DNA from: Xylanibacter rarus
GTDB taxonomy: Bacteria > Bacteroidota > Bacteroidia > Bacteroidales > Bacteroidaceae
Assembly: GCF_001275135.1 (NCBI RefSeq)
Contig: NZ_LFQU01000012.1
Location: 37,530 to 101,529 of the forward strand
Direction: 5' to 3'
Length of the DNA: 64,000 nucleotides
Numbering within the stretch: the stretch's first letter is position 1; the number at the start of each line of letters is the position of its first letter. The notes under the pieces are model-generated. The model did no database searches. It saw only the letters and a program-made list of their open reading frames with translations, and was not told the origin of the DNA. A program made the translations under genes and the position numbers. Positions 1 to 64,000 of the stretch are shown piece after piece.

Positions 1-2
1 TC

Positions 3-323
3 ACTGGGGTAATCAGTTGTTTCTTGGATACATTTGCTACATGTATGAGTATAATATCTCTTTACTCTGTGGGTGATATTGCTAATTTGGCATTTTCGTC
101 AGATCCGAATTATATGTCTTCATTCGTTCAGAACGGAATATTTTGGAAAATAATTGCTTATTCCTCAGCAATGGGTGGAAATATATTGCTTATAGGTTCT
201 GTAAGCGGATTGGCATTGATGAAAATGGAACATATACATATTGGATGGTATTTTAAAAAAGTCGGTGTAGTTGCTATGGCTGCTTGGCTGCTTGGTCTGT
301 TTATTATGTGGATTTTGAGTTAA
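3..323 (+). CDS. NhaD-like Na+/H+ antiporter, C-terminal part only
   Basis: The reading frame is open from the window edge, so this is the C-terminal ~106 residues of a longer gene that starts upstream. The piece is strongly hydrophobic, with about three membrane segments. It carries a GG-N-ILLIGS-SGLA stretch followed by GWYFKK, which matches the end of NhaD/ion-transporter-superfamily antiporters, where a similar GGSILIIGSAAG motif is followed by a WY-KK element. The family exchanges Na+ for H+ across the inner membrane. The region that usually reads VDNVPL reads LDTFAT here, so it is a divergent member or a related ion transporter. It ends 18 nt before pfkA on the same strand. Confidence 0.6.
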   Translation, partial: TGVISCFLDTFATCMSIISLYSVGDIANLAFSSDPNYMSSFVQNGIFWKIIAYSSAMGGNILLIGSVSGLALMKMEHIHIGWYFKKVGVVAMAAWLLGLFIMWILS

Positions 324-341
324 TTCTTAAATGATATAGAT

Positions 342-1317
342 ATGGCTAAAATTAAAACAATAGGTGTATTGACTTCCGGCGGAGACGCTCCAGGAATGAA
401 TGCGGCAATTCGTGCTGTAACGCGTGCCGGTATATGCAAGGGATTTAAGGTAAAAGGAATTTATCGTGGATATGATGGTCTTATTAATAATGAGATTGTT
501 GATTTTACAACAGAGAATGTCAGTGGTATAATAATGTCTGGAGGAACCATTTTGAAAACTGCACGATGTGACGAATTCAAAACTCCAGAAGGACGTAAAA
601 AGGCATATGACAATTTGTTGAAAAACGAAATAGATGCGCTTGTCGTTATAGGCGGAAATGGCTCGTTGTCCGGAGCAATGGTCTTTGCACAGGAATATGA
701 TGTATGTTGCATAGGATTACCGGGAACTATTGACAATGATTTGTATGGTACTGATTCAACAATTGGCTATGATACGACTCTAAATACAATTGTTGAATGT
801 GTAGACAGAATAAGGGATACTGCCCAAAGTCATGAACGAATTTTTTTCATTGAAGTAATGGGACGTGATGCAGGATTCTTGGCTCAGAATAGTGCTATTG
901 CTTCAGGTGCTGAGGCCGCAATAATACCAGAGGACTCAACGGATGTTGACCAATTGGCGAGGTTTATGGAACGAGGTATAAGAAAAGTAAAAAAGCTGTA
1001 TTGTAATCGTTTCAGAGAGCCCCAAATGTGGAGCCTTGTATTATGCTGACAGAGTTCGGAATGAATTCCCTAATTACGATGTTAGAGTTTCAATACTTGG
1101 ACATTTGCAGCGTGGGGGACGTCCGTCCGCTCATGACCGCATTCTTGCCAGTAGAACTGGGGTGGGGGCAATAGATGCTATCATTCAAGGTCAGCGTAAT
1201 GTTATGATAGGCGTAAGAAATAATGAGGTCGTTTATGTCCCATTGAGTGAGGCTATAAGGTCAGATAAACCTTTTGATAAAAAATTAATTACAGTCTTAG
1301 ATGAGTTGAGCATATAA
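342..1317 (+). pseudogene. pfkA: ATP-dependent 6-phosphofructokinase, frameshifted
   Basis: PfkA phosphorylates fructose 6-phosphate to fructose 1,6-bisphosphate in glycolysis. The first frame (342-1049) carries the N-terminal [14 protein letters not shown] nucleotide-binding motif and the [12 protein letters not shown] catalytic loop. The second frame (1036-1317) carries the C-terminal [10 protein letters not shown] and [10 protein letters not shown] segments. The two fit end to end if one base is removed (or two added) near the run of six A at 989-994; the joined product would be about 324 aa, the usual family length. Without correction the enzyme stops at 235 aa and lacks its C-terminal substrate-binding part. 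It is either a sequencing error in a homopolymer or a real inactivation; Bacteroidota often carry more than one pfkA, so loss could be tolerated. Confidence 0.85.
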
Positions 1318-1394
1318 TAGTCTGACGTATAAGTTGTAAAAATGTCTTTATATTATGTCAATTGAACTTATTATAAAAAGTTTTTGTTCTTTTC

Positions 1395-1426
1395 TTTGTA
1401 AGTTATAAAACAATTGATTAATTTTG
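1395..1426 (+). promoter_or_regulatory. Promoter of the atp operon
   Basis: TTTG at 1395-1398 is followed after exactly 20 nt by TAATTTTG at 1419-1426, which matches the Bacteroidota primary-sigma consensus (TTTG, 19-21 nt, TAnnTTTG). It lies 45 nt before the atpD start, in the only sizeable gap ahead of the operon. Confidence 0.7.
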
Positions 1427-1464
1427 CGTTTAGAAAAATACATGAAAAATAAAAAATAAAGTAA

Positions 1465-3000
<1,536 letters not shown>

Positions 3001-3014
3001 CAAATCTGATAGGC

Positions 3015-3260
3015 ATGAGTTTAAGATTGAAAATAGTATCACCTGAAAAAGTTGAATTTGAGGGATTGGTTGATAGCGTATTGGTACCTGGAACAAAAGG
3101 TGCTTTTGAAATATTGAATAATCATGCTCCAATTATTTCTTCACTTCAAACAGGAAAGGTTGAGTATGCTGTAAATGGTGTGCGAAATCAGATTCAAATT
3201 ACTGGCGGTTTTGTAGAAGTTCAAAAGAATGTTGTCAGCCTTTGTGTTGAGATAGCTTAA
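3015..3260 (+). CDS. atpC: F1Fo ATP synthase subunit epsilon
   Basis: Epsilon links the F1 head to the rotor and damps ATP hydrolysis. At 81 aa it is the short form: it has the N-terminal beta-sandwich (LKIVSPEKVEFEG and GAFEILNNHAP are the family landmarks) but lacks the C-terminal helical pair of the ~135-aa proteobacterial protein. It therefore cannot carry out the C-terminal-helix type of inhibition. It starts 14 nt after atpD, an arrangement conserved in Bacteroidota. Confidence 0.93.
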   Translation: MSLRLKIVSPEKVEFEGLVDSVLVPGTKGAFEILNNHAPIISSLQTGKVEYAVNGVRNQIQITGGFVEVQKNVVSLCVEIA

Positions 3261-3263
3261 GTT

Positions 3264-3686
3264 ATGGATATGAATAAAAAAGTAGACATAACAAGTAAAA
3301 GATATTTTAAATATAGTCTATGGCTTATTGCGGCACTTACATTATTGTGTAGTGCTGCGATAAGTATGAATGTGTTAAAATATTCTATTGTTAATGCATT
3401 GGCTATAAGCGCATTATATACGGTATTCATAAATTCCATATATGTGGTATTTTGGAGAAAGATGGCTAAAACATCTCCTAATGTTATGACAAAATTTTAT
3501 CTGGCAGCTTCTGCTTTGCGTCTTGTATCAGCCGCATTTGTAGTAACGGCTTATTGCTTAATATGTCATGATAAAAACTCTATACGTGATTTTGCGCTGC
3601 TTTTTATGGGCTTTTATATTGTAATGCTTGTTTTTGACAGTGTATTCTTTGCTCATGTAGAAAAAAGTTATACTCTTAAAGATTGA
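3264..3686 (+). CDS. Membrane protein between atpC and atpB (AtpI position)
   Basis: A 140-aa protein with about four hydrophobic helices and short charged ends, lying between atpC (3-nt gap) and atpB (3-nt gap). I cannot assign it by motif. Its place in the operon, small size and four-helix layout match the uncharacterised Bacteroidota protein that occupies the AtpI slot. AtpI helps assemble the c-ring in other bacteria, so an assembly role is plausible but is inferred from context only. Confidence 0.75.
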   Translation: MDMNKKVDITSKRYFKYSLWLIAALTLLCSAAISMNVLKYSIVNALAISALYTVFINSIYVVFWRKMAKTSPNVMTKFYLAASALRLVSAAFVVTAYCLICHDKNSIRDFALLFMGFYIVMLVFDSVFFAHVEKSYTLKD

Positions 3687-3689
3687 CAG

Positions 3690-4772
3690 ATGAGACAGAT
3701 CAGACAAATACTATGCTTGTTCATGCTAGTATTCATAATAGCACCTATAAGTGCGTCAGAGCATACAGATGATAAAAAAGGGCTTGATTTGCAAGGCGTT
3801 TTGTTTGGGCATATTAAGGATGCGTATGAATGGCATATCACTGATATTAATGGTCATCCTATTGTAATAAATCTTCCTGTTATAGTGAAGAGTTCTACTG
3901 GATGGCATGTGTTTAGCAGTGCCGAATTTTCTGAAGAGAAGGATGCTGCTGGAAATCGTCCTGGACCGTATGGTCTATATATTTCCGGTAGTCAAGATAA
4001 TGAGAATAAAATATGTGAAGTGATATCTGGTAAAGAAGTTCGTCCATTTGATATTTCTATAACCAAAACGGTTGTGGTTTTATTTATCAATTCCATACTT
4101 CTCCTAATTTGTATCTTAATTCCTGCAAGATGGTGTAAAAAACATCGTCCTGAAGATCCTGCGCCTAAAGGTTTTACAGGTTTGATGACAATGTTTATTA
4201 TGTATATCTATGATGATATTATTAAGGCAACTTTGGGTAAAAATACAGATAGATTTGCACCATATTTATTAACGTGCTTTTTCTTTATCTTTTTGTCAAA
4301 TATTATGGGGGTTGTGCCATTCCCGCCCGGAGGTGGAAATCTAACAGGTAATATCACTATAACATTTTTCTTGGCTTTGTGTACGTTCCTTATAACAAAC
4401 TTTACAGGAACGAAAGCTTATTGGAAAGAGATTTTTTGGCCGGATGTGCCTACGTGGTTAAAGGTGCCTGTTCCACTTATGCCTTTCATAGAGTTCTTTA
4501 GTATTTTTACTAAACCTTTGGCTCTTATGATTCGACTATTTGCTAATATGATGGCAGGGCATGCAATAGCATTGTCATTGACGTGCCTGATTTTTATAAT
4601 GTTTGGAATTAATGCAGTGGCAGGTGCATCAATGACTGTTGTGAGTGTTCTTATGAGTGTTTTCATGATGTTGCTGGAATTACTCGTATGTTTCATTCAG
4701 GCGTTAGTTTTCACTATGTTAAGCGCTGTGTTTATATCATTGTCTCAGGTTAAAGAGCATGCAGCAGAATAA
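3690..4772 (+). CDS. atpB: F1Fo ATP synthase subunit a
   Basis: Subunit a forms the two proton half-channels beside the c-ring. The protein starts with a cleavable-looking signal peptide (hydrophobic core then APISASEH), followed by a ~100-residue periplasmic extension, both typical of Bacteroidota AtpB, and then the membrane core. The ALMIRLFANMMAGH stretch contains the essential stator arginine. At 360 aa it is longer than the 271-aa E. coli protein, as expected from the extension. It is tightly spaced in the operon. Confidence 0.96.
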   Translation: MRQIRQILCLFMLVFIIAPISASEHTDDKKGLDLQGVLFGHIKDAYEWHITDINGHPIVINLPVIVKSSTGWHVFSSAEFSEEKDAAGNRPGPYGLYISGSQDNENKICEVISGKEVRPFDISITKTVVVLFINSILLLICILIPARWCKKHRPEDPAPKGFTGLMTMFIMYIYDDIIKATLGKNTDRFAPYLLTCFFFIFLSNIMGVVPFPPGGGNLTGNITITFFLALCTFLITNFTGTKAYWKEIFWPDVPTWLKVPVPLMPFIEFFSIFTKPLALMIRLFANMMAGHAIALSLTCLIFIMFGINAVAGASMTVVSVLMSVFMMLLELLVCFIQALVFTMLSAVFISLSQVKEHAAE

Positions 4773-4821
4773 ATATGTTTTTTGATTAAAATAAAATAAA
4801 TAACTTTAAAAAATTACGATT

Positions 4822-5064
4822 ATGATTTCATTATTATTAGCAGCAGATGCTGTAGCAAAGTTAGGTGCCGCAATTGGTGGTAGTATAGCTGCAATTGGTG
4901 CAGGTATTGGTATTGGAAAAATTGGTGGTCAAGCAATGGATGCAATGGCAAGACAGCCGGAAAAAATAGGCGATTTGCGTTCTTCTATGATTATTGCGGC
5001 CGCTCTTGTTGAGGGTGTTGCTTTCTTTGCTGTTATTATTGCATTGTTGGCACTTTTCGTGTAA
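4822..5064 (+). CDS. atpE: F1Fo ATP synthase subunit c
   Basis: An 80-aa hairpin of two membrane helices joined by the polar ARQPEK loop; many copies form the rotor ring. The ion-binding carboxylate is Glu64, in ALVEGVAFF. The residue after it is Gly, not the Ser or Thr seen in Na+-binding rings, and the Gln of the Na+ site in helix 1 is replaced by Lys. I therefore read it as a proton-coupled ring. It lies 49 nt downstream of atpB. Confidence 0.96.
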   Translation: MISLLLAADAVAKLGAAIGGSIAAIGAGIGIGKIGGQAMDAMARQPEKIGDLRSSMIIAAALVEGVAFFAVIIALLALFV

Positions 5065-5099
5065 ATTTTAGATTAAAGAAATAGAAATCTTAACAGCTT

Positions 5100-5606
5100 A
5101 TGTCATTAATAACACCTGATTTTGGCTTGTTATTTTGGATGACGATTGTGTTTCTGATTGTACTTGGCATTGTAAGCAAGTTTGGCTTTAAAGTTATTGT
5201 CAAGATGGTCAATGATCGTAAAGATTATATAGACAGCAGTCTTCAGAAGGCACATGAGGCAAACAAAAAATTAGCTAATATCAAAGTTGAAAGCGATGCT
5301 CTTTTACAGGAAGCACGCGAGCGTCAGGCTGCAATATTAAAAGAGGCTGCCGCAACGCGCGATGCTATCGTTGAAAAGGCACAGGACAAAGCTCATGAGG
5401 AAAGTAACCGATTGCTTACAGAAGCGAAGGTTGAAATTGAGAATCAAAGACAGGCTGCCGTTAGCGATATCCGTAAACAAGTTGCAACGCTGAGTGTTGA
5501 AATTGCTGAGAAAGTATTGAGAGAAAAGCTTGGTGATGAAAAAACACAGATGGATTTGATTGAACGTATGCTGGATGAAATTTCTTTGTCTAATAAAAAT
5601 AGTTAA
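5100..5606 (+). CDS. atpF: F1Fo ATP synthase subunit b
   Basis: Peripheral-stalk subunit: one N-terminal membrane helix (residues ~8-28) and a long charged coiled-coil rich in Ala, Lys, Glu and Gln that reaches up to F1. Its 168 aa is the normal length. It lies between atpE and atpH, and its stop is one base from the atpH start, suggesting coupled translation. Confidence 0.95.
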   Translation: MSLITPDFGLLFWMTIVFLIVLGIVSKFGFKVIVKMVNDRKDYIDSSLQKAHEANKKLANIKVESDALLQEARERQAAILKEAAATRDAIVEKAQDKAHEESNRLLTEAKVEIENQRQAAVSDIRKQVATLSVEIAEKVLREKLGDEKTQMDLIERMLDEISLSNKNS

Positions 5607-5607
5607 T

Positions 5608-6141
5608 ATGGATTTCGGATTAATATCGGTTAGATATGCCCGTGCCTTGTTAAAGGCAAGCTTAGAGGCAAAATTGGAGGATAAGGTATATGCAGAAATG
5701 CAGACTTTATCTGCCAGTTATATAAAAGTTCCTGATTTTAGGTTTACGATAGATAATCCCATGTTTTCAAAGAAGCGTAAAAAAGATTTATTTATTATTG
5801 CTTTAGGCGGAGATCCTTGTAAACTTACACAAGTCTTTATTGATTTGGTTTTGAAGGAAGAGCGCGAAAACATGATGCAGTTCATTGCAAATTCATATAT
5901 TACATTATATAGGAAAAACAAGAATTTAATCCGTGCTAAACTTTTGACTGCTACAGCCGTATCTCCTTCTACGGAGCAACGGCTTAGGCAGTTGGTTGAA
6001 AGTAAGACAAATGGGAATGTTGAATTTGAGACGGAGATTAAACCTGAAATTCTTGGTGGTTTCATAATAGAATATGATACTTATAGAATGGATGTTAGTG
6101 TAAAGTCTCAATTAAATTCTATTTTGTCACAGCTTAAGTAA
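5608..6141 (+). CDS. atpH: F1Fo ATP synthase subunit delta
   Basis: Delta caps the peripheral stalk on F1. The frame is open further upstream, but the ATG at 5608, directly after the atpF stop, gives [15 protein letters not shown], the normal delta N-terminus (the YARAL motif), and a 177-aa product of usual size. The C-terminal [11 protein letters not shown] segment is the family signature. Confidence 0.94.
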
Positions 6142-6157
6142 TAAAATTAATTGTAAT

Positions 6158-7744
6158 ATGTCTGATAAAATTAAACCAAGCGAAGTATCTCAAGTTCTTT
6201 TGGAACAACTGAAAGGGATTAATGATAGCGCAAAGTTTGATGAAGTAGGTTCTGTCCTTCAGGTAAGCGATGGCGTAGCACGTATCTATGGTCTTCGAAA
6301 TGCTGAGGCTAATGAACTTCTTGAATTTGAAAATGGGACTATGGCTATTGTCATGAACCTTGAAGAGGACAACGTTGGTTGTGTGCTACTTGGCTCAACT
6401 TCCGAGATAAAGGAAGGAATGTTGGTAAAGCGTACAAAACGTATTGCCAGCATCAGGGTGAATGATAATATGCTGGGAAGAGTCATAAATCCATTGGGGC
6501 AGGCTATAGATGGTAAAGGTGACATTGATTTGACGAATTCGTTTGAAATGCCATTGGATAGAAAAGCTCCTGGTGTTATCTATCGTCAGCCTGTAAAAGA
6601 ACCTTTACAAACTGGTTTGAAAGCCGTGGATTCTATGATTCCAATTGGTAGAGGTCAGCGTGAGCTTATTATTGGAGACCGACAAACAGGTAAAACAGCA
6701 ATTGCTGTAGATACTATTATAAATCAAAAAAGTTTTTACGATGCTGGTAAACCTGTTTATTGTATATATGTAGCTATTGGTCAGAAAGCCTCAACTGTTG
6801 CGGCATTAGTATCTACATTGAAGGAGCATGGAGCAATGCCATACACGATTGTTGTTGCAGCTACAGCAGCGGATCCTGCTGCTATGCAATATTATGCACC
6901 TTTTGCAGGAGCTGCAATAGGTGAATATTTTAGAGATCGCGGTTATTCGGCCTTGGTCGTATATGATGATTTGTCTAAGCAAGCTGTTGCATATCGTGAG
7001 GTTTCACTTATTTTGCGTCGTCCTTCTGGTCGTGAAGCTTATCCTGGAGATGTGTTCTATTTGCATAGTCGTTTGTTGGAGCGTGCAGCACGAATAAATG
7101 ACCAGCAAGAGGTTGCAGAGAATATGAATGATTTGCCTGAGTGTATGAAAGGGCATGTTAAAGGTGGTGGTTCGCTTACTGCTTTGCCTATAATTGAAAC
7201 TCAGGCAGGAGACGTATCGGCGTATATTCCAACTAACGTTATCTCTATTACTGATGGACAGATTTATCTTGAGACTGACTTGTTCAATCAGGGATTTAGG
7301 CCTGCAATTAATGTTGGTATTTCTGTAAGTCGTGTAGGAGGTTCTGCGCAGATAAAAAGTATGAAGAAGGTTGCGGGAACATTGAAAATAGATCAAGCAC
7401 AGTATAGAGAGTTGGAATCTTTTTCAAAGTTTTCAAGTGATATGGATGCTGTAACGGCTATGACACTTGATAGAGGTCGTAAGAATAATCAACTTTTGAT
7501 ACAGCCACAATATAGTCCAATGCCTGTTGGTGAGCAAGTTGCAATACTCTATTGTGGTACACATGGTCTAATGCATGATGTTCCTGTTGAGAAGGTGCGT
7601 GAATGCCAAGATGCCTTTTTGGATAAGATGCGTTCTTCACATGAAGATGTTGTTGATGCGTTATCTAAAGGAAAAATTGATGATCAAATAACCCAAACTA
7701 TTGAGGCTGTAATGGCTGATATTGCAGGGCAATATAAAAAATAG
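6158..7744 (+). CDS. atpA: F1Fo ATP synthase subunit alpha
   Basis: Non-catalytic nucleotide-binding subunit alternating with beta in the F1 hexamer. The Walker A motif GDRQTGKT is at residues 173-180, and the alpha/beta signature [14 protein letters not shown] is near residue 380. The 528-aa length is normal. It follows atpH by 16 nt. Confidence 0.98.
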
Positions 7745-7751
7745 TTGATTT

Positions 7752-8720
7752 ATGCCGTCACTAAAAGAAATAAAGAATCGTATATCATCTGTAAATAGCA
7801 CTCGTAAAATAACGAGTGCTATGAAGATGGTTGCGTCGTCAAAACTGCATCATGCACAGATCATGATAGGGAACATGCTTCCTTATGAATCTATGCTAGA
7901 GCATATACTAAAAGCATTTTTGGCTTCAGAAGTTGATGCTACAACTGTATATAATACTGTGAGACCTGTAAAAAAAGTTGCTTTTGTTGTATATTCATCT
8001 AATAGCAGTTTATGCGGTGGTTTTAATGCAAATGTTATTAAGGCCATGCAGCAGGCGATTGATAAATACCAGCGTCTGGTAGGTATGGATAATATTGTTG
8101 TTTATCCTATTGGACGAAAGGTTGCTGAAAAAGTGACGAAACTCGGCTTGAACTGTGGTGGAGATTTCTCTGAAATTGCTGATAAGCCTGATTTGCATCG
8201 ATGTATAGAACTTGCGGATTTACTTTCGCAGAAATTCATCGATGGTGAGTTTGATCGCATAGAGATGATTTATCATCATTTCAAAAGTGCTGGTTCACAA
8301 ATCTTGACTCAAAAAACTTTCTTACCAATTAATATCAAAGAGGAATTGGATTTTGATGATGAGCGAGATTTGACATCTAATATTGCAACCTTGGAAGCTC
8401 AAGAGTATATACGTAAGAAAGGTAAGGTTTCTTCAAATGCCAAAGAGGCAGTAAAGCCTCTTAATGACAATTTTATTGTTGAACCTGATATGGAATCAGT
8501 GTTGTGCTCACTTATTCCTAAACTATCACATTTAATGATATATACAGCATTGCTTGATAGTAATGCCAGTGAGCATGCAGCTCGTATGGTTGCTATGCAG
8601 ACAGCAACAGATAATGCTGATGAACTTCTGAGAGATTTGAATCTCCAATATAATAAGAGTCGTCAGCAGGCTATTACAAATGAGTTGCTTGACATTGTGG
8701 GTGGTACTGTTAATTCCTAG
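7752..8720 (+). CDS. atpG: F1Fo ATP synthase subunit gamma
   Basis: Central rotor shaft. The N-terminal helix (EIKNRISSVNSTRKITSAMKMV) and the C-terminal helix (SEHAARMVAMQTATDNADELL), which pair as the coiled-coil, are both recognisable. At 322 aa it is about 35 residues longer than E. coli gamma; the extra sequence lies in the region around residues 195-240 and is common in Bacteroidota. It is the last gene of the operon, followed at once by a terminator. Confidence 0.97.
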   Translation: MPSLKEIKNRISSVNSTRKITSAMKMVASSKLHHAQIMIGNMLPYESMLEHILKAFLASEVDATTVYNTVRPVKKVAFVVYSSNSSLCGGFNANVIKAMQQAIDKYQRLVGMDNIVVYPIGRKVAEKVTKLGLNCGGDFSEIADKPDLHRCIELADLLSQKFIDGEFDRIEMIYHHFKSAGSQILTQKTFLPINIKEELDFDDERDLTSNIATLEAQEYIRKKGKVSSNAKEAVKPLNDNFIVEPDMESVLCSLIPKLSHLMIYTALLDSNASEHAARMVAMQTATDNADELLRDLNLQYNKSRQQAITNELLDIVGGTVNS

Positions 8721-8740
8721 TGTATTACTCTTACTCATAT

Positions 8741-8775
8741 AAAGAGACTGCACAATTTGTGCATGTCTCTTTTTT
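8741..8775 (+). terminator. Rho-independent terminator of the atp operon
   Basis: AGAGACTGCAC pairs with GTGCATGTCTCT (one bulged T) around an AATTT-type loop and is followed by a run of T. It sits 20 nt after the atpG stop. Confidence 0.85.
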
Positions 8776-8836
8776 ATATTTAGGCATTGTCTAAATTTTT
8801 GCGTAATCTAAATAAATCTGGTTTCTATAAGATTGC

Positions 8837-10579
8837 TTATTTTTGTTTTCGTTTAGTTAAAAGATTTATCCTTTTGGAAGGTTCTTGTGCATCTGGATAT
8901 AATTCTAATGCCTTATTATAATTAGCTATTGCAGCTTCATACATTTTTTCATTTTCACATTCTTTACCTAGTATCGTATACTCTGCTGCAAGTCTTTTTA
9001 AGAAAGCCTCTTGCTTATTTAATTTTTCTTCGAGGCATTTTATTTCATCTTTTAGTGTATTTATCTTATTTAATTTTTTACGGATAAGTCTCTTGGCACT
9101 AGGCTTTTCTATATCGTATCTGCTGTGTATAGCTTTAAAAAAGCATTTTAAGAAGTTTTCATAGTCTCCGTTGTCAAATGCTTTTGCTGCTTCGTAATAT
9201 TCTTTATCTGCGGCAGATTCGCTTAATGCTTTTTTTATAAGTGTTGAATTGTTGTAATTTTGAGCAAATTGCAATATTTCTTTTCGTACGAAAATATTTT
9301 CGTGCCTTATTGGCGATTTGAGTGTAATACCGTTTAATGATGTACATCTTGATAAGGCGACGTATGTTTGGCCTCCGGCAAATACACCCCCTGTCAGGTC
9401 AATAATAACCTTGTTAAATGTTAGGCCTTGGCTTTTGTGTATAGTTATTGCCCATGCCAATCTTATTGGAAACTGTATAAAATATCCAATTTCTTCTTCT
9501 TCAATTTTTTGTTCCTTGTTATTGAAACGGTACTTCATATTACTCCATCTCTCCCTCGAAACTTCGTATTCGTTACCGTCTTCTGTGATTATATATATTA
9601 ATCCTTTTTCAACGTCAATAGTTTCAACAATACCTAGAGTACCATTTACCCATCTTTTGTTTATGTCGTTCTTTATAAATATTACTTGTGCACCAGGCTT
9701 GATTTCCAATTTTGTGAGCGTTGGTAGACTATTTTCTGGAAATTCTCCACCAATTTTCCCATTAAATATTGTTGATGATCCTTTAAGTTCTTTTAGCTTA
9801 TTTTCATTTATATAATCTACAGTATCTCTACGTGTTGATAACGTTATTACGAGCTTTTCACTTTTGAACTCGTGGTTTTCTTCTTTATAACGGCTGTTTA
9901 ATATTTTTAAATCATAGTCATTTACGTCACCAAGTCTTATCTTATCGAGTATGTTGATGAACTGGCTGTCTTTTTGTCTGTAAATTTTATTTAATTCAAT
10001 ACATATTAGTTTTATCTCTTTAAATATCTTTGCGTCAAAGAAGAAACTAGTAGGGTAGAATGGCTGAAGGAGTTTCCGTTCATCCTCCTTGACAACTGGT
10101 TCTAACTGAAAAATATCTCCTACAAGTAATAATTGTTTTCCGCCGAAAGGCTCGCGCATATTCCTCGAATATACCCGTAATACCTTATCTATAAAATCGA
10201 TGATGTCAGCTCTTACCATGCTAATTTCATCAATTATGATGAGCTCAACCTCTCGTAGCAGCTTACATTTTTCACCATTGTATTTTAGTGTATTGCGTAA
10301 ATGCCTTACTGAATATTGAGTATCATTGGGTAATATTGGGTGAAATGGGAGTTTGAAAAAGCTATGTAGTGTTGCGCCTCCTACATTGATTGCAGATATG
10401 CCAGTTGGGGCGAGAACAACAATTTTCTTTTTTATGTTGGACTTGACATATCTTAAAAAAGTTGATTTACCCGTCCCTGCTTTACCTGTAAGGAAAAGCG
10501 AGCGACGGGTAAATTTTAATATCTGAAGAGCTTCTTGAAACTCTTTGTTTGATTGATCAATTTGTGAATTCGGTTCCAA
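8837..10579 (-). CDS. PIF1/RecD-like DNA helicase with C-terminal TPR-like tail
   Basis: SF1B helicase of the PIF1 type, expected to unwind DNA 5' to 3'. Visible motifs are Walker A GKAGTGKS at residues ~31-38, the IIIDEISMVR Walker B, the LVGDIFQLEPV motif III and ITIHKSQGLTFNKV near residue 385. The last ~130 residues are helical and charged, with a TPR-like repeat (MYEAAIANYNKALELYPDA). The whole protein is 580 aa. It lies 11 nt downstream of the penicillin-binding protein gene on the same strand. Its exact repair or replication role cannot be read from sequence. Confidence 0.88.
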   Translation of the reverse strand: MEPNSQIDQSNKEFQEALQILKFTRRSLFLTGKAGTGKSTFLRYVKSNIKKKIVVLAPTGISAINVGGATLHSFFKLPFHPILPNDTQYSVRHLRNTLKYNGEKCKLLREVELIIIDEISMVRADIIDFIDKVLRVYSRNMREPFGGKQLLLVGDIFQLEPVVKEDERKLLQPFYPTSFFFDAKIFKEIKLICIELNKIYRQKDSQFINILDKIRLGDVNDYDLKILNSRYKEENHEFKSEKLVITLSTRRDTVDYINENKLKELKGSSTIFNGKIGGEFPENSLPTLTKLEIKPGAQVIFIKNDINKRWVNGTLGIVETIDVEKGLIYIITEDGNEYEVSRERWSNMKYRFNNKEQKIEEEEIGYFIQFPIRLAWAITIHKSQGLTFNKVIIDLTGGVFAGGQTYVALSRCTSLNGITLKSPIRHENIFVRKEILQFAQNYNNSTLIKKALSESAADKEYYEAAKAFDNGDYENFLKCFFKAIHSRYDIEKPSAKRLIRKKLNKINTLKDEIKCLEEKLNKQEAFLKRLAAEYTILGKECENEKMYEAAIANYNKALELYPDAQEPSKRINLLTKRKQK

Positions 10580-10590
10580 TGTTGAACTTC

Positions 10591-13137
10591 TTATAAATCT
10601 TCAAATCTAATCTGTTCTTCACGAGGTTTATTTTTCTTTTTTTCTTTTTTATCTTCAGATTGTTGTACGTTACCTTTATCTGTATTGATGGCGGGATTAT
10701 TTTCTTTTGAGATTTCGTTATCTTCGTTTCCTCTTGGAAGTATATTGCCTTCTTCGTCAATAAGAAGTTCTTCGTCCTCTACCATGGTACTGTCAATCTG
10801 TGTCGTATCTTTTTTAGCAGGTACATAACTGCTGCAGTTATACATATCTGCAGTTATGTCTTCATCATCTGGCTTATGGAATCGGCCATGATACTTTTTA
10901 AATTCAGGATCTTTCATAAGTGCCTGAATGAAATATCCGCAAATAGGTAATGCCGTCCTACTTCCTTGTCCAAGAGCACCTGTGCGGAAATGAATACTTC
11001 TGTATTCTCCACCAACCCATGCGCCTGTTACAAGATTCGGGCTTACGCACATAAACCATGCATCTGAATGATTATTTGATGTTCCTGTCTTGCCTCCAAA
11101 GTCTGTATCACGTGCAGTGTCAGTATATGCCCATAAACTTTGAGATGTTCCACCTGGTTCACGCATACCGCCCATAAGTAGCTGTTGCATGAAGAATGCG
11201 CTTTTATATGGTATAACTTGTTTTTCCTCTGTAGAACTTACATATACCTCTCTTCCGTCTTTGTCTACTATACGTGTCACAAGGACTGGTTCTATATGTT
11301 TACCATCATTTGCTATTGTACAATATGCATTGACCATTTCTAACAGATTAACGTCAGAAGCACCTAACGCTAATGAAGGCTCTTCGTCCAAAGGACTTTT
11401 TATACCCATGTCATGTGCTGTTTTGGCAATGTTCTTTATTCCCATTTCCTGCCCAAGTCTGACAGCAATCGAGTTGATACTTTTCGCAAATGCGCTTTTT
11501 AAGGGAATGGAGTCTCCTGAGAATCTGCCATTGGCATTTGTTGGAGTCCATGAAGTCATTTCATGCTTATTTTTGTCATATACTTGCATTCTTATGTATT
11601 CGTCCCTTCTCTTATCACAGGGTGTAAGTCCCTGGTTCATTGCTTCTGTATATACAAATAATTTAAATGTTGAACCTGGTTGGCGCATAGCTGTAACTTT
11701 GTCATATTTCCATGAGTTAAAGTCAATGTCTCCGACCCATGCTCTGACTGCTCCGGTTTGTGGCTCCATTGCAACGAATGAGCAATGCATGAATTTAACC
11801 ATATACCTGATGGAATCCATTGTGCTCATTTCTTTTTCAATGGTGCCTTTCTCATAATCAAATAATTTGACTTTGTGTGGCTTATTCAAATAGTATTGAA
11901 TAGAGTCGGGGTTATTGGGAAACTTTTGTAATAATGTTTTGTATACCGGTAATTTCTGAGCTATATTCTCTATAAAGTTTGGTATAATCTGATGGTTCTC
12001 ATCTCTCCATGGGTCTTGACCGCTCCAATGACTATTGAAGTTTCTTTGTACCTGTTTCATTTGTTTGATTGCGGCTTCTTCAGCATATTTTTGCATGCGG
12101 GTATCTATCGTAGTGTAGATTTTCAAGCCGCTACTATACAGGTCATATCCATTTTCCTTACACCAATCCTTAAGATAGTCAGCTATTGCCTCACGAAAAT
12201 ATTTTGCCTGACCATCATAATTGCTTTCAACACTATAGTTTACTTTTATGGGTATTGCACTTAAAGAATCATAATCATCTTTTGTGATATCCTTATGTGT
12301 CATTAAATTGTGCAAGACTGTATTTCTGCGTTGCAGACTATTCTCAGGATTCGTAATAGGGTTATAATATGTTGTAGCTTTTAGCATACCAACCAAAACA
12401 GCTGCTTGTTCAGCAGTCATTTCAGATGGAGTTGTGTTAAAATATGTCTTACATGCGGTTTTTATGCCATATGCATTTGAACCAAAATCTACAGTATTAG
12501 CATACATCGTAAGAATTTCTTTCTTATCGTATAGAATTTCCAACTTTGTTGCAATAATCCATTCTTTGCTTTTCATAATAAGCATTCGTACACCCGGAAT
12601 ATATCCCAACAATCCTGTTGAATACTGTGTCCTGACGCGGAACATGTTTTTTGCGAGCTGTTGAGTAATTGTGGATGCACCACGTGCTTCATGATGTACA
12701 ATAATATCTTTTGCTACAGCAAATAATCCGGTGAAATCAACACCAAAGTGCTTGTAGAAGCGTTCATCTTCTGTATCAATTAAAGCTTTCCAGAAGAGAG
12801 GGTTTACTTCTTCATATTTAACAGGCGTTCTGTTCTCGCTAAAATATTTGCCTATCATAACGCCGTCTGCACTATATATTTCAGATGCCTCGCTTGTTGT
12901 AGGATGCATTATCTGTGAAAAGCCGGGAGACTTTCCAAATAACCATAAGAAGTTAATATCAACCATTATAAGATACACAAAAAATGTGATTATGGCAGAC
13001 AGAATTGCTACACAAGTTTTTGTATACCATTTGCGACCAATATAAAGTCCTTTATACCAAGGCCAAAAACCTTTAATTTTGTTCAGACACGTTTTGATAA
13101 ATCTACCGATACGTGAATCATTGTTGTTGTTGAACAT
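10591..13137 (-). CDS. mrcA: Class A penicillin-binding protein 1A
   Basis: Bifunctional peptidoglycan synthase. One N-terminal membrane helix (residues ~38-60) is followed by a GT51 glycosyltransferase domain (EDERFYKHFGVD carries the catalytic Glu; RGASTITQQLAKN is the second motif). The transpeptidase domain has SxxK in PGSTFKL, SxN in KSINS and KTG in GGKTGTSNN. The last ~70 residues are charged and low-complexity, rich in Lys, Glu and Asn, on the periplasmic side. The 848-aa length is normal. A TACATTTG sequence (reverse complement of 13162-13169) upstream resembles a -7 element, but I see no matching -33 element. Confidence 0.95.
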   Translation of the reverse strand: MFNNNNDSRIGRFIKTCLNKIKGFWPWYKGLYIGRKWYTKTCVAILSAIITFFVYLIMVDINFLWLFGKSPGFSQIMHPTTSEASEIYSADGVMIGKYFSENRTPVKYEEVNPLFWKALIDTEDERFYKHFGVDFTGLFAVAKDIIVHHEARGASTITQQLAKNMFRVRTQYSTGLLGYIPGVRMLIMKSKEWIIATKLEILYDKKEILTMYANTVDFGSNAYGIKTACKTYFNTTPSEMTAEQAAVLVGMLKATTYYNPITNPENSLQRRNTVLHNLMTHKDITKDDYDSLSAIPIKVNYSVESNYDGQAKYFREAIADYLKDWCKENGYDLYSSGLKIYTTIDTRMQKYAEEAAIKQMKQVQRNFNSHWSGQDPWRDENHQIIPNFIENIAQKLPVYKTLLQKFPNNPDSIQYYLNKPHKVKLFDYEKGTIEKEMSTMDSIRYMVKFMHCSFVAMEPQTGAVRAWVGDIDFNSWKYDKVTAMRQPGSTFKLFVYTEAMNQGLTPCDKRRDEYIRMQVYDKNKHEMTSWTPTNANGRFSGDSIPLKSAFAKSINSIAVRLGQEMGIKNIAKTAHDMGIKSPLDEEPSLALGASDVNLLEMVNAYCTIANDGKHIEPVLVTRIVDKDGREVYVSSTEEKQVIPYKSAFFMQQLLMGGMREPGGTSQSLWAYTDTARDTDFGGKTGTSNNHSDAWFMCVSPNLVTGAWVGGEYRSIHFRTGALGQGSRTALPICGYFIQALMKDPEFKKYHGRFHKPDDEDITADMYNCSSYVPAKKDTTQIDSTMVEDEELLIDEEGNILPRGNEDNEISKENNPAINTDKGNVQQSEDKKEKKKNKPREEQIRFEDL

Positions 13138-13184
13138 ATAATTTTAGTATTATTTATTCTGCAAATGTACAAAAAAAGTACAGT

Positions 13185-14084
13185 TTATATGAATGTGTTT
13201 ATGTAATTTATGATTTCTTCAATATTGTCGGGTGAAAACCAATGTATATTGGGATCACGCCTGAACCATGTAAGCTGTTTGCGGCAATACTTATGTGTAT
13301 TGCTTTTTATCCTAAATATTGCATTGTCAAGTGTACATAATCCGTCTAGATATTCAAATGTTTCTTTGTAACCAACAGTGTTTAATGCATTTAGATTTTT
13401 ATATTCATAGACGTTTAGAGCTTCTTGAATTAAGCCATCATGAATCATTTGCTCTACACGTAAGTCTATTCTCTCGTATAATCTCTGCCGGTCCATATTA
13501 AGACCGATTTTTATAATTCTAAAAGGTCTTTCTTTGGTTGTGTTTTTTCTGAAGGAAGAATATGGCTTGCCTGTAGATAAGCATATTTCTAATGCATGTA
13601 TTATGCGCTTATGATTATTCTTATCAACAATTGCGTAATAATCAGGATCTAATAATGCCAATTCTTTGCTAATGCCAGAAAGACCTTCTTTATCGAATCT
13701 TTCTTGAAGTGTTTTTCTAATGTTGTCATCAACCGATGGTATGTCGTCAATACCTTTGCATACTGCATCAACGTACATCATGCTACCACCAGACATGATT
13801 ACATTATCTTTATACTTGAACAAGATGTTTAATAATTTTAAAACATCTTGTTCATATTTTGAGGCGTTGTAATATTCATTAATATGAAGATTGCCAACAA
13901 AAAAATGTCTAATTGATTTACGCTCATCTTTTGTTGGGGCAGCTGTGCCTACAGGTATTTCTTTAAAAACCTGACGAGAGTCAGCATTAATAATAACCGT
14001 ATTTAAGTGTTCGGCAACCTTCAGACATAATGATGTTTTTCCTACCCCTGTAGGTCCAACTATTACAAAAAGTGTCTTCATCAC
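13185..14084 (-). CDS. miaA: tRNA dimethylallyltransferase
   Basis: Transfers a dimethylallyl group to A37 of tRNAs that read codons starting with U. The P-loop GPTGVGKT is at residues 10-17, followed by the DSRQVFKEIPVGTAAP substrate motif. Residues SGGSMMYVDAVCKG and the C-terminal RKQLTWFRRDP segment are family hallmarks. The 299-aa length is typical. It is the last of a minus-strand run HD-lpxD-lpxC-lpxA-miaA, an order common in Bacteroidales. Confidence 0.96.
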   Translation of the reverse strand: MMKTLFVIVGPTGVGKTSLCLKVAEHLNTVIINADSRQVFKEIPVGTAAPTKDERKSIRHFFVGNLHINEYYNASKYEQDVLKLLNILFKYKDNVIMSGGSMMYVDAVCKGIDDIPSVDDNIRKTLQERFDKEGLSGISKELALLDPDYYAIVDKNNHKRIIHALEICLSTGKPYSSFRKNTTKERPFRIIKIGLNMDRQRLYERIDLRVEQMIHDGLIQEALNVYEYKNLNALNTVGYKETFEYLDGLCTLDNAIFRIKSNTHKYCRKQLTWFRRDPNIHWFSPDNIEEIINYINTFI

Positions 14085-14093
14085 AGAAGGTAT

Positions 14094-14864
14094 TTATCTT
14101 ATTATACCTCTCTTAGAGTTTTCAACAAAATTAATTATATATTCAATTTCTTTTGTTACAGGCAGCTTTTTCCTTATTTCTTCAATACCCTCTTTTAGAA
14201 TTCCTTTAGAGTACAGAAGTCTGTAAGCTTCATGTATATTGTTGATTAATTCGTTGCTGAATCCTCTTCTTCTTAATCCCACAATATTTATTCCGCAATA
14301 TTTCGTCGGTTCTTTTCCGGCAATGATAAAAGGTGGTATGTCTTGGCTGAAACGGCATCCTCCCTGAATCATTACATAACTACCAATATGGCAGAATTGG
14401 TGGCATAAAACAACTGCACTAATAATGGCATAGTCGTCAACAACAACTTCTCCTGCAAACTTTGTTGAGTTTCCAATAATACATCCATTACCGATAACAC
14501 AATCGTGAGCAACATGCATGTTTTCCATCAGCAAATTGTTTGAACCAACTTTTGTTGTCCCTTTAGATGCTGTGCCTCGTGATATAGTTACATTTTCACG
14601 TATACTATTGTTATCACCAACTTCGCATGTCGTATCTTCACCTTTGAATTTAAGATCTTGTGGCTTTGTACTAATACTTGCACCGGGAAAGATTTCGTTA
14701 TTATTTCCGATGCGTGCTCCGTAGTTAATCGTTACATTATTTTGTAATATGTTATTGTCGCCAATTACTGTATTTTTATCAATATAACAGAATGGGCCGA
14801 TAATATTATTGTCACCAATTTTGGCTTCAGGATGTATGTATGCTAACGGACTTATATTATTCAT
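14094..14864 (-). CDS. lpxA: UDP-N-acetylglucosamine acyltransferase
   Basis: First enzyme of lipid A synthesis; adds a 3-hydroxyacyl chain to UDP-GlcNAc. The N-terminal two thirds is a left-handed beta-helix of hexapeptide repeats (IGDNN, VIGNGC and similar), with the catalytic His in HVAHDC. The helical C-terminal domain includes the GLRRRGFS segment. At 256 aa it is the normal length. It lies 9 nt upstream of miaA and 44 nt downstream of lpxC-fabZ. Confidence 0.97.
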   Translation of the reverse strand: MNNISPLAYIHPEAKIGDNNIIGPFCYIDKNTVIGDNNILQNNVTINYGARIGNNNEIFPGASISTKPQDLKFKGEDTTCEVGDNNSIRENVTISRGTASKGTTKVGSNNLLMENMHVAHDCVIGNGCIIGNSTKFAGEVVVDDYAIISAVVLCHQFCHIGSYVMIQGGCRFSQDIPPFIIAGKEPTKYCGINIVGLRRRGFSNELINNIHEAYRLLYSKGILKEGIEEIRKKLPVTKEIEYIINFVENSKRGIIR

Positions 14865-14908
14865 GGCTAATATTTTAAAATAAGGCAGAAGTAAATCTGC
14901 CTTATGGG

Positions 14909-16300
14909 TTATTTATTTTTTACTATTTGAGCTGTGAAAGTAGCTTCTGATACGACTTTATCTCCTACAAATACATATCCCTTCATAGAAGATACACCAT
15001 GGCGTACAGGAGCAAGAAGGTCAACTTTAAATAAAAGAGTATCTCCCGGTACAACTTTTTGTCTAAACTTCACATCGTCAATCTTCATGAAATATGTTGA
15101 CCATCTTTCGGGCTCTTCCAAAGTGTTAAGAACAAGCAAGCCACCGCACTGTGCCATAGCCTCAATTTGTAAAACGCCAGGCATAACGGGCTCTTGGGGA
15201 AAATGTCCCTGGAAGAAAGGTTCATTACTGGTGACATTTTTTACGCCAACGATACTGCTCGGTCCAAGAGCTATCACTTTATCAACGAGCTGCATGGGAT
15301 AACGATGCGGAAGCAATTCGCGAATGCGGTTTACGTCCATAAGCGGTGCTTCATTGCAATTGTATATTGGAGCCTGTATTTCATGCTTACGGATTTCTTT
15401 TCGCATGAGGCGTGCAAACTTATTGTTGATTGTATGCCCTGGACGAGTGGCTATTATACGGCCTTTAATAGGTTTGCCGATAAGTGCCATATCGCCTATT
15501 ATGTCTAACAGCTTATGCCTTGTACATTCATTTTCCCATACCAGCGGTTTATGCTGAATGTATCCCAGTTTTGTTGCGTCAAGATGTGGTACATGTAAGA
15601 AATCTGCCAATTGATCAAGACGTTCCTGGGTTGTCTGTCTTTCATAAATCACAATAGCATTATCCATGTCACCGCCTTTAATAAGATTTGCTTTTAAGAG
15701 CGGTTCGATGTCTCTTACAAAGACGAATGTACGGGCTGGAGCTATTTCTGTGGCAAAATCTTCAATTTTGTCAAGTGTTGCAAATTGACTATTTATGAAT
15801 TTAGAGTCAAAAGAGCACATTGCGGTCAAGCTGAATTCTTCATCTGGCAGAATCGTAATGCATGAACCTGATTCTTTATCCTTTACCTCTATCTTGTGGC
15901 GTATAATATAGAAGTCTTTTGGAGCATTCTGTTCAACGATTCCAATTTCACGGATCTTCTCAATGTATTGTGCAGCTGAGCCATCTAAAATTGGAAATTC
16001 AGGACCATTTACCTGTATAAGGCAGTTGTCAATGCCTAAAGCATACAGAGCGGCAAGTCCATGTTCTACGGTTGATACTCTTACATCACCTTTCCCTAAT
16101 ACAGTTCCACGTTGGGTGTCAACGACATTTTCAGCAATGGCATCAATGATGGGTTGACCCTCAAGATCGATTCTTTGTATCTTATATCCGGTATTTTCAT
16201 TTGCCGGATTAAAGGTGATTGTCAGATTTAATCCAGTATGAAGACCTTTTCCACACAGTGCAAAACTGCCTTTAAGTGTGTTCTGTTTTGACATTTCCAT
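14909..16300 (-). CDS. lpxC: Bifunctional LpxC deacetylase / FabZ dehydratase
   Basis: Natural fusion seen in Bacteroidota. Residues ~1-315 are LpxC, the zinc deacetylase that commits the cell to lipid A; STVEHGLAAL and HKLLDIIGDMALIG carry the metal-binding His and Asp residues. Residues ~320-463 are FabZ, the 3-hydroxyacyl-ACP dehydratase; LLPHRYPMQLVD holds the catalytic His and GHFPQEPVMPGVLQIEAMAQ the catalytic Glu. The fusion ties two enzymes that compete for 3-hydroxyacyl-ACP. Its start is 3 nt after the lpxD stop, which implies translational coupling. Confidence 0.97.
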   Translation of the reverse strand: MEMSKQNTLKGSFALCGKGLHTGLNLTITFNPANENTGYKIQRIDLEGQPIIDAIAENVVDTQRGTVLGKGDVRVSTVEHGLAALYALGIDNCLIQVNGPEFPILDGSAAQYIEKIREIGIVEQNAPKDFYIIRHKIEVKDKESGSCITILPDEEFSLTAMCSFDSKFINSQFATLDKIEDFATEIAPARTFVFVRDIEPLLKANLIKGGDMDNAIVIYERQTTQERLDQLADFLHVPHLDATKLGYIQHKPLVWENECTRHKLLDIIGDMALIGKPIKGRIIATRPGHTINNKFARLMRKEIRKHEIQAPIYNCNEAPLMDVNRIRELLPHRYPMQLVDKVIALGPSSIVGVKNVTSNEPFFQGHFPQEPVMPGVLQIEAMAQCGGLLVLNTLEEPERWSTYFMKIDDVKFRQKVVPGDTLLFKVDLLAPVRHGVSSMKGYVFVGDKVVSEATFTAQIVKNK

Positions 16301-16303
16301 GAT

Positions 16304-17341
16304 TTATTTATATGTCTCTTTTAATTTTTCAACTTCATGTTTTAACTCGTTGAGCTCTTTGTAAATTTCTGGTAGCCTGCGTGTTAACGCAATAGACTTA
16401 AAGTAAGCCTTTGGATCTGTCGGCGGCGTTCCGATGAGAGTCTCATTACCTTTAAGGTTGCCTGGCACTCCAGACTGGGCACCAAGGAAAGTCTTATCGC
16501 CAATTGTTGCATGTCCTGCAATGCCGACCTGACCTCCAAACATGCAGCCTTTGCCAATTTTTGTACTACCTGCAACGCCTGTCTGAGCAGACATTACAGT
16601 GTTTTCGCCCACTTCAACATTGTGAGCAATCTGTACAAGATTGTCAAGCTTTACACCTTTACGTATGATTGTTGTTCCCATCGTAGAACGGTCTACGCAT
16701 GAGTTGGCTCCAATTTCAACGTTATCTTCAATAGTTACAATGCCAATTTGTGGTATTTTGTCATATCCATCAGTATTTGGAGCAAATCCAAAACCGTCTG
16801 CGCCAATGACGGTGCCAGCATGAATTGTAACATTATTGCCTAGCTTACACTCTTTGTAGATGGTGACATTAGGATATAAGATACATCCATTTCCAATTTT
16901 AACACCATCTTCAATAACCGTATGTGGATATATTTGTGTATTTTCACCGATAACAACGTTCTCGCCTATATATGCAAAAGCACCTACATAGCAATTGTCG
17001 CCAATTGTCGCTTTAGGTGATATGAAAGCCATTGAGCTTATGCCACTTTTTTTAGGAAGTGCAGCCTGATACATTTGCAGAAGTTTTGCAACGCATTCAT
17101 AGGCATTCTTTACTCTAATCAAGGTGGCTTTGACTGGTTTTGTCAACTCAACGTCTTCGTTGACAAGCACAATACTTGATTGTGTTTCGTAAATATAGTG
17201 TGTGTATTTGGGATTTGAAAGGAATGATATAGCTCCTGGTTTTCCCTCTTCAATTTTGGCAAATGTATTTACTGTGGCATTTTCATCGCCTTCAACTTTG
17301 CCTTGGATAAAACTTGCTATTTGGTTTGCTGTAAATTCCAT
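16304..17341 (-). CDS. lpxD: UDP-3-O-acylglucosamine N-acyltransferase
   Basis: Adds the second hydroxyacyl chain in lipid A synthesis. The N-terminal uridine-binding domain is followed by a hexapeptide-repeat helix with the conserved [19 protein letters not shown] block and the catalytic His in [10 protein letters not shown]; a short C-terminal helix ends the protein. The 345-aa length is normal. The 43-nt gap to the HD gene holds TATCTTTG (reverse complement of 17366-17373), which resembles a -7 element without a matching -33, so a separate promoter here is only possible. Confidence 0.97.
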
Positions 17342-17384
17342 TGCAATTTAATTACATATTATCTGCAAAGATAAATAAATTTAT

Positions 17385-18605
17385 TCAAAAACGTTGATAA
17401 CATAAATAATATTTTCTGATTTTTTTTGAAAGTAATGCAATATTCAACAATTCTGAAGATTCAGAAATGTCTTTTGTTGTATTGTCTTTGAACAGTATGG
17501 TGATTTGGTCTTCATTAACATCGTACATATCTTTTTGTATTGTGTCAATGCTCATGAGATAGCCTGCTTCTTCTAAACTTATTTTGAACATGTCTGCAAT
17601 TGTACGTTTCTTGCTTTCAGCATAGGCGTCGTCCACAGGATTTTCGAAAATTTCAACTTTGAAGATATTGCGGTTTATGATATCTGTGGAAAGAATCGAC
17701 AGCACTTTATCGTTGCTGTCTGTCCATACTTTAAGGGAACTTAGAATGTCGCTGTCGTCGAGTTTTGTATAATACAGCTGGGCTTGTCTGTCATTTCTGA
17801 ATGTCTCTGCATCGATGTCATTGTATAAAAAATATCTTAGACAGGGTGTTGCGAAAATTTCCTTGCCTTCATGTGCAAGTCTTTTTGCACGTAAGAGAGC
17901 GTTTACTAGCACTTTTTCGCTAGAGACAGTTGTTTTATGCAGATACACTTGCCAATACATCAGACGTCTTGCCATTAGATAATTTTCGATAGAATACAGC
18001 CCTTTTGAATTTACAACAAGATTATCATTGTGTACATCAAGCATCTTTATTATTCTGGCACTGCCAATATTTCCTTCAGACACTCCCGTGTAAAAGCTGT
18101 CACGTCTGAGATAGTCTAGCCTGTCCATGTCAAGCTGGCTGCTTATAAGCTGATGCAGAAACTTTTTCGGATATTCATTCTTGAATATTTTGAGTGCTAA
18201 ATTCAATTCTCCTTTCATTTCCTTGTTAATTTGTTCCATCATAAGCAAGGATATTTCTTCGTGGCTTATTCCGCTTATCAATGTATGCTCTAAGACATGA
18301 GAGAATGGTCCATGCCCAATGTCGTGCATTAGTATAGCAGCCTCAACAGCTTCAGCTTCACTGTCGAATATGTATATTCCTTTTTGGGTTAATGACGTAA
18401 TGGCTTCGCTCATTAAATGGAATGCACCGATAGAATGCTGAAAGCGAGTGTGTTGTGCGGAAGGGTACACCATAGATGTAAGTCCAAGTTGCTTTATTCG
18501 TGTAAGCCTCTGCATTAGCGGATGCTCAACAATATCTAACAGAAGACCATGAGGTATCTTTATGAATCCGAAGATAGGGTCATTTATTATTTTACTGTCA
18601 TTCAT
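17385..18605 (-). CDS. HD-domain phosphohydrolase (dGTPase-like)
   Basis: Predicted metal-dependent phosphohydrolase, 406 aa. The first HD-family His lies in RFQHSIG (residue 57), the HD pair in MHDIGHGPFSH (residues 94-95) and the later Asp in DMDRLDYLRRDS. The layout is that of the SAMHD1/dGTPase-like HD group that sits before lpxD in Bacteroidales. The substrate is not known; a nucleotide is likely from the family. Confidence 0.9.
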   Translation of the reverse strand: MNDSKIINDPIFGFIKIPHGLLLDIVEHPLMQRLTRIKQLGLTSMVYPSAQHTRFQHSIGAFHLMSEAITSLTQKGIYIFDSEAEAVEAAILMHDIGHGPFSHVLEHTLISGISHEEISLLMMEQINKEMKGELNLALKIFKNEYPKKFLHQLISSQLDMDRLDYLRRDSFYTGVSEGNIGSARIIKMLDVHNDNLVVNSKGLYSIENYLMARRLMYWQVYLHKTTVSSEKVLVNALLRAKRLAHEGKEIFATPCLRYFLYNDIDAETFRNDRQAQLYYTKLDDSDILSSLKVWTDSNDKVLSILSTDIINRNIFKVEIFENPVDDAYAESKKRTIADMFKISLEEAGYLMSIDTIQKDMYDVNEDQITILFKDNTTKDISESSELLNIALLSKKIRKYYLCYQRF

Positions 18606-19343
18606 TTCGCTTGTTTTATATGTTGTACAACTTCAAAAAGGTAAATAAGTAGTACTGGTGTTTTACATTATAGCTGAAATCTGATTCATGATATATGTTA
18701 TAACAGCATGTGGCAAATGCAAATATACAATTTATTTGTTTGATATACAATAAAATAGCTTGATGATGAAAGTTAACTGATGTTAAGGTCCGTATGAGAT
18801 GGAATAAACTTTCTGTGAATAATATCTACCTCTTAAATGCTGCTTTTATGATTGACAAAAGGAAAACAAAATAATGTATGGACTGTCAAAGTGTAAATTT
18901 TTAATGTGTCGGCTAATGTTATGTTTTAGCGGATAAAATGCGATGCTTGATTACTTTTATGCTAATACTTTATCCTCAAAACACATATATTTGCTTGTTC
19001 TTGGTTGGAAATCATTGGGTTTTATCGTCTATTTAACTGTATTTGTGTGGCTGATTGAATGTGTTTTGACATGTAAAATGCTGCATTCTATACTGTAATA
19101 GGTGGCATTTTAGATGTTTTTTAGAATGATATTGTGCTAAGAATTTATTGTTAACTGCTTCAACTGCCTGAAAATAAGAGGTTTATCTGTTAAATGAGCA
19201 ATAGTCGGATTTTATGGCTTTTTCAGAGTAGAATCAGTGTTCAATGGAAAAATAGCCTATTATTTGAAATCAGAAAGTCAAAATAAGTGCAAATTGTGTG
19301 ACATTCTGACAGCGCTTATGTCTATACTATATTATATAAAAGA
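18606..19343. other. 738-bp noncoding gap with degenerate AAATGC/GCATTT modules
   Basis: No ORF with coding character is visible on either strand. The middle (about 19065-19125) holds short related modules such as TGTAAAATGCTGCATT and GGTGGCATTTTAGATG, which recall the interspersed intergenic modules of Prevotella genomes in decayed form. It separates the HD gene from the pyrF terminator. Confidence 0.5.
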
Positions 19344-19377
19344 AATCCTCCGACATTTGCTTTAATGCCGGAGGATT
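19344..19377 (-). terminator. Terminator of pyrF
   Basis: AATCCTCCGACAT pairs with ATGCCGGAGGATT around a TTGCTTTA loop, lying 8 nt past the pyrF stop. On the minus strand it is followed by a T-rich tract (TTCTTTT). Confidence 0.75.
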
Positions 19378-19384
19378 ATTATAC

Positions 19385-20209
19385 CTACTTTATTTTGTTT
19401 AATTCTATGGCCATTTCTTTTTGCAAGGCTTCAGCTTTAATTGCTGCAGCTTCAGCAAAATCGCTTCCGCTTGAGGCATAAATGATACCTCTGCTGCTGT
19501 TTACTAATAGTCCGCAGTCTTTGATTATTCCGTATTTGCATACTTCTTGTAGGCTTCCGCCTTGTGCTCCAACTCCAGGTACAAGTAAGAAGTGATTAGG
19601 AGCAACTTTACGTATGTCTTGGAACATTGAGCCCTGAGTGGCACCAACTACATACATCATGTTTTGCTCATCACCCCATGCCTGTGACTTACGTATGACT
19701 TTTTCAAAAAGTCTTTCGCCGTCTTGGTCGGCTGTCAGCTGAAAATCATGTGAACCTTTATTGCTTGTGAGCGCCAATAGAATAACCCATTTGCCTTCAT
19801 AGTTGAGGAATGGTGTAACACTGTCTTCGCCCATGTAAGGCGCAACGGTCAATGAGTCGATATCATATTCTTCAAAGAATGTACGGGCATACATAGAGGA
19901 TGTGTTTCCTATGTCGCCACGTTTTGCATCTGCTATTATGAAATGGTCAGGATAGTTTTCTTTGAGGTATTTTATCGTACGTTCAAATGATATCATTCCT
20001 TTTACACCCATGCATTCGTAGAAAGCCAAATTTGGCTTGTATGCAACACAATATTGTGCCGTTGCATCTATTATGGCTTTGTTGAAGTCGAATATAGGAT
20101 CTTCGTTGTTCAGTAAACATTCCGGCACTTTTTTGATATCAGTGTCGAGTCCGACACACAGAAAAGATTGTTTGCTGAATATTTGGTCAACTAATTGTTT
20201 TCTGTTCAT
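19385..20209 (-). CDS. pyrF: Orotidine 5'-phosphate decarboxylase (type 2)
   Basis: Last step of UMP synthesis. The catalytic [15 protein letters not shown] motif is present, as are the N-terminal CVGLDTD and the phosphate-binding [10 protein letters not shown]. At 274 aa it belongs to the longer type-2 family. It is the most downstream gene of a minus-strand cluster but is set off from prfA by 133 bp containing inverted repeats, so it may have its own promoter. Confidence 0.96.
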
Positions 20210-20249
20210 TTTTTCTGAATTTATGTTTTTATTTATTAAGTGAATTCTT

Positions 20250-20319
20250 TTATATGAAATGGCTGATGCTCAGATTTTTGCAATTGCCAAGTTTTATATA
20301 AAACTTTTATTTCATATAA
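20250..20319. promoter_or_regulatory. Nested inverted repeats upstream of pyrF
   Basis: TTATATGAAAT (20250-20260) is matched by the perfect reverse complement ATTTCATATAA (20309-20319). Inside lies the perfect 14-bp palindrome GTTTTATATAAAAC (20291-20304). The position 40-110 bp before the pyrF start suggests an operator or a leader structure; no clear -33/-7 promoter is seen. Confidence 0.4.
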
Positions 20320-20342
20320 ATAATCCACCCAAACATTAGGAT

Positions 20343-21455
20343 TTATAGTTCTGCCTCTTTCATGCGTTCTGCATTTTCTTCTACAGTTAAGGCGTCTATC
20401 ATATCTTGTATGTTTCCTGCCAGGAATCCGGACAGATCATGTGTTGTATAGCCGATTCTGTGGTCAGTTACACGTCCTTGCTGGAAGTTATATGTTCTGA
20501 TCTTTGCACTTCTGTCACCAGTTGACACCAATGTCTTTCTGCGGCTAGCTATATCATCGATGTATTTCTGATGCTCTCTGTCGTAGATGAAGGTACGCAA
20601 TCTTGAAAGTGCCCTTTCCTTATTCTTAGGCTGGTCTCGTGTTTCAGTACATTCAATAAGAATTTCTTCAACTTCACCGGTATTCGGATTCTTCCATGGA
20701 TATCTAAGACGAACTCCAGACTCCACTTTGTTTACATTCTGTCCTCCGGCACCGGAACTTCTGAATGTGTCCCACTTAATGTCGCCTTCGTTGATGTTAA
20801 CTTCAAATTTATCAGCTTCGGGCAATACAGCTACTGTTGCTGCGCTTGTGTGCATACGGCCCTGTGTTTCTGTGGCTGGTACACGTTGTACACGATGTAC
20901 GCCAGATTCATATTTTAGTATTCCATATACATTGTCGCCGCTTACAGCAAAGTCTATTTCCTTATATCCGCCAACAGCTCCTTCACTTACGCTTGTTACA
21001 GACAGGGACCAGCCTTTTGAATCACAGTATTTTTTATACATTTGAAATAAATCGCCTGCAAACAGTGCTGCTTCGTCACCGCCCGTTCCGGCTCTAATTT
21101 CCATTTGGACGTTCTTGGCGTCTTCCGGATCCTTCGGTACTAAGGCAATTTTTATCTCCTCCTCAATTTTAGGCTGTAACTCTTCATTGGCTTGAAGTTC
21201 TTCACGGGCCATCTCTCTCAGGTCCGGATCACTTTCGTTGGCAAGAATATCTTTAGCCTCGTTTATTGAGTTTATGCAGGCAATATATCGTTTTCTGGCC
21301 TTCATTATCTCATCGAGGTCTTTATATTCTCGTGTAAGTCTTACGTATCTTTCCTGATCTGAAATGACAGAAGGGTCTGTTATCAATGTGGCAACCTCTT
21401 CATATCTGCTTTCAAGTCCTTCGAGCTTTTCTAAAATACTATTGTTTTCGGGCAT
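20343..21455 (-). CDS. prfA: Peptide chain release factor 1
   Basis: Reads UAA and UAG stop codons and releases the peptide. The GGQ motif is in SSGAGGQNVNKVESG, and the EIRAGTGGDEAALFAGDL segment is the family signature. I chose the ATG at 21455 (MPENNSILEKLEG), which gives 370 aa and starts 4 nt after the purM stop; the alternative at 21479 would overlap purM by 20 nt and add an atypical N-terminus. Confidence 0.95.
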   Translation of the reverse strand: MPENNSILEKLEGLESRYEEVATLITDPSVISDQERYVRLTREYKDLDEIMKARKRYIACINSINEAKDILANESDPDLREMAREELQANEELQPKIEEEIKIALVPKDPEDAKNVQMEIRAGTGGDEAALFAGDLFQMYKKYCDSKGWSLSVTSVSEGAVGGYKEIDFAVSGDNVYGILKYESGVHRVQRVPATETQGRMHTSAATVAVLPEADKFEVNINEGDIKWDTFRSSGAGGQNVNKVESGVRLRYPWKNPNTGEVEEILIECTETRDQPKNKERALSRLRTFIYDREHQKYIDDIASRRKTLVSTGDRSAKIRTYNFQQGRVTDHRIGYTTHDLSGFLAGNIQDMIDALTVEENAERMKEAEL

Positions 21456-21459
21456 ATAA

Positions 21460-22629
21460 TTAATAGTTAAATTCTCCAAATTCAGATTTAATGGTCAGAC
21501 TCTTTTCTCCTTCTTCGATATGTCCGATAATCTGAGCGTCTATATTGAAACTCTTACTTATATTAATTACTTTTTCTGCAAATTCGGGTTTTATATATAT
21601 CTCCATTCTGTGTCCCATATTGAACACTTTATACATTTCCTTCCAGTCAGTCTGACTTTCCTCTCTAATCATTTTGAAAAGAGGTGGAACCGGGAACATG
21701 TTGTCTTTGATAACCTTGCAATTGTCATTTACGAAGTGTAGCACTTTTGTTTGTGCTCCGCCTGTACAATGTACCATACCATGTATTTCCGGACGTAATT
21801 CGTCAAGAATGCGTTTAATAACTGGTGCGTATGTACGGGTAGGAGAGAGGACTAGCTGACCTGCATTTACAGGTACATCTGCTAATTTGTCGTCCAGGTG
21901 ATAATGACCACTATAAACAAGTTCGTCAGGAACTGCATGATCGTAACTTTCTGGATATTTTTCTGCAAGATATTTAGCAAACACGTCATGGCGTGCACTA
22001 GTCAGACCATTGCTGCCCATACCTCCGTTGTAGCTTGTTTCGTATGTTGCCTGGCCAAATGAGGCTAGTCCGACAATGACATCGCCTGGTTGAATGTTGG
22101 CGTTGTTGATTACGTCGCTACGTTTCATTCTACATGTAACAGTAGAGTCGACGATAATTGTTCTTACTAAATCGCCAACATCAGCTGTTTCACCTCCCGT
22201 TGCGTAAATGCCAATGCCCATTTCTCGCATGCTGGCTAAAAGTTCGTCAGTGCCATTAATAATAGCAGATATGACTTCTCCTGGTACCAGCATTTTATTT
22301 CGTCCGATTGTGCTTGAAACAAGTATGTTATCTACAGCTCCAACACAAAGCAGGTCGTCCGTATTCATAATTAGTGCATCTTGTGCAATGCCTTTCCATA
22401 CACTTAAGTCACCGGTCTCTTTCCAATACATATAAGCCAATGACGACTTAGTACCTGCGCCATCTGCATGCATAATATTACAATATTCAGGATCGCCTCC
22501 TAGAATGTCTGGTATTATTTTACAAAATGCCTGTGGAAAGATACCCTTATCTATGTTCTTTATTGCGTTGTGTACATCTTCTTTTGCTGCAGAAACACCA
22601 CGCATCATGTAGCGGTTGTGTAAATCCAT
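21460..22629 (-). CDS. purM: Phosphoribosylformylglycinamidine cyclo-ligase (AIR synthase)
   Basis: Closes the imidazole ring in purine synthesis. It shows HADGAGTKSSLAYMYW, GGETADVGDLVRT and the substrate/ATP segments of the family in the divergent form found in Bacteroidota. I start at the ATG at 22629 (MDLHNRYMMRGVSAAKE), giving 389 aa, in preference to the upstream codon at 22659. It is followed by prfA with a 4-nt gap. Confidence 0.93.
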   Translation of the reverse strand: MDLHNRYMMRGVSAAKEDVHNAIKNIDKGIFPQAFCKIIPDILGGDPEYCNIMHADGAGTKSSLAYMYWKETGDLSVWKGIAQDALIMNTDDLLCVGAVDNILVSSTIGRNKMLVPGEVISAIINGTDELLASMREMGIGIYATGGETADVGDLVRTIIVDSTVTCRMKRSDVINNANIQPGDVIVGLASFGQATYETSYNGGMGSNGLTSARHDVFAKYLAEKYPESYDHAVPDELVYSGHYHLDDKLADVPVNAGQLVLSPTRTYAPVIKRILDELRPEIHGMVHCTGGAQTKVLHFVNDNCKVIKDNMFPVPPLFKMIREESQTDWKEMYKVFNMGHRMEIYIKPEFAEKVINISKSFNIDAQIIGHIEEGEKSLTIKSEFGEFNY

Positions 22630-22669
22630 TTTAAATATATTTTTATGTATATGGAACAAAAATTACGTC

Positions 22670-23416
22670 TTATTCTTTATTATGCCAAAATTCCCAACTT
22701 GCAAATGCCTGTAATAAAAGCATTTCTAATCCATTTTTTACAGTGGCACCATGTTGGGCTCCTTTTTTCATGAAAAGAGTTTCATCGGGATTATAGAGCA
22801 AGTCATAAAGGATGTTCTTGCTTGTCATTGCCTCATATGGCAATTGAGGACACTCGTCTATATGCGGATACATTCCGCATGGAGTGCAATTAACAATAAC
22901 ATTGTACTCCTGAATTATGTCAGGGGTGATTTGTGAATATTGTATCGTTCCAGGACGTTCAAATCTGCTTACGAATACTGTTTCAAGACCTAGTGATTTT
23001 AAACCGAAGTTTATAGCTTTAGATGCCCCTCCTGTTCCTAATATTAATGCTTTTTTATGAAATCTTTCAAGCAAGGGCTCAATGCTTTTTGTAAAACCAA
23101 TGACATCGCTGTTAAAGCCTTTCAGATAAGTATCATTACCTTTGTGGTCAACGCGTATAACATTTACTGCTCCTATAGCTCTTGCTTCGGGGCTTATGGA
23201 GTCAAGATAACTGATAACTTTTTCTTTATATGGTATTGTGACATTAAGGCCTTTCAGTTCCGGGTTAGAAGCTAAAATTTCCGGAAGGGAGTCGAGTGTC
23301 GGAATCTCAAAGTTGATATATTCAGCATTAATTCCTTCATTTTCAAATTTTTCGTTGAAATAACTTTTTGAAAATGAATGACCTAATGGGTAACCTATTA
23401 ATCCATATTTATCCAT
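22670..23416 (-). CDS. aroE: Shikimate dehydrogenase
   Basis: NADP-dependent reduction of 3-dehydroshikimate. The N-terminal YPLGHSFSKSYFNEKF shikimate-binding loop, GLNVTIPYKEKV with the catalytic Lys, and the LGTGGASKAI dinucleotide motif are all present. I start at the ATG at 23416 (MDKYGLIGYPLG), 248 aa; the longer reading from 23440 overlaps menG/ubiE and adds nothing conserved. Confidence 0.95.
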   Translation of the reverse strand: MDKYGLIGYPLGHSFSKSYFNEKFENEGINAEYINFEIPTLDSLPEILASNPELKGLNVTIPYKEKVISYLDSISPEARAIGAVNVIRVDHKGNDTYLKGFNSDVIGFTKSIEPLLERFHKKALILGTGGASKAINFGLKSLGLETVFVSRFERPGTIQYSQITPDIIQEYNVIVNCTPCGMYPHIDECPQLPYEAMTSKNILYDLLYNPDETLFMKKGAQHGATVKNGLEMLLLQAFASWEFWHNKE

Positions 23417-23426
23417 AGACTTATAT

Positions 23427-24164
23427 TTATTTAGTTGCAAAATAACAAGTGCAAATGCCGAAGGTTAAACGTTTGAATGTAGCTTCAGTAAACCCGGCTT
23501 TTTTTATGATATCTGTCATCACTTCACCTTGTGGAAATGCTTCTATTGTTGTTGTTAAATAACGATACGCATTTTTGTCTTTAGAAACAAGTTTTCCATA
23601 TAGCGGTAGTACGGAATGAGAGTATATCCAAAATAATTGTTTCATTGGGAAACTTACTGGCTGGCTAAGCTCCAGAATACTTACGTGTCCTCCCTTTTTC
23701 AATACTCTGCACATCTCCTTTAAACTAGCATCAAGATTTTGAAAATTTCTGATTCCAAATGCGGTTATTATTGCGTCGAATGTATTGTCTGCGTAAGAGA
23801 GATGTTCGCAGTCTTCCTTTTCAAAGCTTATGATTTCGCTCAGTCTCTCATTCTTAACTTTCTCTTGACCAATACGCATCATGCCTTCTGATATATCAAT
23901 GCCAATGACCTTTTCAGGGGATAACTCCTTGGCTGATTTTATCGCAAAATCACCTGTCCCTGTCGCAACATCTAGTATTTTAAGAGGTTTAAAGGGCTTA
24001 AGCTGTTTTATGGCCGTATTTCTCCAAAGATAGTCAATGCCAAGTGACAGCCTGTGATTAAGCAGATCATACGAATGAGCTATGGTATCAAACATTGTTT
24101 CAACCTGCTTACTCTTTTCTTCCCCGTTATTATATGGCGTTATACGTTCCTGTTTGTAGGTCAT
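23427..24164 (-). CDS. ubiE: Demethylmenaquinone methyltransferase
   Basis: SAM-dependent C-methylation that finishes menaquinone (MenG/UbiE). The SAM motif [12 protein letters not shown], followed by [24 protein letters not shown], is diagnostic. At 245 aa it is normal. In this anaerobe-type genome the product is menaquinone rather than ubiquinone. It lies 10 nt upstream of aroE. Confidence 0.95.
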
Positions 24165-24222
24165 TTTTATCTGATTTATAAAAAGGCATGATGCTATAGA
24201 GGTATTTTGTCAATATGAATTA

Positions 24223-25170
24223 TTATCTGTTTTTCAGATAATTCTTCACATTGTTTTCGATTCGTGCTGCAATATCACCATCTTCAGCAGCTTTGTCGAA
24301 TTTATCACCGGTAATGTTCTCGAACAATTCAATGTAACGTTCGCTTACACTTTCGGCATATTCGTCTGTTATTTCTGGCATTGTCTGTCCAGGCTCATTC
24401 ATGAAGTTGTGTTCAATAAGCCATTGACGTACAAATTCTTTAGATAATTGGCGTTGCGGCTCACCTTTCTCAAATTTCTCCTCATAACCGTCTGCATAGA
24501 AATAACGGCTGCTGTCTGGAGTATGTACTTCGTCAATAAGATAAACTTTACCGTCTCTTTTTCCAAATTCGTATTTAGTATCAACGAGGATAAGACCATG
24601 TTCAGCTGCAATTTCTTGTCCGCGTGCAAAAATCTTACGTGTATAGTCCTCCATTACCTCGTAATCTTCTTTACTTACAATGCCTTGAGCGATTATTTCT
24701 TCTTTGGAAATATTCATGTCATGACCTTCGTCAGCCTTTGTTGTAGGTGTTATTATTGGTTCGGGGAAACGCTGATTCTCTTTCATTCCATCGGGCAGTT
24801 TAACACCACAAATTTCACGACATCCCTTTTGATACTCACGCCATGCCGAACCTGTCAGAATTGAACGTATAATCATTTCAACGCGGAATCCTTCGCATTT
24901 CAGACCAACTGTAACCATTGGATCGGGAGTGGCAAGTTTCCAGTTTGGACAAATGTCCTTTGTCTGATCCAGAAATTTTGATGCGATCTGGTTAAGAACC
25001 TGACCCTTAAAAGGTATTCCTTTAGGCAGAATAACGTCGAAAGCTGAAATTCTGTCTGTGGCAATCATTACGATAATGTCGTCGTTAATGTTGTAAACAT
25101 CGCGTACCTTACCATGATATACGCTTTTTTGTCCATCAAAATGGAAATCTGTTCTTGTAAGTGCTTTCAT
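24223..25170 (-). CDS. purC: SAICAR synthase (phosphoribosylaminoimidazole-succinocarboxamide synthase)
   Basis: Joins aspartate to CAIR in purine synthesis. The segments [24 protein letters not shown] and [15 protein letters not shown] are the family hallmarks. At 315 aa it is the longer form. It is separated from phoH by 27 nt and from ubiE by 58 nt, in one minus-strand run. Confidence 0.96.
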
Positions 25171-25197
25171 TCTTGTTGATTTATTGTAAAACCTTTT

Positions 25198-26145
25198 CTA
25201 CTTGTTCTTTATTTCTTTATCTCTTTCATATGCATTGACTATTCGTGTGACAAGCTTATGTCTTACGATATCCTTTTCATTCATATTTATAAAAGAGATT
25301 CCTTCAATGCCATTTAATACACGTATAGCTTCTCGTAGCCCACTAGTCGTTCCATGCGGTAAGTCAACCTGAGTAAGGTCGCCTGTTATGATCATTTTTG
25401 CATTCCATCCAAGTCGGGTTAAAAACATACGTATTTGAGCAGATGTTGTATTTTGTGCCTCGTCGAGAATTATTACAGCATCACTGAGTGTTCGTCCACG
25501 CATAAATGCCAATGGTGCAATCTGGATGATATGTTTTTCAATCATGTCCTGTAATTTAACTGCAGGAATCATGTCTTCAAGTGCATCATAAAGGGGCTGC
25601 AGATATGGGTCGATTTTGTCTTTCATGTCACCTGGCAGAAAGCCTAACTTTTCTCCAGCCTCAACAGCCGGACGACTTAATATTATTTTTTTTGTCGCTT
25701 TCTCTTTGAGGGCTTTTACTGCAAGAGCTATACTTAAATATGTTTTGCCCGTGCCGGCAGGACCGACTGCGAACAGCATGTCATTGTTGTTGTACGCATC
25801 AATCAGTTTCTGCTGATTGGCACTTCTGCTTTTTATTGGTTTTCCAGAGATGTTATATACTACAACATCACTTGATGTGTCATCGTTAATCTTCCCGCCC
25901 TTAATTATGTTGATTAAATTATCTTCATTAATCGAGTTGTATTTTAAGACGTGCTTGCGTATTTTCTCAATGTTTTCTTCAAAGTTTGCCATTTGCTCTT
26001 CGTCTCCTAATACGCGTAGGACATTATCACGTGCAACTATCCTGAGCTTTGGGTATAGTGCCTTGATTATTTGCAAATGCGTATTGTTGACTCCGTATAA
26101 TATTACAGGGTCAATATCCTCAAGTACAATGTGCTTCTCGATCAA
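25198..26145 (-). CDS. phoH: PhoH family ATPase
   Basis: PhoH-like P-loop protein. Residues ~1-110 form the N-terminal region; the ATPase core has Walker A in VGPAGTGKTYLS, the SRPAVEAGEKLGFLPGDMKDK block and Walker B in DAVIILDEAQNTT. The family is linked to RNA metabolism, but the substrate is unknown. TAATTTTG (reverse complement of 26172-26179) upstream resembles a -7 element. Confidence 0.93.
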   Translation of the reverse strand: MIEKHIVLEDIDPVILYGVNNTHLQIIKALYPKLRIVARDNVLRVLGDEEQMANFEENIEKIRKHVLKYNSINEDNLINIIKGGKINDDTSSDVVVYNISGKPIKSRSANQQKLIDAYNNNDMLFAVGPAGTGKTYLSIALAVKALKEKATKKIILSRPAVEAGEKLGFLPGDMKDKIDPYLQPLYDALEDMIPAVKLQDMIEKHIIQIAPLAFMRGRTLSDAVIILDEAQNTTSAQIRMFLTRLGWNAKMIITGDLTQVDLPHGTTSGLREAIRVLNGIEGISFINMNEKDIVRHKLVTRIVNAYERDKEIKNK

Positions 26146-26567
26146 TTTTATTCGAATTTAATATTATTGTGCAAAATTACAGAAACTTTTTCAATATATC
26201 ATCGTTTTTCTTATCTTTTTTCTATTCTTGGGCTGATAGCGTATAGGTGTGAGAATGTTATGATTGTATCGCTATGTTGTATTTATTGATAAAAGGCTTT
26301 TGTCATATAAGGGATAGATTTCATTTAAATTTGTTTTTTCTCTCCATATGTCTTAGTGATATAATCTTGAATGGATGCCATGGCCATGGCATTGATATGA
26401 GTTGAAGATATATTTAAAAGTCTATGTATTTTGTTTGTTGCAAGAAATATTTTGTTTTGATGATATTGTTTTTAATTGGATTTTCCAATAAAAAATGTTG
26501 CTATTTTGTCATGGATAAAATTATGTTAATTGTTGACGTCCTTTCTGTATGCAATAAACATATTTAT

Positions 26568-26598
26568 TTTGTATTTACATATACTTACATTATCTTTG
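26568..26598 (+). promoter_or_regulatory. Promoter of the metallopeptidase gene
   Basis: TTTG at 26568-26571, a 19-nt spacer, and TATCTTTG at 26591-26598 match the Bacteroidota consensus; the start codon follows at 26623. The good promoter argues that the downstream interrupted gene is, or recently was, expressed. Confidence 0.7.
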
Positions 26599-26622
26599 CA
26601 TCGTTTTATTTAAATTTAAATT

Positions 26623-27605
26623 ATGTATATTATTGGACAGTTTTATCAGCGTGCAGTTTCGTTTGGCTTATGCCTCGTCTCGTTTTGTTGTTTATCTTAT
26701 GGTAATAATGATAGCTATTCTCTCAGATTTGCGGATAGGGAGGAAGCAAATAATGTGTTGGCTGTTTCTAAGGGGTATGTAGAACGTCTTGGGAAATTCG
26801 ACTTGGAGGCTCGTGTGGGTAAAAAGAATGCTACTCATGACGATATGGTGGACATGATAAGACGAGAGACTAGAGATTTTACAGATATAGAAAAGGATTC
26901 TGTTGTTAAAGCTTTTGCAATATTGGATGATGCTATTGCTCGAAAGGGCTTGAAGCTTCCTATCCCCCAAGAAGTACTGCTTATAAAACAACGATGAAAG
27001 AGGAGGGAGGTGCAGCAGCGTATACTCGAGGCGAGGTAGTCTGTTTAGGTGAAGGCCTTTTGAAAAAAGTTAATACCAAAAGGCTTGCTAAGCTGTTGGC
27101 TCATGAGTTGTTTCATGTGATGACACGAAATAATATTGATTTTAGAAAGTCAATGTATAAAATAATAGGATTCAGTATATTGGATAAAGAAATAAAGTTT
27201 TCTGACGATGTGACCGAACGATTTATATCTAATCCGGATGTGAATCATTATGATAGCTATGCCATGTTAAGTGTCGATGGAAAACAACAGCCATGCACAA
27301 TGGTTATTTGTTCTGATCGTGATTATGCCGGAGGATCTTTTTTTGATTATGTGCACATCGGATTGGTTCCGCTTGACGATAAATTTTCTCCGGTAATGAA
27401 GGATGGAAAGATGTTGATGTATAAATTGGATGATGCATCCGATTTTTATGATAAGGTAGGAAGAAATACAGGGTATGTTATAAATCCGGAAGAATGTTTG
27501 GCAGATAACTTCTCGATAGCCTTGTGTGGAGATGTTAAAGAATTGCCAAATCCAGAAATTATCAATGAAATTGTTTCAACAATTCGAAATTTTAATGTTG
27601 ATTGA
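26623..27605 (+). pseudogene. Secreted HExxH metallopeptidase-like protein, frameshifted
   Basis: Two frames (26623-26997 and 26994-27605) overlap as ATGA and read as one protein of about 327 aa if one base is added between roughly 26970 and 26993; the corrected junction reads LIKTTMKEEGG. The first part has a hydrophobic signal-like N-terminus ending near SYGNND. The second part has a zinc-binding HELFH motif preceded by LAKLLA, a Met two residues on, and later NPEECLADNFS, where the Glu could be the third zinc ligand. It is unrelated to any family I can name with certainty. Either it is a sequencing error or a true split; ATGA coupling could still make two polypeptides. A DUF5715 gene follows. 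Confidence 0.65.
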
Positions 27606-27658
27606 TACAAAAAGATGTGAGTCTTTTTTTGTTTCTATGTTGAATAAATAAAGAACGT

Positions 27659-28477
27659 ATGAAAATAACAAAAAATAGGTATTTGATGAGTTTTGTGGCC
27701 ATAGTTTTGATTTTGGCTATGATACGTCTGATTTTTCCTGATGTCGCAAAAGATAAAAATGTAAATAGGCCTGTTGTCGTGAATGATGCTTTAAACGATT
27801 CTGGCATTAATACTTTGGGTAAAAAAGATAGTGTAGGTGATGGGGAGCACGTGGTTTCTTCAATATTTAAGTTGACGTCTTTCTATAATGCAGAAGGAAC
27901 ACAGGTACGTAATCGTATAAATAGTGTGCCTGGTTTTAGTCGTACATTCCCTGACAATAATGACGTGCAGCTAGTTTCTGCCAATAAGTATGGAGTAAAA
28001 CCTGTTGAAAATAGAGAAGATGCAGAAAATAGAAAAAAAGAACTTGTTTTTGTTGGTGCAAATCCTTATTATTTTATAGATCCTTTGCGCAGTAGTATTC
28101 CGTATTTGGTTCCACGTGCAGCTGTCCTACTCAATGATATTGGTAGGGCGTATTATGATAGCCTAAGAATAAAAAATATACCATTGCATCAAATAATTGT
28201 AACGAGTGTTCTCCGGTCAAAAGAAGATGTGATGAAACTTCGGAATTACAATGGAAATGCAACGGAAAATTCATGTCATTTGTATGGTACAACTTTTGAT
28301 GTATGTTATAATCGCTATAAAACTATTAATAAACTAGATGGAAGCAAAGGCCGAATGGTAAGAAATGATACGCTTAAGTGGGTGTTAAGTGAGGTCTTGC
28401 GTGATATGCGTGAGAATAATCGGTGTTATGTTAAGTATGAGGTTAAACAGGGCTGCTTCCATATTACAGTTAGATAA
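27659..28477 (+). CDS. DUF5715 family protein, M15-peptidase-like
   Basis: A 272-aa protein with an N-terminal membrane or signal helix (residues ~8-24), a variable linker, then a C-terminal domain with SCHLYGTTFDVCYN and a terminal GCFHITVR. These resemble the SxHxxGxAxD and final HxxV metal-binding residues of M15-type DD/LD-carboxypeptidases. In this family, here DUF5715, activity on peptidoglycan is likely but not shown. It follows the metallopeptidase gene by 53 nt on the same strand. Confidence 0.75.
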   Translation: MKITKNRYLMSFVAIVLILAMIRLIFPDVAKDKNVNRPVVVNDALNDSGINTLGKKDSVGDGEHVVSSIFKLTSFYNAEGTQVRNRINSVPGFSRTFPDNNDVQLVSANKYGVKPVENREDAENRKKELVFVGANPYYFIDPLRSSIPYLVPRAAVLLNDIGRAYYDSLRIKNIPLHQIIVTSVLRSKEDVMKLRNYNGNATENSCHLYGTTFDVCYNRYKTINKLDGSKGRMVRNDTLKWVLSEVLRDMRENNRCYVKYEVKQGCFHITVR

Positions 28478-28571
28478 TGCTTAAAACTTGACTCCATAAA
28501 GGAGCGTTTATAATATATAATAAGGTGTAAAAAAGTTTTTTTGAATTAAATGAAAAAAAACTCCAGAAAAA

Positions 28572-28603
28572 TTTGCAGGGATAAAAATAAATGCATACCT
28601 TTG
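28572..28603 (+). promoter_or_regulatory. Promoter of the tRNA pair
   Basis: TTTG at 28572-28575, a 20-nt spacer, and TACCTTTG at 28596-28603. It lies 43 nt before tRNA-Ser. Confidence 0.75.
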
Positions 28604-28646
28604 CATCGCATTTGAGCGAGAATGCTTCGGTACAATAAACCGGAAA

Positions 28647-28734
28647 GGAAGTTTGGGTGAGTGGCTGAAACCAGCAGTTTGCTAAACTGCCGTGCGAGTT
28701 TATCGTACCGGGGGTTCGAATCCCCCAGCTTCCG
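28647..28734 (+). tRNA. tRNA-Ser (GCU)
   Basis: An 88-nt class II tRNA. The acceptor stem GGAAGTT/AGCTTCC closes, the anticodon stem-loop GCAGT-TTGCTAA-ACTGC gives anticodon GCT (28681-28683), there is a long variable arm, and the T arm reads GGGGGTTCGAATCCCCC. No CCA is encoded. It reads AGU/AGC codons. Confidence 0.96.
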
Positions 28735-28745
28735 CTGTGATTTAA

Positions 28746-28817
28746 GGTGGATTCATCTAATGGTTAGGATACAAGATTCTCAATCTTGGCATAGGGGTTC
28801 GATTCCCCTATCCACTA
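28746..28817 (+). tRNA. tRNA-Glu (CUC)
   Basis: A 72-nt class I tRNA. The acceptor GGTGGAT/ATCCACT closes with a terminal G-U pair. The anticodon stem CAAGA/TCTTG frames the loop TTCTCAA, giving anticodon CTC (28779-28781). The T arm reads AGGGGTTCGATTCCCCT. It is co-transcribed with tRNA-Ser. Confidence 0.92.
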
Positions 28818-28838
28818 CGAAAGTTTAAATGCATTTGA

Positions 28839-28877
28839 AAGGAAGAAACATTATGATTGTTTTCTTCCTTTTATTTT
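28839..28877 (+). terminator. Terminator of the tRNA pair
   Basis: AAGGAAGAAA pairs with TTTCTTCCTT across a short loop and is followed by a T-rich tract ending in seven T. Confidence 0.8.
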
Positions 28878-28950
28878 TTTGTAACAATCCCTTTGGAAAT
28901 TTATAAAATTGTGTTTAATCGTTAGTTTAAGTTGGTCGTAGAAATCTTGT

Positions 28951-29055
28951 TGGATATCTGTGTGCCTGTGCAATCCTAAAGAGAAAGACTTTTGTCCGTT
29001 GTTTCATGAATATTTGCTTTGAAAAGTTTGGCTTTAGCATCAAATTATTTTGATG
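28951..29055 (-). pseudogene. Transposase C-terminal remnant, copy A
   Basis: The reverse strand reads FDAKAKLFKANIHETTDKS, then a frame change to FLFRIAQ. This is a more decayed version of copy B just downstream on the plus axis, at about 65-70% identity by eye. It has no start and is not functional. Confidence 0.5.
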
Positions 29056-29091
29056 GCGTATTGGGGCAGTAGGAATTTGATGGGGATATCC

Positions 29092-29300
29092 TTAGGGCTT
29101 TGCGATTCTAAAGAGGAAAAACTTTTTATCTGTCACTCCATGAAGATTAGCTCTGAAAAGTTTGATTTTTGCATTGAATAATTCAGCAGCTGCATTCGTG
29201 GAACGATTGTTATAAAATTTCAATATTTCATCATTATACTCATAAGAGAAAGGTTGCCTTTTCCTGATATGTTTTGGTTTGAATATATTGATTAAAATTA
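29092..29300 (-). pseudogene. ISL3-type transposase C-terminal remnant, copy B
   Basis: On the reverse strand an open frame ends at the TAA at 29092-29094 and reads NNRSTNAAAELFNAKIKLFR followed by ANLHGVTDKKFFLFRIAKP. This resembles the conserved C-terminus of ISL3-family transposases (NRSTNA-ESFNAKIKAFR). Only about 70 residues survive; the rest of the IS is gone. Confidence 0.65.
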
Positions 29301-29374
29301 ATGTGTGTATTTGTTGTCTGCAATAGTACTCGCTATTGGTCGGCTAAATGCAAATGTAAGTTTGTCGTTTGGAG

Positions 29375-29575
29375 AAAAATGAAAGAGGGTGTGTCAAAAC
29401 TCATTTTTTGAAAACGTGAACTTATAATTTGAAATTTGAGTATTCTAAAAGGCTAAAGAAAGGGCCGTATCATTACTCAATACAGAGTTTAATACGACCC
29501 TTTTAAATATTACAGTTATAATCTGTAACTTTGAGGAGTAGTCCTTTTAATTTTGACACACCCTCTTTCATTTTT
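29375..29575. mobile_element. 201-bp MITE with 25-bp perfect terminal inverted repeats
   Basis: The left end 29375-29399 (core GAAAGAGGGTGTGTCAAAA) is repeated exactly in reverse complement at 29551-29575. The inside is noncoding and holds a second imperfect inverted repeat (AAAGGGCCGTAT with ATACGACCCTTT). The GAGGGTGTGTCAAAA end is of the type seen on Bacteroidota IS elements, which could supply a transposase in trans. It lies between the convergent tRNA operon and kdsB. Confidence 0.75.
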
Positions 29576-29636
29576 TTTCTTCTATCTGATTTCAGATGAA
29601 ATTGCTTTGTTATATGTGATAGTCTTTGTTCTTTCT

Positions 29637-30395
29637 TTATTGCCTGTCGTGTTGGGTGATAAATTCTTCTGCGCGCTTTAAATCTTCGGGGGTATCAATT
29701 CCTATGGTTTCAACGTGGGTAATGCCTACTTTTATGCGGTATCCATTTTGAAGCCATCTGAGTTGTTCCAAACTTTCAGCAAGCTCTAGGCTTGATTGTG
29801 GTAATTTTGTTATTTCTGACAAGACATTAGCCCTGTATGCATAAAGTCCAATATGCTTTAAATATGTGAATTTGTTTATCCAATTTGATTTTTCTTCTCC
29901 GCGTATATAGGGTATTATATTCCTGCTAAAATACATGGCAAAGCCATTGTTGTCGCAAATGAGTTTCGGGGAATTAGGATTCTCTAAATCATTTATAGAG
30001 TCTTTTTCAGTAAATGGTCTGCCTAAAGTTGCAATCATAGTTTCTGGGTCATCGAAACATCTACATATTGTTTCTATTTGGGTCTTGTGAATAAATGGCT
30101 CATCACCTTGGATGTTGATTATGACGTCAAATTTTTTTTCTATAATATTTACTGCTTCTTCTATTCTGTCAGTCCCACTTTTGTGATTAGGGGATGTCAT
30201 AATAGCATTTCCTCCAAAGCTTTCCACCGCGTCCTTAATCCTTTCGTCGTCAGTGGCGACGTATACGTCGTCAAGCACTTTTGAAACTTTTTCGTAAACA
30301 TGTTGAATTACGGGTTTTCCGCCTAAAATGGCTAACGGTTTTCCGGGAAAGCGTGTTGACGAATATCTTGCTGGTATGATTCCTACAAAGTTCAT
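29637..30395 (-). CDS. kdsB: 3-deoxy-manno-octulosonate cytidylyltransferase
   Basis: Activates Kdo as CMP-Kdo for the LPS core. It shows the N-terminal IIPARYSSTRFPGKPLA nucleotide-binding motif, VATDDERI, MTSPNHKSGTDRIEEA and NIQGDEPF. At 252 aa it is the normal length. A TATCTTTG sequence (reverse complement of 30420-30427) upstream is a possible -7 element. Confidence 0.97.
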   Translation of the reverse strand: MNFVGIIPARYSSTRFPGKPLAILGGKPVIQHVYEKVSKVLDDVYVATDDERIKDAVESFGGNAIMTSPNHKSGTDRIEEAVNIIEKKFDVIINIQGDEPFIHKTQIETICRCFDDPETMIATLGRPFTEKDSINDLENPNSPKLICDNNGFAMYFSRNIIPYIRGEEKSNWINKFTYLKHIGLYAYRANVLSEITKLPQSSLELAESLEQLRWLQNGYRIKVGITHVETIGIDTPEDLKRAEEFITQHDRQ

Positions 30396-30449
30396 AGTAT
30401 TTCTGTTTTAATATTTTTGCAAAGATACTAATATTTATCAATAAATATA

Positions 30450-30481
30450 TTCGTAAAACCGATTTTAAAAAAATAATTTTG
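30450..30481 (+). promoter_or_regulatory. Promoter of the MORN-repeat gene
   Basis: TTCG (one mismatch to TTTG) at 30450-30453, a 20-nt spacer, and TAATTTTG at 30474-30481. It sets the transcript start downstream of the first possible start codon (TTG at 30479) and so supports the GTG start at 30533. Confidence 0.5.
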
Positions 30482-30532
30482 CAGTATGGTTATTTTTTAT
30501 TACTTTTGGTGATAAATTTAAAAAGAAAAATC

Positions 30533-31642
30533 GTGAAGAACTATATATTGCTTTTATTTTGTGCTGCTTTGCCTCTAATATGTAGTGCGCAAAAGATAAC
30601 ATTAGGCTCATGTGAGACTAAAGATGGTGGAACATACCAGGGTGAAATGGCTTCTGGAAAACCTCATGGGAAAGGTAAAACTGTTTATAAAAACGGGGAT
30701 ACTTATGAAGGTGAATATGTGAAAGGAAAGCGTCAAGGATATGGAGTTTATACTTTTTCTGATGGGGAGAAGTATGAAGGAGAATGGTTCCAAGATCAGC
30801 AACACGGTAGAGGGACATATCATTTTATGAATAATAACAAATATGTTGGACTATGGTTTCGTGATTATCAGCAGGGTCATGGCGTAATGTGGTATTACAA
30901 CGGTGACAAATATGACGGCGATTGGTATCAAGATAAACGTACCGGAAAAGGAACATACACTTATAGCGGTGGTGCCTATTATACTGGTGAATGGAAAGAT
31001 GACAAGAAAACGGGTAAAGGATTCTTTGATTGGGGCGATGGGACAACATATGATGGTATGTGGCTAGATAATTTGCGCTCAGGAAAAGGAACCAATCATT
31101 ATGCTGATGGAGATGTATATATCGGTGATTGGCTAGATGATGTTCAAAATGGGAAAGGTATATATAAGTTCCAAAATGGCGATATGTACGAGGGTGATTA
31201 TGTTAGAGGAAAACGTACGGGTGAAGGTATTTTTACTTTTGCTAATGGCGATAAATATACCGGACATTTTACAGAAGGAGATAAGGACGGCCATGGAGTC
31301 TTACGTTGGAAAAACGGTGATGTATATAATGGATATTGGAAGGCTGACAAACAAAACGGTCTAGGTAAGTTAACGAAAAAAAATGGAGATGTCTTTGAAG
31401 GTAATTTTAAAGACGGCGTTTTTGATGGTGAAATTATAATACATTTCTCAGACGGAAGTAAATTCAAGGGTATTTATCGTCGCGGTAAAAGAAATGGTCG
31501 AGCTTTAGAGGTCGATAAGGACGGACGGCGTTTTGAAGGTTCTTATAAAGATGATAAGCGTGATGGTAAATATGTTGAGAAAGACAAAAATGGTAACATC
31601 GTTTCTCAAGGTATGTATATTTTAGGAAATAAGGTTCAATAA
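30533..31642 (+). CDS. Exported MORN-repeat protein
   Basis: After a signal peptide (KNYILLLFCAALPLICSAQ), almost the whole protein is a run of 14 MORN repeats of about 23 residues each (pattern GDxYxGxWxxGKxxGxGxYxFxN). MORN arrays form long beta-sheets that bind membranes or partner proteins; no enzyme domain is present. I chose the GTG start at 30533 because the frame further upstream runs into the promoter. The product is 369 aa. The gene stands 18 nt before the YhcH-family gene. Confidence 0.9.
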   Translation: MKNYILLLFCAALPLICSAQKITLGSCETKDGGTYQGEMASGKPHGKGKTVYKNGDTYEGEYVKGKRQGYGVYTFSDGEKYEGEWFQDQQHGRGTYHFMNNNKYVGLWFRDYQQGHGVMWYYNGDKYDGDWYQDKRTGKGTYTYSGGAYYTGEWKDDKKTGKGFFDWGDGTTYDGMWLDNLRSGKGTNHYADGDVYIGDWLDDVQNGKGIYKFQNGDMYEGDYVRGKRTGEGIFTFANGDKYTGHFTEGDKDGHGVLRWKNGDVYNGYWKADKQNGLGKLTKKNGDVFEGNFKDGVFDGEIIIHFSDGSKFKGIYRRGKRNGRALEVDKDGRRFEGSYKDDKRDGKYVEKDKNGNIVSQGMYILGNKVQ

Positions 31643-31660
31643 TTAATTAAAATAATATTT

Positions 31661-32104
31661 ATGGTTATAGATACATTGGAAAATTTAGAGAAATATGTTT
31701 CTTTAAATCCATTATTTAATGATGTAGTTGATTTTTTGAAATCAAATGATTTAAATAAATTAAGTGAAGGAAAACATCTGATTAAAGGCACAGATTTATT
31801 CGTAAATATACAAGTGGCAAAAGGTAAATCATGTGAAAGTGCTTTGCTGGAAACTCATAAGAAAATGATTGATATCCAGATACCTTTAAGTACGTCAGAG
31901 ACGTATGGATATACTCCATTAAAGGATTTGCCTGAAGCAGAATATAATGAAGAAAAAGATATAACAAAATACGAAGGAGCTGCTGCTACGTACGTTACCT
32001 GTAAGCCCGGCGAGTTTGCTATATTTTTCCCTCAAGACGGTCATGCTCCTTGTATTTCTGAACAGGCAGAAATAAAGAAGGCCATATTTAAAGTCTTAGC
32101 ATAA
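31661..32104 (+). CDS. YhcH/YjgK/YiaL family (DUF386) protein
   Basis: A 147-aa cupin-like protein of the YhcH/YiaL family. The DIQIPLSTSETYGYTPL and FFPQDGHAPC segments carry the expected metal-binding His/Glu residues. Family members are linked to sugar catabolism, for example sialic acid use, but their reaction is not well defined. It lies between the MORN gene and glgB. Confidence 0.9.
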   Translation: MVIDTLENLEKYVSLNPLFNDVVDFLKSNDLNKLSEGKHLIKGTDLFVNIQVAKGKSCESALLETHKKMIDIQIPLSTSETYGYTPLKDLPEAEYNEEKDITKYEGAAATYVTCKPGEFAIFFPQDGHAPCISEQAEIKKAIFKVLA

Positions 32105-32149
32105 TTTTGCTGAGAGTATCAAACAATAATGTTATTATAAAAAGTTTTT

Positions 32150-32156
32150 AAGGAGG
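32150..32156 (+). promoter_or_regulatory. Strong Shine-Dalgarno site of glgB
   Basis: AAGGAGG ends 4 nt before the glgB ATG. This is unusual here because most genes in the window, as in Bacteroidota generally, lack a clear Shine-Dalgarno sequence. Confidence 0.7.
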
Positions 32157-32160
32157 TATC

Positions 32161-34236
32161 ATGGTTACCAGAAAAGCCCAATCATTAAATAATAAGGCTA
32201 AAACGGATAGTAAAGCGGCAAATGAGCCGAAACATATTGGCTTAGTTGTTAATGATGGTTATCTCGCGCCTTATGAAGATGCCATAAGAGGGCGGCATGA
32301 TCATGCCTTGTGGAAATTAGGCCAGCTGACTCGTAATGGTAAAATATCATTAGAGGATTTTGCCAGTGGGTACGATTATTATGGCTTGCATAAATTATCA
32401 AGAGGCTGGGTCTTTAGAGAGTGGGCGCCTAATGCGACAGAAATTTATCTTGTCGGCGATTTCAATAATTGGCAAGAGACAGAAAAGTATAAAGCCAAGC
32501 GTATAGAAGGAACCGGAAACTGGGAATTGAAAATCTCAGAGAAAGGTATGAAGCATGGTGATTTATACAAAATGCATGTTTATTGGAATGGAGGGTCTGG
32601 AGAACGTATCCCGGCATGGTCTCAGCGAGTTGTGCAGGATGAAGAAACAAAAATATTCTCAGCCCAAGTCTGGAATCCTGAAAAGCCTTATGTGTGGAGG
32701 AAAAAGAAGTTTAAACCAAATAAGAGTCCGCTTCTGATATATGAGTGCCATATAGGAATGTCGCAAGATGCGGAAAAGGTTGGTACTTATACTGAATTTA
32801 AGGAGAATGTGTTGCCGAGAATAATTGAGGATGGTTATAATTGTATACAAATTATGGCAATACAAGAGCATCCTTATTATGGTTCTTTCGGTTATCATGT
32901 AAGTAGCTTCTTTGCTGCTTCAAGCAGATTTGGTACTCCTGAAGAACTAAAGTCTCTTATTGATGAAGCTCATCGCAACGGCATAGCAGTGATTATGGAT
33001 ATTGTTCATAGTCATGCTGTTAAGAATGAAGTTGAGGGATTGGGTAATTTAGCAGGTGATCCTAACCAATATTTTTATCCAGGTGACAGGCATGAGCATC
33101 CCGCATGGGATAGCTTGTGTTTTGACTATGGTAAGGATGAGGTTATGCATTTCTTGTTGAGCAATTGTAAATATTGGCTTAAGGAATTCCATTTTGACGG
33201 CTTCCGTTTTGATGGCGTTACTTCTATGCTTTACTATAGTCATGGTTTAGGAGAGGCTTTCTGTAATTATGGTGATTATTTCAACGGGCATGAAGATGAT
33301 AATGCAATATGTTATCTTACTATTGCTAATAAACTAATTCATGAAATTAATCCTAATGCAATAACAATTGCAGAGGAAGTAAGCGGTATGCCGGGGCTTG
33401 CAGCTAAGTTTGAGGATGGCGGATACGGCTTTGACTATAGGATGGCAATGAATATTCCTGACTATTGGATAAAGACGATAAAGGAGCAAAGTGACGAAAA
33501 CTGGAAGCCTAGCAGTATTTTCTGGGAAGTAAAGAACAGGCGTCCGGATGAAAAGACTATAAGTTATTGTGAAAGTCACGATCAGGCTTTGGTTGGTGAT
33601 AAAACAATTGTTTTTCGTCTTATTGATGCGGATATGTATTGGCATTTCAAAAAAGGCGACGAAAATGAGGTCGTTCATCGTGGAATAGCTTTGCATAAAA
33701 TGATACGTTTAGTAACTGCTGCTGCAATTAATGGCGGATACCTTAACTTTATGGGAAATGAGTTTGGGCATCCTGAATGGATAGACTTTCCTAGAGAGGG
33801 TAATGGTTGGAGCTACAAATACGCAAGAAGACAATGGAATTTGGTAGACAATAAAGATTTGTGCTATCATTATCTGGGTGATTTTGACCGTGAAATGCTT
33901 AGCGTTATCAAGAGTGTGCGTAATTTCCAACGGACGAACGTACAGGAGATTTGGCATAATGATGGTGACCAGATATTGGCTTTTATGCGTGGCGATTTGA
34001 TATTTGTGTTTAATTTTAATCCTACACGATCCTTTACTGATTACGGATTCTTGGTTCCTACAGGATCTTATGATGTTGTATTGAATACTGACGCTAAAAA
34101 GTTTGGTGGAAATGGACTTGCTGATGACAGTATGACTCATATGACAAACTTTGATCCTCTTTATGTAAAAGATCATAAGGAATGGTTAAAACTTTATATC
34201 CCTGCTCGTTCAGCCGTGGTCTTAAAGAAAAATTAA
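32161..34236 (+). CDS. glgB: 1,4-alpha-glucan branching enzyme (GH13)
   Basis: Makes alpha-1,6 branches in glycogen. An N-terminal CBM48-like domain (GWVFREWAPNATEIYLVGDF) precedes the GH13 barrel: DIVHSHAVKNEV, the nucleophile Asp in FRFDGVTSM, the acid Glu in IAEEVSGMPG and the transition-state Asp in CESHDQALVGD. The eukaryote-like spacing of GlgB in Bacteroidota fits the 691-aa length. It is followed after 1 nt by a membrane protein gene. Confidence 0.96.
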   Translation: MVTRKAQSLNNKAKTDSKAANEPKHIGLVVNDGYLAPYEDAIRGRHDHALWKLGQLTRNGKISLEDFASGYDYYGLHKLSRGWVFREWAPNATEIYLVGDFNNWQETEKYKAKRIEGTGNWELKISEKGMKHGDLYKMHVYWNGGSGERIPAWSQRVVQDEETKIFSAQVWNPEKPYVWRKKKFKPNKSPLLIYECHIGMSQDAEKVGTYTEFKENVLPRIIEDGYNCIQIMAIQEHPYYGSFGYHVSSFFAASSRFGTPEELKSLIDEAHRNGIAVIMDIVHSHAVKNEVEGLGNLAGDPNQYFYPGDRHEHPAWDSLCFDYGKDEVMHFLLSNCKYWLKEFHFDGFRFDGVTSMLYYSHGLGEAFCNYGDYFNGHEDDNAICYLTIANKLIHEINPNAITIAEEVSGMPGLAAKFEDGGYGFDYRMAMNIPDYWIKTIKEQSDENWKPSSIFWEVKNRRPDEKTISYCESHDQALVGDKTIVFRLIDADMYWHFKKGDENEVVHRGIALHKMIRLVTAAAINGGYLNFMGNEFGHPEWIDFPREGNGWSYKYARRQWNLVDNKDLCYHYLGDFDREMLSVIKSVRNFQRTNVQEIWHNDGDQILAFMRGDLIFVFNFNPTRSFTDYGFLVPTGSYDVVLNTDAKKFGGNGLADDSMTHMTNFDPLYVKDHKEWLKLYIPARSAVVLKKN

Positions 34237-34237
34237 T

Positions 34238-35389
34238 ATGACACAAGAAGTCAAGGCAAACAATAGCACATTAGTTAATTCTGTATGTGCTATTGTTTTC
34301 ATATTATTTACTTTTGTATATTTATATTTCTTCCAGTCTGATATTATTGCTATGGAGCAACATGTCTTGTCTGGAGGCATTACTCATTACAACAAAACCA
34401 TAGGTGCGGTATTGCTGACTGTGGTACTGTTTCTTGTCAAACTTGGCGTGAGTAAGTTAACGAGGTTTGATGGATGGATTAATATTCTGAATTATTTGCC
34501 ATCATTAATGTTTCTCGCTGTTCTGACATCCGGGAATCAGGATTTCGATGTTAGTTTATTTCCAACCAATGTTATAGTAATCGTATGCATTGTTATAATA
34601 TTGTATGCAATTTTTGCTGTTTTGTCTAGACAGAAGTCAATATTCTATATTGATACGTCTTATACAGGAAGTTTGACCGGAGGTTTGTGGAAGAGTCTTT
34701 TGGCTTTGTCTGCTATGTTGTTGATGGTATGTGCTTTGGGAAATACAAATGAGATTTTTCATTATCGTTTAAGGATAGAGCATTTATTAGAGTCAAATGA
34801 TTATGATAATGCTTTGAGCGTAGGCGAGAAGTCTGATGATACGGATCCTGATTTAACTATGTTGAGAATTTACGCTTTGTCGCGTACAAAGCAATTGGGT
34901 GAACGTTTGTTTGAGTATCCTATACCTAAAGGCGGTTCTGATATATTATTGCCTGATGGGGTGAATGTCAAATGTATGATGTTTCCTGAAACAGAGATAT
35001 TCAAGCAGCTTGGTATACGAAAGATGGGAAAGATGAAGCCTCTTGAGTATCTGTTGTATCTGGAAAATCATGGTCTGGCAATGAAGTCTGTAACAGACTA
35101 TATATTATGTGGTTATTTGTTAGATAAAAATTTAGATGGATTTGTGAACATAATTAAAAACAAATATAATCTAAGCTCACCTGCTTTGCCAAAGCATTAT
35201 AGAGAAGCGCTCACATTGTATACACACCTAAGGTCGAATCCTGTTTTGGTCTTTCATAGCGAGATAATGGATGCTGACTATGCGGATTTTCAAAAACTTG
35301 AAGAAAAGTACAATAACAAGTCAGAGCGTTTTTCTTATGTTAAAGACACTTATGGAGAAACATATTGGTTTTATTACTTTTACCAATAA
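34238..35389 (+). CDS. DUF6057-like membrane protein
   Basis: 383 aa. The first ~175 residues contain about five membrane helices, and the C-terminal ~200 residues are soluble and helical with TPR-like spacing (LLESNDYDNALSVGEK). It resembles DUF6057 proteins of Bacteroidota; the function is unknown. It starts 1 nt after glgB and is probably co-translated, and it ends before a strong terminator. Confidence 0.7.
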   Translation: MTQEVKANNSTLVNSVCAIVFILFTFVYLYFFQSDIIAMEQHVLSGGITHYNKTIGAVLLTVVLFLVKLGVSKLTRFDGWINILNYLPSLMFLAVLTSGNQDFDVSLFPTNVIVIVCIVIILYAIFAVLSRQKSIFYIDTSYTGSLTGGLWKSLLALSAMLLMVCALGNTNEIFHYRLRIEHLLESNDYDNALSVGEKSDDTDPDLTMLRIYALSRTKQLGERLFEYPIPKGGSDILLPDGVNVKCMMFPETEIFKQLGIRKMGKMKPLEYLLYLENHGLAMKSVTDYILCGYLLDKNLDGFVNIIKNKYNLSSPALPKHYREALTLYTHLRSNPVLVFHSEIMDADYADFQKLEEKYNNKSERFSYVKDTYGETYWFYYFYQ

Positions 35390-35425
35390 ATTTCACTTGG
35401 AGAAGATGACCATCGTAAATGAAAA

Positions 35426-35466
35426 CAGAAGGATACAGCATGAAAAATGTATCCTTCTGTTTTTTT
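35426..35466 (+). terminator. Bidirectional-looking terminator
   Basis: CAGAAGGATACA (35426-35437) pairs perfectly with TGTATCCTTCTG (35448-35459), followed by seven T. It lies between the convergent glgB operon and the DUF389 gene and can serve both. Confidence 0.88.
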
Positions 35467-35476
35467 GTTTATATAA

Positions 35477-36884
35477 TTATTTAGTTTTAATTTTTGTTAT
35501 AACAACTTTTATGCTGTCTGCTTGAAGTCTTGCCTTTAGCCAATCTGTGATTTTGCTCCTTTCGAGTTCTTTCATATTGGCTTTTGCTTTAACGCCAATA
35601 ACGGCCAATGTGTAATGTTTAACCTTTAATGAATCTGTGTTTACATAACTGGCATTAGACAGGCTTATGTCGTCAACGTTGTCGAATAATGACTTAATTT
35701 CCTTTGCTACTGCAGGTGCCATAATGTCATATTTTGTATATTGGTCAAGGCTTTTCTGAAGTTCAGATATTTTTGCTGTTTCTTCACGAACCATATCTGA
35801 GTAGTTATCGTTAGATGTTCGCATATTTGTCAGTCTGTTGTTGAGCATCATTAATGATGTTGACTCAGAGCCTTGTATTACCTCAAGTTTATACTGCCGG
35901 ATATTATAATTCTGCATTTCTTTCTCAGCTTTTGCAATAGCACTGTCTGACAGTTCCTTTCCTACGGCGACAACACGTAATGTGAGACTGTCGTTGTTGG
36001 CTTCATATGAAATAATCCTTGTGCCAGTACTGTCTAATTGTTCTTTTACAAATTTGCTGAGATTGCTTTTAAATACACTTGTTTTTACAATACTGTATGT
36101 CATGAAGCCTGCCGGTATCATTGTGGCAACCACAATGATAATAATGTATTTCTTTACTGTAGTTTGTCTTTCATGGTCGACAAATTGTTTTTCCTTGAAT
36201 TTAAGCATTCTTACGCCAATATATGTGGCGAGGGCAATGAATACCGTATTAATAAAAAACAGATAGAAAGCGCCAAGAAAATAGAAAATGTTACCTGTGG
36301 CTATTCCAAAGCCGGCTGTGCAGAGCGGCGGCATCAAGGCTGTAGCAATTGCGACTCCTGGCAGCACATTTCCTTTCCCCTTTGTGGCCAGGGCTACAAT
36401 GCCGGCTGCACCACCGCATAATGCTATAAGTACATCGTATAGTGTGGGGGATGTGCGGGCTAAGAGCTCCGACTGGGCTTCGTCAAGTGGTGTCAGTAAG
36501 AAATAAAGTGTTGCAGTACATACACTTATTATTGTTGCCACGAGATAGTTCTTAAGTGACCGCTTTAGTAATTCAAAATCGTTTATACCAACTGCTAATC
36601 CCATTCCGATTATAGGTCCCATAAGTGGTGATATCAGCATGGCGCCGATTATTACTGCGGTAGAATTCACGTTGAGGCCCAATGATGCTATGAATATTGC
36701 AAAAACCAGAACCCACAGATTGGCCCCGTGAAATGATACTCCATTACTTATGGCCTTGATTGTATTTTCTTCATCCTCTTTGTCGGGCATGGCATTAAAA
36801 TACTTTTTTAAAAAAAGCCATGATGCTTACAGACATCTTTTTTACGAATGATGTTTGTGAATCAGTCAGTTTTTCTTTTGTCAT
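35477..36884 (-). pseudogene. DUF389 membrane protein with N-terminal frameshift
   Basis: The main frame (35477-36790, 437 aa) is a DUF389/TIGR00341-type protein: about six membrane helices with the signature NSTAVIIGAMLISPLMGPI-GMG and a long soluble C-terminal part. Upstream, the ATG at 36884 opens MTKEKLTDSQTSFVKKMSVS and continues to AFFKK, then runs into a stop one base out of frame at the T/A homopolymer block 36804-36816. Removing one base joins it to the main frame at NAMPDKEDE, which restores the usual cytoplasmic N-terminus. The main frame has an ATG of its own, so a shortened protein may still be made. The family function is unknown. Confidence 0.75.
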
Positions 36885-37530
36885 ATTTTACGAGATTTAA
36901 GTTTTAACTATTATAGTGTTTTGGTTGTATAGGTAAACAAAGTTAAGTATTTTTATCCAATTATAGATGCTTTTTGTGAATAAATGTATAATTATGTCTA
37001 ATATTTTTTATTATGTAATATCGTTTACGGTTTGCATGCCAAAGGCTGAAATGGAGAGATTGTTGTATTTTGGCATTATATTATAAATAATTTGCTGTCA
37101 GTGTGCAGTAAAATAATATTACAATATTAAATTGAAAAATAGATATTTTCTTGATGTCACACAGCATGAATCATGCTGAATGTTATAGCTTTTGCGGTGA
37201 AAGTAGTTGTTCTGTTTTATAAAACCAATGCTTTTAATCAATAAAAGCATTGGTTTTGGAGACAAATTCTTATGGTTTTGTCTCCAAAAACATGCGTATT
37301 TTAGCTGGATTTTATATGTAAGACATTATCTTGAATTGCATTATTGATATAATAATTCAGCTTAAAGTGTTGATTATGAGTAGATTACGTCTTTGGTGCG
37401 TTTTTGATGTTATTTTCTCATAATTCTTGATCTTTTATGGAAATACTTTACGCATAAAGCCTTAAATTTCTGAATTTTGTAAAGAAAGATGAAAGTGTGC
37501 AATTAATTTGTTCGCATTTTAGCGATAAGG
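36885..37530. other. 646-bp noncoding gap
   Basis: Lies upstream of the DUF389 gene and downstream of the radical SAM gene, both on the minus strand. No coding frame is seen. It holds three hairpins (37162-37285, listed separately) and otherwise A+T-rich sequence with no further structure that I can name. Confidence 0.55.
37162..37285. repeat. Three consecutive perfect hairpins
   Basis: CAGCATGA-A-TCATGCTG (37162-37178), a 16-bp stem AAAACCAATGCTTTTA with a 5-nt loop (37222-37258), and GGAGACAAA/TTTGTCTCC (37259-37285). The second and third are adjacent with no gap. They could be a small structured RNA or a palindromic repeat element. Confidence 0.6.
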
Positions 37531-38487
37531 TTATTGCTGATTATATTTGTTATTTTTACCCCAAAGTTGTCCTTGATATATATTATTCTTCTTTAGATAG
37601 TTGACAAACTTATTTGTAAATTCGTAATTTTTTAATCCCCAGTCTGGCGCTATCAGCAAATCTTTAGGAGATTGTGATGTGAATCTGTCTATTATTATAT
37701 TACTTCGAAGATGTTGTATATATTTTGCAAGCAATTCTATGTATTCGTCTACGTCATAGGTGTGGATTCCTCCTTGGTAGTAATCGTTTTCAAGTTTTGT
37801 TCCCCGTATTATCTGCAACTGATGTATTTTGATTATGTTTAAGCTTGTTTGGGATATAAGTGATGCTTGTTTTATATTTTCATTTGTATCTTCTCCAGGA
37901 AGTCCTAATATTATATGCCCTCCGGTTATTATGCCTCTTGAAGTCGTTTCCTCAATTGCATTTCTTGAACATTCAAAAGTGTGTCCTCTGTTTATGCGTT
38001 TAAGTGTATCGTTGTTGGCTGATTCAATGCCGTATTCAACAATAACAAACGTTTGCCGTGAAAGGCTTTGAAGGTAATCAAGTATTTCGCTGTTAATACA
38101 GTCTGGTCGAGTGCCAATAACAATGCCTACGATATCCTCTGTATTTAGCGCTTCTTCATACAACCTTTTAAGCTGCTCTATATTCCCATACGTGTTTGTG
38201 TATGCCTGAAAGTATGCCAAATAGCGCATTTCGGGATATTTGTTGCGAAAAAACATCTTTCCTTTTTCAAGCTGCTCCTTAATAGTTTTGTTCTTGTCGC
38301 AATAAGCAGGATTGAATGTGCTGTTGTTGCAAAAGGCACATCCGCCGTAGCTGATTCTGCCGTCCCGGTTGGGGCATGAGAAACCTGCATCAACAGAAAT
38401 CTTTTGTATTTTGAACGGGAAAATAGATCTTATCCAGCTGCCAAAATCATTATAAGGTAATGTCGTTTTTTTATTTAAATCTTGCAT
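37531..38487 (-). CDS. Radical SAM protein, TIGR01212 (YtqA-like) family
   Basis: Radical SAM enzyme with the [4Fe-4S]/SAM motif spread over FSCPNRDGRISYGGCAFCNN, the arrangement typical of TIGR01212, not the compact CxxxCxxC. VEYGIESANNDTLKRINRGH and HIILGLPGED are further family segments. The reaction of most members is unsettled. I chose the ATG at 38487 (MQDLNKKTTLPYNDFGSW), 318 aa; the reading from 38583 adds 32 residues with no family similarity. Confidence 0.88.
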   Translation of the reverse strand: MQDLNKKTTLPYNDFGSWIRSIFPFKIQKISVDAGFSCPNRDGRISYGGCAFCNNSTFNPAYCDKNKTIKEQLEKGKMFFRNKYPEMRYLAYFQAYTNTYGNIEQLKRLYEEALNTEDIVGIVIGTRPDCINSEILDYLQSLSRQTFVIVEYGIESANNDTLKRINRGHTFECSRNAIEETTSRGIITGGHIILGLPGEDTNENIKQASLISQTSLNIIKIHQLQIIRGTKLENDYYQGGIHTYDVDEYIELLAKYIQHLRSNIIIDRFTSQSPKDLLIAPDWGLKNYEFTNKFVNYLKKNNIYQGQLWGKNNKYNQQ

Positions 38488-38601
38488 TGTATAATTACGC
38501 TTAAATTTTTGCCATACGGCATTAATATCTTTTAAATCAATTGAGATGCAAATGTAGTGAAAATTATGTATCTTTGTGCTCAAAATAATTTATAAAATAC
38601 A

Positions 38602-40806
38602 ATGAAAAGACTTTTTATTATGTGTGCGGCTTTATTGTTTGCTGCTAGTAATATGATTTCTGGAAATCTGCTTTCTTTAAAAGATGTTGCAGGCAAAACT
38701 TTTGCTGCTGAATATCTTAGTGCTGTCAGCCCCATGTCCGACGGAGACTGCTATGCTATGATAAGCAAGGACGGGAAGAGAATAATAAAATATTCTTATA
38801 AGACTGGAAAGCAAGTAAGTGTGTTGTTTGACGTAAACAATACTGTCGGTGAAAAAATTGACAAGCTTGAAAATTATATAATGAGCCCTGACGGGAAGAA
38901 GATGTTGGTTCAGACTAACTCTAAGAAGATTTATCGCAGGTCTTATACAGCTGATTATTATATTTATAATATTGCAGACCGTAAGTTGGAAAAACTTTCG
39001 GATAACGGCCAGCAGCAGTCGCCTGTATGGTCGCCGGATGGAATGAAAGTAGCTTTTGTACGTGACAATAATATTTATCTTGTTAAGCTGCTTTATGGCA
39101 ATTCGGAGAGTCAGGTTACCAAAGACGGCAAGCGTAATGAGGTTATTAATGGAGTGCCGGATTGGGTTTATGAAGAAGAGTTCGGATTTAATTCTGCACT
39201 TACATTTAATGCCGACGGAAGTATGCTTTGCTGGATTCGTTTTGATGAAAAGGATGTGCCTACATATTCTTTACAAATGTTTAAAGGGCTTGAGCCGGAA
39301 ATGACAGAGTATTCAGAGTATCCAGGGCTATATTCGTATAAATATCCAAAAGCAGGCCAGAAAAATTCAACTGTTTCTGTTCTGAGCTATGATATTCAGT
39401 CACGTCAGACACGCACCATGCAGCTGCAGATGGACAAAGACGGATATATACCCCGTATAAAGGCAACTTCAGATCCGCAAAAGATAATTGTTTACACAAT
39501 GAACAGACATCAGGATCAGCTCTGTCTGTATGGGGCTAATCCGAGAAGTACAGTATGCAAGTTGCTGATAAAGGAATCTGTGCCAAAGTATGTGAAAGAA
39601 GAAGCAATGGCTAATATATTGATTTCTTCTAATCATATATTAATGCCAAGTGACCGAAATGGTTATATGCAATTATATCTTTACAATATGAACGGGCAGT
39701 TGCTGCGTAAGGTGACTGACGGCCAGTATGATGTAACGGATGTTTATGGATACGATGAGCAGACCGGTGCTACATACTATCAGGCTGCAGGCAAAAATCC
39801 TATGAATCGTGAGGTTTATGTTACTTATAAAAATGGCAAGACTGAATGTCTGACTTCACGCGATGGTTGGAATATAGCTGTGTTTAGTGCTGATTATAAA
39901 TATTTTGTAAATCAGTGGAGCGACAGAAATACACCATATGAATATGGTATCTTTAATAATTCAGGCAAAGAAACCGTATCATTGATTACTAATAGCGAGT
40001 TGAAGAAAACTCTTGCTGAATATGATTTGCCTTCAAAAGAATTTTTTAGCTTTAAGACATCTGAAGGTGTTCAGCTGAATGGTGTTATGATTAAACCTGC
40101 TAATTTTGATGCAAGTAAGAAATATCCTGTAATTATGTGGCAATATAGTGGTCCCGGCAGTCAACAGGTTGTCAACTCATGGAATATAGGTTCAATGGGG
40201 CAGGGCGCTTTGCTTGACCAATATTTGGTGCAGCAAGGATTTATTCTTGTCTGTGTTGACGGCAGAGGTACAGGAGCGCGTGGTGCTGATTTCGAAAAAT
40301 GTACTTATTTGAAAATCGGTGATCTTGAATCTAAAGACCAGGTTGAAACTGCCATATATTTAGGCTCATTGCCTTATGTTGATAAAAATAATATCGGTAT
40401 ATGGGGATGGAGCTTTGGTGGATTCAATACATTAATGAGCATGAGTGAAGGACGTAAAGTCTTCAAGGCAGGAGTTGCTGTTGCACCTCCTACAGACTGG
40501 AGATTTTATGATACGGTTTATACTGAGAGATATATGCGTACTCCAAAAGAGAATCCTTCTGGATATGATGTAAATCCGATTAAGCGTGCTGCAAACCTGC
40601 ATGGCGAACTGCTTATTTGTCAAGGCTTGGCTGATGACAATGTTCATCCACAGAATGTGTTTGAATATACAGAGGCACTCGTACAGGCAGACAAAGACTT
40701 TAAGATGAATGTTTACACAAACCGTAATCATAGTATATACGGAGGTAATACGCGTAATCATATCTACAGGCAGATAGCTCAGTTCTTCATCAAAAATCTC
40801 AAATGA
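38602..40806 (+). CDS. Dipeptidyl peptidase IV (S9B)
   Basis: Secreted serine peptidase that cuts X-Pro dipeptides from peptide N-termini, in the periplasm or on the surface. The signal peptide is at residues 1-21, the beta-propeller spans roughly 40-480, and the alpha/beta-hydrolase domain carries the nucleophile Ser in GWSFGGF, the Asp in LADDNVHPQN and the His in RNHSIYGG. The EE pair that binds the peptide N-terminus is in VYEEEFGF. The 734-aa length is normal. A TATCTTTG at 38569-38576 is a plausible -7 element. Confidence 0.94.
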   Translation: MKRLFIMCAALLFAASNMISGNLLSLKDVAGKTFAAEYLSAVSPMSDGDCYAMISKDGKRIIKYSYKTGKQVSVLFDVNNTVGEKIDKLENYIMSPDGKKMLVQTNSKKIYRRSYTADYYIYNIADRKLEKLSDNGQQQSPVWSPDGMKVAFVRDNNIYLVKLLYGNSESQVTKDGKRNEVINGVPDWVYEEEFGFNSALTFNADGSMLCWIRFDEKDVPTYSLQMFKGLEPEMTEYSEYPGLYSYKYPKAGQKNSTVSVLSYDIQSRQTRTMQLQMDKDGYIPRIKATSDPQKIIVYTMNRHQDQLCLYGANPRSTVCKLLIKESVPKYVKEEAMANILISSNHILMPSDRNGYMQLYLYNMNGQLLRKVTDGQYDVTDVYGYDEQTGATYYQAAGKNPMNREVYVTYKNGKTECLTSRDGWNIAVFSADYKYFVNQWSDRNTPYEYGIFNNSGKETVSLITNSELKKTLAEYDLPSKEFFSFKTSEGVQLNGVMIKPANFDASKKYPVIMWQYSGPGSQQVVNSWNIGSMGQGALLDQYLVQQGFILVCVDGRGTGARGADFEKCTYLKIGDLESKDQVETAIYLGSLPYVDKNNIGIWGWSFGGFNTLMSMSEGRKVFKAGVAVAPPTDWRFYDTVYTERYMRTPKENPSGYDVNPIKRAANLHGELLICQGLADDNVHPQNVFEYTEALVQADKDFKMNVYTNRNHSIYGGNTRNHIYRQIAQFFIKNLK

Positions 40807-40850
40807 GAATAAATGTATGAATATAATAAACTAAAATAAAACTATATCGT

Positions 40851-42073
40851 ATGAACTTTTTGAAAAACTTTAGGGTATTATCTTTATTTATGTTTGCAAT
40901 GCCGTTGTCAGCGATGGCAGATAATGTTACTGTGACAGTTACAAATCCATATGACGTTCAGCGTCAAGAGCTTATAGAGGTTGAGCTCAAAGATGTTTAT
41001 TCGAAATTAGGAATAAAGAATGGGGAAAGTTTTATTGTAAAGAATGCATTGGGACAGCAGGTAGCGTACCAGATTTCATATGACGGAAAGTTGTTGATTG
41101 ATGCCAGTGTGCGACCTGCAGGGTCAGCAGATTTTACTATTACTCCAGGAACTCCTAAAGAAATGAAGACCATTGTTTGTGGTAAGCAATATCCCGAGCG
41201 TGTAGATGACATTGCATGGGAAAATGACCGTACTGCTTATCGTGCTTATGGTCCTGCCTTACAGCGTACAGGCGAAAAGGCTTTTGGAATAGATGTCTGG
41301 GTTAAAAATACGCCGGATTTGGAGGTTGATAAGAGGTATGTAACAGAACTTTCAAACCATGCTAAGATTGAAGAGTTAAAAAAAGCAGGAAAGACAGAAG
41401 AAGCTCATGAAATGGAAGAGGCAACAACATATCACTTTGACCATGGATACGGACTTGACTGCTATAAGGTTGGTCCGACGTTGGGTTGTGGCGCTCCTGC
41501 GCTTTTGTCTGGAGGGGAGATGGTCTTACCTTATTGTTATAAGACATATAAAATATTGGATAATGGACCTTTGCGCTTTACAGTCCAGCTTGATTACAAC
41601 CCATTTTCTATAGGAGGTGACAAGAATGTTGTTGAACATCGTATTATAAGCCTTGATAAAGGTAGCAACTATAATAAAATGACCGTATGGTACGAAGGAC
41701 TTACTAAGCCTTGTGATATGGTGGCTGGAGTTGTACTTCATAGTGAAGACACTAAGAGTGTAGCTTGTGGAGATAATTATGTGCTTTATGCAGATCCTAC
41801 AGATAATCCGGCAAAACAAAATTTCCAGATTTATGTTGGCGTGTTGTTCCCTAATGGTGTTAAGGCAACAAAAAAATGATGTATGATAATCCTGTTAATG
41901 GAAATGCCGGACATGGAGTAGGGCTTATTACATATCAGCCAAATGAGAAATATACATATTATTTCGGCTCTGCATGGAGTAAGAATGATGTTCGCACATT
42001 TAATGAATGGAACTTACGTTCTAAAGAGTACCTGAAAGCACTTCATTCACCATTAAAGGTGACTGTTAAATAA
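40851..42073 (+). pseudogene. DUF4861 family protein, frameshifted near the C-terminus
   Basis: The first frame (40851-41879) starts with a signal peptide (ending SAMADNVT) and covers most of DUF4861, a Bacteroidota family often found with polysaccharide-use genes. The second frame (41876-42073) continues with DNPVNGNAGHGVGLITYQ and YYFGSAWSKNDVRT, the family's C-terminus. They overlap as ATGA after seven A (41870-41876). One extra A would restore a ~408-aa protein. In phase, the run reads A AAA AAA, a classic -1 slippery heptamer, and a -1 slip here would also join the two frames. A homopolymer error is the simplest reading. Confidence 0.75.
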
Positions 42074-42118
42074 AATTATCATTTTAATAACCAATCTTGT
42101 TAAATTAAATCTGATATT

Positions 42119-43732
42119 ATGAAAAAACTCTTATTAGGAGATGAGGCTATTGCGCAAGGCGCGATAGACGCAGGTCTTAGTGGGGTGTATGCCTATCCTG
42201 GTACACCTTCTACAGAAATAACAGAGTATATTCAGAATTCTAAAACGGCAAAGGAGCGCAACATCCATCGCAGATGGTCGTCAAACGAGAAGACTGCTAT
42301 GGAGGAGGCACTCGGTATGTCGTTTATGGGAAAGCGTGCTCTTGTTTGTATGAAGCATGTGGGTCTTAATGTTTGTGCCGACCCATTTGTCAATTCTGCT
42401 ATGACTGGAGTTAATGGAGGAGTAGTCGTATTGGTTGCTGATGATCCTTCAATGCACTCTTCTCAAAATGAACAAGATAGCAGGTTCTATGCTAAGTTTG
42501 CCATGATTCCATGTTTTGAACCGAGCAGCCAGCAAGAGGCATATGACATGGTAAGGTATGCCTTTGATTATAGTGAGAAAATACATCTTCCTATTCTTAT
42601 GCGAGTTACAACCAGAATGGCTCATAGTCGTGCGGTTGTTGAGATCTGTGATAATTCAAGAGAGCAGAATAATATCAATTATGATTCCAAGGCTGCTGAT
42701 TGGATTTTATTGCCAGCTATGGCACGCAGGAAGAATGATATAGTTACTTCGATGCAGCCAGAACTGGAAAATGACGCTAAGAATAGTAAGTATAATCAAT
42801 ATATTGATGGCAGTGATAAGTCTTTAGGAATAATTGCAAGCGGAATTGCTATAAATTATTTGAATGAATGTTATCCTCAGGGATGTCCTAATCCTGTAAT
42901 AAAAATAAGTCAATATCCATTGCCAAAGGATTTGATAAGACAGATGACTTCTGCGTGCGATTCTGTATTGGTTATTGAAGAGGGGCAGCCTTTCATTGAA
43001 GACATGCTTCGCGGCATAATGCCTGGCGATGCAACAATAAAGGGTCGTCTTACCGGTGAACTTCCGCGTACAGGAGAATTAAATCCTGATCTTGTAAAGA
43101 AGGCTTTAGGTCTTCCTGTTGATGAATGTTATGCTCCAAGTGAAAATGTAACACCTCGTCCACCTGCATTGTGTCAGGGATGTGGCCATAGAGATGTCTA
43201 TTCTGCTCTTAATGAAGTTTTGAAAGATTATGAAAATGCAAGAGTCTTCGGTGATATCGGATGTTATACGTTAGGAGCTCTGCCGCCATTTAGAGCTTTG
43301 CATTCAACAGTAGACATGGGTGCAAGTATAACAATGGCTAAAGGTGCAGCAGATGCCGGCTTATGGCCAGCAGTAGCCGTTATAGGCGATTCAACATTTA
43401 CGCACTCTGGCATGACAGGCTTGCTTGATGCGATTAACGAAAATGCAGATATTACGGTCATTATTAGTGACAATCTTACAACAGCCATGACTGGTGGGCA
43501 AGATTCTGCCGGAACGAATAAGCTGGAAGCTATATGCAAAGGCTTAGGACTGAATAATGAACATTTAAGAACAGTTGTTCCTCTTCCAAAGAATATGCCT
43601 GAAATAACAAACATGCTGAGAGAGGAAATTAATTATCATGGCTTGAGTGTAATTATACCATGTCGTGAATGTATGCAGACATTGCAGAGACATTTAAGAG
43701 AAAAAAAGTTAAACGCAAATCAATCAAAATGA
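42119..43732 (+). CDS. iorA: Indolepyruvate:ferredoxin oxidoreductase, alpha subunit
   Basis: TPP-dependent enzyme that oxidatively decarboxylates aryl pyruvates from aromatic amino acids to acyl-CoA and reduced ferredoxin, or runs in reverse for synthesis. The N-terminal pyrimidine domain (GVYAYPGTPSTEI) and the C-terminal TPP domain (CQGCGHRDVYSAL, GDIGCYTLGALPP, GDSTFTHSGMTGLLDA) are clear. At 537 aa it ends just after CRECMQTLQRHL and lacks the C-terminal two-[4Fe-4S] ferredoxin domain of the longer archaeal form. It overlaps iorB by 4 nt. Confidence 0.93.
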   Translation: MKKLLLGDEAIAQGAIDAGLSGVYAYPGTPSTEITEYIQNSKTAKERNIHRRWSSNEKTAMEEALGMSFMGKRALVCMKHVGLNVCADPFVNSAMTGVNGGVVVLVADDPSMHSSQNEQDSRFYAKFAMIPCFEPSSQQEAYDMVRYAFDYSEKIHLPILMRVTTRMAHSRAVVEICDNSREQNNINYDSKAADWILLPAMARRKNDIVTSMQPELENDAKNSKYNQYIDGSDKSLGIIASGIAINYLNECYPQGCPNPVIKISQYPLPKDLIRQMTSACDSVLVIEEGQPFIEDMLRGIMPGDATIKGRLTGELPRTGELNPDLVKKALGLPVDECYAPSENVTPRPPALCQGCGHRDVYSALNEVLKDYENARVFGDIGCYTLGALPPFRALHSTVDMGASITMAKGAADAGLWPAVAVIGDSTFTHSGMTGLLDAINENADITVIISDNLTTAMTGGQDSAGTNKLEAICKGLGLNNEHLRTVVPLPKNMPEITNMLREEINYHGLSVIIPCRECMQTLQRHLREKKLNANQSK

Positions 43733-44304
43733 AAACAGATATAATACTTTGCGGTGTAGGAGGACAGGGTATTCTTTCAATCGCAACAATTATTGGTGAA
43801 GCTGCAATAAAGGACGGACTTTATATTAAGCAGGCAGAGGTTCACGGAATGTCACAACGCGGTGGCGACGTGCAGAGTAACTTGCGTATATCTTCTGAAC
43901 CAATTAATAGTGATTTGATTGCAGAAGGTCAGGCTGACGTTATTATATCAATGGAACCAATGGAGGCATTACGATATCTTCCATATCTTAATAAGAAAAC
44001 GGGATGGATTATAACGTCAAGTGTTCCTTTTGTCAATATTCCTAATTATCCTGATATGGATAAAATAAAGGAGGAATATTCAAAACTGAATAATGTTGTT
44101 TTCATTGATATCGAGCAGTTGGCAAAGGATAATAATGTGCCGCGTTCTGCTAATATGATATTATTAGGAGCTGCTCAGAAGTCATTGGGTATAGGATACG
44201 AAGAGATAAAGGCTGCTTTGGGCAGAGTGTTTGCACGTAAAGGCGAAGAGGTCGTTAATGCGAATATTAAAGCTCTTAATATCGGAATAAGTGAAAGTAA
44301 ATAG
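43729..44304 (+). CDS. iorB: Indolepyruvate:ferredoxin oxidoreductase, beta subunit
   Basis: Gamma-type domain subunit that completes IorA. GVGGQGILSIATIIGEAA and EVHGMSQRGGDVQSNLRI are the family motifs. The true start is the ATG at 43729 (MKTDIILCGVGGQG), which overlaps the iorA stop as ATGA; the frame is open further upstream only by chance. The product is 191 aa. Confidence 0.93.
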   Translation: MKTDIILCGVGGQGILSIATIIGEAAIKDGLYIKQAEVHGMSQRGGDVQSNLRISSEPINSDLIAEGQADVIISMEPMEALRYLPYLNKKTGWIITSSVPFVNIPNYPDMDKIKEEYSKLNNVVFIDIEQLAKDNNVPRSANMILLGAAQKSLGIGYEEIKAALGRVFARKGEEVVNANIKALNIGISESK

Positions 44305-44324
44305 AATTTCAAATTATCTGAAAT

Positions 44325-45638
44325 ATGAAAAATACACCAATAGACAAGGTTCTTGTTGATAATACAATAAGAAGTTTGGGCATACAGGACTTCGAAAAGG
44401 CTACGATACGTGAGGTAAAGTCTGTTGCTGCTTCTGTAGAAAAGGAGTCTGGTGTGGAATTCATTAAGCTTGAAATGGGTATACCTGGCTTGCCTGCATC
44501 TGAAGTAGGTGTTAAGGCACAAATCGAAGCTTTAAAAAATGGTATTGCACACACATATCCTGATATTCAGGGATACCCTGAATTGAAAAAACAGGCATCA
44601 CGTTTTGTCAAAGCTTTTATCGGCATAGATATTATGCCGGAATGCTGTGTTCCTGTATGTGGTAGTATGCAAGGTACGTTTGCAGCTTTCCTGACATGTT
44701 CACAATGTGACCCAAAGAAAGACACCGTATTATTTATTGACCCGGGATTTCCTGTTCAGAAGATGCAATTGCAGGTCATGGGTGTCAAATATGAAACTTT
44801 TGATGTCTATGATTTTAGAGGTGATAAACTTGCTCAAAAATTAGAGGGATATTTATCTAAGGGTAATATTTGTGCAATAGTATATAGCAACCCGAATAAT
44901 CCATCTTGGATTTGTTTTAATGATGACGAATTGCGTATTATTGGTCAGCTTGCAACTAAATATGATACAATAATAATGGAAGACTTGGCTTACTTTGCCA
45001 TGGATTTCCGTAAGCAGTTAAGTGTACCGTTTGAGCCTCCTTATCAGGCAACGGTTGCAAGATATACGGATAACTATATGCTTTTTATAAGTGGAAGTAA
45101 AGCGTTTAGTTATGCAGGTGAACGAATTGGAGTGACATGTATCAGTAACAAGTTGTTCCATCGTCATTATGATAATCTTGGTGCAAGATATGAAGGACTC
45201 TCCTTTGGTTATGTCTTTTCTACAAGAATGCTTTATGCATTATCTTCAGGAACAAGTCATAGCGCACAATATGCGATGGCAGGGATGTTTAAAGCAGCAT
45301 GTGATGGCGAATATGATTTCAGAAAGGATATAAGTATTTATGGTGAAAGAGCTCATAAACTGAAAAAAATATTTACAGATCACGGCTTTTACATTGTATA
45401 TGATAAAGATCTAAGTGAACCTATAGCTGATGGCTTTTATTTCACTGTTGGTTACCCAGGTATGACTGGTGGGCAATTGGCTCATGAACTTATGTATTAT
45501 GGCGTTAGTGCTATATGTTTAGTAACAACAGGTAGTTGTCAAAATGGTTTGCGTGTTTGCACTTCATTTATTGAAGACAGACAATTGAAAGATTTAGAAC
45601 GTAGAATGGCTATCTTTGAAGAGAATAATGCCGTGTAA
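44325..45638 (+). CDS. PLP-dependent class I/II aminotransferase
   Basis: Fold-type I aminotransferase, 437 aa. The Schiff-base Lys is in SGSKAFSYAGERIG, the substrate/PLP motifs are YSNPNNPSW and MEDLAYFAMDF, and the N-terminal MGIPGLPASEVG matches the family. It follows iorB by 20 nt, so the operon can interconvert aromatic amino acids and aryl pyruvates before or after IorAB. The exact substrate is inferred from this context. Confidence 0.9.
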   Translation: MKNTPIDKVLVDNTIRSLGIQDFEKATIREVKSVAASVEKESGVEFIKLEMGIPGLPASEVGVKAQIEALKNGIAHTYPDIQGYPELKKQASRFVKAFIGIDIMPECCVPVCGSMQGTFAAFLTCSQCDPKKDTVLFIDPGFPVQKMQLQVMGVKYETFDVYDFRGDKLAQKLEGYLSKGNICAIVYSNPNNPSWICFNDDELRIIGQLATKYDTIIMEDLAYFAMDFRKQLSVPFEPPYQATVARYTDNYMLFISGSKAFSYAGERIGVTCISNKLFHRHYDNLGARYEGLSFGYVFSTRMLYALSSGTSHSAQYAMAGMFKAACDGEYDFRKDISIYGERAHKLKKIFTDHGFYIVYDKDLSEPIADGFYFTVGYPGMTGGQLAHELMYYGVSAICLVTTGSCQNGLRVCTSFIEDRQLKDLERRMAIFEENNAV

Positions 45639-45658
45639 TTTCGCGTAAATTTTGATGC

Positions 45659-45705
45659 ATCAGCCTTTCAAGTTTTGTATATTAATACATATTTGAAAGG
45701 CTGAT
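45659..45705 (+). terminator. Terminator-like hairpin after the iorAB operon
   Basis: ATCAGCCTTTCAA (45659-45671) pairs perfectly over 13 bp with TTGAAAGGCTGAT (45693-45705); the loop region also folds (TGTAT/ATACA). The T tract is weak, so termination is likely but not certain. It marks the end of the core region. Confidence 0.6.
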
Positions 45706-45708
45706 ATT

Positions 45709-46042
45709 ATTCAATATTGCGACAAGAATATATGTGTAAAAGCGTGAATTAAGTGAATGTTACTTACCGATGCAATATATGTTATGAAACCGCAATTTAT
45801 TGATAATCAGATGTGTCTTTTGCAATTTTTCATGCTGGGGGACAAACGAGGGACAAAAATTTCGGCACAATCTGCAAAGAAAATACTAATACAATTTCAT
45901 TTTTGAAAATCCATGGCTACGTTGGCAGTAAAATCTCCTTGTCCCTCAGTGTCCCTTGTGTTTCTGCTTGCTACTTTCTTTTAGTACCTCTTTTTTATCT
46001 TTGTCCCCAGGGACGGTAATTTTGTCCCCGGAGGGACAGTTT
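45709..46042. repeat. Noncoding zone with a cluster of TGTCCC/GGGACA motifs
   Basis: No convincing gene. From 45839 the sequence carries GGGACA at 45839 and 45850, TGTCCC at 45940 and 45950, TGTCCC with GGGACG at 46002/46010, and TGTCCC-CGGA-GGGACA at 46023-46038. The last pairs form dyads. The same motif opens the direct repeats around the 49-53 kb cassette. It is a good candidate for the left boundary of the island. Confidence 0.6.
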
Positions 46043-46146
46043 GTAAGCGACCGGTGAATACCGTATTGATTTAACAGAGAATATTACTATTTGGTCCGAC
46101 TAGTTCCAACTTGTATAAAGTTGGCTCAAGTCGGACCTAGTTTGTA

Positions 46147-47730
46147 CTACTTGTTACCGATTTGGTTTTCCTTTGCCCAGGCTCTGGGCAGGATACCTGC
46201 GAGGTCCTTGCCGTCGCGTTGCCAGTAGGGCAGTTTGGTGAGAACGTCCTCCATCCATGTCCTCGGGTCAACCCCTGCAGCCCTGCAGGTGCCTATGAGG
46301 GAGTATACGATGGCTGCCCGATATGCAGAGGCGTCGTTGCCACAGAAGAGATAGTTCTTCCTGCCGAGTGCCAGTGGCCTGACGGCATTCTCGATGAGGT
46401 TGTTGTCGATGTTGATCCTGCCGTCGTTCACGTAGCGTGACAGCCGGGGAAGAAGACTGTAGGCATAGGCAAGGGCCTCTCCGAGCCTGCTCTTGGGCAG
46501 GACCTTCGCATAGGTTTCCTCTATCCACTTCTCGAACATCAGGATTGTGGGATAGGATATCTTCCGGCGTTGTTCCATGCGTTCTTCCGCGCTCAGGCCT
46601 TTGTCGTCCGCATCGCTCTCGACCTTGTACAGTTTTCTTATGAAGAGTATGCCCTCCATGGCAAGCCGCTCGTCCTCTTTCAGCGAGTCGACGAACTTTC
46701 TACGGACATGCGCCCAGCAGCCGTGCACGGTTATCCCGGGCATCCTTTCAAACTGGTCATACGCCTCATAGCCGTCGCATTGCACGTTACCCCGGTATCC
46801 GCCCAGGATTTCACGGGCGACGTGATGGCCACGGCTGCCCCTGTCATAGTAGAACATGACATCCCCTGTGACCGCGTCCCTGACGCACCACTCGTAACCC
46901 TTTCTGGCCTTGTGTTTCTCGTTGTCGATTACCGGTATCACGCTCTCGTCGATCTGGACGTATTCGCTTGAGAGTATCTGGCGCCGCAGGATGTCGTACA
47001 GGAGCTTGAGCTTCTCCACTGCCGCCTCATACCATCCTCCCATCGTGGAGTCGCTTACCGTTATCCCGGACTCCCTGTACTGCTGTATCAGGCGGTAGAA
47101 CGGAAGGTGGTAGACGAACTTTCCCACTATGATGTCAGACAGGACAGATGCCCCTGCCATACATCTGGCTACAGGCGCGAGGGGACGTTCCGGTGAGAGT
47201 ATCTCCCTGTCTTCAGGTCGATTTGTCTCGATGTCCGATTTGAGGATGACCTTGTGGAAGACATCCTTGTGGATGTATACATCTGCCGGCTTCTTCTCGA
47301 GACGGGAGGACTCGTCTGTGCCTATCTCGACATATTCAGCCCTGAGGTTGCCGTTTCCGTCAAGGACACCGTCCGGATAGATATGGAAGACCTTCTCCAG
47401 AAGGCCGGTGGTGTCAAGAGGCCTGCGGGAAGGCTTGGCTTTTACAGTTATCGTCTTTGTGATTGTCTTTTCCGCTTCTTCGACCTCCCTGTCAAGCTGG
47501 GCGCGTTCCTCGTCGGTGAGATGTTTCTCCTCGAACAGTGACAGCTGGGCCGGATTGACAGGAAGGGTCTTCTCGCTCATCTGGCCGAAGACCTTCTTGC
47601 GGAGCCACAGAAGCTTGTCCTGGAGATCCCGGATCATGCAGTCCTTTTCAGCAATGGCCATGCGGAGATTTTCCACCTCCGCAAGTGCTGCCGCCAGCTG
47701 TTCCTCGACTGTCATAACTACCTGTTTCAT
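46147..47730 (-). CDS. tnpC: IS66 transposase TnpC
   Basis: 527-aa DDE transposase. The N-terminal ~60 residues form a leucine-rich coiled-coil (EEQLAAALAEVENLRMAI), followed by a zinc-ribbon/IS66-type linker. The catalytic acids are likely the Asp in VQIDESVIPV, the Asp in VQCDGYEAYD and the Glu in DNNLIENAVRPLALGRKN. The length is normal, so it appears intact. Confidence 0.95.
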   Translation of the reverse strand: MKQVVMTVEEQLAAALAEVENLRMAIAEKDCMIRDLQDKLLWLRKKVFGQMSEKTLPVNPAQLSLFEEKHLTDEERAQLDREVEEAEKTITKTITVKAKPSRRPLDTTGLLEKVFHIYPDGVLDGNGNLRAEYVEIGTDESSRLEKKPADVYIHKDVFHKVILKSDIETNRPEDREILSPERPLAPVARCMAGASVLSDIIVGKFVYHLPFYRLIQQYRESGITVSDSTMGGWYEAAVEKLKLLYDILRRQILSSEYVQIDESVIPVIDNEKHKARKGYEWCVRDAVTGDVMFYYDRGSRGHHVAREILGGYRGNVQCDGYEAYDQFERMPGITVHGCWAHVRRKFVDSLKEDERLAMEGILFIRKLYKVESDADDKGLSAEERMEQRRKISYPTILMFEKWIEETYAKVLPKSRLGEALAYAYSLLPRLSRYVNDGRINIDNNLIENAVRPLALGRKNYLFCGNDASAYRAAIVYSLIGTCRAAGVDPRTWMEDVLTKLPYWQRDGKDLAGILPRAWAKENQIGNK

Positions 47731-47811
47731 CCCCTGTTTTCAATACTTGAAGGTACGAAAAAAGTGCCACATACGCAAGTCCGTGGCACTTTTTCTTCGG
47801 TTTTTCTTCGC

Positions 47812-48180
47812 CTATCTACGTAGTTTCTTCAGATTCTCAAGCCGCTGCCTGCGGCTGTCCGGCTGTTCGATTATGCCCTCTACTATCATGACCAGTTCGC
47901 TCCATTCTATAGTCCCACTGGCAGCGTCCTTCTCCAGTCCGGAGGGTATGCCGAAGGTTCCGGATTCAAGAAGCTTGCAGTACAGGACCAGACCGCCCGG
48001 CTCCCAGTGAAGAAGCTTTATCCTGTTCCTGGCCTTGTTCATGAAGATGTAGACATCACCGTTGCACGGGTCACAACCCAGCTCATTGGTCACTATCCCG
48101 CTCAGCGTGTAGTAGCTCTTCCGCATGTCGGTAGGACGGCTGTATAGCCAGTACCTCATGCTGTCATTCAGGCTAAACAT
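47812..48180 (-). CDS. tnpB: IS66 accessory protein TnpB
   Basis: 122-aa IS66 Orf2. The RPTDMRKSYYTLSGIV and GDVYIFMNKARNRIKLLHWE segments are diagnostic. It is needed with TnpA for IS66 transposition, with a role that is not fully defined. It overlaps tnpA by 8 nt, and tnpC follows after about 80 nt. Confidence 0.95.
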   Translation of the reverse strand: MFSLNDSMRYWLYSRPTDMRKSYYTLSGIVTNELGCDPCNGDVYIFMNKARNRIKLLHWEPGGLVLYCKLLESGTFGIPSGLEKDAASGTIEWSELVMIVEGIIEQPDSRRQRLENLKKLRR

Positions 48181-48541
48181 GGCTCGACGACGCCTGGATT
48201 ATTGTCTGTATCATCGTCGCGTCCAAATTGCCCTGGATCCGCAACACTGTCCCTGTCTGTGTGCGCATCTCTATGCTCATCGGACCGGACTCGTATCCCG
48301 ACTTCCTGCCTTTGCCTGCTTTCCTGTTTGTCAGCACAGGTTCCGGAAAACTGTCATTCCCCCGCACCAGCTGAAGGAACTCTCCTGATTCACGTTCACT
48401 GGCCTGAGCCTCGGCGTATCTGCGTTTGCTTTCATAGAACCGCCACTCGGATATTCCGATTTCTTTCAGTCGGCTCTTGTATGTGACTCCATTCTCCTTG
48501 CAGTATTGGACTATCTATGCGATTTCTTCTCGTGTAAGCAT
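48173..48541 (-). pseudogene. tnpA: IS66 TnpA with an in-frame amber codon
   Basis: From the ATG at 48541 the frame reads MLTREEIA, then TAG (48515-48517), then IVQYCKENGVTYKSRLKEIG and on to the normal TnpA end, 122 codons in all. TnpA of IS66 is a small HTH-type protein. The single nonsense codon at position 9 breaks it, unless a downstream GTG (48367) or other codon restarts translation and gives a ~64-aa protein without the HTH. Confidence 0.8.
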
Positions 48542-48618
48542 CTTTCCTTTTTTGCGCGAAGATACCTCGCGTGGAATAAATTCACTATACGCACTTCACC
48601 GGTTGCTTACGACAGTTT

Positions 48619-48750
48619 TTTGTCCCTCGTAATTTTATTTTTCATCATCTCCCTTATAGTATAAAGTTTGGTTTCGTTTATTGTATATCTATCAAAATCC
48701 TAAACTAAACTACTTGCCTGCCAAAAGAGACAGAACCTTTTCTTTTTTGG
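48619..48750. repeat. Direct repeat R1 (left copy, split by IS66)
   Basis: About 130 bp matching 52812-52949 at roughly 85-90% by eye, with landmarks TTTGTCCCTCGTAATTT, GTTTCGTTTATTGTATAT, ATCAAAATCCTAAAC and CTGCCAAAAGAGACAGA. If the IS66 and one copy of its target duplication are removed, the repeat extends left through TGTCCC-CGGA-GGGACAG at 46023-46039, as in R2. At its right edge TTGCCTGCC (48714-48722) pairs with GGCAGGCAA (48753-48761). Confidence 0.8.
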
Positions 48751-48761
48751 TAGGCAGGCAA

Positions 48762-49109
48762 TTATTTTAATCTCTTCAGTATTATCAGAAATGAACTATC
48801 CCTTAATTCGTCTTCATCCTTTAGGGCATCCAATATTTTGTTAGCTAACCATAGAGTAAGAAATTCATTCCTGTCTATTTTGAAATATTCTACAAATTGT
48901 ATAACCTGAATTCGCTTAGAGCCTCTATCATCGCATCAAATATTGCATAACATAAGAGAGTCTATTTCAAACAAGGCGCTTACTGCCTTTGGAGTATTCC
49001 ATGTTTTACTCTTATATTTTTCAATCAATAGCATTTCTTTAAAACGACGACTTGTAAGTCTGGGAGTGTCGTAAATAGAAAATAATAAGGCAATATTATA
49101 TTCTTTAGT
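48762..49109 (-). pseudogene. Decayed small regulator (XRE/HTH-like)
   Basis: On the reverse strand one frame reads through to the TAA at 48762-48764 with a single TGA at 48936-48938. The part after the TGA reads RGSKRIQVIQFVEYFKIDRN and continues to EFLTLWLANKILDALKDED. This resembles the C-terminal half of small HTH regulators that accompany restriction-modification genes in Bacteroidota, and the part before it (ALFEIDSLMLCNI) would be the recognition-helix region. No intact start is seen. It lies just downstream of the 1195-aa gene, inside the same repeat-bounded cassette. Confidence 0.45.
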
Positions 49110-49135
49110 TCATTGTCTCATAAATTTAATATATA

Positions 49136-52100
49136 TTAATTGCGCGTATTGCTATCTGCAATAAGTGCCGCATCCAATAAGCATCGCTTTGTAAATTGCA
49201 TACAATCGAATGAAAAACTTAGACTATTAACTGCAAGTTGTAACATTCTATTTCTTACAGTCTTATCAAAGCCTTTTAAACACATAGTAAATATATCAGT
49301 AAATGAAATTTTTAATGTGTTTAAATCAATTTCTTTAGTAGCCAACTCTATACATGCTGTAACTGCTTGAGAGAATAGTAATGGATTTTCCTGCATATTT
49401 TGCATAATCTTAACCATATTATTTTCTTCATGATGTTTCATTTTTAGATATTCATTAATTATATATTCTTTTGTTAAGTTTACTCCTAAAAAATTATTTT
49501 CAAGCAGGAATTCTGAATAAGCTGATGAAATCCTCGAATCATTAAATAAACGAACAAATGTTTCTGAAGTAATTATATTTGTATTAGGTAATAATGCACT
49601 AATTTTTCTATCATCAGTTACAAAATAACAATTAGGCTGTAATAACATTGACATCGAACCTAATAATAATTGTCTTAAAGGAGAAACATCATCTTGAGAA
49701 AATAAAGCCAACGCCTTATCTGCAACAATATCATTACAATAATTGTTAATCCACTCGTCTATTTTATGTAAACGTTCTTTTATATCGAGATCTACATATT
49801 CACTATATCTAATCAAATTACCTGCATTAATAGCTTCAACAAATCCACTGTCAATGAATCTAATTGATAATTTGTCAACACTCTTGATATATTCGTGAAG
49901 TATAGTTGTTATGGTCATTAAGCCATTCAATATAATCCCAGTTTTTGCTGAAAATTCAGAAAAAGTAATAACTGTAGGAATATCTAGAATAAAAACTTTG
50001 TCCTCTAATTTTTGAGGTATTCTTTGTAACTCTATAGTACTATTATTAACATGTATTTTAAATGATGTGAATAATAATTTATAAAATCCTGCTAAAATAT
50101 TGTTCTCGTCCACGAGTTGGAACAGCCCTATTTCTCCATTCTCATATTGTTTGCATGCTCGTTCCCATTTTTCATTTGGAGTTAAATCGTCTTTCGACAT
50201 TTTTCTAATAAATGCTTCTAAACTTTCCAGTGGCTTATCCTTGTCTATTTGAAGCGGTATTAATTGGGGATTGCTTCCATCCTGTGCATCTTTTAAAATG
50301 TCTCCTGCTAACTTATAATATTTATTATGGATTCCAACAATAGTTACAGAAACTTTTTCAAAAGCAATTTCTGTTTCTATAACATCATTCTTATGTACAC
50401 CAAGAACCGCTTTATTAATATTACTTCCATTTATAGTTGCTTGATAAAAAACACGTTTTCCATCAATATCACACAGTACATAATTACCTTCTTCTGCAAT
50501 TTCATACTCTTTATGTGCTATAGAATATATTAATCCAGTCATTGTTTCATTATGATAAAATGTTCTCAGCTGAATATCTTCTGTAGCCTTAGCTGCCTTA
50601 TACAATAAAGATATTGCTGTTTCAAGGTAATTATTTTCAGAGAAAGCACGATAAGCTAATATTACTTCTGTTGAATTAAGATATTGTATCTCAATTGCTT
50701 TCTTTTCAAAATCACGTAATTGTTCTGGATGCAACTTGCCAAGCGTATAGATATAATGAGTGAATAAATCTGGATCTTCAGGATGACGTTCGTATAACAT
50801 TGATATAGCTGCTAGTGCATTCTCTGTATCTGCTATTTGAGAATCTAATCTATACTCAATTTTAAGTAACTGATCATCACAATAATTTCCAGCAACTCTA
50901 TTTTTTACTAAAATTCGATATAAATCAGGAGTTTTCTCCTGCATTTTGCTTAAGACAGCAATATATATTTCCCTCTTTACATCCGGGATATCCTCATTCA
51001 CAATAGGCTGCAACATATTAAAAGCCATATCTGTATCGCCATTAATAGCTAATATATTTGCAGCATAAGCCTTTAATTCATCGCAAATTTCATTTATATT
51101 ATTTTTTAAAGTAGCAATGTCTATTTTTTGTGATGCATTAAAAGCACATAATTGCAGTAAAATTTCTTTTTCTGCATCACTAGTAAATTCAAAATTTTGT
51201 AAAATTTCTTTAGTCTCTAATGCTCTATGTTTATTTATTGATTGGGCAATCAAAACTGCTATCTCACTATTTATTTTAAGATGTTCATTCTTCATTCTTT
51301 CTAATATCCATCTCAAATGCATTATATTATCAGAATGCATAGACATCATTATTGCAAATCTAATAACTGAGTCATTGATTTTCTCGCTATTAGAAGCTAT
51401 AACTGCAAATGCTTCCTCAAATCTTTTATCAAGAATTAACATTGACACTTCCATTAGAGAAAACATCTGTTTCTGCTCACCGAAATCAACTTTATTTATT
51501 TTCTGAAACTCGTCTATCCAACTTGAATCATGACTGCAAACAAAACTCCAATAATAATGCAAACATAGGATAATTGAAAAATCATTTTTTATTTCTGTAT
51601 TTGAAATCTTATCATAAAATATTTTAGAGACATTAAGAGCTGATTCAAAATCGGCTATTTGTGGAGCTTTAAAAGAAAGAACAAGAAAATTTCCAGTTTT
51701 CAGTCTATAATATGATAAAACATAAAGCCATGAGTATAACGTGGAAAAGGTTAGGTCTTCTGGAACTGATATGTCTTTATCTTCAAATAAACAATTCAAG
51801 ATTCCATATTTACTATTTAATAAACATTCAAATAATACCTCTCTAAATTCATAATCATTCCTCACTTTTTCTGGTAAATCTTTATATGTTTTTTCTTTAT
51901 CTTCTGAAACTAATACATTCTTCAGATATATCCATTTAGATTCACAATATAAACTCGATAATAAAATTTGTGCTTCATCCCATTTGTTTTCTGTTAATAA
52001 GCGACGAATTTCCCATTGAATATACACATTATTAGCTGGAAAACACATATATGCATCATGCATAAAATCAAATGCTTTTTTACGGTCTTTATAATATGTA

Positions 52101-52723
52101 ATTTGTCCTTTTTTAAATAATATATCAGCTTGTAATTCCTTATTTTCTCTTATTTCATGAAAAAAATGTGCTTCCAATTCATTTATTACGCATCTTGCCG
52201 TATTAAACTTAAGGCTTTCTATAAGTTCTGTTATAATCCCATCCAGAATACCCTTAACACCTAAAACACTATGACTTTCATTCCGAATAATAGATAAAAT
52301 ATTATTCATCTCTCTTGACAAATTGTCTAGTTTTAAAGATATATCATCGTTTAAGAGCGATAAGATATCGTTTAATTTTTCGTCTGCCAATTCTTGTCGT
52401 TGCATTATAATGAAATTGCTGCACAATTTGTCACTTTTAAGTTCCTTTACCCAAAGATGTAAAAGCTCTTTAATTTTAGGATGTATACCTTTAGATTTAT
52501 CTGTAATGAAATCTTTTAATTCAGTATAATACTTTAAAGATTCACAGTTTAGCGAATTACGTATATCTTGAGAAACATTCCATTTTTTTAATGCTTTCTT
52601 AAAGCAATCATTTATTTTATCTTCCAAAGTTTTATCACCTTGAATCCTGTTTAGTATATTAGGAACATAGCCTGCCCCAACAGAAATTGCAAAACTGAGA
52701 AAGATATCATCTAATCCCATCAT
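49136..52723 (-). CDS. 1195-aa TPR-like protein with GreA/GreB-C-like and PIN-like regions
   Basis: I do not recognise a named family. Residues ~1-180 are helical with a short hydrophobic start (IFLSFAISVGAGYVP) and coiled-coil character. Residues ~180-740 are helix pairs in TPR-like spacing (for example LFTHYIYTLGKLHPEQLRDF). Residues ~748-815 read VLGVHKNDVIETE and VTIVGI with beta-strand character, like the GreA/GreB C-terminal domain. Residues ~908-1060 look PIN-like: an early Asp in VFILDIPTVITF and a late FVTDDRKIS with acidic pairs. A PIN domain would be an RNase, so the protein could be an RNA-cutting effector with a sensor scaffold. It sits alone in a cassette between direct repeats R1 and R2, downstream of a RecQ operon. 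Function is inferred. Confidence 0.6.
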   Translation of the reverse strand: MMGLDDIFLSFAISVGAGYVPNILNRIQGDKTLEDKINDCFKKALKKWNVSQDIRNSLNCESLKYYTELKDFITDKSKGIHPKIKELLHLWVKELKSDKLCSNFIIMQRQELADEKLNDILSLLNDDISLKLDNLSREMNNILSIIRNESHSVLGVKGILDGIITELIESLKFNTARCVINELEAHFFHEIRENKELQADILFKKGQITYYKDRKKAFDFMHDAYMCFPANNVYIQWEIRRLLTENKWDEAQILLSSLYCESKWIYLKNVLVSEDKEKTYKDLPEKVRNDYEFREVLFECLLNSKYGILNCLFEDKDISVPEDLTFSTLYSWLYVLSYYRLKTGNFLVLSFKAPQIADFESALNVSKIFYDKISNTEIKNDFSIILCLHYYWSFVCSHDSSWIDEFQKINKVDFGEQKQMFSLMEVSMLILDKRFEEAFAVIASNSEKINDSVIRFAIMMSMHSDNIMHLRWILERMKNEHLKINSEIAVLIAQSINKHRALETKEILQNFEFTSDAEKEILLQLCAFNASQKIDIATLKNNINEICDELKAYAANILAINGDTDMAFNMLQPIVNEDIPDVKREIYIAVLSKMQEKTPDLYRILVKNRVAGNYCDDQLLKIEYRLDSQIADTENALAAISMLYERHPEDPDLFTHYIYTLGKLHPEQLRDFEKKAIEIQYLNSTEVILAYRAFSENNYLETAISLLYKAAKATEDIQLRTFYHNETMTGLIYSIAHKEYEIAEEGNYVLCDIDGKRVFYQATINGSNINKAVLGVHKNDVIETEIAFEKVSVTIVGIHNKYYKLAGDILKDAQDGSNPQLIPLQIDKDKPLESLEAFIRKMSKDDLTPNEKWERACKQYENGEIGLFQLVDENNILAGFYKLLFTSFKIHVNNSTIELQRIPQKLEDKVFILDIPTVITFSEFSAKTGIILNGLMTITTILHEYIKSVDKLSIRFIDSGFVEAINAGNLIRYSEYVDLDIKERLHKIDEWINNYCNDIVADKALALFSQDDVSPLRQLLLGSMSMLLQPNCYFVTDDRKISALLPNTNIITSETFVRLFNDSRISSAYSEFLLENNFLGVNLTKEYIINEYLKMKHHEENNMVKIMQNMQENPLLFSQAVTACIELATKEIDLNTLKISFTDIFTMCLKGFDKTVRNRMLQLAVNSLSFSFDCMQFTKRCLLDAALIADSNTRN

Positions 52724-52791
52724 AATTTATAATATTTATATATTACTTTATAATCCATATTATTTACTATAAATAGTATCGATTGCAAATA

Positions 52792-52807
52792 CTGTCCCAT
52801 GGGACAG
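52792..52807. promoter_or_regulatory. Perfect 16-bp palindrome CTGTCCCATGGGACAG
   Basis: Lies 69 bp before the 1195-aa gene, at the outer edge of direct repeat R2. A second perfect palindrome, ACTATAAATAGT, is at 52766-52777. The equivalent position in R1 has TGTCCC-CGGA-GGGACA. A dimeric protein, either a repressor or a recombinase, could bind here. Confidence 0.55.
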
Positions 52808-52811
52808 CAAC

Positions 52812-52949
52812 TTTGTCCCTTGTAATTTGATTTATTTTTTCATCATCACTTCTTATAGCATAAAGTTGCGTTTCGTTTATTGTATATATCAAAATCCTAA
52901 ACCAAACTATCTGCCTGCCAAAAGAGACAGAGCCTTTTCTATTCTTTGG
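52812..52949. repeat. Direct repeat R2 (right copy)
   Basis: Matches R1 (48619-48750), with TTTGTCCCTTGTAATTTG, GTTTCGTTTATTGTATAT, ATCAAAATCCTAAACC and CTGCCAAAAGAGACAGAG. It lies between the coiled-coil gene and the 1195-aa gene and defines the right edge of the cassette. Confidence 0.8.
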
Positions 52950-52989
52950 ACAGCATAAGGAATGAATGGTATTATATGAGATTCTGAAA

Positions 52990-53802
52990 TTATATAAAAT
53001 GTAGAATTATATCTATACATACTAGTACAATTAAAAATATACCTAACCACATTAGCTTTTTGTCTACGGTATTTATGGCATTCTTGATGCTTTGTTCTGA
53101 TATGTCTTGAGTATTCTTCATATCAGCCACTTCTTTCTTTATTGTTCTTTCTGTGGAAGAACCAGCAATAGATATCTTATCTAAGATTTCCAAGCTCTTA
53201 GATGTAAGAGAATTTTCTATAGTTGAAATAGATTGTTTGGTTTCTGTTTCAAATGAAGAAATGGACGAACTAATTTCAGAAACTTTAGTTTCTATTGCTT
53301 TCGATATTATTTCTTTTGCATTATCTGTATGCTTTTTCAGATTTGCATTTGAATTATCAAGAGACTGTGAAATAATCGTAATTGAATTTTGCTGCTGTAA
53401 TTCTAATTCTGATAGTTTTGTTTTCATTCCTTCGCAAACCAGTTGTATCTGTCGTGCCGCTTCAGCAATAGATTTTATGCCAAGAACTTCTGTTTGCGTC
53501 TTGAATTCATTCATTAAACTAGAAAGCTTATTCGTTGCAAATTCAATATCTGCTTTACTTGCTTTCAAGGATGTACTAAATTTGCCTGTCTCATCATTAA
53601 CAGTGGTTGCAATTTCTTCAAGACTATCTTTTATCAAATTCAATTTGTTGGAAAGACCAAAAAGGGCATTTGCATAACTTTCCAGATTCGAATTGATTGC
53701 AGTATCTGCGGCTATTACAGCTTCGACCTGTTCTTTAGCAGTCTTAATCGCTGCAAGTTCGCTTTCCATTGCTTGGAGTGTTTTTAAAATATCATTTGCC
53801 AT
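52990..53802 (-). CDS. Coiled-coil protein with C-terminal membrane anchor
   Basis: 270 aa, no known family. Residues ~1-245 are almost wholly amphipathic helix, rich in Ala, Ser, Lys and Glu with heptad-like spacing. Residues ~250-268 (MWLGIFLIVLVCIDIILHF) form one membrane helix at the very end. This is a tail-anchored layout: the coiled-coil would stay in the cytoplasm, fixed to the inner membrane. It starts 6 nt after the RecQ-type gene and is probably its partner; such proteins could multimerise or sense the membrane. The role is unknown. Confidence 0.75.
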   Translation of the reverse strand: MANDILKTLQAMESELAAIKTAKEQVEAVIAADTAINSNLESYANALFGLSNKLNLIKDSLEEIATTVNDETGKFSTSLKASKADIEFATNKLSSLMNEFKTQTEVLGIKSIAEAARQIQLVCEGMKTKLSELELQQQNSITIISQSLDNSNANLKKHTDNAKEIISKAIETKVSEISSSISSFETETKQSISTIENSLTSKSLEILDKISIAGSSTERTIKKEVADMKNTQDISEQSIKNAINTVDKKLMWLGIFLIVLVCIDIILHFI

Positions 53803-53808
53803 ATCTTA

Positions 53809-56800
53809 TTATATATTTTTTGCGTATTTATTTTTGAAATTATGTAGCCATTCCGAGTGTATTACAAGCTCTGCTTCTATTTCCCAGCTGTCTATATCTT
53901 GTAAATCTTTTTTTAATGCAACATGACGATTGTTTACATTGAGTTGCTTCTTATATTCTTCAATGATCTTATAAAATACAGTCTTGTTTGGATAGTCTTT
54001 GTATAGTGCGAGATATGCAGAAATATAACTGTCCTTGAGTTCTTTCTTAAGGATTTCATTATCACCGACACCTAAAAACAAGAGACAAAATACGTTTAGC
54101 AGATCTATGGTTGGGTTAGGACTGATAAGAGATCTTCTGATTAGTCGTACAGCACCTTGCAGATGTTTTGCATTATCAATCTGTGAACTTGAATCAAGAC
54201 TGATAATATCATCATCAATTACACGCATGTATTTATAGACAGTGTCTATAGAGTACACTGTGCCTTCTTTTGTGTCTTTAGTCAGAGAGAAAGACTTGTC
54301 CGTTTCATTGAGATTGTCATAAATGAAATCCTTTCTCGCATATTTTGAGTTAAAGTAGTAGTATATGTGATTCTTAAGTATTTCATTCTTCGTGAGCCAA
54401 TCTATTTTATCATCAGCACCAATCATACAGAAAGTTCTGATATCATCAATGGCGCGTTTTCGTTTTACGGCAATTTTATCGTATATAAATTCTGTAAGAT
54501 AGCCAAGACATTTGTGAATTTCGTTCTCACCTTTATAATTTGGCACTTTGGCAATTTCTTCAGCAGCCTTTTCCTTTGAATAATATCTTTCCAAGAAAGT
54601 TTGAAGTCCTTTGTAGTAATCACCATCTTGTTTTCTTACTGCTACAATCCTGCAACGATTCTTATTGTAATCTTTTGTAAAATCGTCAATAAGACCTATA
54701 CAGCACATACGATATATAGCCTTGTCAACATCTGCACTGTCCCGATATATTTCAAGACCTTTTGTGGCAACCGTTTCAAGCTCTCTGGTTTGAATATATT
54801 CTATTATCGTCTCTCTATCATTGCTTTTTATTATATATGCCAGTTGATCATTATTTCTCACAATAGTTCTAGTAGAGATAAATGCGACCAGTTCCGTACC
54901 ATAGTCTGCGTCCAACAGCCTCTTTAAGAAGTTAGTTACCTCTTCTGTTGGTTCTCTTAATTCTACATTATTGCCAATGAACAAAGGTACCGTCGATTTG
55001 CTTAAAAGCTCATGCATCGTACGTTTTTCTATCAGAGAACCTTTGAAGTTGTTGTTAAAGAAATACATTACTGTTTCATAATCTGCATTCATGTATTCCA
55101 GATTTTCTTTTGGAATAGTGATATTTCTTTGAGTAAGTATTTCATTAAGATCCTCAATATACTGAAAACCTTTTGCTTCTCGTGGGACATTTTTTAAATG
55201 ACATTGATTATAGAAGGTACATTGTACTTCACAAGGTCCCTTATTGCACCTATTGCATGTCTGATTACAAAGCCCGAACCCAAATCTAGTATTGCAAACA
55301 GTACATTTAAGTTTTACCATATCCCGATCAGGAGAAAACACATCCACAAACTCTTCATCAATATAAAGGTTATGTTGCTGAAGAATGTAATACAAATCTT
55401 TTTCTTTGAACCATCTTCCCTTAATGATACCCATAGGGAATTGTGATATTGGACATTTGGGACTTATTCTAACAAGTTTATAATCAGAAAGGAGAATGAC
55501 AGATAATGCCATGTGGCGATCTCTTCCCGCACGACCAGCTTCCTGTACAAAACTTTCAAGAGAACTGGAATAATTCATGTTCACTGTAAATCGTACATTT
55601 GGTTTGTCGATTCCCATACCAAAGGCTTTTGTCGCAACCATTATGGGAAGTTTATTTTCTCTGAATAATTCAAGATTTCTAAACGATTCGTTATCAATAT
55701 TCTCGCTTTCATCAAAATCTTCACCGCTACTTCCCATAAATGTGCCTACATCCATACTTTTATTAAGTTCGGATGCATTTAATTTTACGGATATGCCTGT
55801 AGCGTTTTTATGAGGACAAAATATAATACCTGATTCAGAATATTCTTCTTTTTTTTCTGTAAAATTATCAGGCATGGAAACTTCTAGTTCAGGAGCATTC
55901 GTCCGTTTTTTATTTTGTCTTACAAAATATTGTTCAGTAATGACTTTTTTATTGTTGTCATTTTGAAGTTCACGAATATATTGTGGAATTTCATTTACAT
56001 AATGTGTTAAGAACTTCTGTTTGGCCTCGTATGCAGCCCATTTATCTTTTATACTCAATGCCCTGGGGTAATCATCAAGATAGTGATTAGGGTCGTAGTA
56101 TTGGTCTACAGAATACTCAACAGGAACTTTTTCTATTTTATATTGAAGTTCCAATCTGTTTGTGTTTTCATCTCTGACGATTGTATCTGAATCCAGAGGG
56201 AATTGACCATTGCCGGAAAGTTCCCTTTCAACATCTGCAAGAACGTCAAAAGATGCTGTCGCAGTCAATCCAAAAAGAGTTATATGTTTTCTTTCCTCTG
56301 TTTGTTTAGGTAGTACATAGTTGTATAGATTACGACCTAAATGAAGGTAAGTGAATCTGAAGTCATGTCCCCATTCTGATACACAATGCACTTCATCAAT
56401 GACACCGTAAGAAAAATATACTCCCAGCTCGTGCATGTTTTTCAGTTTCTCTCTAAAACTGTATATACATAAACGTTCCGGGGAAAGGAATACGAATTGA
56501 AGAAGTGAATCCTCCATTGCTTTACCTCGCTTTTCTTTCTCTGAACCATCAATCGTAGCATTGATATAAGTACACGTATCAATTCCGGCCTTCATAAGAC
56601 CATCGTACTGATCCTTCATCAGTGAACGCAGAGGATCCACGATTACTGTAATACCTGGTTGAAGCATGGCTGCAATCTGATATGTAAGAGATTTACCACC
56701 TCCAGTCGGTAATAATCCGATAACACACTTATTCTGCAGTGCCCTACTTAAAATAGGCAATTGACCGGGACGAAACGTCTCTTTTCTGAATAAAGTCTGC

Positions 56801-57837
56801 ATGAAATACTCCAGATGGCGTTTTGTATCAGATATATCCGTATATTCACCATTAGGTTCCTTGATAACTAATGGTTTATAATCAATTACATCACTAGTAT
56901 ATACCTGTCTGTCAGATCTTTGAAAGTGTGAGGATCTGATATGGAAATAACAATCATTTTTAGCTTTGTATTCACTAAACGATATGTTTTCTACCCCAGC
57001 TCTACTCATTACAGCAATATCAATGACTAAATCATATAAATGATTCCTTATTGCATCGTTAGATTTTTCAAAGACATTAATCGACACGCCATCAGCTTGA
57101 TGGAGAGATGAAGAGACAAATTCAGGTGTACTGATGATAGTCAAGTTGACCTTAGGAAATGACAAATGGTCATAATCCTGACTTAAAACAGTCAAATGAT
57201 TAAACATTTGCTTTAAGTCTGCAATAGCCAGTGCTGCACAAGGAACATCACGTTCAAGTACAAGAATATTCCATTTAGGCGATTGAATATCAAGTTTGCC
57301 AATTAAAAGAGCTTCAACAAGAACCTTCTGAATTCTTGCTATTCCTATAGGAGATAATGTCAATTGAAGATTCTTTTTCCATGACTCATCAAATGGTTTG
57401 TTATATGCTCTTTTTACATAACGTATATAATCACTATCAAAGCAGTCAAAATCTGTATTGGAAATCTCATATTCTCTTATTCTGATGCAATTCCAAGAAC
57501 TGCGTAGAAGTGTATTTGTACGATAATCGTCATCGTCTTTGTGAAAATAGTTATGATATCTTTCACCATCTAATTCTATGACAATACCTTTTATATTATT
57601 GTCATATGGAAATTGGCAAGAAAAATCAACTCTTTGAGATTGATTTGCAGTGTTGTTGGTTATGGAACTTAAACCCCTTTGCGGACAAAAGAGTTGCTGA
57701 AACATCTTGGGAGCTACATCGCAAATATAGTGAGCCTCAAGATCAGAATCAAGGATTTCACAATTATAAGAACCTCTATTAAGAGATTGCCTGTTATCAA
57801 GAGCATGAAGAGCCAAGAAAATATCTTCACTATTCAA
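53809..57837 (-). CDS. RecQ-type helicase with N-terminal nuclease-like domain
   Basis: 1342 aa, more than twice the length of E. coli RecQ. Residues ~60-125 look like a PD-(D/E)XK/Vsr-DUF559 nuclease: RVDF (Asp71), IVIELDGERYHN (Glu88, Asp90), then LLRSSWNCIRIRE. The SF2 helicase has Walker A LLPTGGGKS (residues ~375-382), DEVH (480-483), the RecQ aromatic-rich loop SEWGHDFRF and motif VI QEAGRAGRD. A Cys-rich region follows (CTVCNTRFGFGLCNQTCNRC and more), larger than the usual RecQ zinc site. The last ~450 residues are unassigned. It overlaps the methyltransferase gene by 8 nt. It is likely an antiviral or DNA-processing effector; function is not shown. Confidence 0.85.
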   Translation of the reverse strand: MNSEDIFLALHALDNRQSLNRGSYNCEILDSDLEAHYICDVAPKMFQQLFCPQRGLSSITNNTANQSQRVDFSCQFPYDNNIKGIVIELDGERYHNYFHKDDDDYRTNTLLRSSWNCIRIREYEISNTDFDCFDSDYIRYVKRAYNKPFDESWKKNLQLTLSPIGIARIQKVLVEALLIGKLDIQSPKWNILVLERDVPCAALAIADLKQMFNHLTVLSQDYDHLSFPKVNLTIISTPEFVSSSLHQADGVSINVFEKSNDAIRNHLYDLVIDIAVMSRAGVENISFSEYKAKNDCYFHIRSSHFQRSDRQVYTSDVIDYKPLVIKEPNGEYTDISDTKRHLEYFMQTLFRKETFRPGQLPILSRALQNKCVIGLLPTGGGKSLTYQIAAMLQPGITVIVDPLRSLMKDQYDGLMKAGIDTCTYINATIDGSEKEKRGKAMEDSLLQFVFLSPERLCIYSFREKLKNMHELGVYFSYGVIDEVHCVSEWGHDFRFTYLHLGRNLYNYVLPKQTEERKHITLFGLTATASFDVLADVERELSGNGQFPLDSDTIVRDENTNRLELQYKIEKVPVEYSVDQYYDPNHYLDDYPRALSIKDKWAAYEAKQKFLTHYVNEIPQYIRELQNDNNKKVITEQYFVRQNKKRTNAPELEVSMPDNFTEKKEEYSESGIIFCPHKNATGISVKLNASELNKSMDVGTFMGSSGEDFDESENIDNESFRNLELFRENKLPIMVATKAFGMGIDKPNVRFTVNMNYSSSLESFVQEAGRAGRDRHMALSVILLSDYKLVRISPKCPISQFPMGIIKGRWFKEKDLYYILQQHNLYIDEEFVDVFSPDRDMVKLKCTVCNTRFGFGLCNQTCNRCNKGPCEVQCTFYNQCHLKNVPREAKGFQYIEDLNEILTQRNITIPKENLEYMNADYETVMYFFNNNFKGSLIEKRTMHELLSKSTVPLFIGNNVELREPTEEVTNFLKRLLDADYGTELVAFISTRTIVRNNDQLAYIIKSNDRETIIEYIQTRELETVATKGLEIYRDSADVDKAIYRMCCIGLIDDFTKDYNKNRCRIVAVRKQDGDYYKGLQTFLERYYSKEKAAEEIAKVPNYKGENEIHKCLGYLTEFIYDKIAVKRKRAIDDIRTFCMIGADDKIDWLTKNEILKNHIYYYFNSKYARKDFIYDNLNETDKSFSLTKDTKEGTVYSIDTVYKYMRVIDDDIISLDSSSQIDNAKHLQGAVRLIRRSLISPNPTIDLLNVFCLLFLGVGDNEILKKELKDSYISAYLALYKDYPNKTVFYKIIEEYKKQLNVNNRHVALKKDLQDIDSWEIEAELVIHSEWLHNFKNKYAKNI

Positions 57838-58930
57838 AGTTTTTTATTGAATAATGTATGCCACCTAAATTATCAGGTTGCAGAGTATTGCCATAATTGA
57901 CAAAGGCTTCTTCGACAAATCTGCTCGCCTTTGTTGGAAGTCCTCGGACTATAATATTACTAAGAACTGCATAAATTGGATTTACATCTTCATAGATGCT
58001 GGCTCCGATATCGAATGGTGTGGATACTTCAAAGGCAGATAAAGATTTGTATAATGCTTTTACTTTTTCAGCTTTTTCGTTATCAGAAGAGAATAATTCA
58101 TTGACGCAATCAAGACGATAGGCTGCATGAAACTGTTTTGGCGGATTGTAACTGACAAGGATTTCTCCTGTTTCATATCGCTCAATTTTAAAAATCTTGT
58201 ATCTGGCTGTGTAGCTGTAATTTTCTTTGTTGTGGCTTGCTGTCCAAATCAGTTCTGGATTCTGAAACCAATTGTAAAAAGCATCAATCCTTTGATTGTT
58301 TGCATTTAATGGTCCGACGCAAACAAAATAGTGTTCAGCGCAAATGGCATCCGCAAGTGTTTGTGCAAGTTGTTTGACATTTACGGAATCAACATCAAGT
58401 ATATTAGAAAAGAAATGTATTGTGACATCTACATCAGAGACAATATTTTCCGCTGTAATCTCGTTCACATACTTGTTCAAGTCTACAACTTTAGCAGTTT
58501 CAATATAAACTGATAAATGTAACTTTGCTCTATCTAATGCAATTTGTGATGGCTCTATGAGTAGGATACGCTCAATATCTGCGTCTATACTATTTTCTCT
58601 TAGATAATCTAAAAAGCACATTGAAGCCAAGCCTTGTCCACATCCCCAGTCTATGACCTGTAATGTCTTTCCATGATATTTCTCAGGTTGTAAATGAGAG
58701 AGGGCGGCATGAATTTTTGCTTCGTGCATTTTGCCAAAAGAATATAGATATTGACATAACTGTTCATGGGTATTAAGCAGATTCACTCCTCTATTCAATG
58801 AATAGTATATAGAATCTCTTTCGTACGTATCTAAGTCGGATATAGAATCACATGCTATGTTCCTTATCTTTTGGAAAGTAGGATGCTGTAATGCTTTGAT
58901 TTGGTTGTTATATTCTGTAATTGAAGCCAT
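57830..58930 (-). CDS. Class I SAM-dependent methyltransferase-like protein
   Basis: 366 aa. Residues ~95-125 hold motif I VIDWGCGQGLASMCFL, and the acidic end of strand 2 is in ILLIEPSQIALDRAK, so it has the Rossmann methyltransferase fold. I see no DPPY/NPPF motif of adenine or cytosine DNA methyltransferases, so an RNA, protein or small-molecule substrate, or a regulatory role, is as likely as DNA. Its start overlaps the DUF1848 stop by one base (TAATG), and its end overlaps the helicase start by 8 nt, which shows tight coupling. Confidence 0.75.
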   Translation of the reverse strand: MASITEYNNQIKALQHPTFQKIRNIACDSISDLDTYERDSIYYSLNRGVNLLNTHEQLCQYLYSFGKMHEAKIHAALSHLQPEKYHGKTLQVIDWGCGQGLASMCFLDYLRENSIDADIERILLIEPSQIALDRAKLHLSVYIETAKVVDLNKYVNEITAENIVSDVDVTIHFFSNILDVDSVNVKQLAQTLADAICAEHYFVCVGPLNANNQRIDAFYNWFQNPELIWTASHNKENYSYTARYKIFKIERYETGEILVSYNPPKQFHAAYRLDCVNELFSSDNEKAEKVKALYKSLSAFEVSTPFDIGASIYEDVNPIYAVLSNIIVRGLPTKASRFVEEAFVNYGNTLQPDNLGGIHYSIKNFE

Positions 58931-59994
58931 TATCTTCCGGTAATTGTTTCTGCATAGGGATTATTTAGATGTCTTTTCCAGTTTGCTATTGCCGTGTCTT
59001 TAGATGTATTGGCATAGCAATATTCACAAAGATGTGGGCATGTATTGTATTCTCCAATATCTTTAGCTGCCATGCAGCCACAAAGTTCACGCTGTCCGGG
59101 ATCTTTCTTATGGGCACTGATAAAATAATGGTTGTCTGGAAGTATTATGGCGTTATCTGGAATATTGATATCCCAAAAAAGGGTAGGAGCAGGAACACTT
59201 TCTATTTTGACTTTCATGAATTCCATCAGTTTAGTATCCTTCCATGCCAATTTGGTAATCAAATCACCATCGATACAACGATTGTGCTCGATGCCGTATT
59301 TGTCAATGTCTATCTTTTCTCCACAAGTTGCCAATGTGTAGTTCCAGTCTCGTTCCTTGTTCATTACAGATAGTTTCCGAGCAAATTCCTCCATAAGAAT
59401 CTCATTCCATTCATGATACGGGATTCCGTTACGTTCAAGATTTGACTTGACTTTTTTATATGTTTTGATGTCAGCATAGCTGAAAACCAATTTTTCAGTA
59501 TATCCTTTAAGTTGATCCCCAACTTTTTGCACCTTACTTAGCAGGTCATCAATTGATATATCATCGGTAAGAATCAAAGGATCAAATCTCCAAATAACAG
59601 AGCCTTTACCTAGATGTTTTACTAACGTTTTAAAAGTATCTATTCGCGAAGCCAATGAAGGAACTTTCTCTAGCTTTTCAGTTTCGTAGTCATTTAACGT
59701 ATATTGAATGTAACACTTTATATTCTTTTCTTCAAGAATATGAAGATAATCCAATAATGGGCGTGGATTCTTTGACCAGAAAACAATGAATCTTGTTTGG
59801 GCGTATGAAACATAGGATTTGATACCATTAAACGGATTTGTCCATGCTGAGTACCCTTTTTTTAATCGGTCAAAAAACCAGTCTGAATAGAAAGCCGGAA
59901 TATCAGTACTTCTACTAGCAGATACGATTAAAGGTGCTTGCGCATTTACAAATTGTCCTTCTACGTTTATTTCTATTTGTGACCAAGTTGCCAT
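58930..59994 (-). CDS. DUF1848 family protein
   Basis: 354 aa. SASRSTDIPAFYSDWF, FIVFWSKNPRPLL and WRFDPLIL are DUF1848 hallmarks. The C-terminus has a cysteine cluster, CGCMAAKDIGEYNTCPHLCE followed at once by YCYAN, which probably binds an Fe-S cluster. The family is thought to be related to spore-photoproduct-lyase/radical-SAM-type folds, but its reaction is unknown. It is the first gene of the four-gene operon. No good promoter is visible in the 174 bp before it, so it may be read from the XRE promoter at 61.7 kb. Confidence 0.88.
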   Translation of the reverse strand: MATWSQIEINVEGQFVNAQAPLIVSASRSTDIPAFYSDWFFDRLKKGYSAWTNPFNGIKSYVSYAQTRFIVFWSKNPRPLLDYLHILEEKNIKCYIQYTLNDYETEKLEKVPSLASRIDTFKTLVKHLGKGSVIWRFDPLILTDDISIDDLLSKVQKVGDQLKGYTEKLVFSYADIKTYKKVKSNLERNGIPYHEWNEILMEEFARKLSVMNKERDWNYTLATCGEKIDIDKYGIEHNRCIDGDLITKLAWKDTKLMEFMKVKIESVPAPTLFWDINIPDNAIILPDNHYFISAHKKDPGQRELCGCMAAKDIGEYNTCPHLCEYCYANTSKDTAIANWKRHLNNPYAETITGR

Positions 59995-60168
59995 AATTAC
60001 ATATCATTTAAATAGATTCAATTATTTTCAAAATGAATGAGTTTTTTGCCAATTAATTCCAAAACTTTATGTTCTATAAGTTTTTGCTAGCGGTAGTATG
60101 TTGACATTCATACTTAGATTGGCGTTCTTAATCAAGATCGAAGATAAAATCCAAGAGTCACAAATTCT

Positions 60169-61470
60169 CTATAGTTGAATTTTTCCCGAATGCAATTTTT
60201 TTATCAAATCTTCATATATGGTAATTAATCCATTTGTTATCAACCCGTTTCGTTCAATCATCCTAAAAGGTGAAGATTCTTTCAAGGATATAATGAGATC
60301 ATTTATTATTTCTGCCGGCTGCATTTCGAACATCATATATTCAAACATGGAGTCACCTTCTTTCCAAAAATCACTGTGACATCCATAATTATACTTTTCC
60401 TAGGCGAAATAAAGAGCAATCTTATACATTTCAAGCATTTGGTTATTCTTAATTGCTAATGCAGAATCGCCATTTCTTTTGCCGATTTTTGTGAATTCAT
60501 TTTGAATTTTTGAAATTGCATCAATTAAAGCTTTGATAAATTCTTTGGATATATCATTGACTCGACTATTATTACTAGTTGACAACTTATCTAAGAAAGT
60601 CGTATCGATAATATTTTCATCTATTTCATAGTAATTTGAATCTCCATTTATAGAGTTCAAATATTTATTTTCAATTACACTAATTAAATTGTTAATGGTT
60701 TCTTCCCCGTAATAAGAACGTGGAATACCAATCAAAGGAGAATCTGATATAGCTTCATTTATTGCATCTAATGCTTTTTGAGCAATTTTGTATGCTCTGT
60801 CAATATTATTTATCTTGTAATTACATAGAGCAATATACATTAGAATTTTGGGTCTATAGGCAGATGTGTGATTTTCATGTTCTTCAAGGTCTAACTTATT
60901 GCACTTCACAAAAAGTTTAAGGGTCTCTACTATGAATTTTGCCTGATCGAGATTACTAACATTTGAATTGTCGTTGTATAATTTTACAGCTCGTTCCATA
61001 AGTGGGTCCAGGGACAGCATACCATAACTTTTTAATTCATTCATAATACTTTGAGCTGTGTCTAATGTCTTTTTGCATTCCTCATGATGGGAGTTCTGTT
61101 GGTCTAATTTTTCTAATTTCCCGTAGAATTCTATAATTCTGTCAGGATTGGTCATTGCGAATCTAACATAATCAATAGTTCCATTTGAAAAAAATAGATG
61201 GCACACTATCGGAATTGACGGATTAAAATCAGATGTATTATGAACATATTGGATCCTATCAGCTAATATCATTGAACCATCCATTTCAAATTCGAAATTT
61301 TTAAGAATACGAAGTTCTTCAACGTTGCTTAAAAAAACGCGCATTAGATCTCCAGAAAACTCGGCTGTAATGACACAATTTATATAACCTTGATTAATGC
61401 AATATCCACCTTGCCACTCCTCGTAACGATTAGCGGCGAAAACAAAATTACGTTTGAAATATCTATCCAT
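60169..61470 (-). pseudogene. Unknown island protein interrupted by an amber codon
   Basis: From the ATG at 61470 the frame reads 356 codons to a TAG at 60400-60402, then continues in frame for 76 more codons (EKYNYGCHSDFWKEGDSMFE onward) to a second TAG at 60169-60171. The extension has coding character (acidic, amphipathic helix), so the first TAG is probably a CAG-to-TAG nonsense change. The N-terminal ~120 residues are mixed alpha/beta; the middle has TPR-like helices (ILMYIALCNYKINNIDRAYK). No family is recognised. It starts 2 nt after the XRE regulator stop and so belongs to its operon. Confidence 0.65.
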
Positions 61471-61472
61471 AA

Positions 61473-61697
61473 TTAATGAGAGTCAAAATTAGAATCATTT
61501 TTTATAAGTAACTCACTTACATCCATCTGTAAAAGTTTGGCAATTTTATATAGCGTTTCAATTGATGGCTGACTTGCGTTTGATGTCCAACGACTAATGG
61601 TTACCTCTGATTTGCCAAGTTGATCGCTTAACCACTTTCCTGTTTTTTGTCTTTCAAGCAATGCGATTTTGATACGATTATAAGCAACTTTTTCCAT
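61473..61697 (-). CDS. XRE-family HTH regulator
   Basis: 74 aa from the ATG at 61697 (MEKVAYNRIKIALLERQKTG). The HTH lies in KWLSDQLGKSEVTISRWTSN. This short regulator type is common beside restriction-modification and other defence genes in Bacteroidota, where it acts like a controller protein. I prefer 61697 to the codon at 61724, which would lie at the transcription start. It is transcribed just ahead of the amber-interrupted gene and perhaps the RecQ operon. Confidence 0.9.
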   Translation of the reverse strand: MEKVAYNRIKIALLERQKTGKWLSDQLGKSEVTISRWTSNASQPSIETLYKIAKLLQMDVSELLIKNDSNFDSH

Positions 61698-61714
61698 AAT
61701 GAATTTTAAAGTAT

Positions 61715-61753
61715 TACGATACAAAGTTATCGTATTTTGATAATATGGACAAA
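61715..61753 (-). promoter_or_regulatory. Autoregulated promoter of the XRE operon
   Basis: On the minus strand, TTTG (61753-61750), a 20-nt spacer and TAACTTTG (61729-61722) form a perfect Bacteroidota promoter. The -7 element lies within the perfect inverted repeat TACGATA-N6-TATCGTA (61715-61721 and 61728-61734). A dimeric XRE protein bound there would block its own promoter. The expected transcript starts only about 20 nt before the ATG. Confidence 0.75.
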
Positions 61754-61759
61754 TGTTTT

Positions 61760-62085
61760 GATAAGAAATACATAGATCTTCTTTATGGTGTCCCCGATTT
61801 TAAGGTTATATTATAAATCACCACTCTTTCCCTGTTCTCGTCGTTCGGTTTTGATTTTCCTATGCAAAGTTACTGCCTGTGTGAATGGCAAGAACCGTGA
61901 TTCTAATAGCCGTCAGAACAAACAACTGCTTTCCGCAAATCGTAGATTTGGGTATTTCATTTGTTCTCTTTGTCTATTTTCTTGCCTTATCGCCCTAATC
62001 TGGCAGTACTGATCTGCACGTAAAATCAGTATCCCGAACGAAGAAGCAATAAAGCTTCAAAATAAGGGAATAAAAAAATCAAGTC
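61760..62085. other. Noncoding leader before the mobile-element-type genes
   Basis: A 326-bp stretch between divergent genes, with no convincing coding frame. It appears to be the 5' region of the 62086 gene, but I find no consensus promoter in it. Confidence 0.4.
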
Positions 62086-62730
62086 ATGGAACAAATAAAT
62101 GATAACAACACGGTAACAATGCACCAGGCAGAGTTATATCTCCGCAACGAGGAAAATCCAACATCACTGTACGTTAGAATAGAAGGCAAACGAAGACGTT
62201 TGTTTATTAACCGGAGTACAGGACTTATCGGTATTATAGCTATAGGCAAGCGGAATAGGGGATATCGTTTTTCAAACTGGGAGTCTATTGAAAAGATTTA
62301 TTATCCAACTATAATGTCTGAAGCGAATGAAGATAGGAAGTTGGTCCGGAAATACCAAAAACTCGCTGAACTTGCTACACACACTAATGACTGGCTTAGA
62401 AAGATTGCGTCTGCCGACCCAAAGAAGTCTTTATATGAGAACCGCATTACTACAGGTACAACAATCGACGGCAAGTGCATACGCCTTTCAACGATTGAGA
62501 AGTATTGCGGCAGTATAGCTATGGACTGCTTTAAGGATGCTTTGAAAAAGAAAGAAAAGTATTCAAGTCATAGGTTTGACTTTTGTGGGTATGATGGAAC
62601 ATTGTGGTGCGAACCAAGGGAAAATGGCGATATGATTGCTGGCTTCAGTAAGGAATTCCGAAATTGTGGAAATGGCTATTACTATCTTCTTATCAACGAC
62701 CAGAATGTAATCGGCTATGACATTGACTGA
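62086..62730 (+). CDS. Hypothetical protein of conjugative-element type
   Basis: 214 aa, soluble, basic N-terminal half and mixed C-terminal half. I recognise no motif. Its style (MEQINDNNTVTMHQAELYLR) is like accessory proteins of unknown function on Bacteroidota conjugative transposons, so the DNA to the right of the island may be part of such an element. This is an impression from context, not a family match. Confidence 0.65.
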   Translation: MEQINDNNTVTMHQAELYLRNEENPTSLYVRIEGKRRRLFINRSTGLIGIIAIGKRNRGYRFSNWESIEKIYYPTIMSEANEDRKLVRKYQKLAELATHTNDWLRKIASADPKKSLYENRITTGTTIDGKCIRLSTIEKYCGSIAMDCFKDALKKKEKYSSHRFDFCGYDGTLWCEPRENGDMIAGFSKEFRNCGNGYYYLLINDQNVIGYDID

Positions 62731-63122
62731 TATTCATCATTATGAGTATCGTATCAGGCGTATGCTTGATGCGGTACTCCCATGATGTGCAACATATCCT
62801 TTTTTAGTCCTCATTTATGACCTTTTTTAATAGTCTTTCTGCATTATTATAAAACAGATAGCTTTCTGCATTATTACCATCTTTCGGGCTATCTATAAGA
62901 ATTGTGTCGCGAAGGTATATGTCCTGTCTTTCTTCTTCGCAAGGTCAAGCCTGCCGGTTCCTGCCAAAATCTCCACTCTCGGTTTTCAACTGAGGTGGTA
63001 TTTTGTCAATGAAATCTTGCAAGAAGAGTCAGGACACCTTGCAATGCGACATAATTTTAATTAACCCCGAAAGTAGCGGATGCTAACAGAGGGAAAAGTA
63101 AGAACTCAAATCTGAAACGATT
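62731..63122. other. 392-bp gap without a gene
   Basis: No coding frame. The 16-bp sequence TCTTTCTGCATTATTA occurs at about 62837 and nearly the same at about 62870 (CTTTCTGCATTATTA). Nothing else is recognised. Confidence 0.4.
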
Positions 63123-63416
63123 ATGGCAAATTATGCAACAAACATCTTCTACGCAAGTACGGAGAACGAGAAAGACCTTGATAAGGTTGAGAAATTTTTG
63201 GATAATACTTTTTGTGACTGTTATCTTGACAGAAATGAAGACTATATCGAAGGAGAATTTTCTTCGAGGTGGGATTATCCCGAAAAGGAAATTGACGAGA
63301 TGATTTCTCTTTTGGAGGACAAAGACAAAATTTATATCAGAATACTTACACATGAATTATGTAACGAGTATGTGAACTTTCAGGTCTTCTCCAATGGAGA
63401 ATGGTCTTATCGGTAA
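63123..63416 (+). CDS. Small acidic hypothetical protein
   Basis: 97 aa, strongly acidic, with no membrane segment and no known motif. Its size, acidity and place next to another small hypothetical resemble mobile-element accessory or anti-defence-type proteins, but nothing specific can be claimed. It lies 18 nt before the next gene. Confidence 0.6.
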   Translation: MANYATNIFYASTENEKDLDKVEKFLDNTFCDCYLDRNEDYIEGEFSSRWDYPEKEIDEMISLLEDKDKIYIRILTHELCNEYVNFQVFSNGEWSYR

Positions 63417-63434
63417 TTCTTAAATCTTAATACT

Positions 63435-63722
63435 ATGTTGTACGATTATAGAAAAGAATACAAAACACCTATGTCATTGGTGCTGGAGAACGGTTTTTCT
63501 ATTGAAGGGGAGTTTATTGACTTGCGTATCGCCACGGATACGCTTCCAGAGGGTAAGGTGTGGTATCATATCCGGCATTCCGATGATGATTGGTCCGAAC
63601 TGGCATCATTGAAGAATGGCTGTGTGGTGGTCAATTTTTGTGGTACATTTGTTTGCGACCCTATCTCAGATTTTCCTCTTGGTTCAGAACTGGAAATAAC
63701 GGACTGGACATATCTGAATTGA
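63435..63722 (+). CDS. Small hypothetical protein
   Basis: 95 aa, acidic, with predicted mainly beta-strand character (SLVLENGFSIEGEFIDL, WYHIRHSDDDW). It follows the previous gene closely and is probably co-transcribed. It recalls small proteins of unknown function on Bacteroidota conjugative elements. Confidence 0.6.
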   Translation: MLYDYRKEYKTPMSLVLENGFSIEGEFIDLRIATDTLPEGKVWYHIRHSDDDWSELASLKNGCVVVNFCGTFVCDPISDFPLGSELEITDWTYLN

Positions 63723-64000
63723 CCATGCAGATGGTATAGTGACAGTGTGGAGTGATGTCTCCACATTGTCATTCCTGTCATCTTTATCTGAAATATAAAA
63801 CTGTCTATTATAATTTGGACTTGCCCTGCAAGCCCTGTTCCTTTTATAAAAGACGCAGCATGAAGTGCGATAAAATCCTTTTATAAATTTCAGGTCATAC
63901 TATTGTAAATCACTAGTGTTCGAAAGATTATTTTATCCAGGTTATGTTGCAATGGCTTAAATCCGTTTTTACGGAATTCTTGCCTTCAACCGAAAATCAC
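63723..64000. other. Noncoding end of window
   Basis: No ORF of interest. TGACAGTGTGGAGTGATGTC and CCACATTGTCA (about 63740-63772) form an imperfect inverted repeat that could be a terminator. Confidence 0.35.

Follow-up and report, generated by a model that had tools for sequence, protein, structure and literature searches.

Writer-eraser logic is known from DarTG, a toxin-antitoxin system in which a DNA-modifying enzyme is held harmless by an enzyme that removes its mark. A coupling of strand opening to base repair is known from human cells, where the ASCC3 helicase opens DNA for dealkylation by ALKBH3. Removal of 1-methyladenine and 3-methylcytosine by the related enzyme AlkB depends on O2. 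The locus described here lies in a 64,000-nucleotide stretch of Xylanibacter rarus DNA (the window) and consists of a four-gene operon on the minus strand that encodes a DUF1848 protein, a methyltransferase, a RecQ-type helicase and a coiled-coil protein. No named system of this composition was found in PADLOC 2.0 or in the papers searched, as the earlier note had supposed, with an earlier mention in the RNA-repair literature possible. Features of the operon and its surroundings, in window coordinates, are as follows.

58930-59994, minus strand: DUF1848 gene, 354 aa; proposed as the eraser and predicted to be a permuted Fe-S enzyme of the radical-SAM type
57830-58930, minus strand: methyltransferase gene, 366 aa
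58181-58930, minus strand: methyltransferase domain, Rsm22/METTL17-like and SAM-binding, motif DWGCGQG; proposed writer
57842-58141, minus strand: final ~100 codons of the methyltransferase gene, equivalent to the RecQ-family N-terminal domain
53809-57837, minus strand: RecQ gene, 1342 aa, TTG start
57418-57837, minus strand: N-terminal nuclease domain of RecQ, PD-(D/E)XK type (RVDF ... IELDGERYH; MTES_1575, E 1e-4); optional in the family
56833-57390, minus strand: RecQ middle domain, residues ~150-335, conserved in 49/49 rows of the family alignment, no Pfam match
55468-56805, minus strand: RecQ helicase core, DEAD and Helicase_C, with motifs GLLPTGGGKS, DEVH and QEAGRAGRD intact
55192-55305, minus strand: Cys-rich stretch 3' of the helicase core, probably metal-binding; Cys conserved in most fused relatives
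52990-53802, minus strand: tail-anchored coiled-coil gene, 270 aa; hydrophobic tail at 53014-53070
60400-61470, minus strand: 356-aa ORF, loosely associated accessory gene; homologues in loci L102 and L107
61473-61724, minus strand: XRE regulator that may control the operon (HTH_3, 3.3e-9)
46147-48180: IS66 genes near the operon
63435-63722: LPD28-domain protein near the operon

The genes meet at a 1-nt overlap, an 8-nt overlap and a 6-nt gap, exactly where the earlier note had placed them. An XRE regulator, IS66 genes and an LPD28-domain protein were also recovered nearby; the note's PIN-type effector candidate (49136-52723) has no match in Pfam, PADLOC or NCBIfam. Homologues of the XRE regulator lie directly upstream of DUF1848 in L015, L050, L135, L143 and L148, none of which is of the RecQ type. 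The 356-aa ORF has 2 matches across L039-L159; in L102 a homologue (E 1.6e-91) adjoins the gene for the coiled coil, and L107 has a shorter homologue upstream. Scans for promoters and terminators gave no excess over shuffled sequence (78 vs. 71 and 6 vs. 5.7, respectively).

The sole Pfam match of the methyltransferase is Methyltransf_23 at 0.08, and at E<=0.1 neither Pfam nor NCBIfam gives it an Rsm22 model. Its fold is Rsm22/METTL17-like: the top eight entries in the structure search are all METTL17/Rsm22 bound to the mitochondrial small subunit, the match list for the relative L079 spanning the methyltransferase part only. Among 80 retrieved relatives of the methyltransferase, 32 have a RecQ, each in one protein with it, and the fusion is found at every one of the 35 RecQ-type loci in a set of 107 distinct methyltransferase loci, counted after duplicate methyltransferase sequences were merged. 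The window holds the only split case seen among the loci compared; 237 further relatives found by the search were not kept. Here the two reading frames are one step apart, with the junction at 57830-57837, and the final ~100 aa encoded by the methyltransferase gene align with roughly residues 2-101 of RecQ proteins that stand alone, which assigns this segment to the RecQ family. A programmed -1 frameshift rejoining the two halves is unsupported, since the -1 frame runs into a stop and RecQ is read in the other frame. The usual unit is one of three genes, in which methyltransferase and RecQ form a single protein; the idea of a recurrent unit stands (32 RecQ-fused loci), but four separate genes are not its natural form.

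RecQ matches DEAD (1.2e-18) and Helicase_C (4e-12) in Pfam and recQ_fam in NCBIfam (2.3e-59). Its N-terminal domain scores 22.7 bits against REase_MTES_1575 (1e-4), under the cut-off of 38.2. The earlier reading of a RecQ-type helicase with a nuclease-like N-terminus fits the window copy but only part of the family, as 14 of 29 fused proteins have no nuclease domain and keep the others; the nuclease is, on this comparison, dispensable. Near its C-terminus the 270-aa coiled-coil protein has a single hydrophobic stretch, residues 245-263 (Kyte-Doolittle 1.85), in line with the proposed membrane anchor; it has direct homologues in L078, L079, L081, L083, L095 and L099. Its architecture is nearly constant beside RecQ: a tail-anchored coiled-coil gene follows 27 of 28 methyltransferase-RecQ fusions with a readable downstream gene and 18/18 stand-alone RecQs, as opposed to 1/65 other methyltransferase genes.

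The first gene matches DUF1848 in Pfam at 2.9e-87. In the VIA structure comparison it most resembles, at modest Z, spore photoproduct lyase and further radical-SAM enzymes, and the cluster motif CxxxCxxC (C319, C323, C326), present in 59/60 rows, sits C-terminally and not N-terminally; both results support the suggestion of a predicted Fe-S/radical-type protein. In some relatives of the operon this gene is exchanged for AlkB. One or the other lies nearby in 32/32 RecQ-fused loci, with DUF1848 directly upstream or fused in 26, AlkB only in 5, and DUF1848 two genes downstream in 1. Across the 107 methyltransferase loci, DUF1848 and/or AlkB occurs within four genes in 89 (DUF1848 only in 69, AlkB only in 14, both in 6); for the remaining 18, DUF1848 or AlkB was present elsewhere or at a contig edge in 15/17 host genomes. 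The choice of partner follows lineage, AlkB being found at 16/17 loci of Flavobacteriales/Cytophagales and DUF1848 without AlkB at 69/90 loci outside these orders. A prediction made in advance was borne out by AlkB at 8/8 new Flavobacteriales and Cytophagales loci. Six changes between the two partners were placed on the tree, and the swap is seen in RecQ, SF1-helicase, four-gene and stand-alone contexts.

The AlkB partner matches 2OG-FeII_Oxy_2 (4.3e-32 and 6.8e-30), is nearest to ALKBH3/ALKBH2, and retains H126, D128, H179, R195 and R201 in 29/29 rows (20 distinct genes), residues that we take to be equivalent to those of E. coli AlkB (HxD...H and two Arg). DUF1848 is absent genome-wide from 7 genomes with AlkB-only operons. 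None of 198 genomes carries both genes (35 and 43 carry one), a weak sign of exclusion because 32 of the 35 belong to a single family. The pair of methyltransferase and DUF1848/AlkB also occurs alone or with other partners, among them an SF1 helicase and PIN, ART and a UvrD-like protein, and Sel1/LRR. From these associations, the methyltransferase is the apparent hub of the system, and its pairing with interchangeable DUF1848 or AlkB is the predicted core.

The module occurs patchily in at least six phyla (Bacteroidota, Bacillota, Actinomycetota, Deferribacterota, Chlorobiota and Campylobacterota). Phage (1 record) and plasmid (2 records) searches gave weak partial relatives only, and IMG/VR gave 2 loci with DUF1848 and a methyltransferase of another type. 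Neighbourhoods are rich in defence genes: 170 PADLOC families were matched among 135 neighbour proteins vs. 2 among 135 control proteins (E<=1e-20), once 3 of the initial 138 neighbours had been dropped by a size limit and 1 of 136 controls had also been left out. Defence neighbours include BREX PglZ, type I restriction-modification and PDC-S02. Co-occurrence in other genomes, which the earlier note had offered as a check, proved to be far beyond chance. Its multi-gene antiphage logic survives insofar as the set is recurrent, unnamed and surrounded by defence genes; what changes is the heart of the system, now the methyltransferase with DUF1848/AlkB.

We regard the composition (DUF1848/AlkB, Rsm22-like methyltransferase-RecQ with optional nuclease, tail-anchored coiled coil) as almost certainly conserved, and a role in defence as probable. 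A shared task for DUF1848 and AlkB seems somewhat favoured; that this task is to remove the mark of the partner methyltransferase is a tentative proposal, as is the whole reading of a mobile defence system built on a writer and an eraser of nucleic-acid methylation. In such a system the coiled coil would hold RecQ at the inner membrane, RecQ would open incoming or replicating phage DNA, and the methyltransferase would place blocking methyl groups on the base-pairing face of the exposed strand, which the nuclease, where present, might cut. The same kind of methyl group would be removed from host DNA by DUF1848 in anaerobes, through Fe-S/SAM radical chemistry, or by AlkB in aerobes, through O2, and the writer would thereby be kept harmless until infection. 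At a little under even odds, DUF1848 may be an O2-independent, radical-SAM-type counterpart of AlkB that dealkylates nucleobases in anaerobes, forming with the Rsm22-like methyltransferase a module plugged into several defence effectors, its eraser swapped for AlkB on each entry into aerobic lineages.

A different role for the same parts is helicase-coupled DNA dealkylation repair on mobile elements, in which RecQ opens damaged DNA for direct reversal by AlkB or DUF1848 and the methyltransferase is auxiliary or regulatory. The ALKBH3/2-like partner, a stand-alone methyltransferase-AlkB-HhH-GPD DNA glycosylase unit (L178) and distant stand-alone DUF1848 genes that directly follow umuC at 2/15 loci and lie close to it at one more (L200, L201, L211) are consistent with repair. 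However, the other 12 of these loci have no umuC-like context, the patchy distribution and defence neighbours point elsewhere, and the constant hub role of a dedicated, SAM-motif-bearing methyltransferase is left unaccounted for; we consider a primarily repair function unlikely. Less likely still is an RNA target (rRNA, tRNA or phage RNA, compare translation-arrest immunity) with helicase and anchor as accessories. The METTL17/Rsm22 matches and a PIN domain among the other partners (L117) would suit it, and ALKBH3 also acts on RNA, but domains of the RecQ and PD-(D/E)XK types normally work on DNA, which the contexts with a glycosylase and with umuC also suggest as the target.

Restriction-modification, with the methyltransferase and DUF1848 marking self DNA by a complex modification and nuclease-RecQ destroying unmarked DNA, draws on a single protein that unites methyltransferase with helicase and nuclease, and on DpdF-like helicase scores. 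We reject it as the main reading and hold it highly improbable, because the nuclease is so often absent and nuclease-RecQ with its anchor exists without methyltransferase or DUF1848 at 18 stand-alone loci; in addition, an ALKBH3-like dealkylase would remove a mark rather than build one, and there is no specificity subunit. A separate concern is the window copy itself, which may not work, since a frame step separates two parts that are fused at all 35 RecQ-type loci of the comparison set. Against a decayed remnant, both halves are complete with motifs intact, the split falls at a domain border, the 8-nt overlap would allow translation by coupling, and the step could also be a sequencing artefact in a short run of A. 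We consider decay a minority possibility.

If the writer-eraser defence reading is correct, the operon would confer immunity through the addition and removal of base methyl groups, its modular core occurring with several effectors. According to a review (PMC8307549), no AlkB homologue is known in Archaea; an O2-independent direct-reversal enzyme, if DUF1848 is one, would fill that gap. Its repeated exchange with AlkB beside one methyltransferase makes DUF1848 a specific candidate that can be put to the test on a defined class of substrates, and the operon offers a hint as to how DNA methylation damage may be reversed in microbes living without oxygen.

The system, a recurrent and unnamed set, shares parts with several described ones. 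The DUF1848 protein resembles that associated with reverse transcriptases in DRT systems (PADLOC RTasDUF1848, E 1.4e-37); no reverse transcriptase model matched among the eight window proteins scanned. RecQ shares its helicase core with PsyrT of PsyrTA (PADLOC, E 2.9e-49), but the window has no phosphoribosyltransferase-like antitoxin and no PsyrA match among those eight proteins, and has instead a methyltransferase, DUF1848/AlkB and a tail-anchored coiled coil. DpdF models of the Dpd 7-deazaguanine system score the helicase best (E 2.9e-64), although through the shared core and with 115 of the 550 bits needed for NCBIfam DpdF; from dpdA-K only this match and another helicase-core match, to DpdJ, were seen among the eight. 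DarTG offers the closest logic to that proposed here, but neither a DarT ADP-ribosyltransferase nor a DarG macrodomain is among the eight proteins, and the operon differs in using methylation and not ADP-ribosylation, in its folds, and in its added helicase and membrane anchor. Aerobic versions of the system share with ALKBH3-ASCC3 the combination of a helicase and an ALKBH3-like dealkylase; they differ in that RecQ is not of the ASCC3 type and in the addition of a methyltransferase, a nuclease and a membrane anchor, and at most loci of the system DUF1848 stands in place of AlkB.

The four genes lie on the reverse strand of the window, with the positions and overlaps that the earlier note had given, as was confirmed on the sequence:

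58930-59994, reverse strand, DUF1848 protein
57830-58930, reverse strand, Rsm22/METTL17-like methyltransferase
53809-57837, reverse strand, RecQ-type helicase
52990-53802, reverse strand, tail-anchored coiled-coil protein (the anchor)

The DUF1848 gene has a strong Pfam match (2.9e-87), and the RecQ protein carries DEAD and Helicase_C domains with a weak MTES_1575 nuclease match; no Pfam family passed a cut-off for the methyltransferase gene. The region upstream of the operon contains an XRE regulator gene along with an ORF of 356 aa. On its other side, past a 1195-aa protein (49136-52723, reverse strand), are IS66 genes (46147-48180, reverse strand) with 54% GC vs. 27-40% in the adjoining DNA, a contrast that suggests recent arrival. 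The 1195-aa protein, a PIN-type effector candidate in the earlier note, had no matches in Pfam, PADLOC or NCBIfam, and no relatives were found in the fetched loci.

The proposal that these genes belong together held in other genomes, as the methyltransferase-RecQ fusion, DUF1848 or an AlkB dioxygenase, and the tail-anchored gene recur together. Methyltransferase matches were present in 41 of 393 genomes of the order, the window's own included, and absent from both same-genus and all three same-family genomes listed. Among 80 relatives kept from 317 found in GTDB genomes, 32 combine methyltransferase and RecQ in a single protein (Bacteroidota, Bacillota, Actinomycetota, Deferribacterota and Chlorobiota). 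DUF1848 is fused or directly upstream in 26 of the 32, an AlkB gene occupies exactly its place in 5, and in L108 DUF1848 lies two genes downstream; three fusion loci (L096, L098, L101) carry AlkB alongside DUF1848. In a merged set of 35 RecQ-type loci the downstream gene was readable in 28, and in 27 it encodes a protein that is poor in Pro and Gly and ends in a hydrophobic stretch; at the sole exception, L092, a short ORF starts like the system's coiled-coil protein. Such a gene follows only 1 of 65 other methyltransferase genes.

Among the cases seen, only the window has methyltransferase and RecQ split between two reading frames, which join at 57830-57837. The methyltransferase gene ends in ~100 aa that match the N-terminus of methyltransferase-free RecQ proteins, and because the anchor gene follows these stand-alone RecQs in 18/18 cases, nuclease-RecQ and anchor form a module by themselves. 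The nuclease domain is missing from 14/29 fused proteins; helicase motifs are intact in every fused protein read across them except that of L040 (9623-13468), in which methyltransferase and helicase motifs are both degenerate. The L040 genome (G352) lacks DUF1848 and AlkB, and the tail-anchored gene is present at the locus. Walker A, DEAH and nuclease motifs are all kept in five stand-alone RecQs (L061, L063, L064, L066, L068) and lost from others (L058, L067, L069-L076) that are still full length and keep their tail-anchored partner, as if they were catalytically dead copies with a role.

The replacement AlkB belongs to 2OG-FeII_Oxy_2 (Pfam 4.3e-32 and 6.8e-30), its nearest solved proteins are ALKBH3 (2.9e-38) and ALKBH2 (1.3e-31), and its catalytic residues are kept in 29/29 alignment rows (20 distinct genes). 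Aerobes predominate in Flavobacteriales and Cytophagales, anaerobes in Bacteroidales. After five AlkB loci, and before further genome search, AlkB was predicted in aerobic orders; 299 genomes from the order of a Chryseobacterium and 291 from that of a Runella then yielded 8 new loci, all with AlkB nearby, one with DUF1848 as well and four being bare methyltransferase-AlkB pairs. Over 107 distinct methyltransferase loci, 69 had DUF1848 only, 14 AlkB only, 6 both and 18 neither. The 17 from Flavobacteriales and Cytophagales comprised 14 with AlkB only, 2 with both and 1 unreadable at a contig edge; the remaining 90 comprised 69 with DUF1848 only, 4 with both, 17 with neither and none with AlkB only (Fisher p = 1.8e-14 for AlkB vs. 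order, kinship ignored). On a tree of 108 methyltransferase domains the DUF1848 and AlkB states require six changes, and five independent pairs (starred branches) went in the expected direction 4.3 times on average and never in the opposite one (median p 0.125, significance being out of reach with five pairs). No DUF1848 was found genome-wide in seven genomes with AlkB-only operons (G393-G397, G399, G400). Of 17 genomes whose locus has neither partner, 13 hold DUF1848 (counting copies at a contig edge adjoining the locus and one under the family cut-off), 2 hold AlkB and 2 neither.

DUF1848 and methyltransferase also occur with partners other than RecQ.

Other settings of the DUF1848-methyltransferase pair
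SF1 helicase with PIN domain: L117
ART and UvrD-like proteins: L048
YhcG-type nuclease: L116
Sel1 and LRR repeats: L043, L044, L123, L124
Radical-SAM protein: L133
Bare pair: L055

L133 (9992-14390), L121, L135 and L143 share a three-gene arrangement: DUF1848, a methyltransferase that continues into a long fused C-terminal region, and a 213-aa gene (14-nt overlap), which in L133 encodes an additional radical-SAM protein of the classical type (Pfam 1.2e-18). Phages may carry the pair, since both genes are found on the IMG/VR viral contigs L158 and L159.

The methyltransferase almost never occurs without DUF1848 or AlkB, while RecQ-anchor, DUF1848 and AlkB each occur without the methyltransferase, a pattern that fits a writer tolerated only alongside its eraser. 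For this reason we tentatively favor writer-eraser immunity, in which the methyltransferase would be the writer, DUF1848 or AlkB the eraser that makes it tolerable, and RecQ the supplier of single strands at the membrane. As to genomic setting, 135 neighbor proteins of 27 RecQ-type loci matched 170 PADLOC families (E<=1e-20; families, not distinct proteins, are counted), including PDC-S02, PglZ and type I R-M. The 135 control proteins, drawn from 18 stretches in 14 genomes, 13 of which hold RecQ-type loci, matched only 2; the mad3 model is common in both sets (5 for the neighbors, 3 for the controls).

DNA repair carried on mobile elements is a less probable account. Two contexts point to a DNA-damage link: a three-gene unit in a Cytophagales-order genome (L178:6037-8401) of methyltransferase, AlkB and HhH-GPD DNA glycosylase, and distant stand-alone DUF1848 genes directly after umuC in 2 of 15 loci (L200:4124-7162, L201:4055-6903), with umuC nearby in a third. 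The umuC arrangement, in which umuD precedes umuC (tested in L200), suggests SOS-linked repair for the distant DUF1848. That the system targets RNA instead seems unlikely.

With respect to known systems, the earlier note's view that no named one has this set is borne out by PADLOC 2.0 and the open-licence literature, which yielded none of this composition. No open-licence mention was found of DUF1848 (PF08902), of DUF1848, RecQ and defense jointly, or of Rsm22 together with AlkB, and a broader open-licence search had neither AlkB nor DUF1848 among the matches listed. In the PADLOC scan, which covered eight proteins of the window, the DUF1848 protein matched RTasDUF1848, a reverse-transcriptase-associated model (1.4e-37), and the other matches were to generic helicase models.
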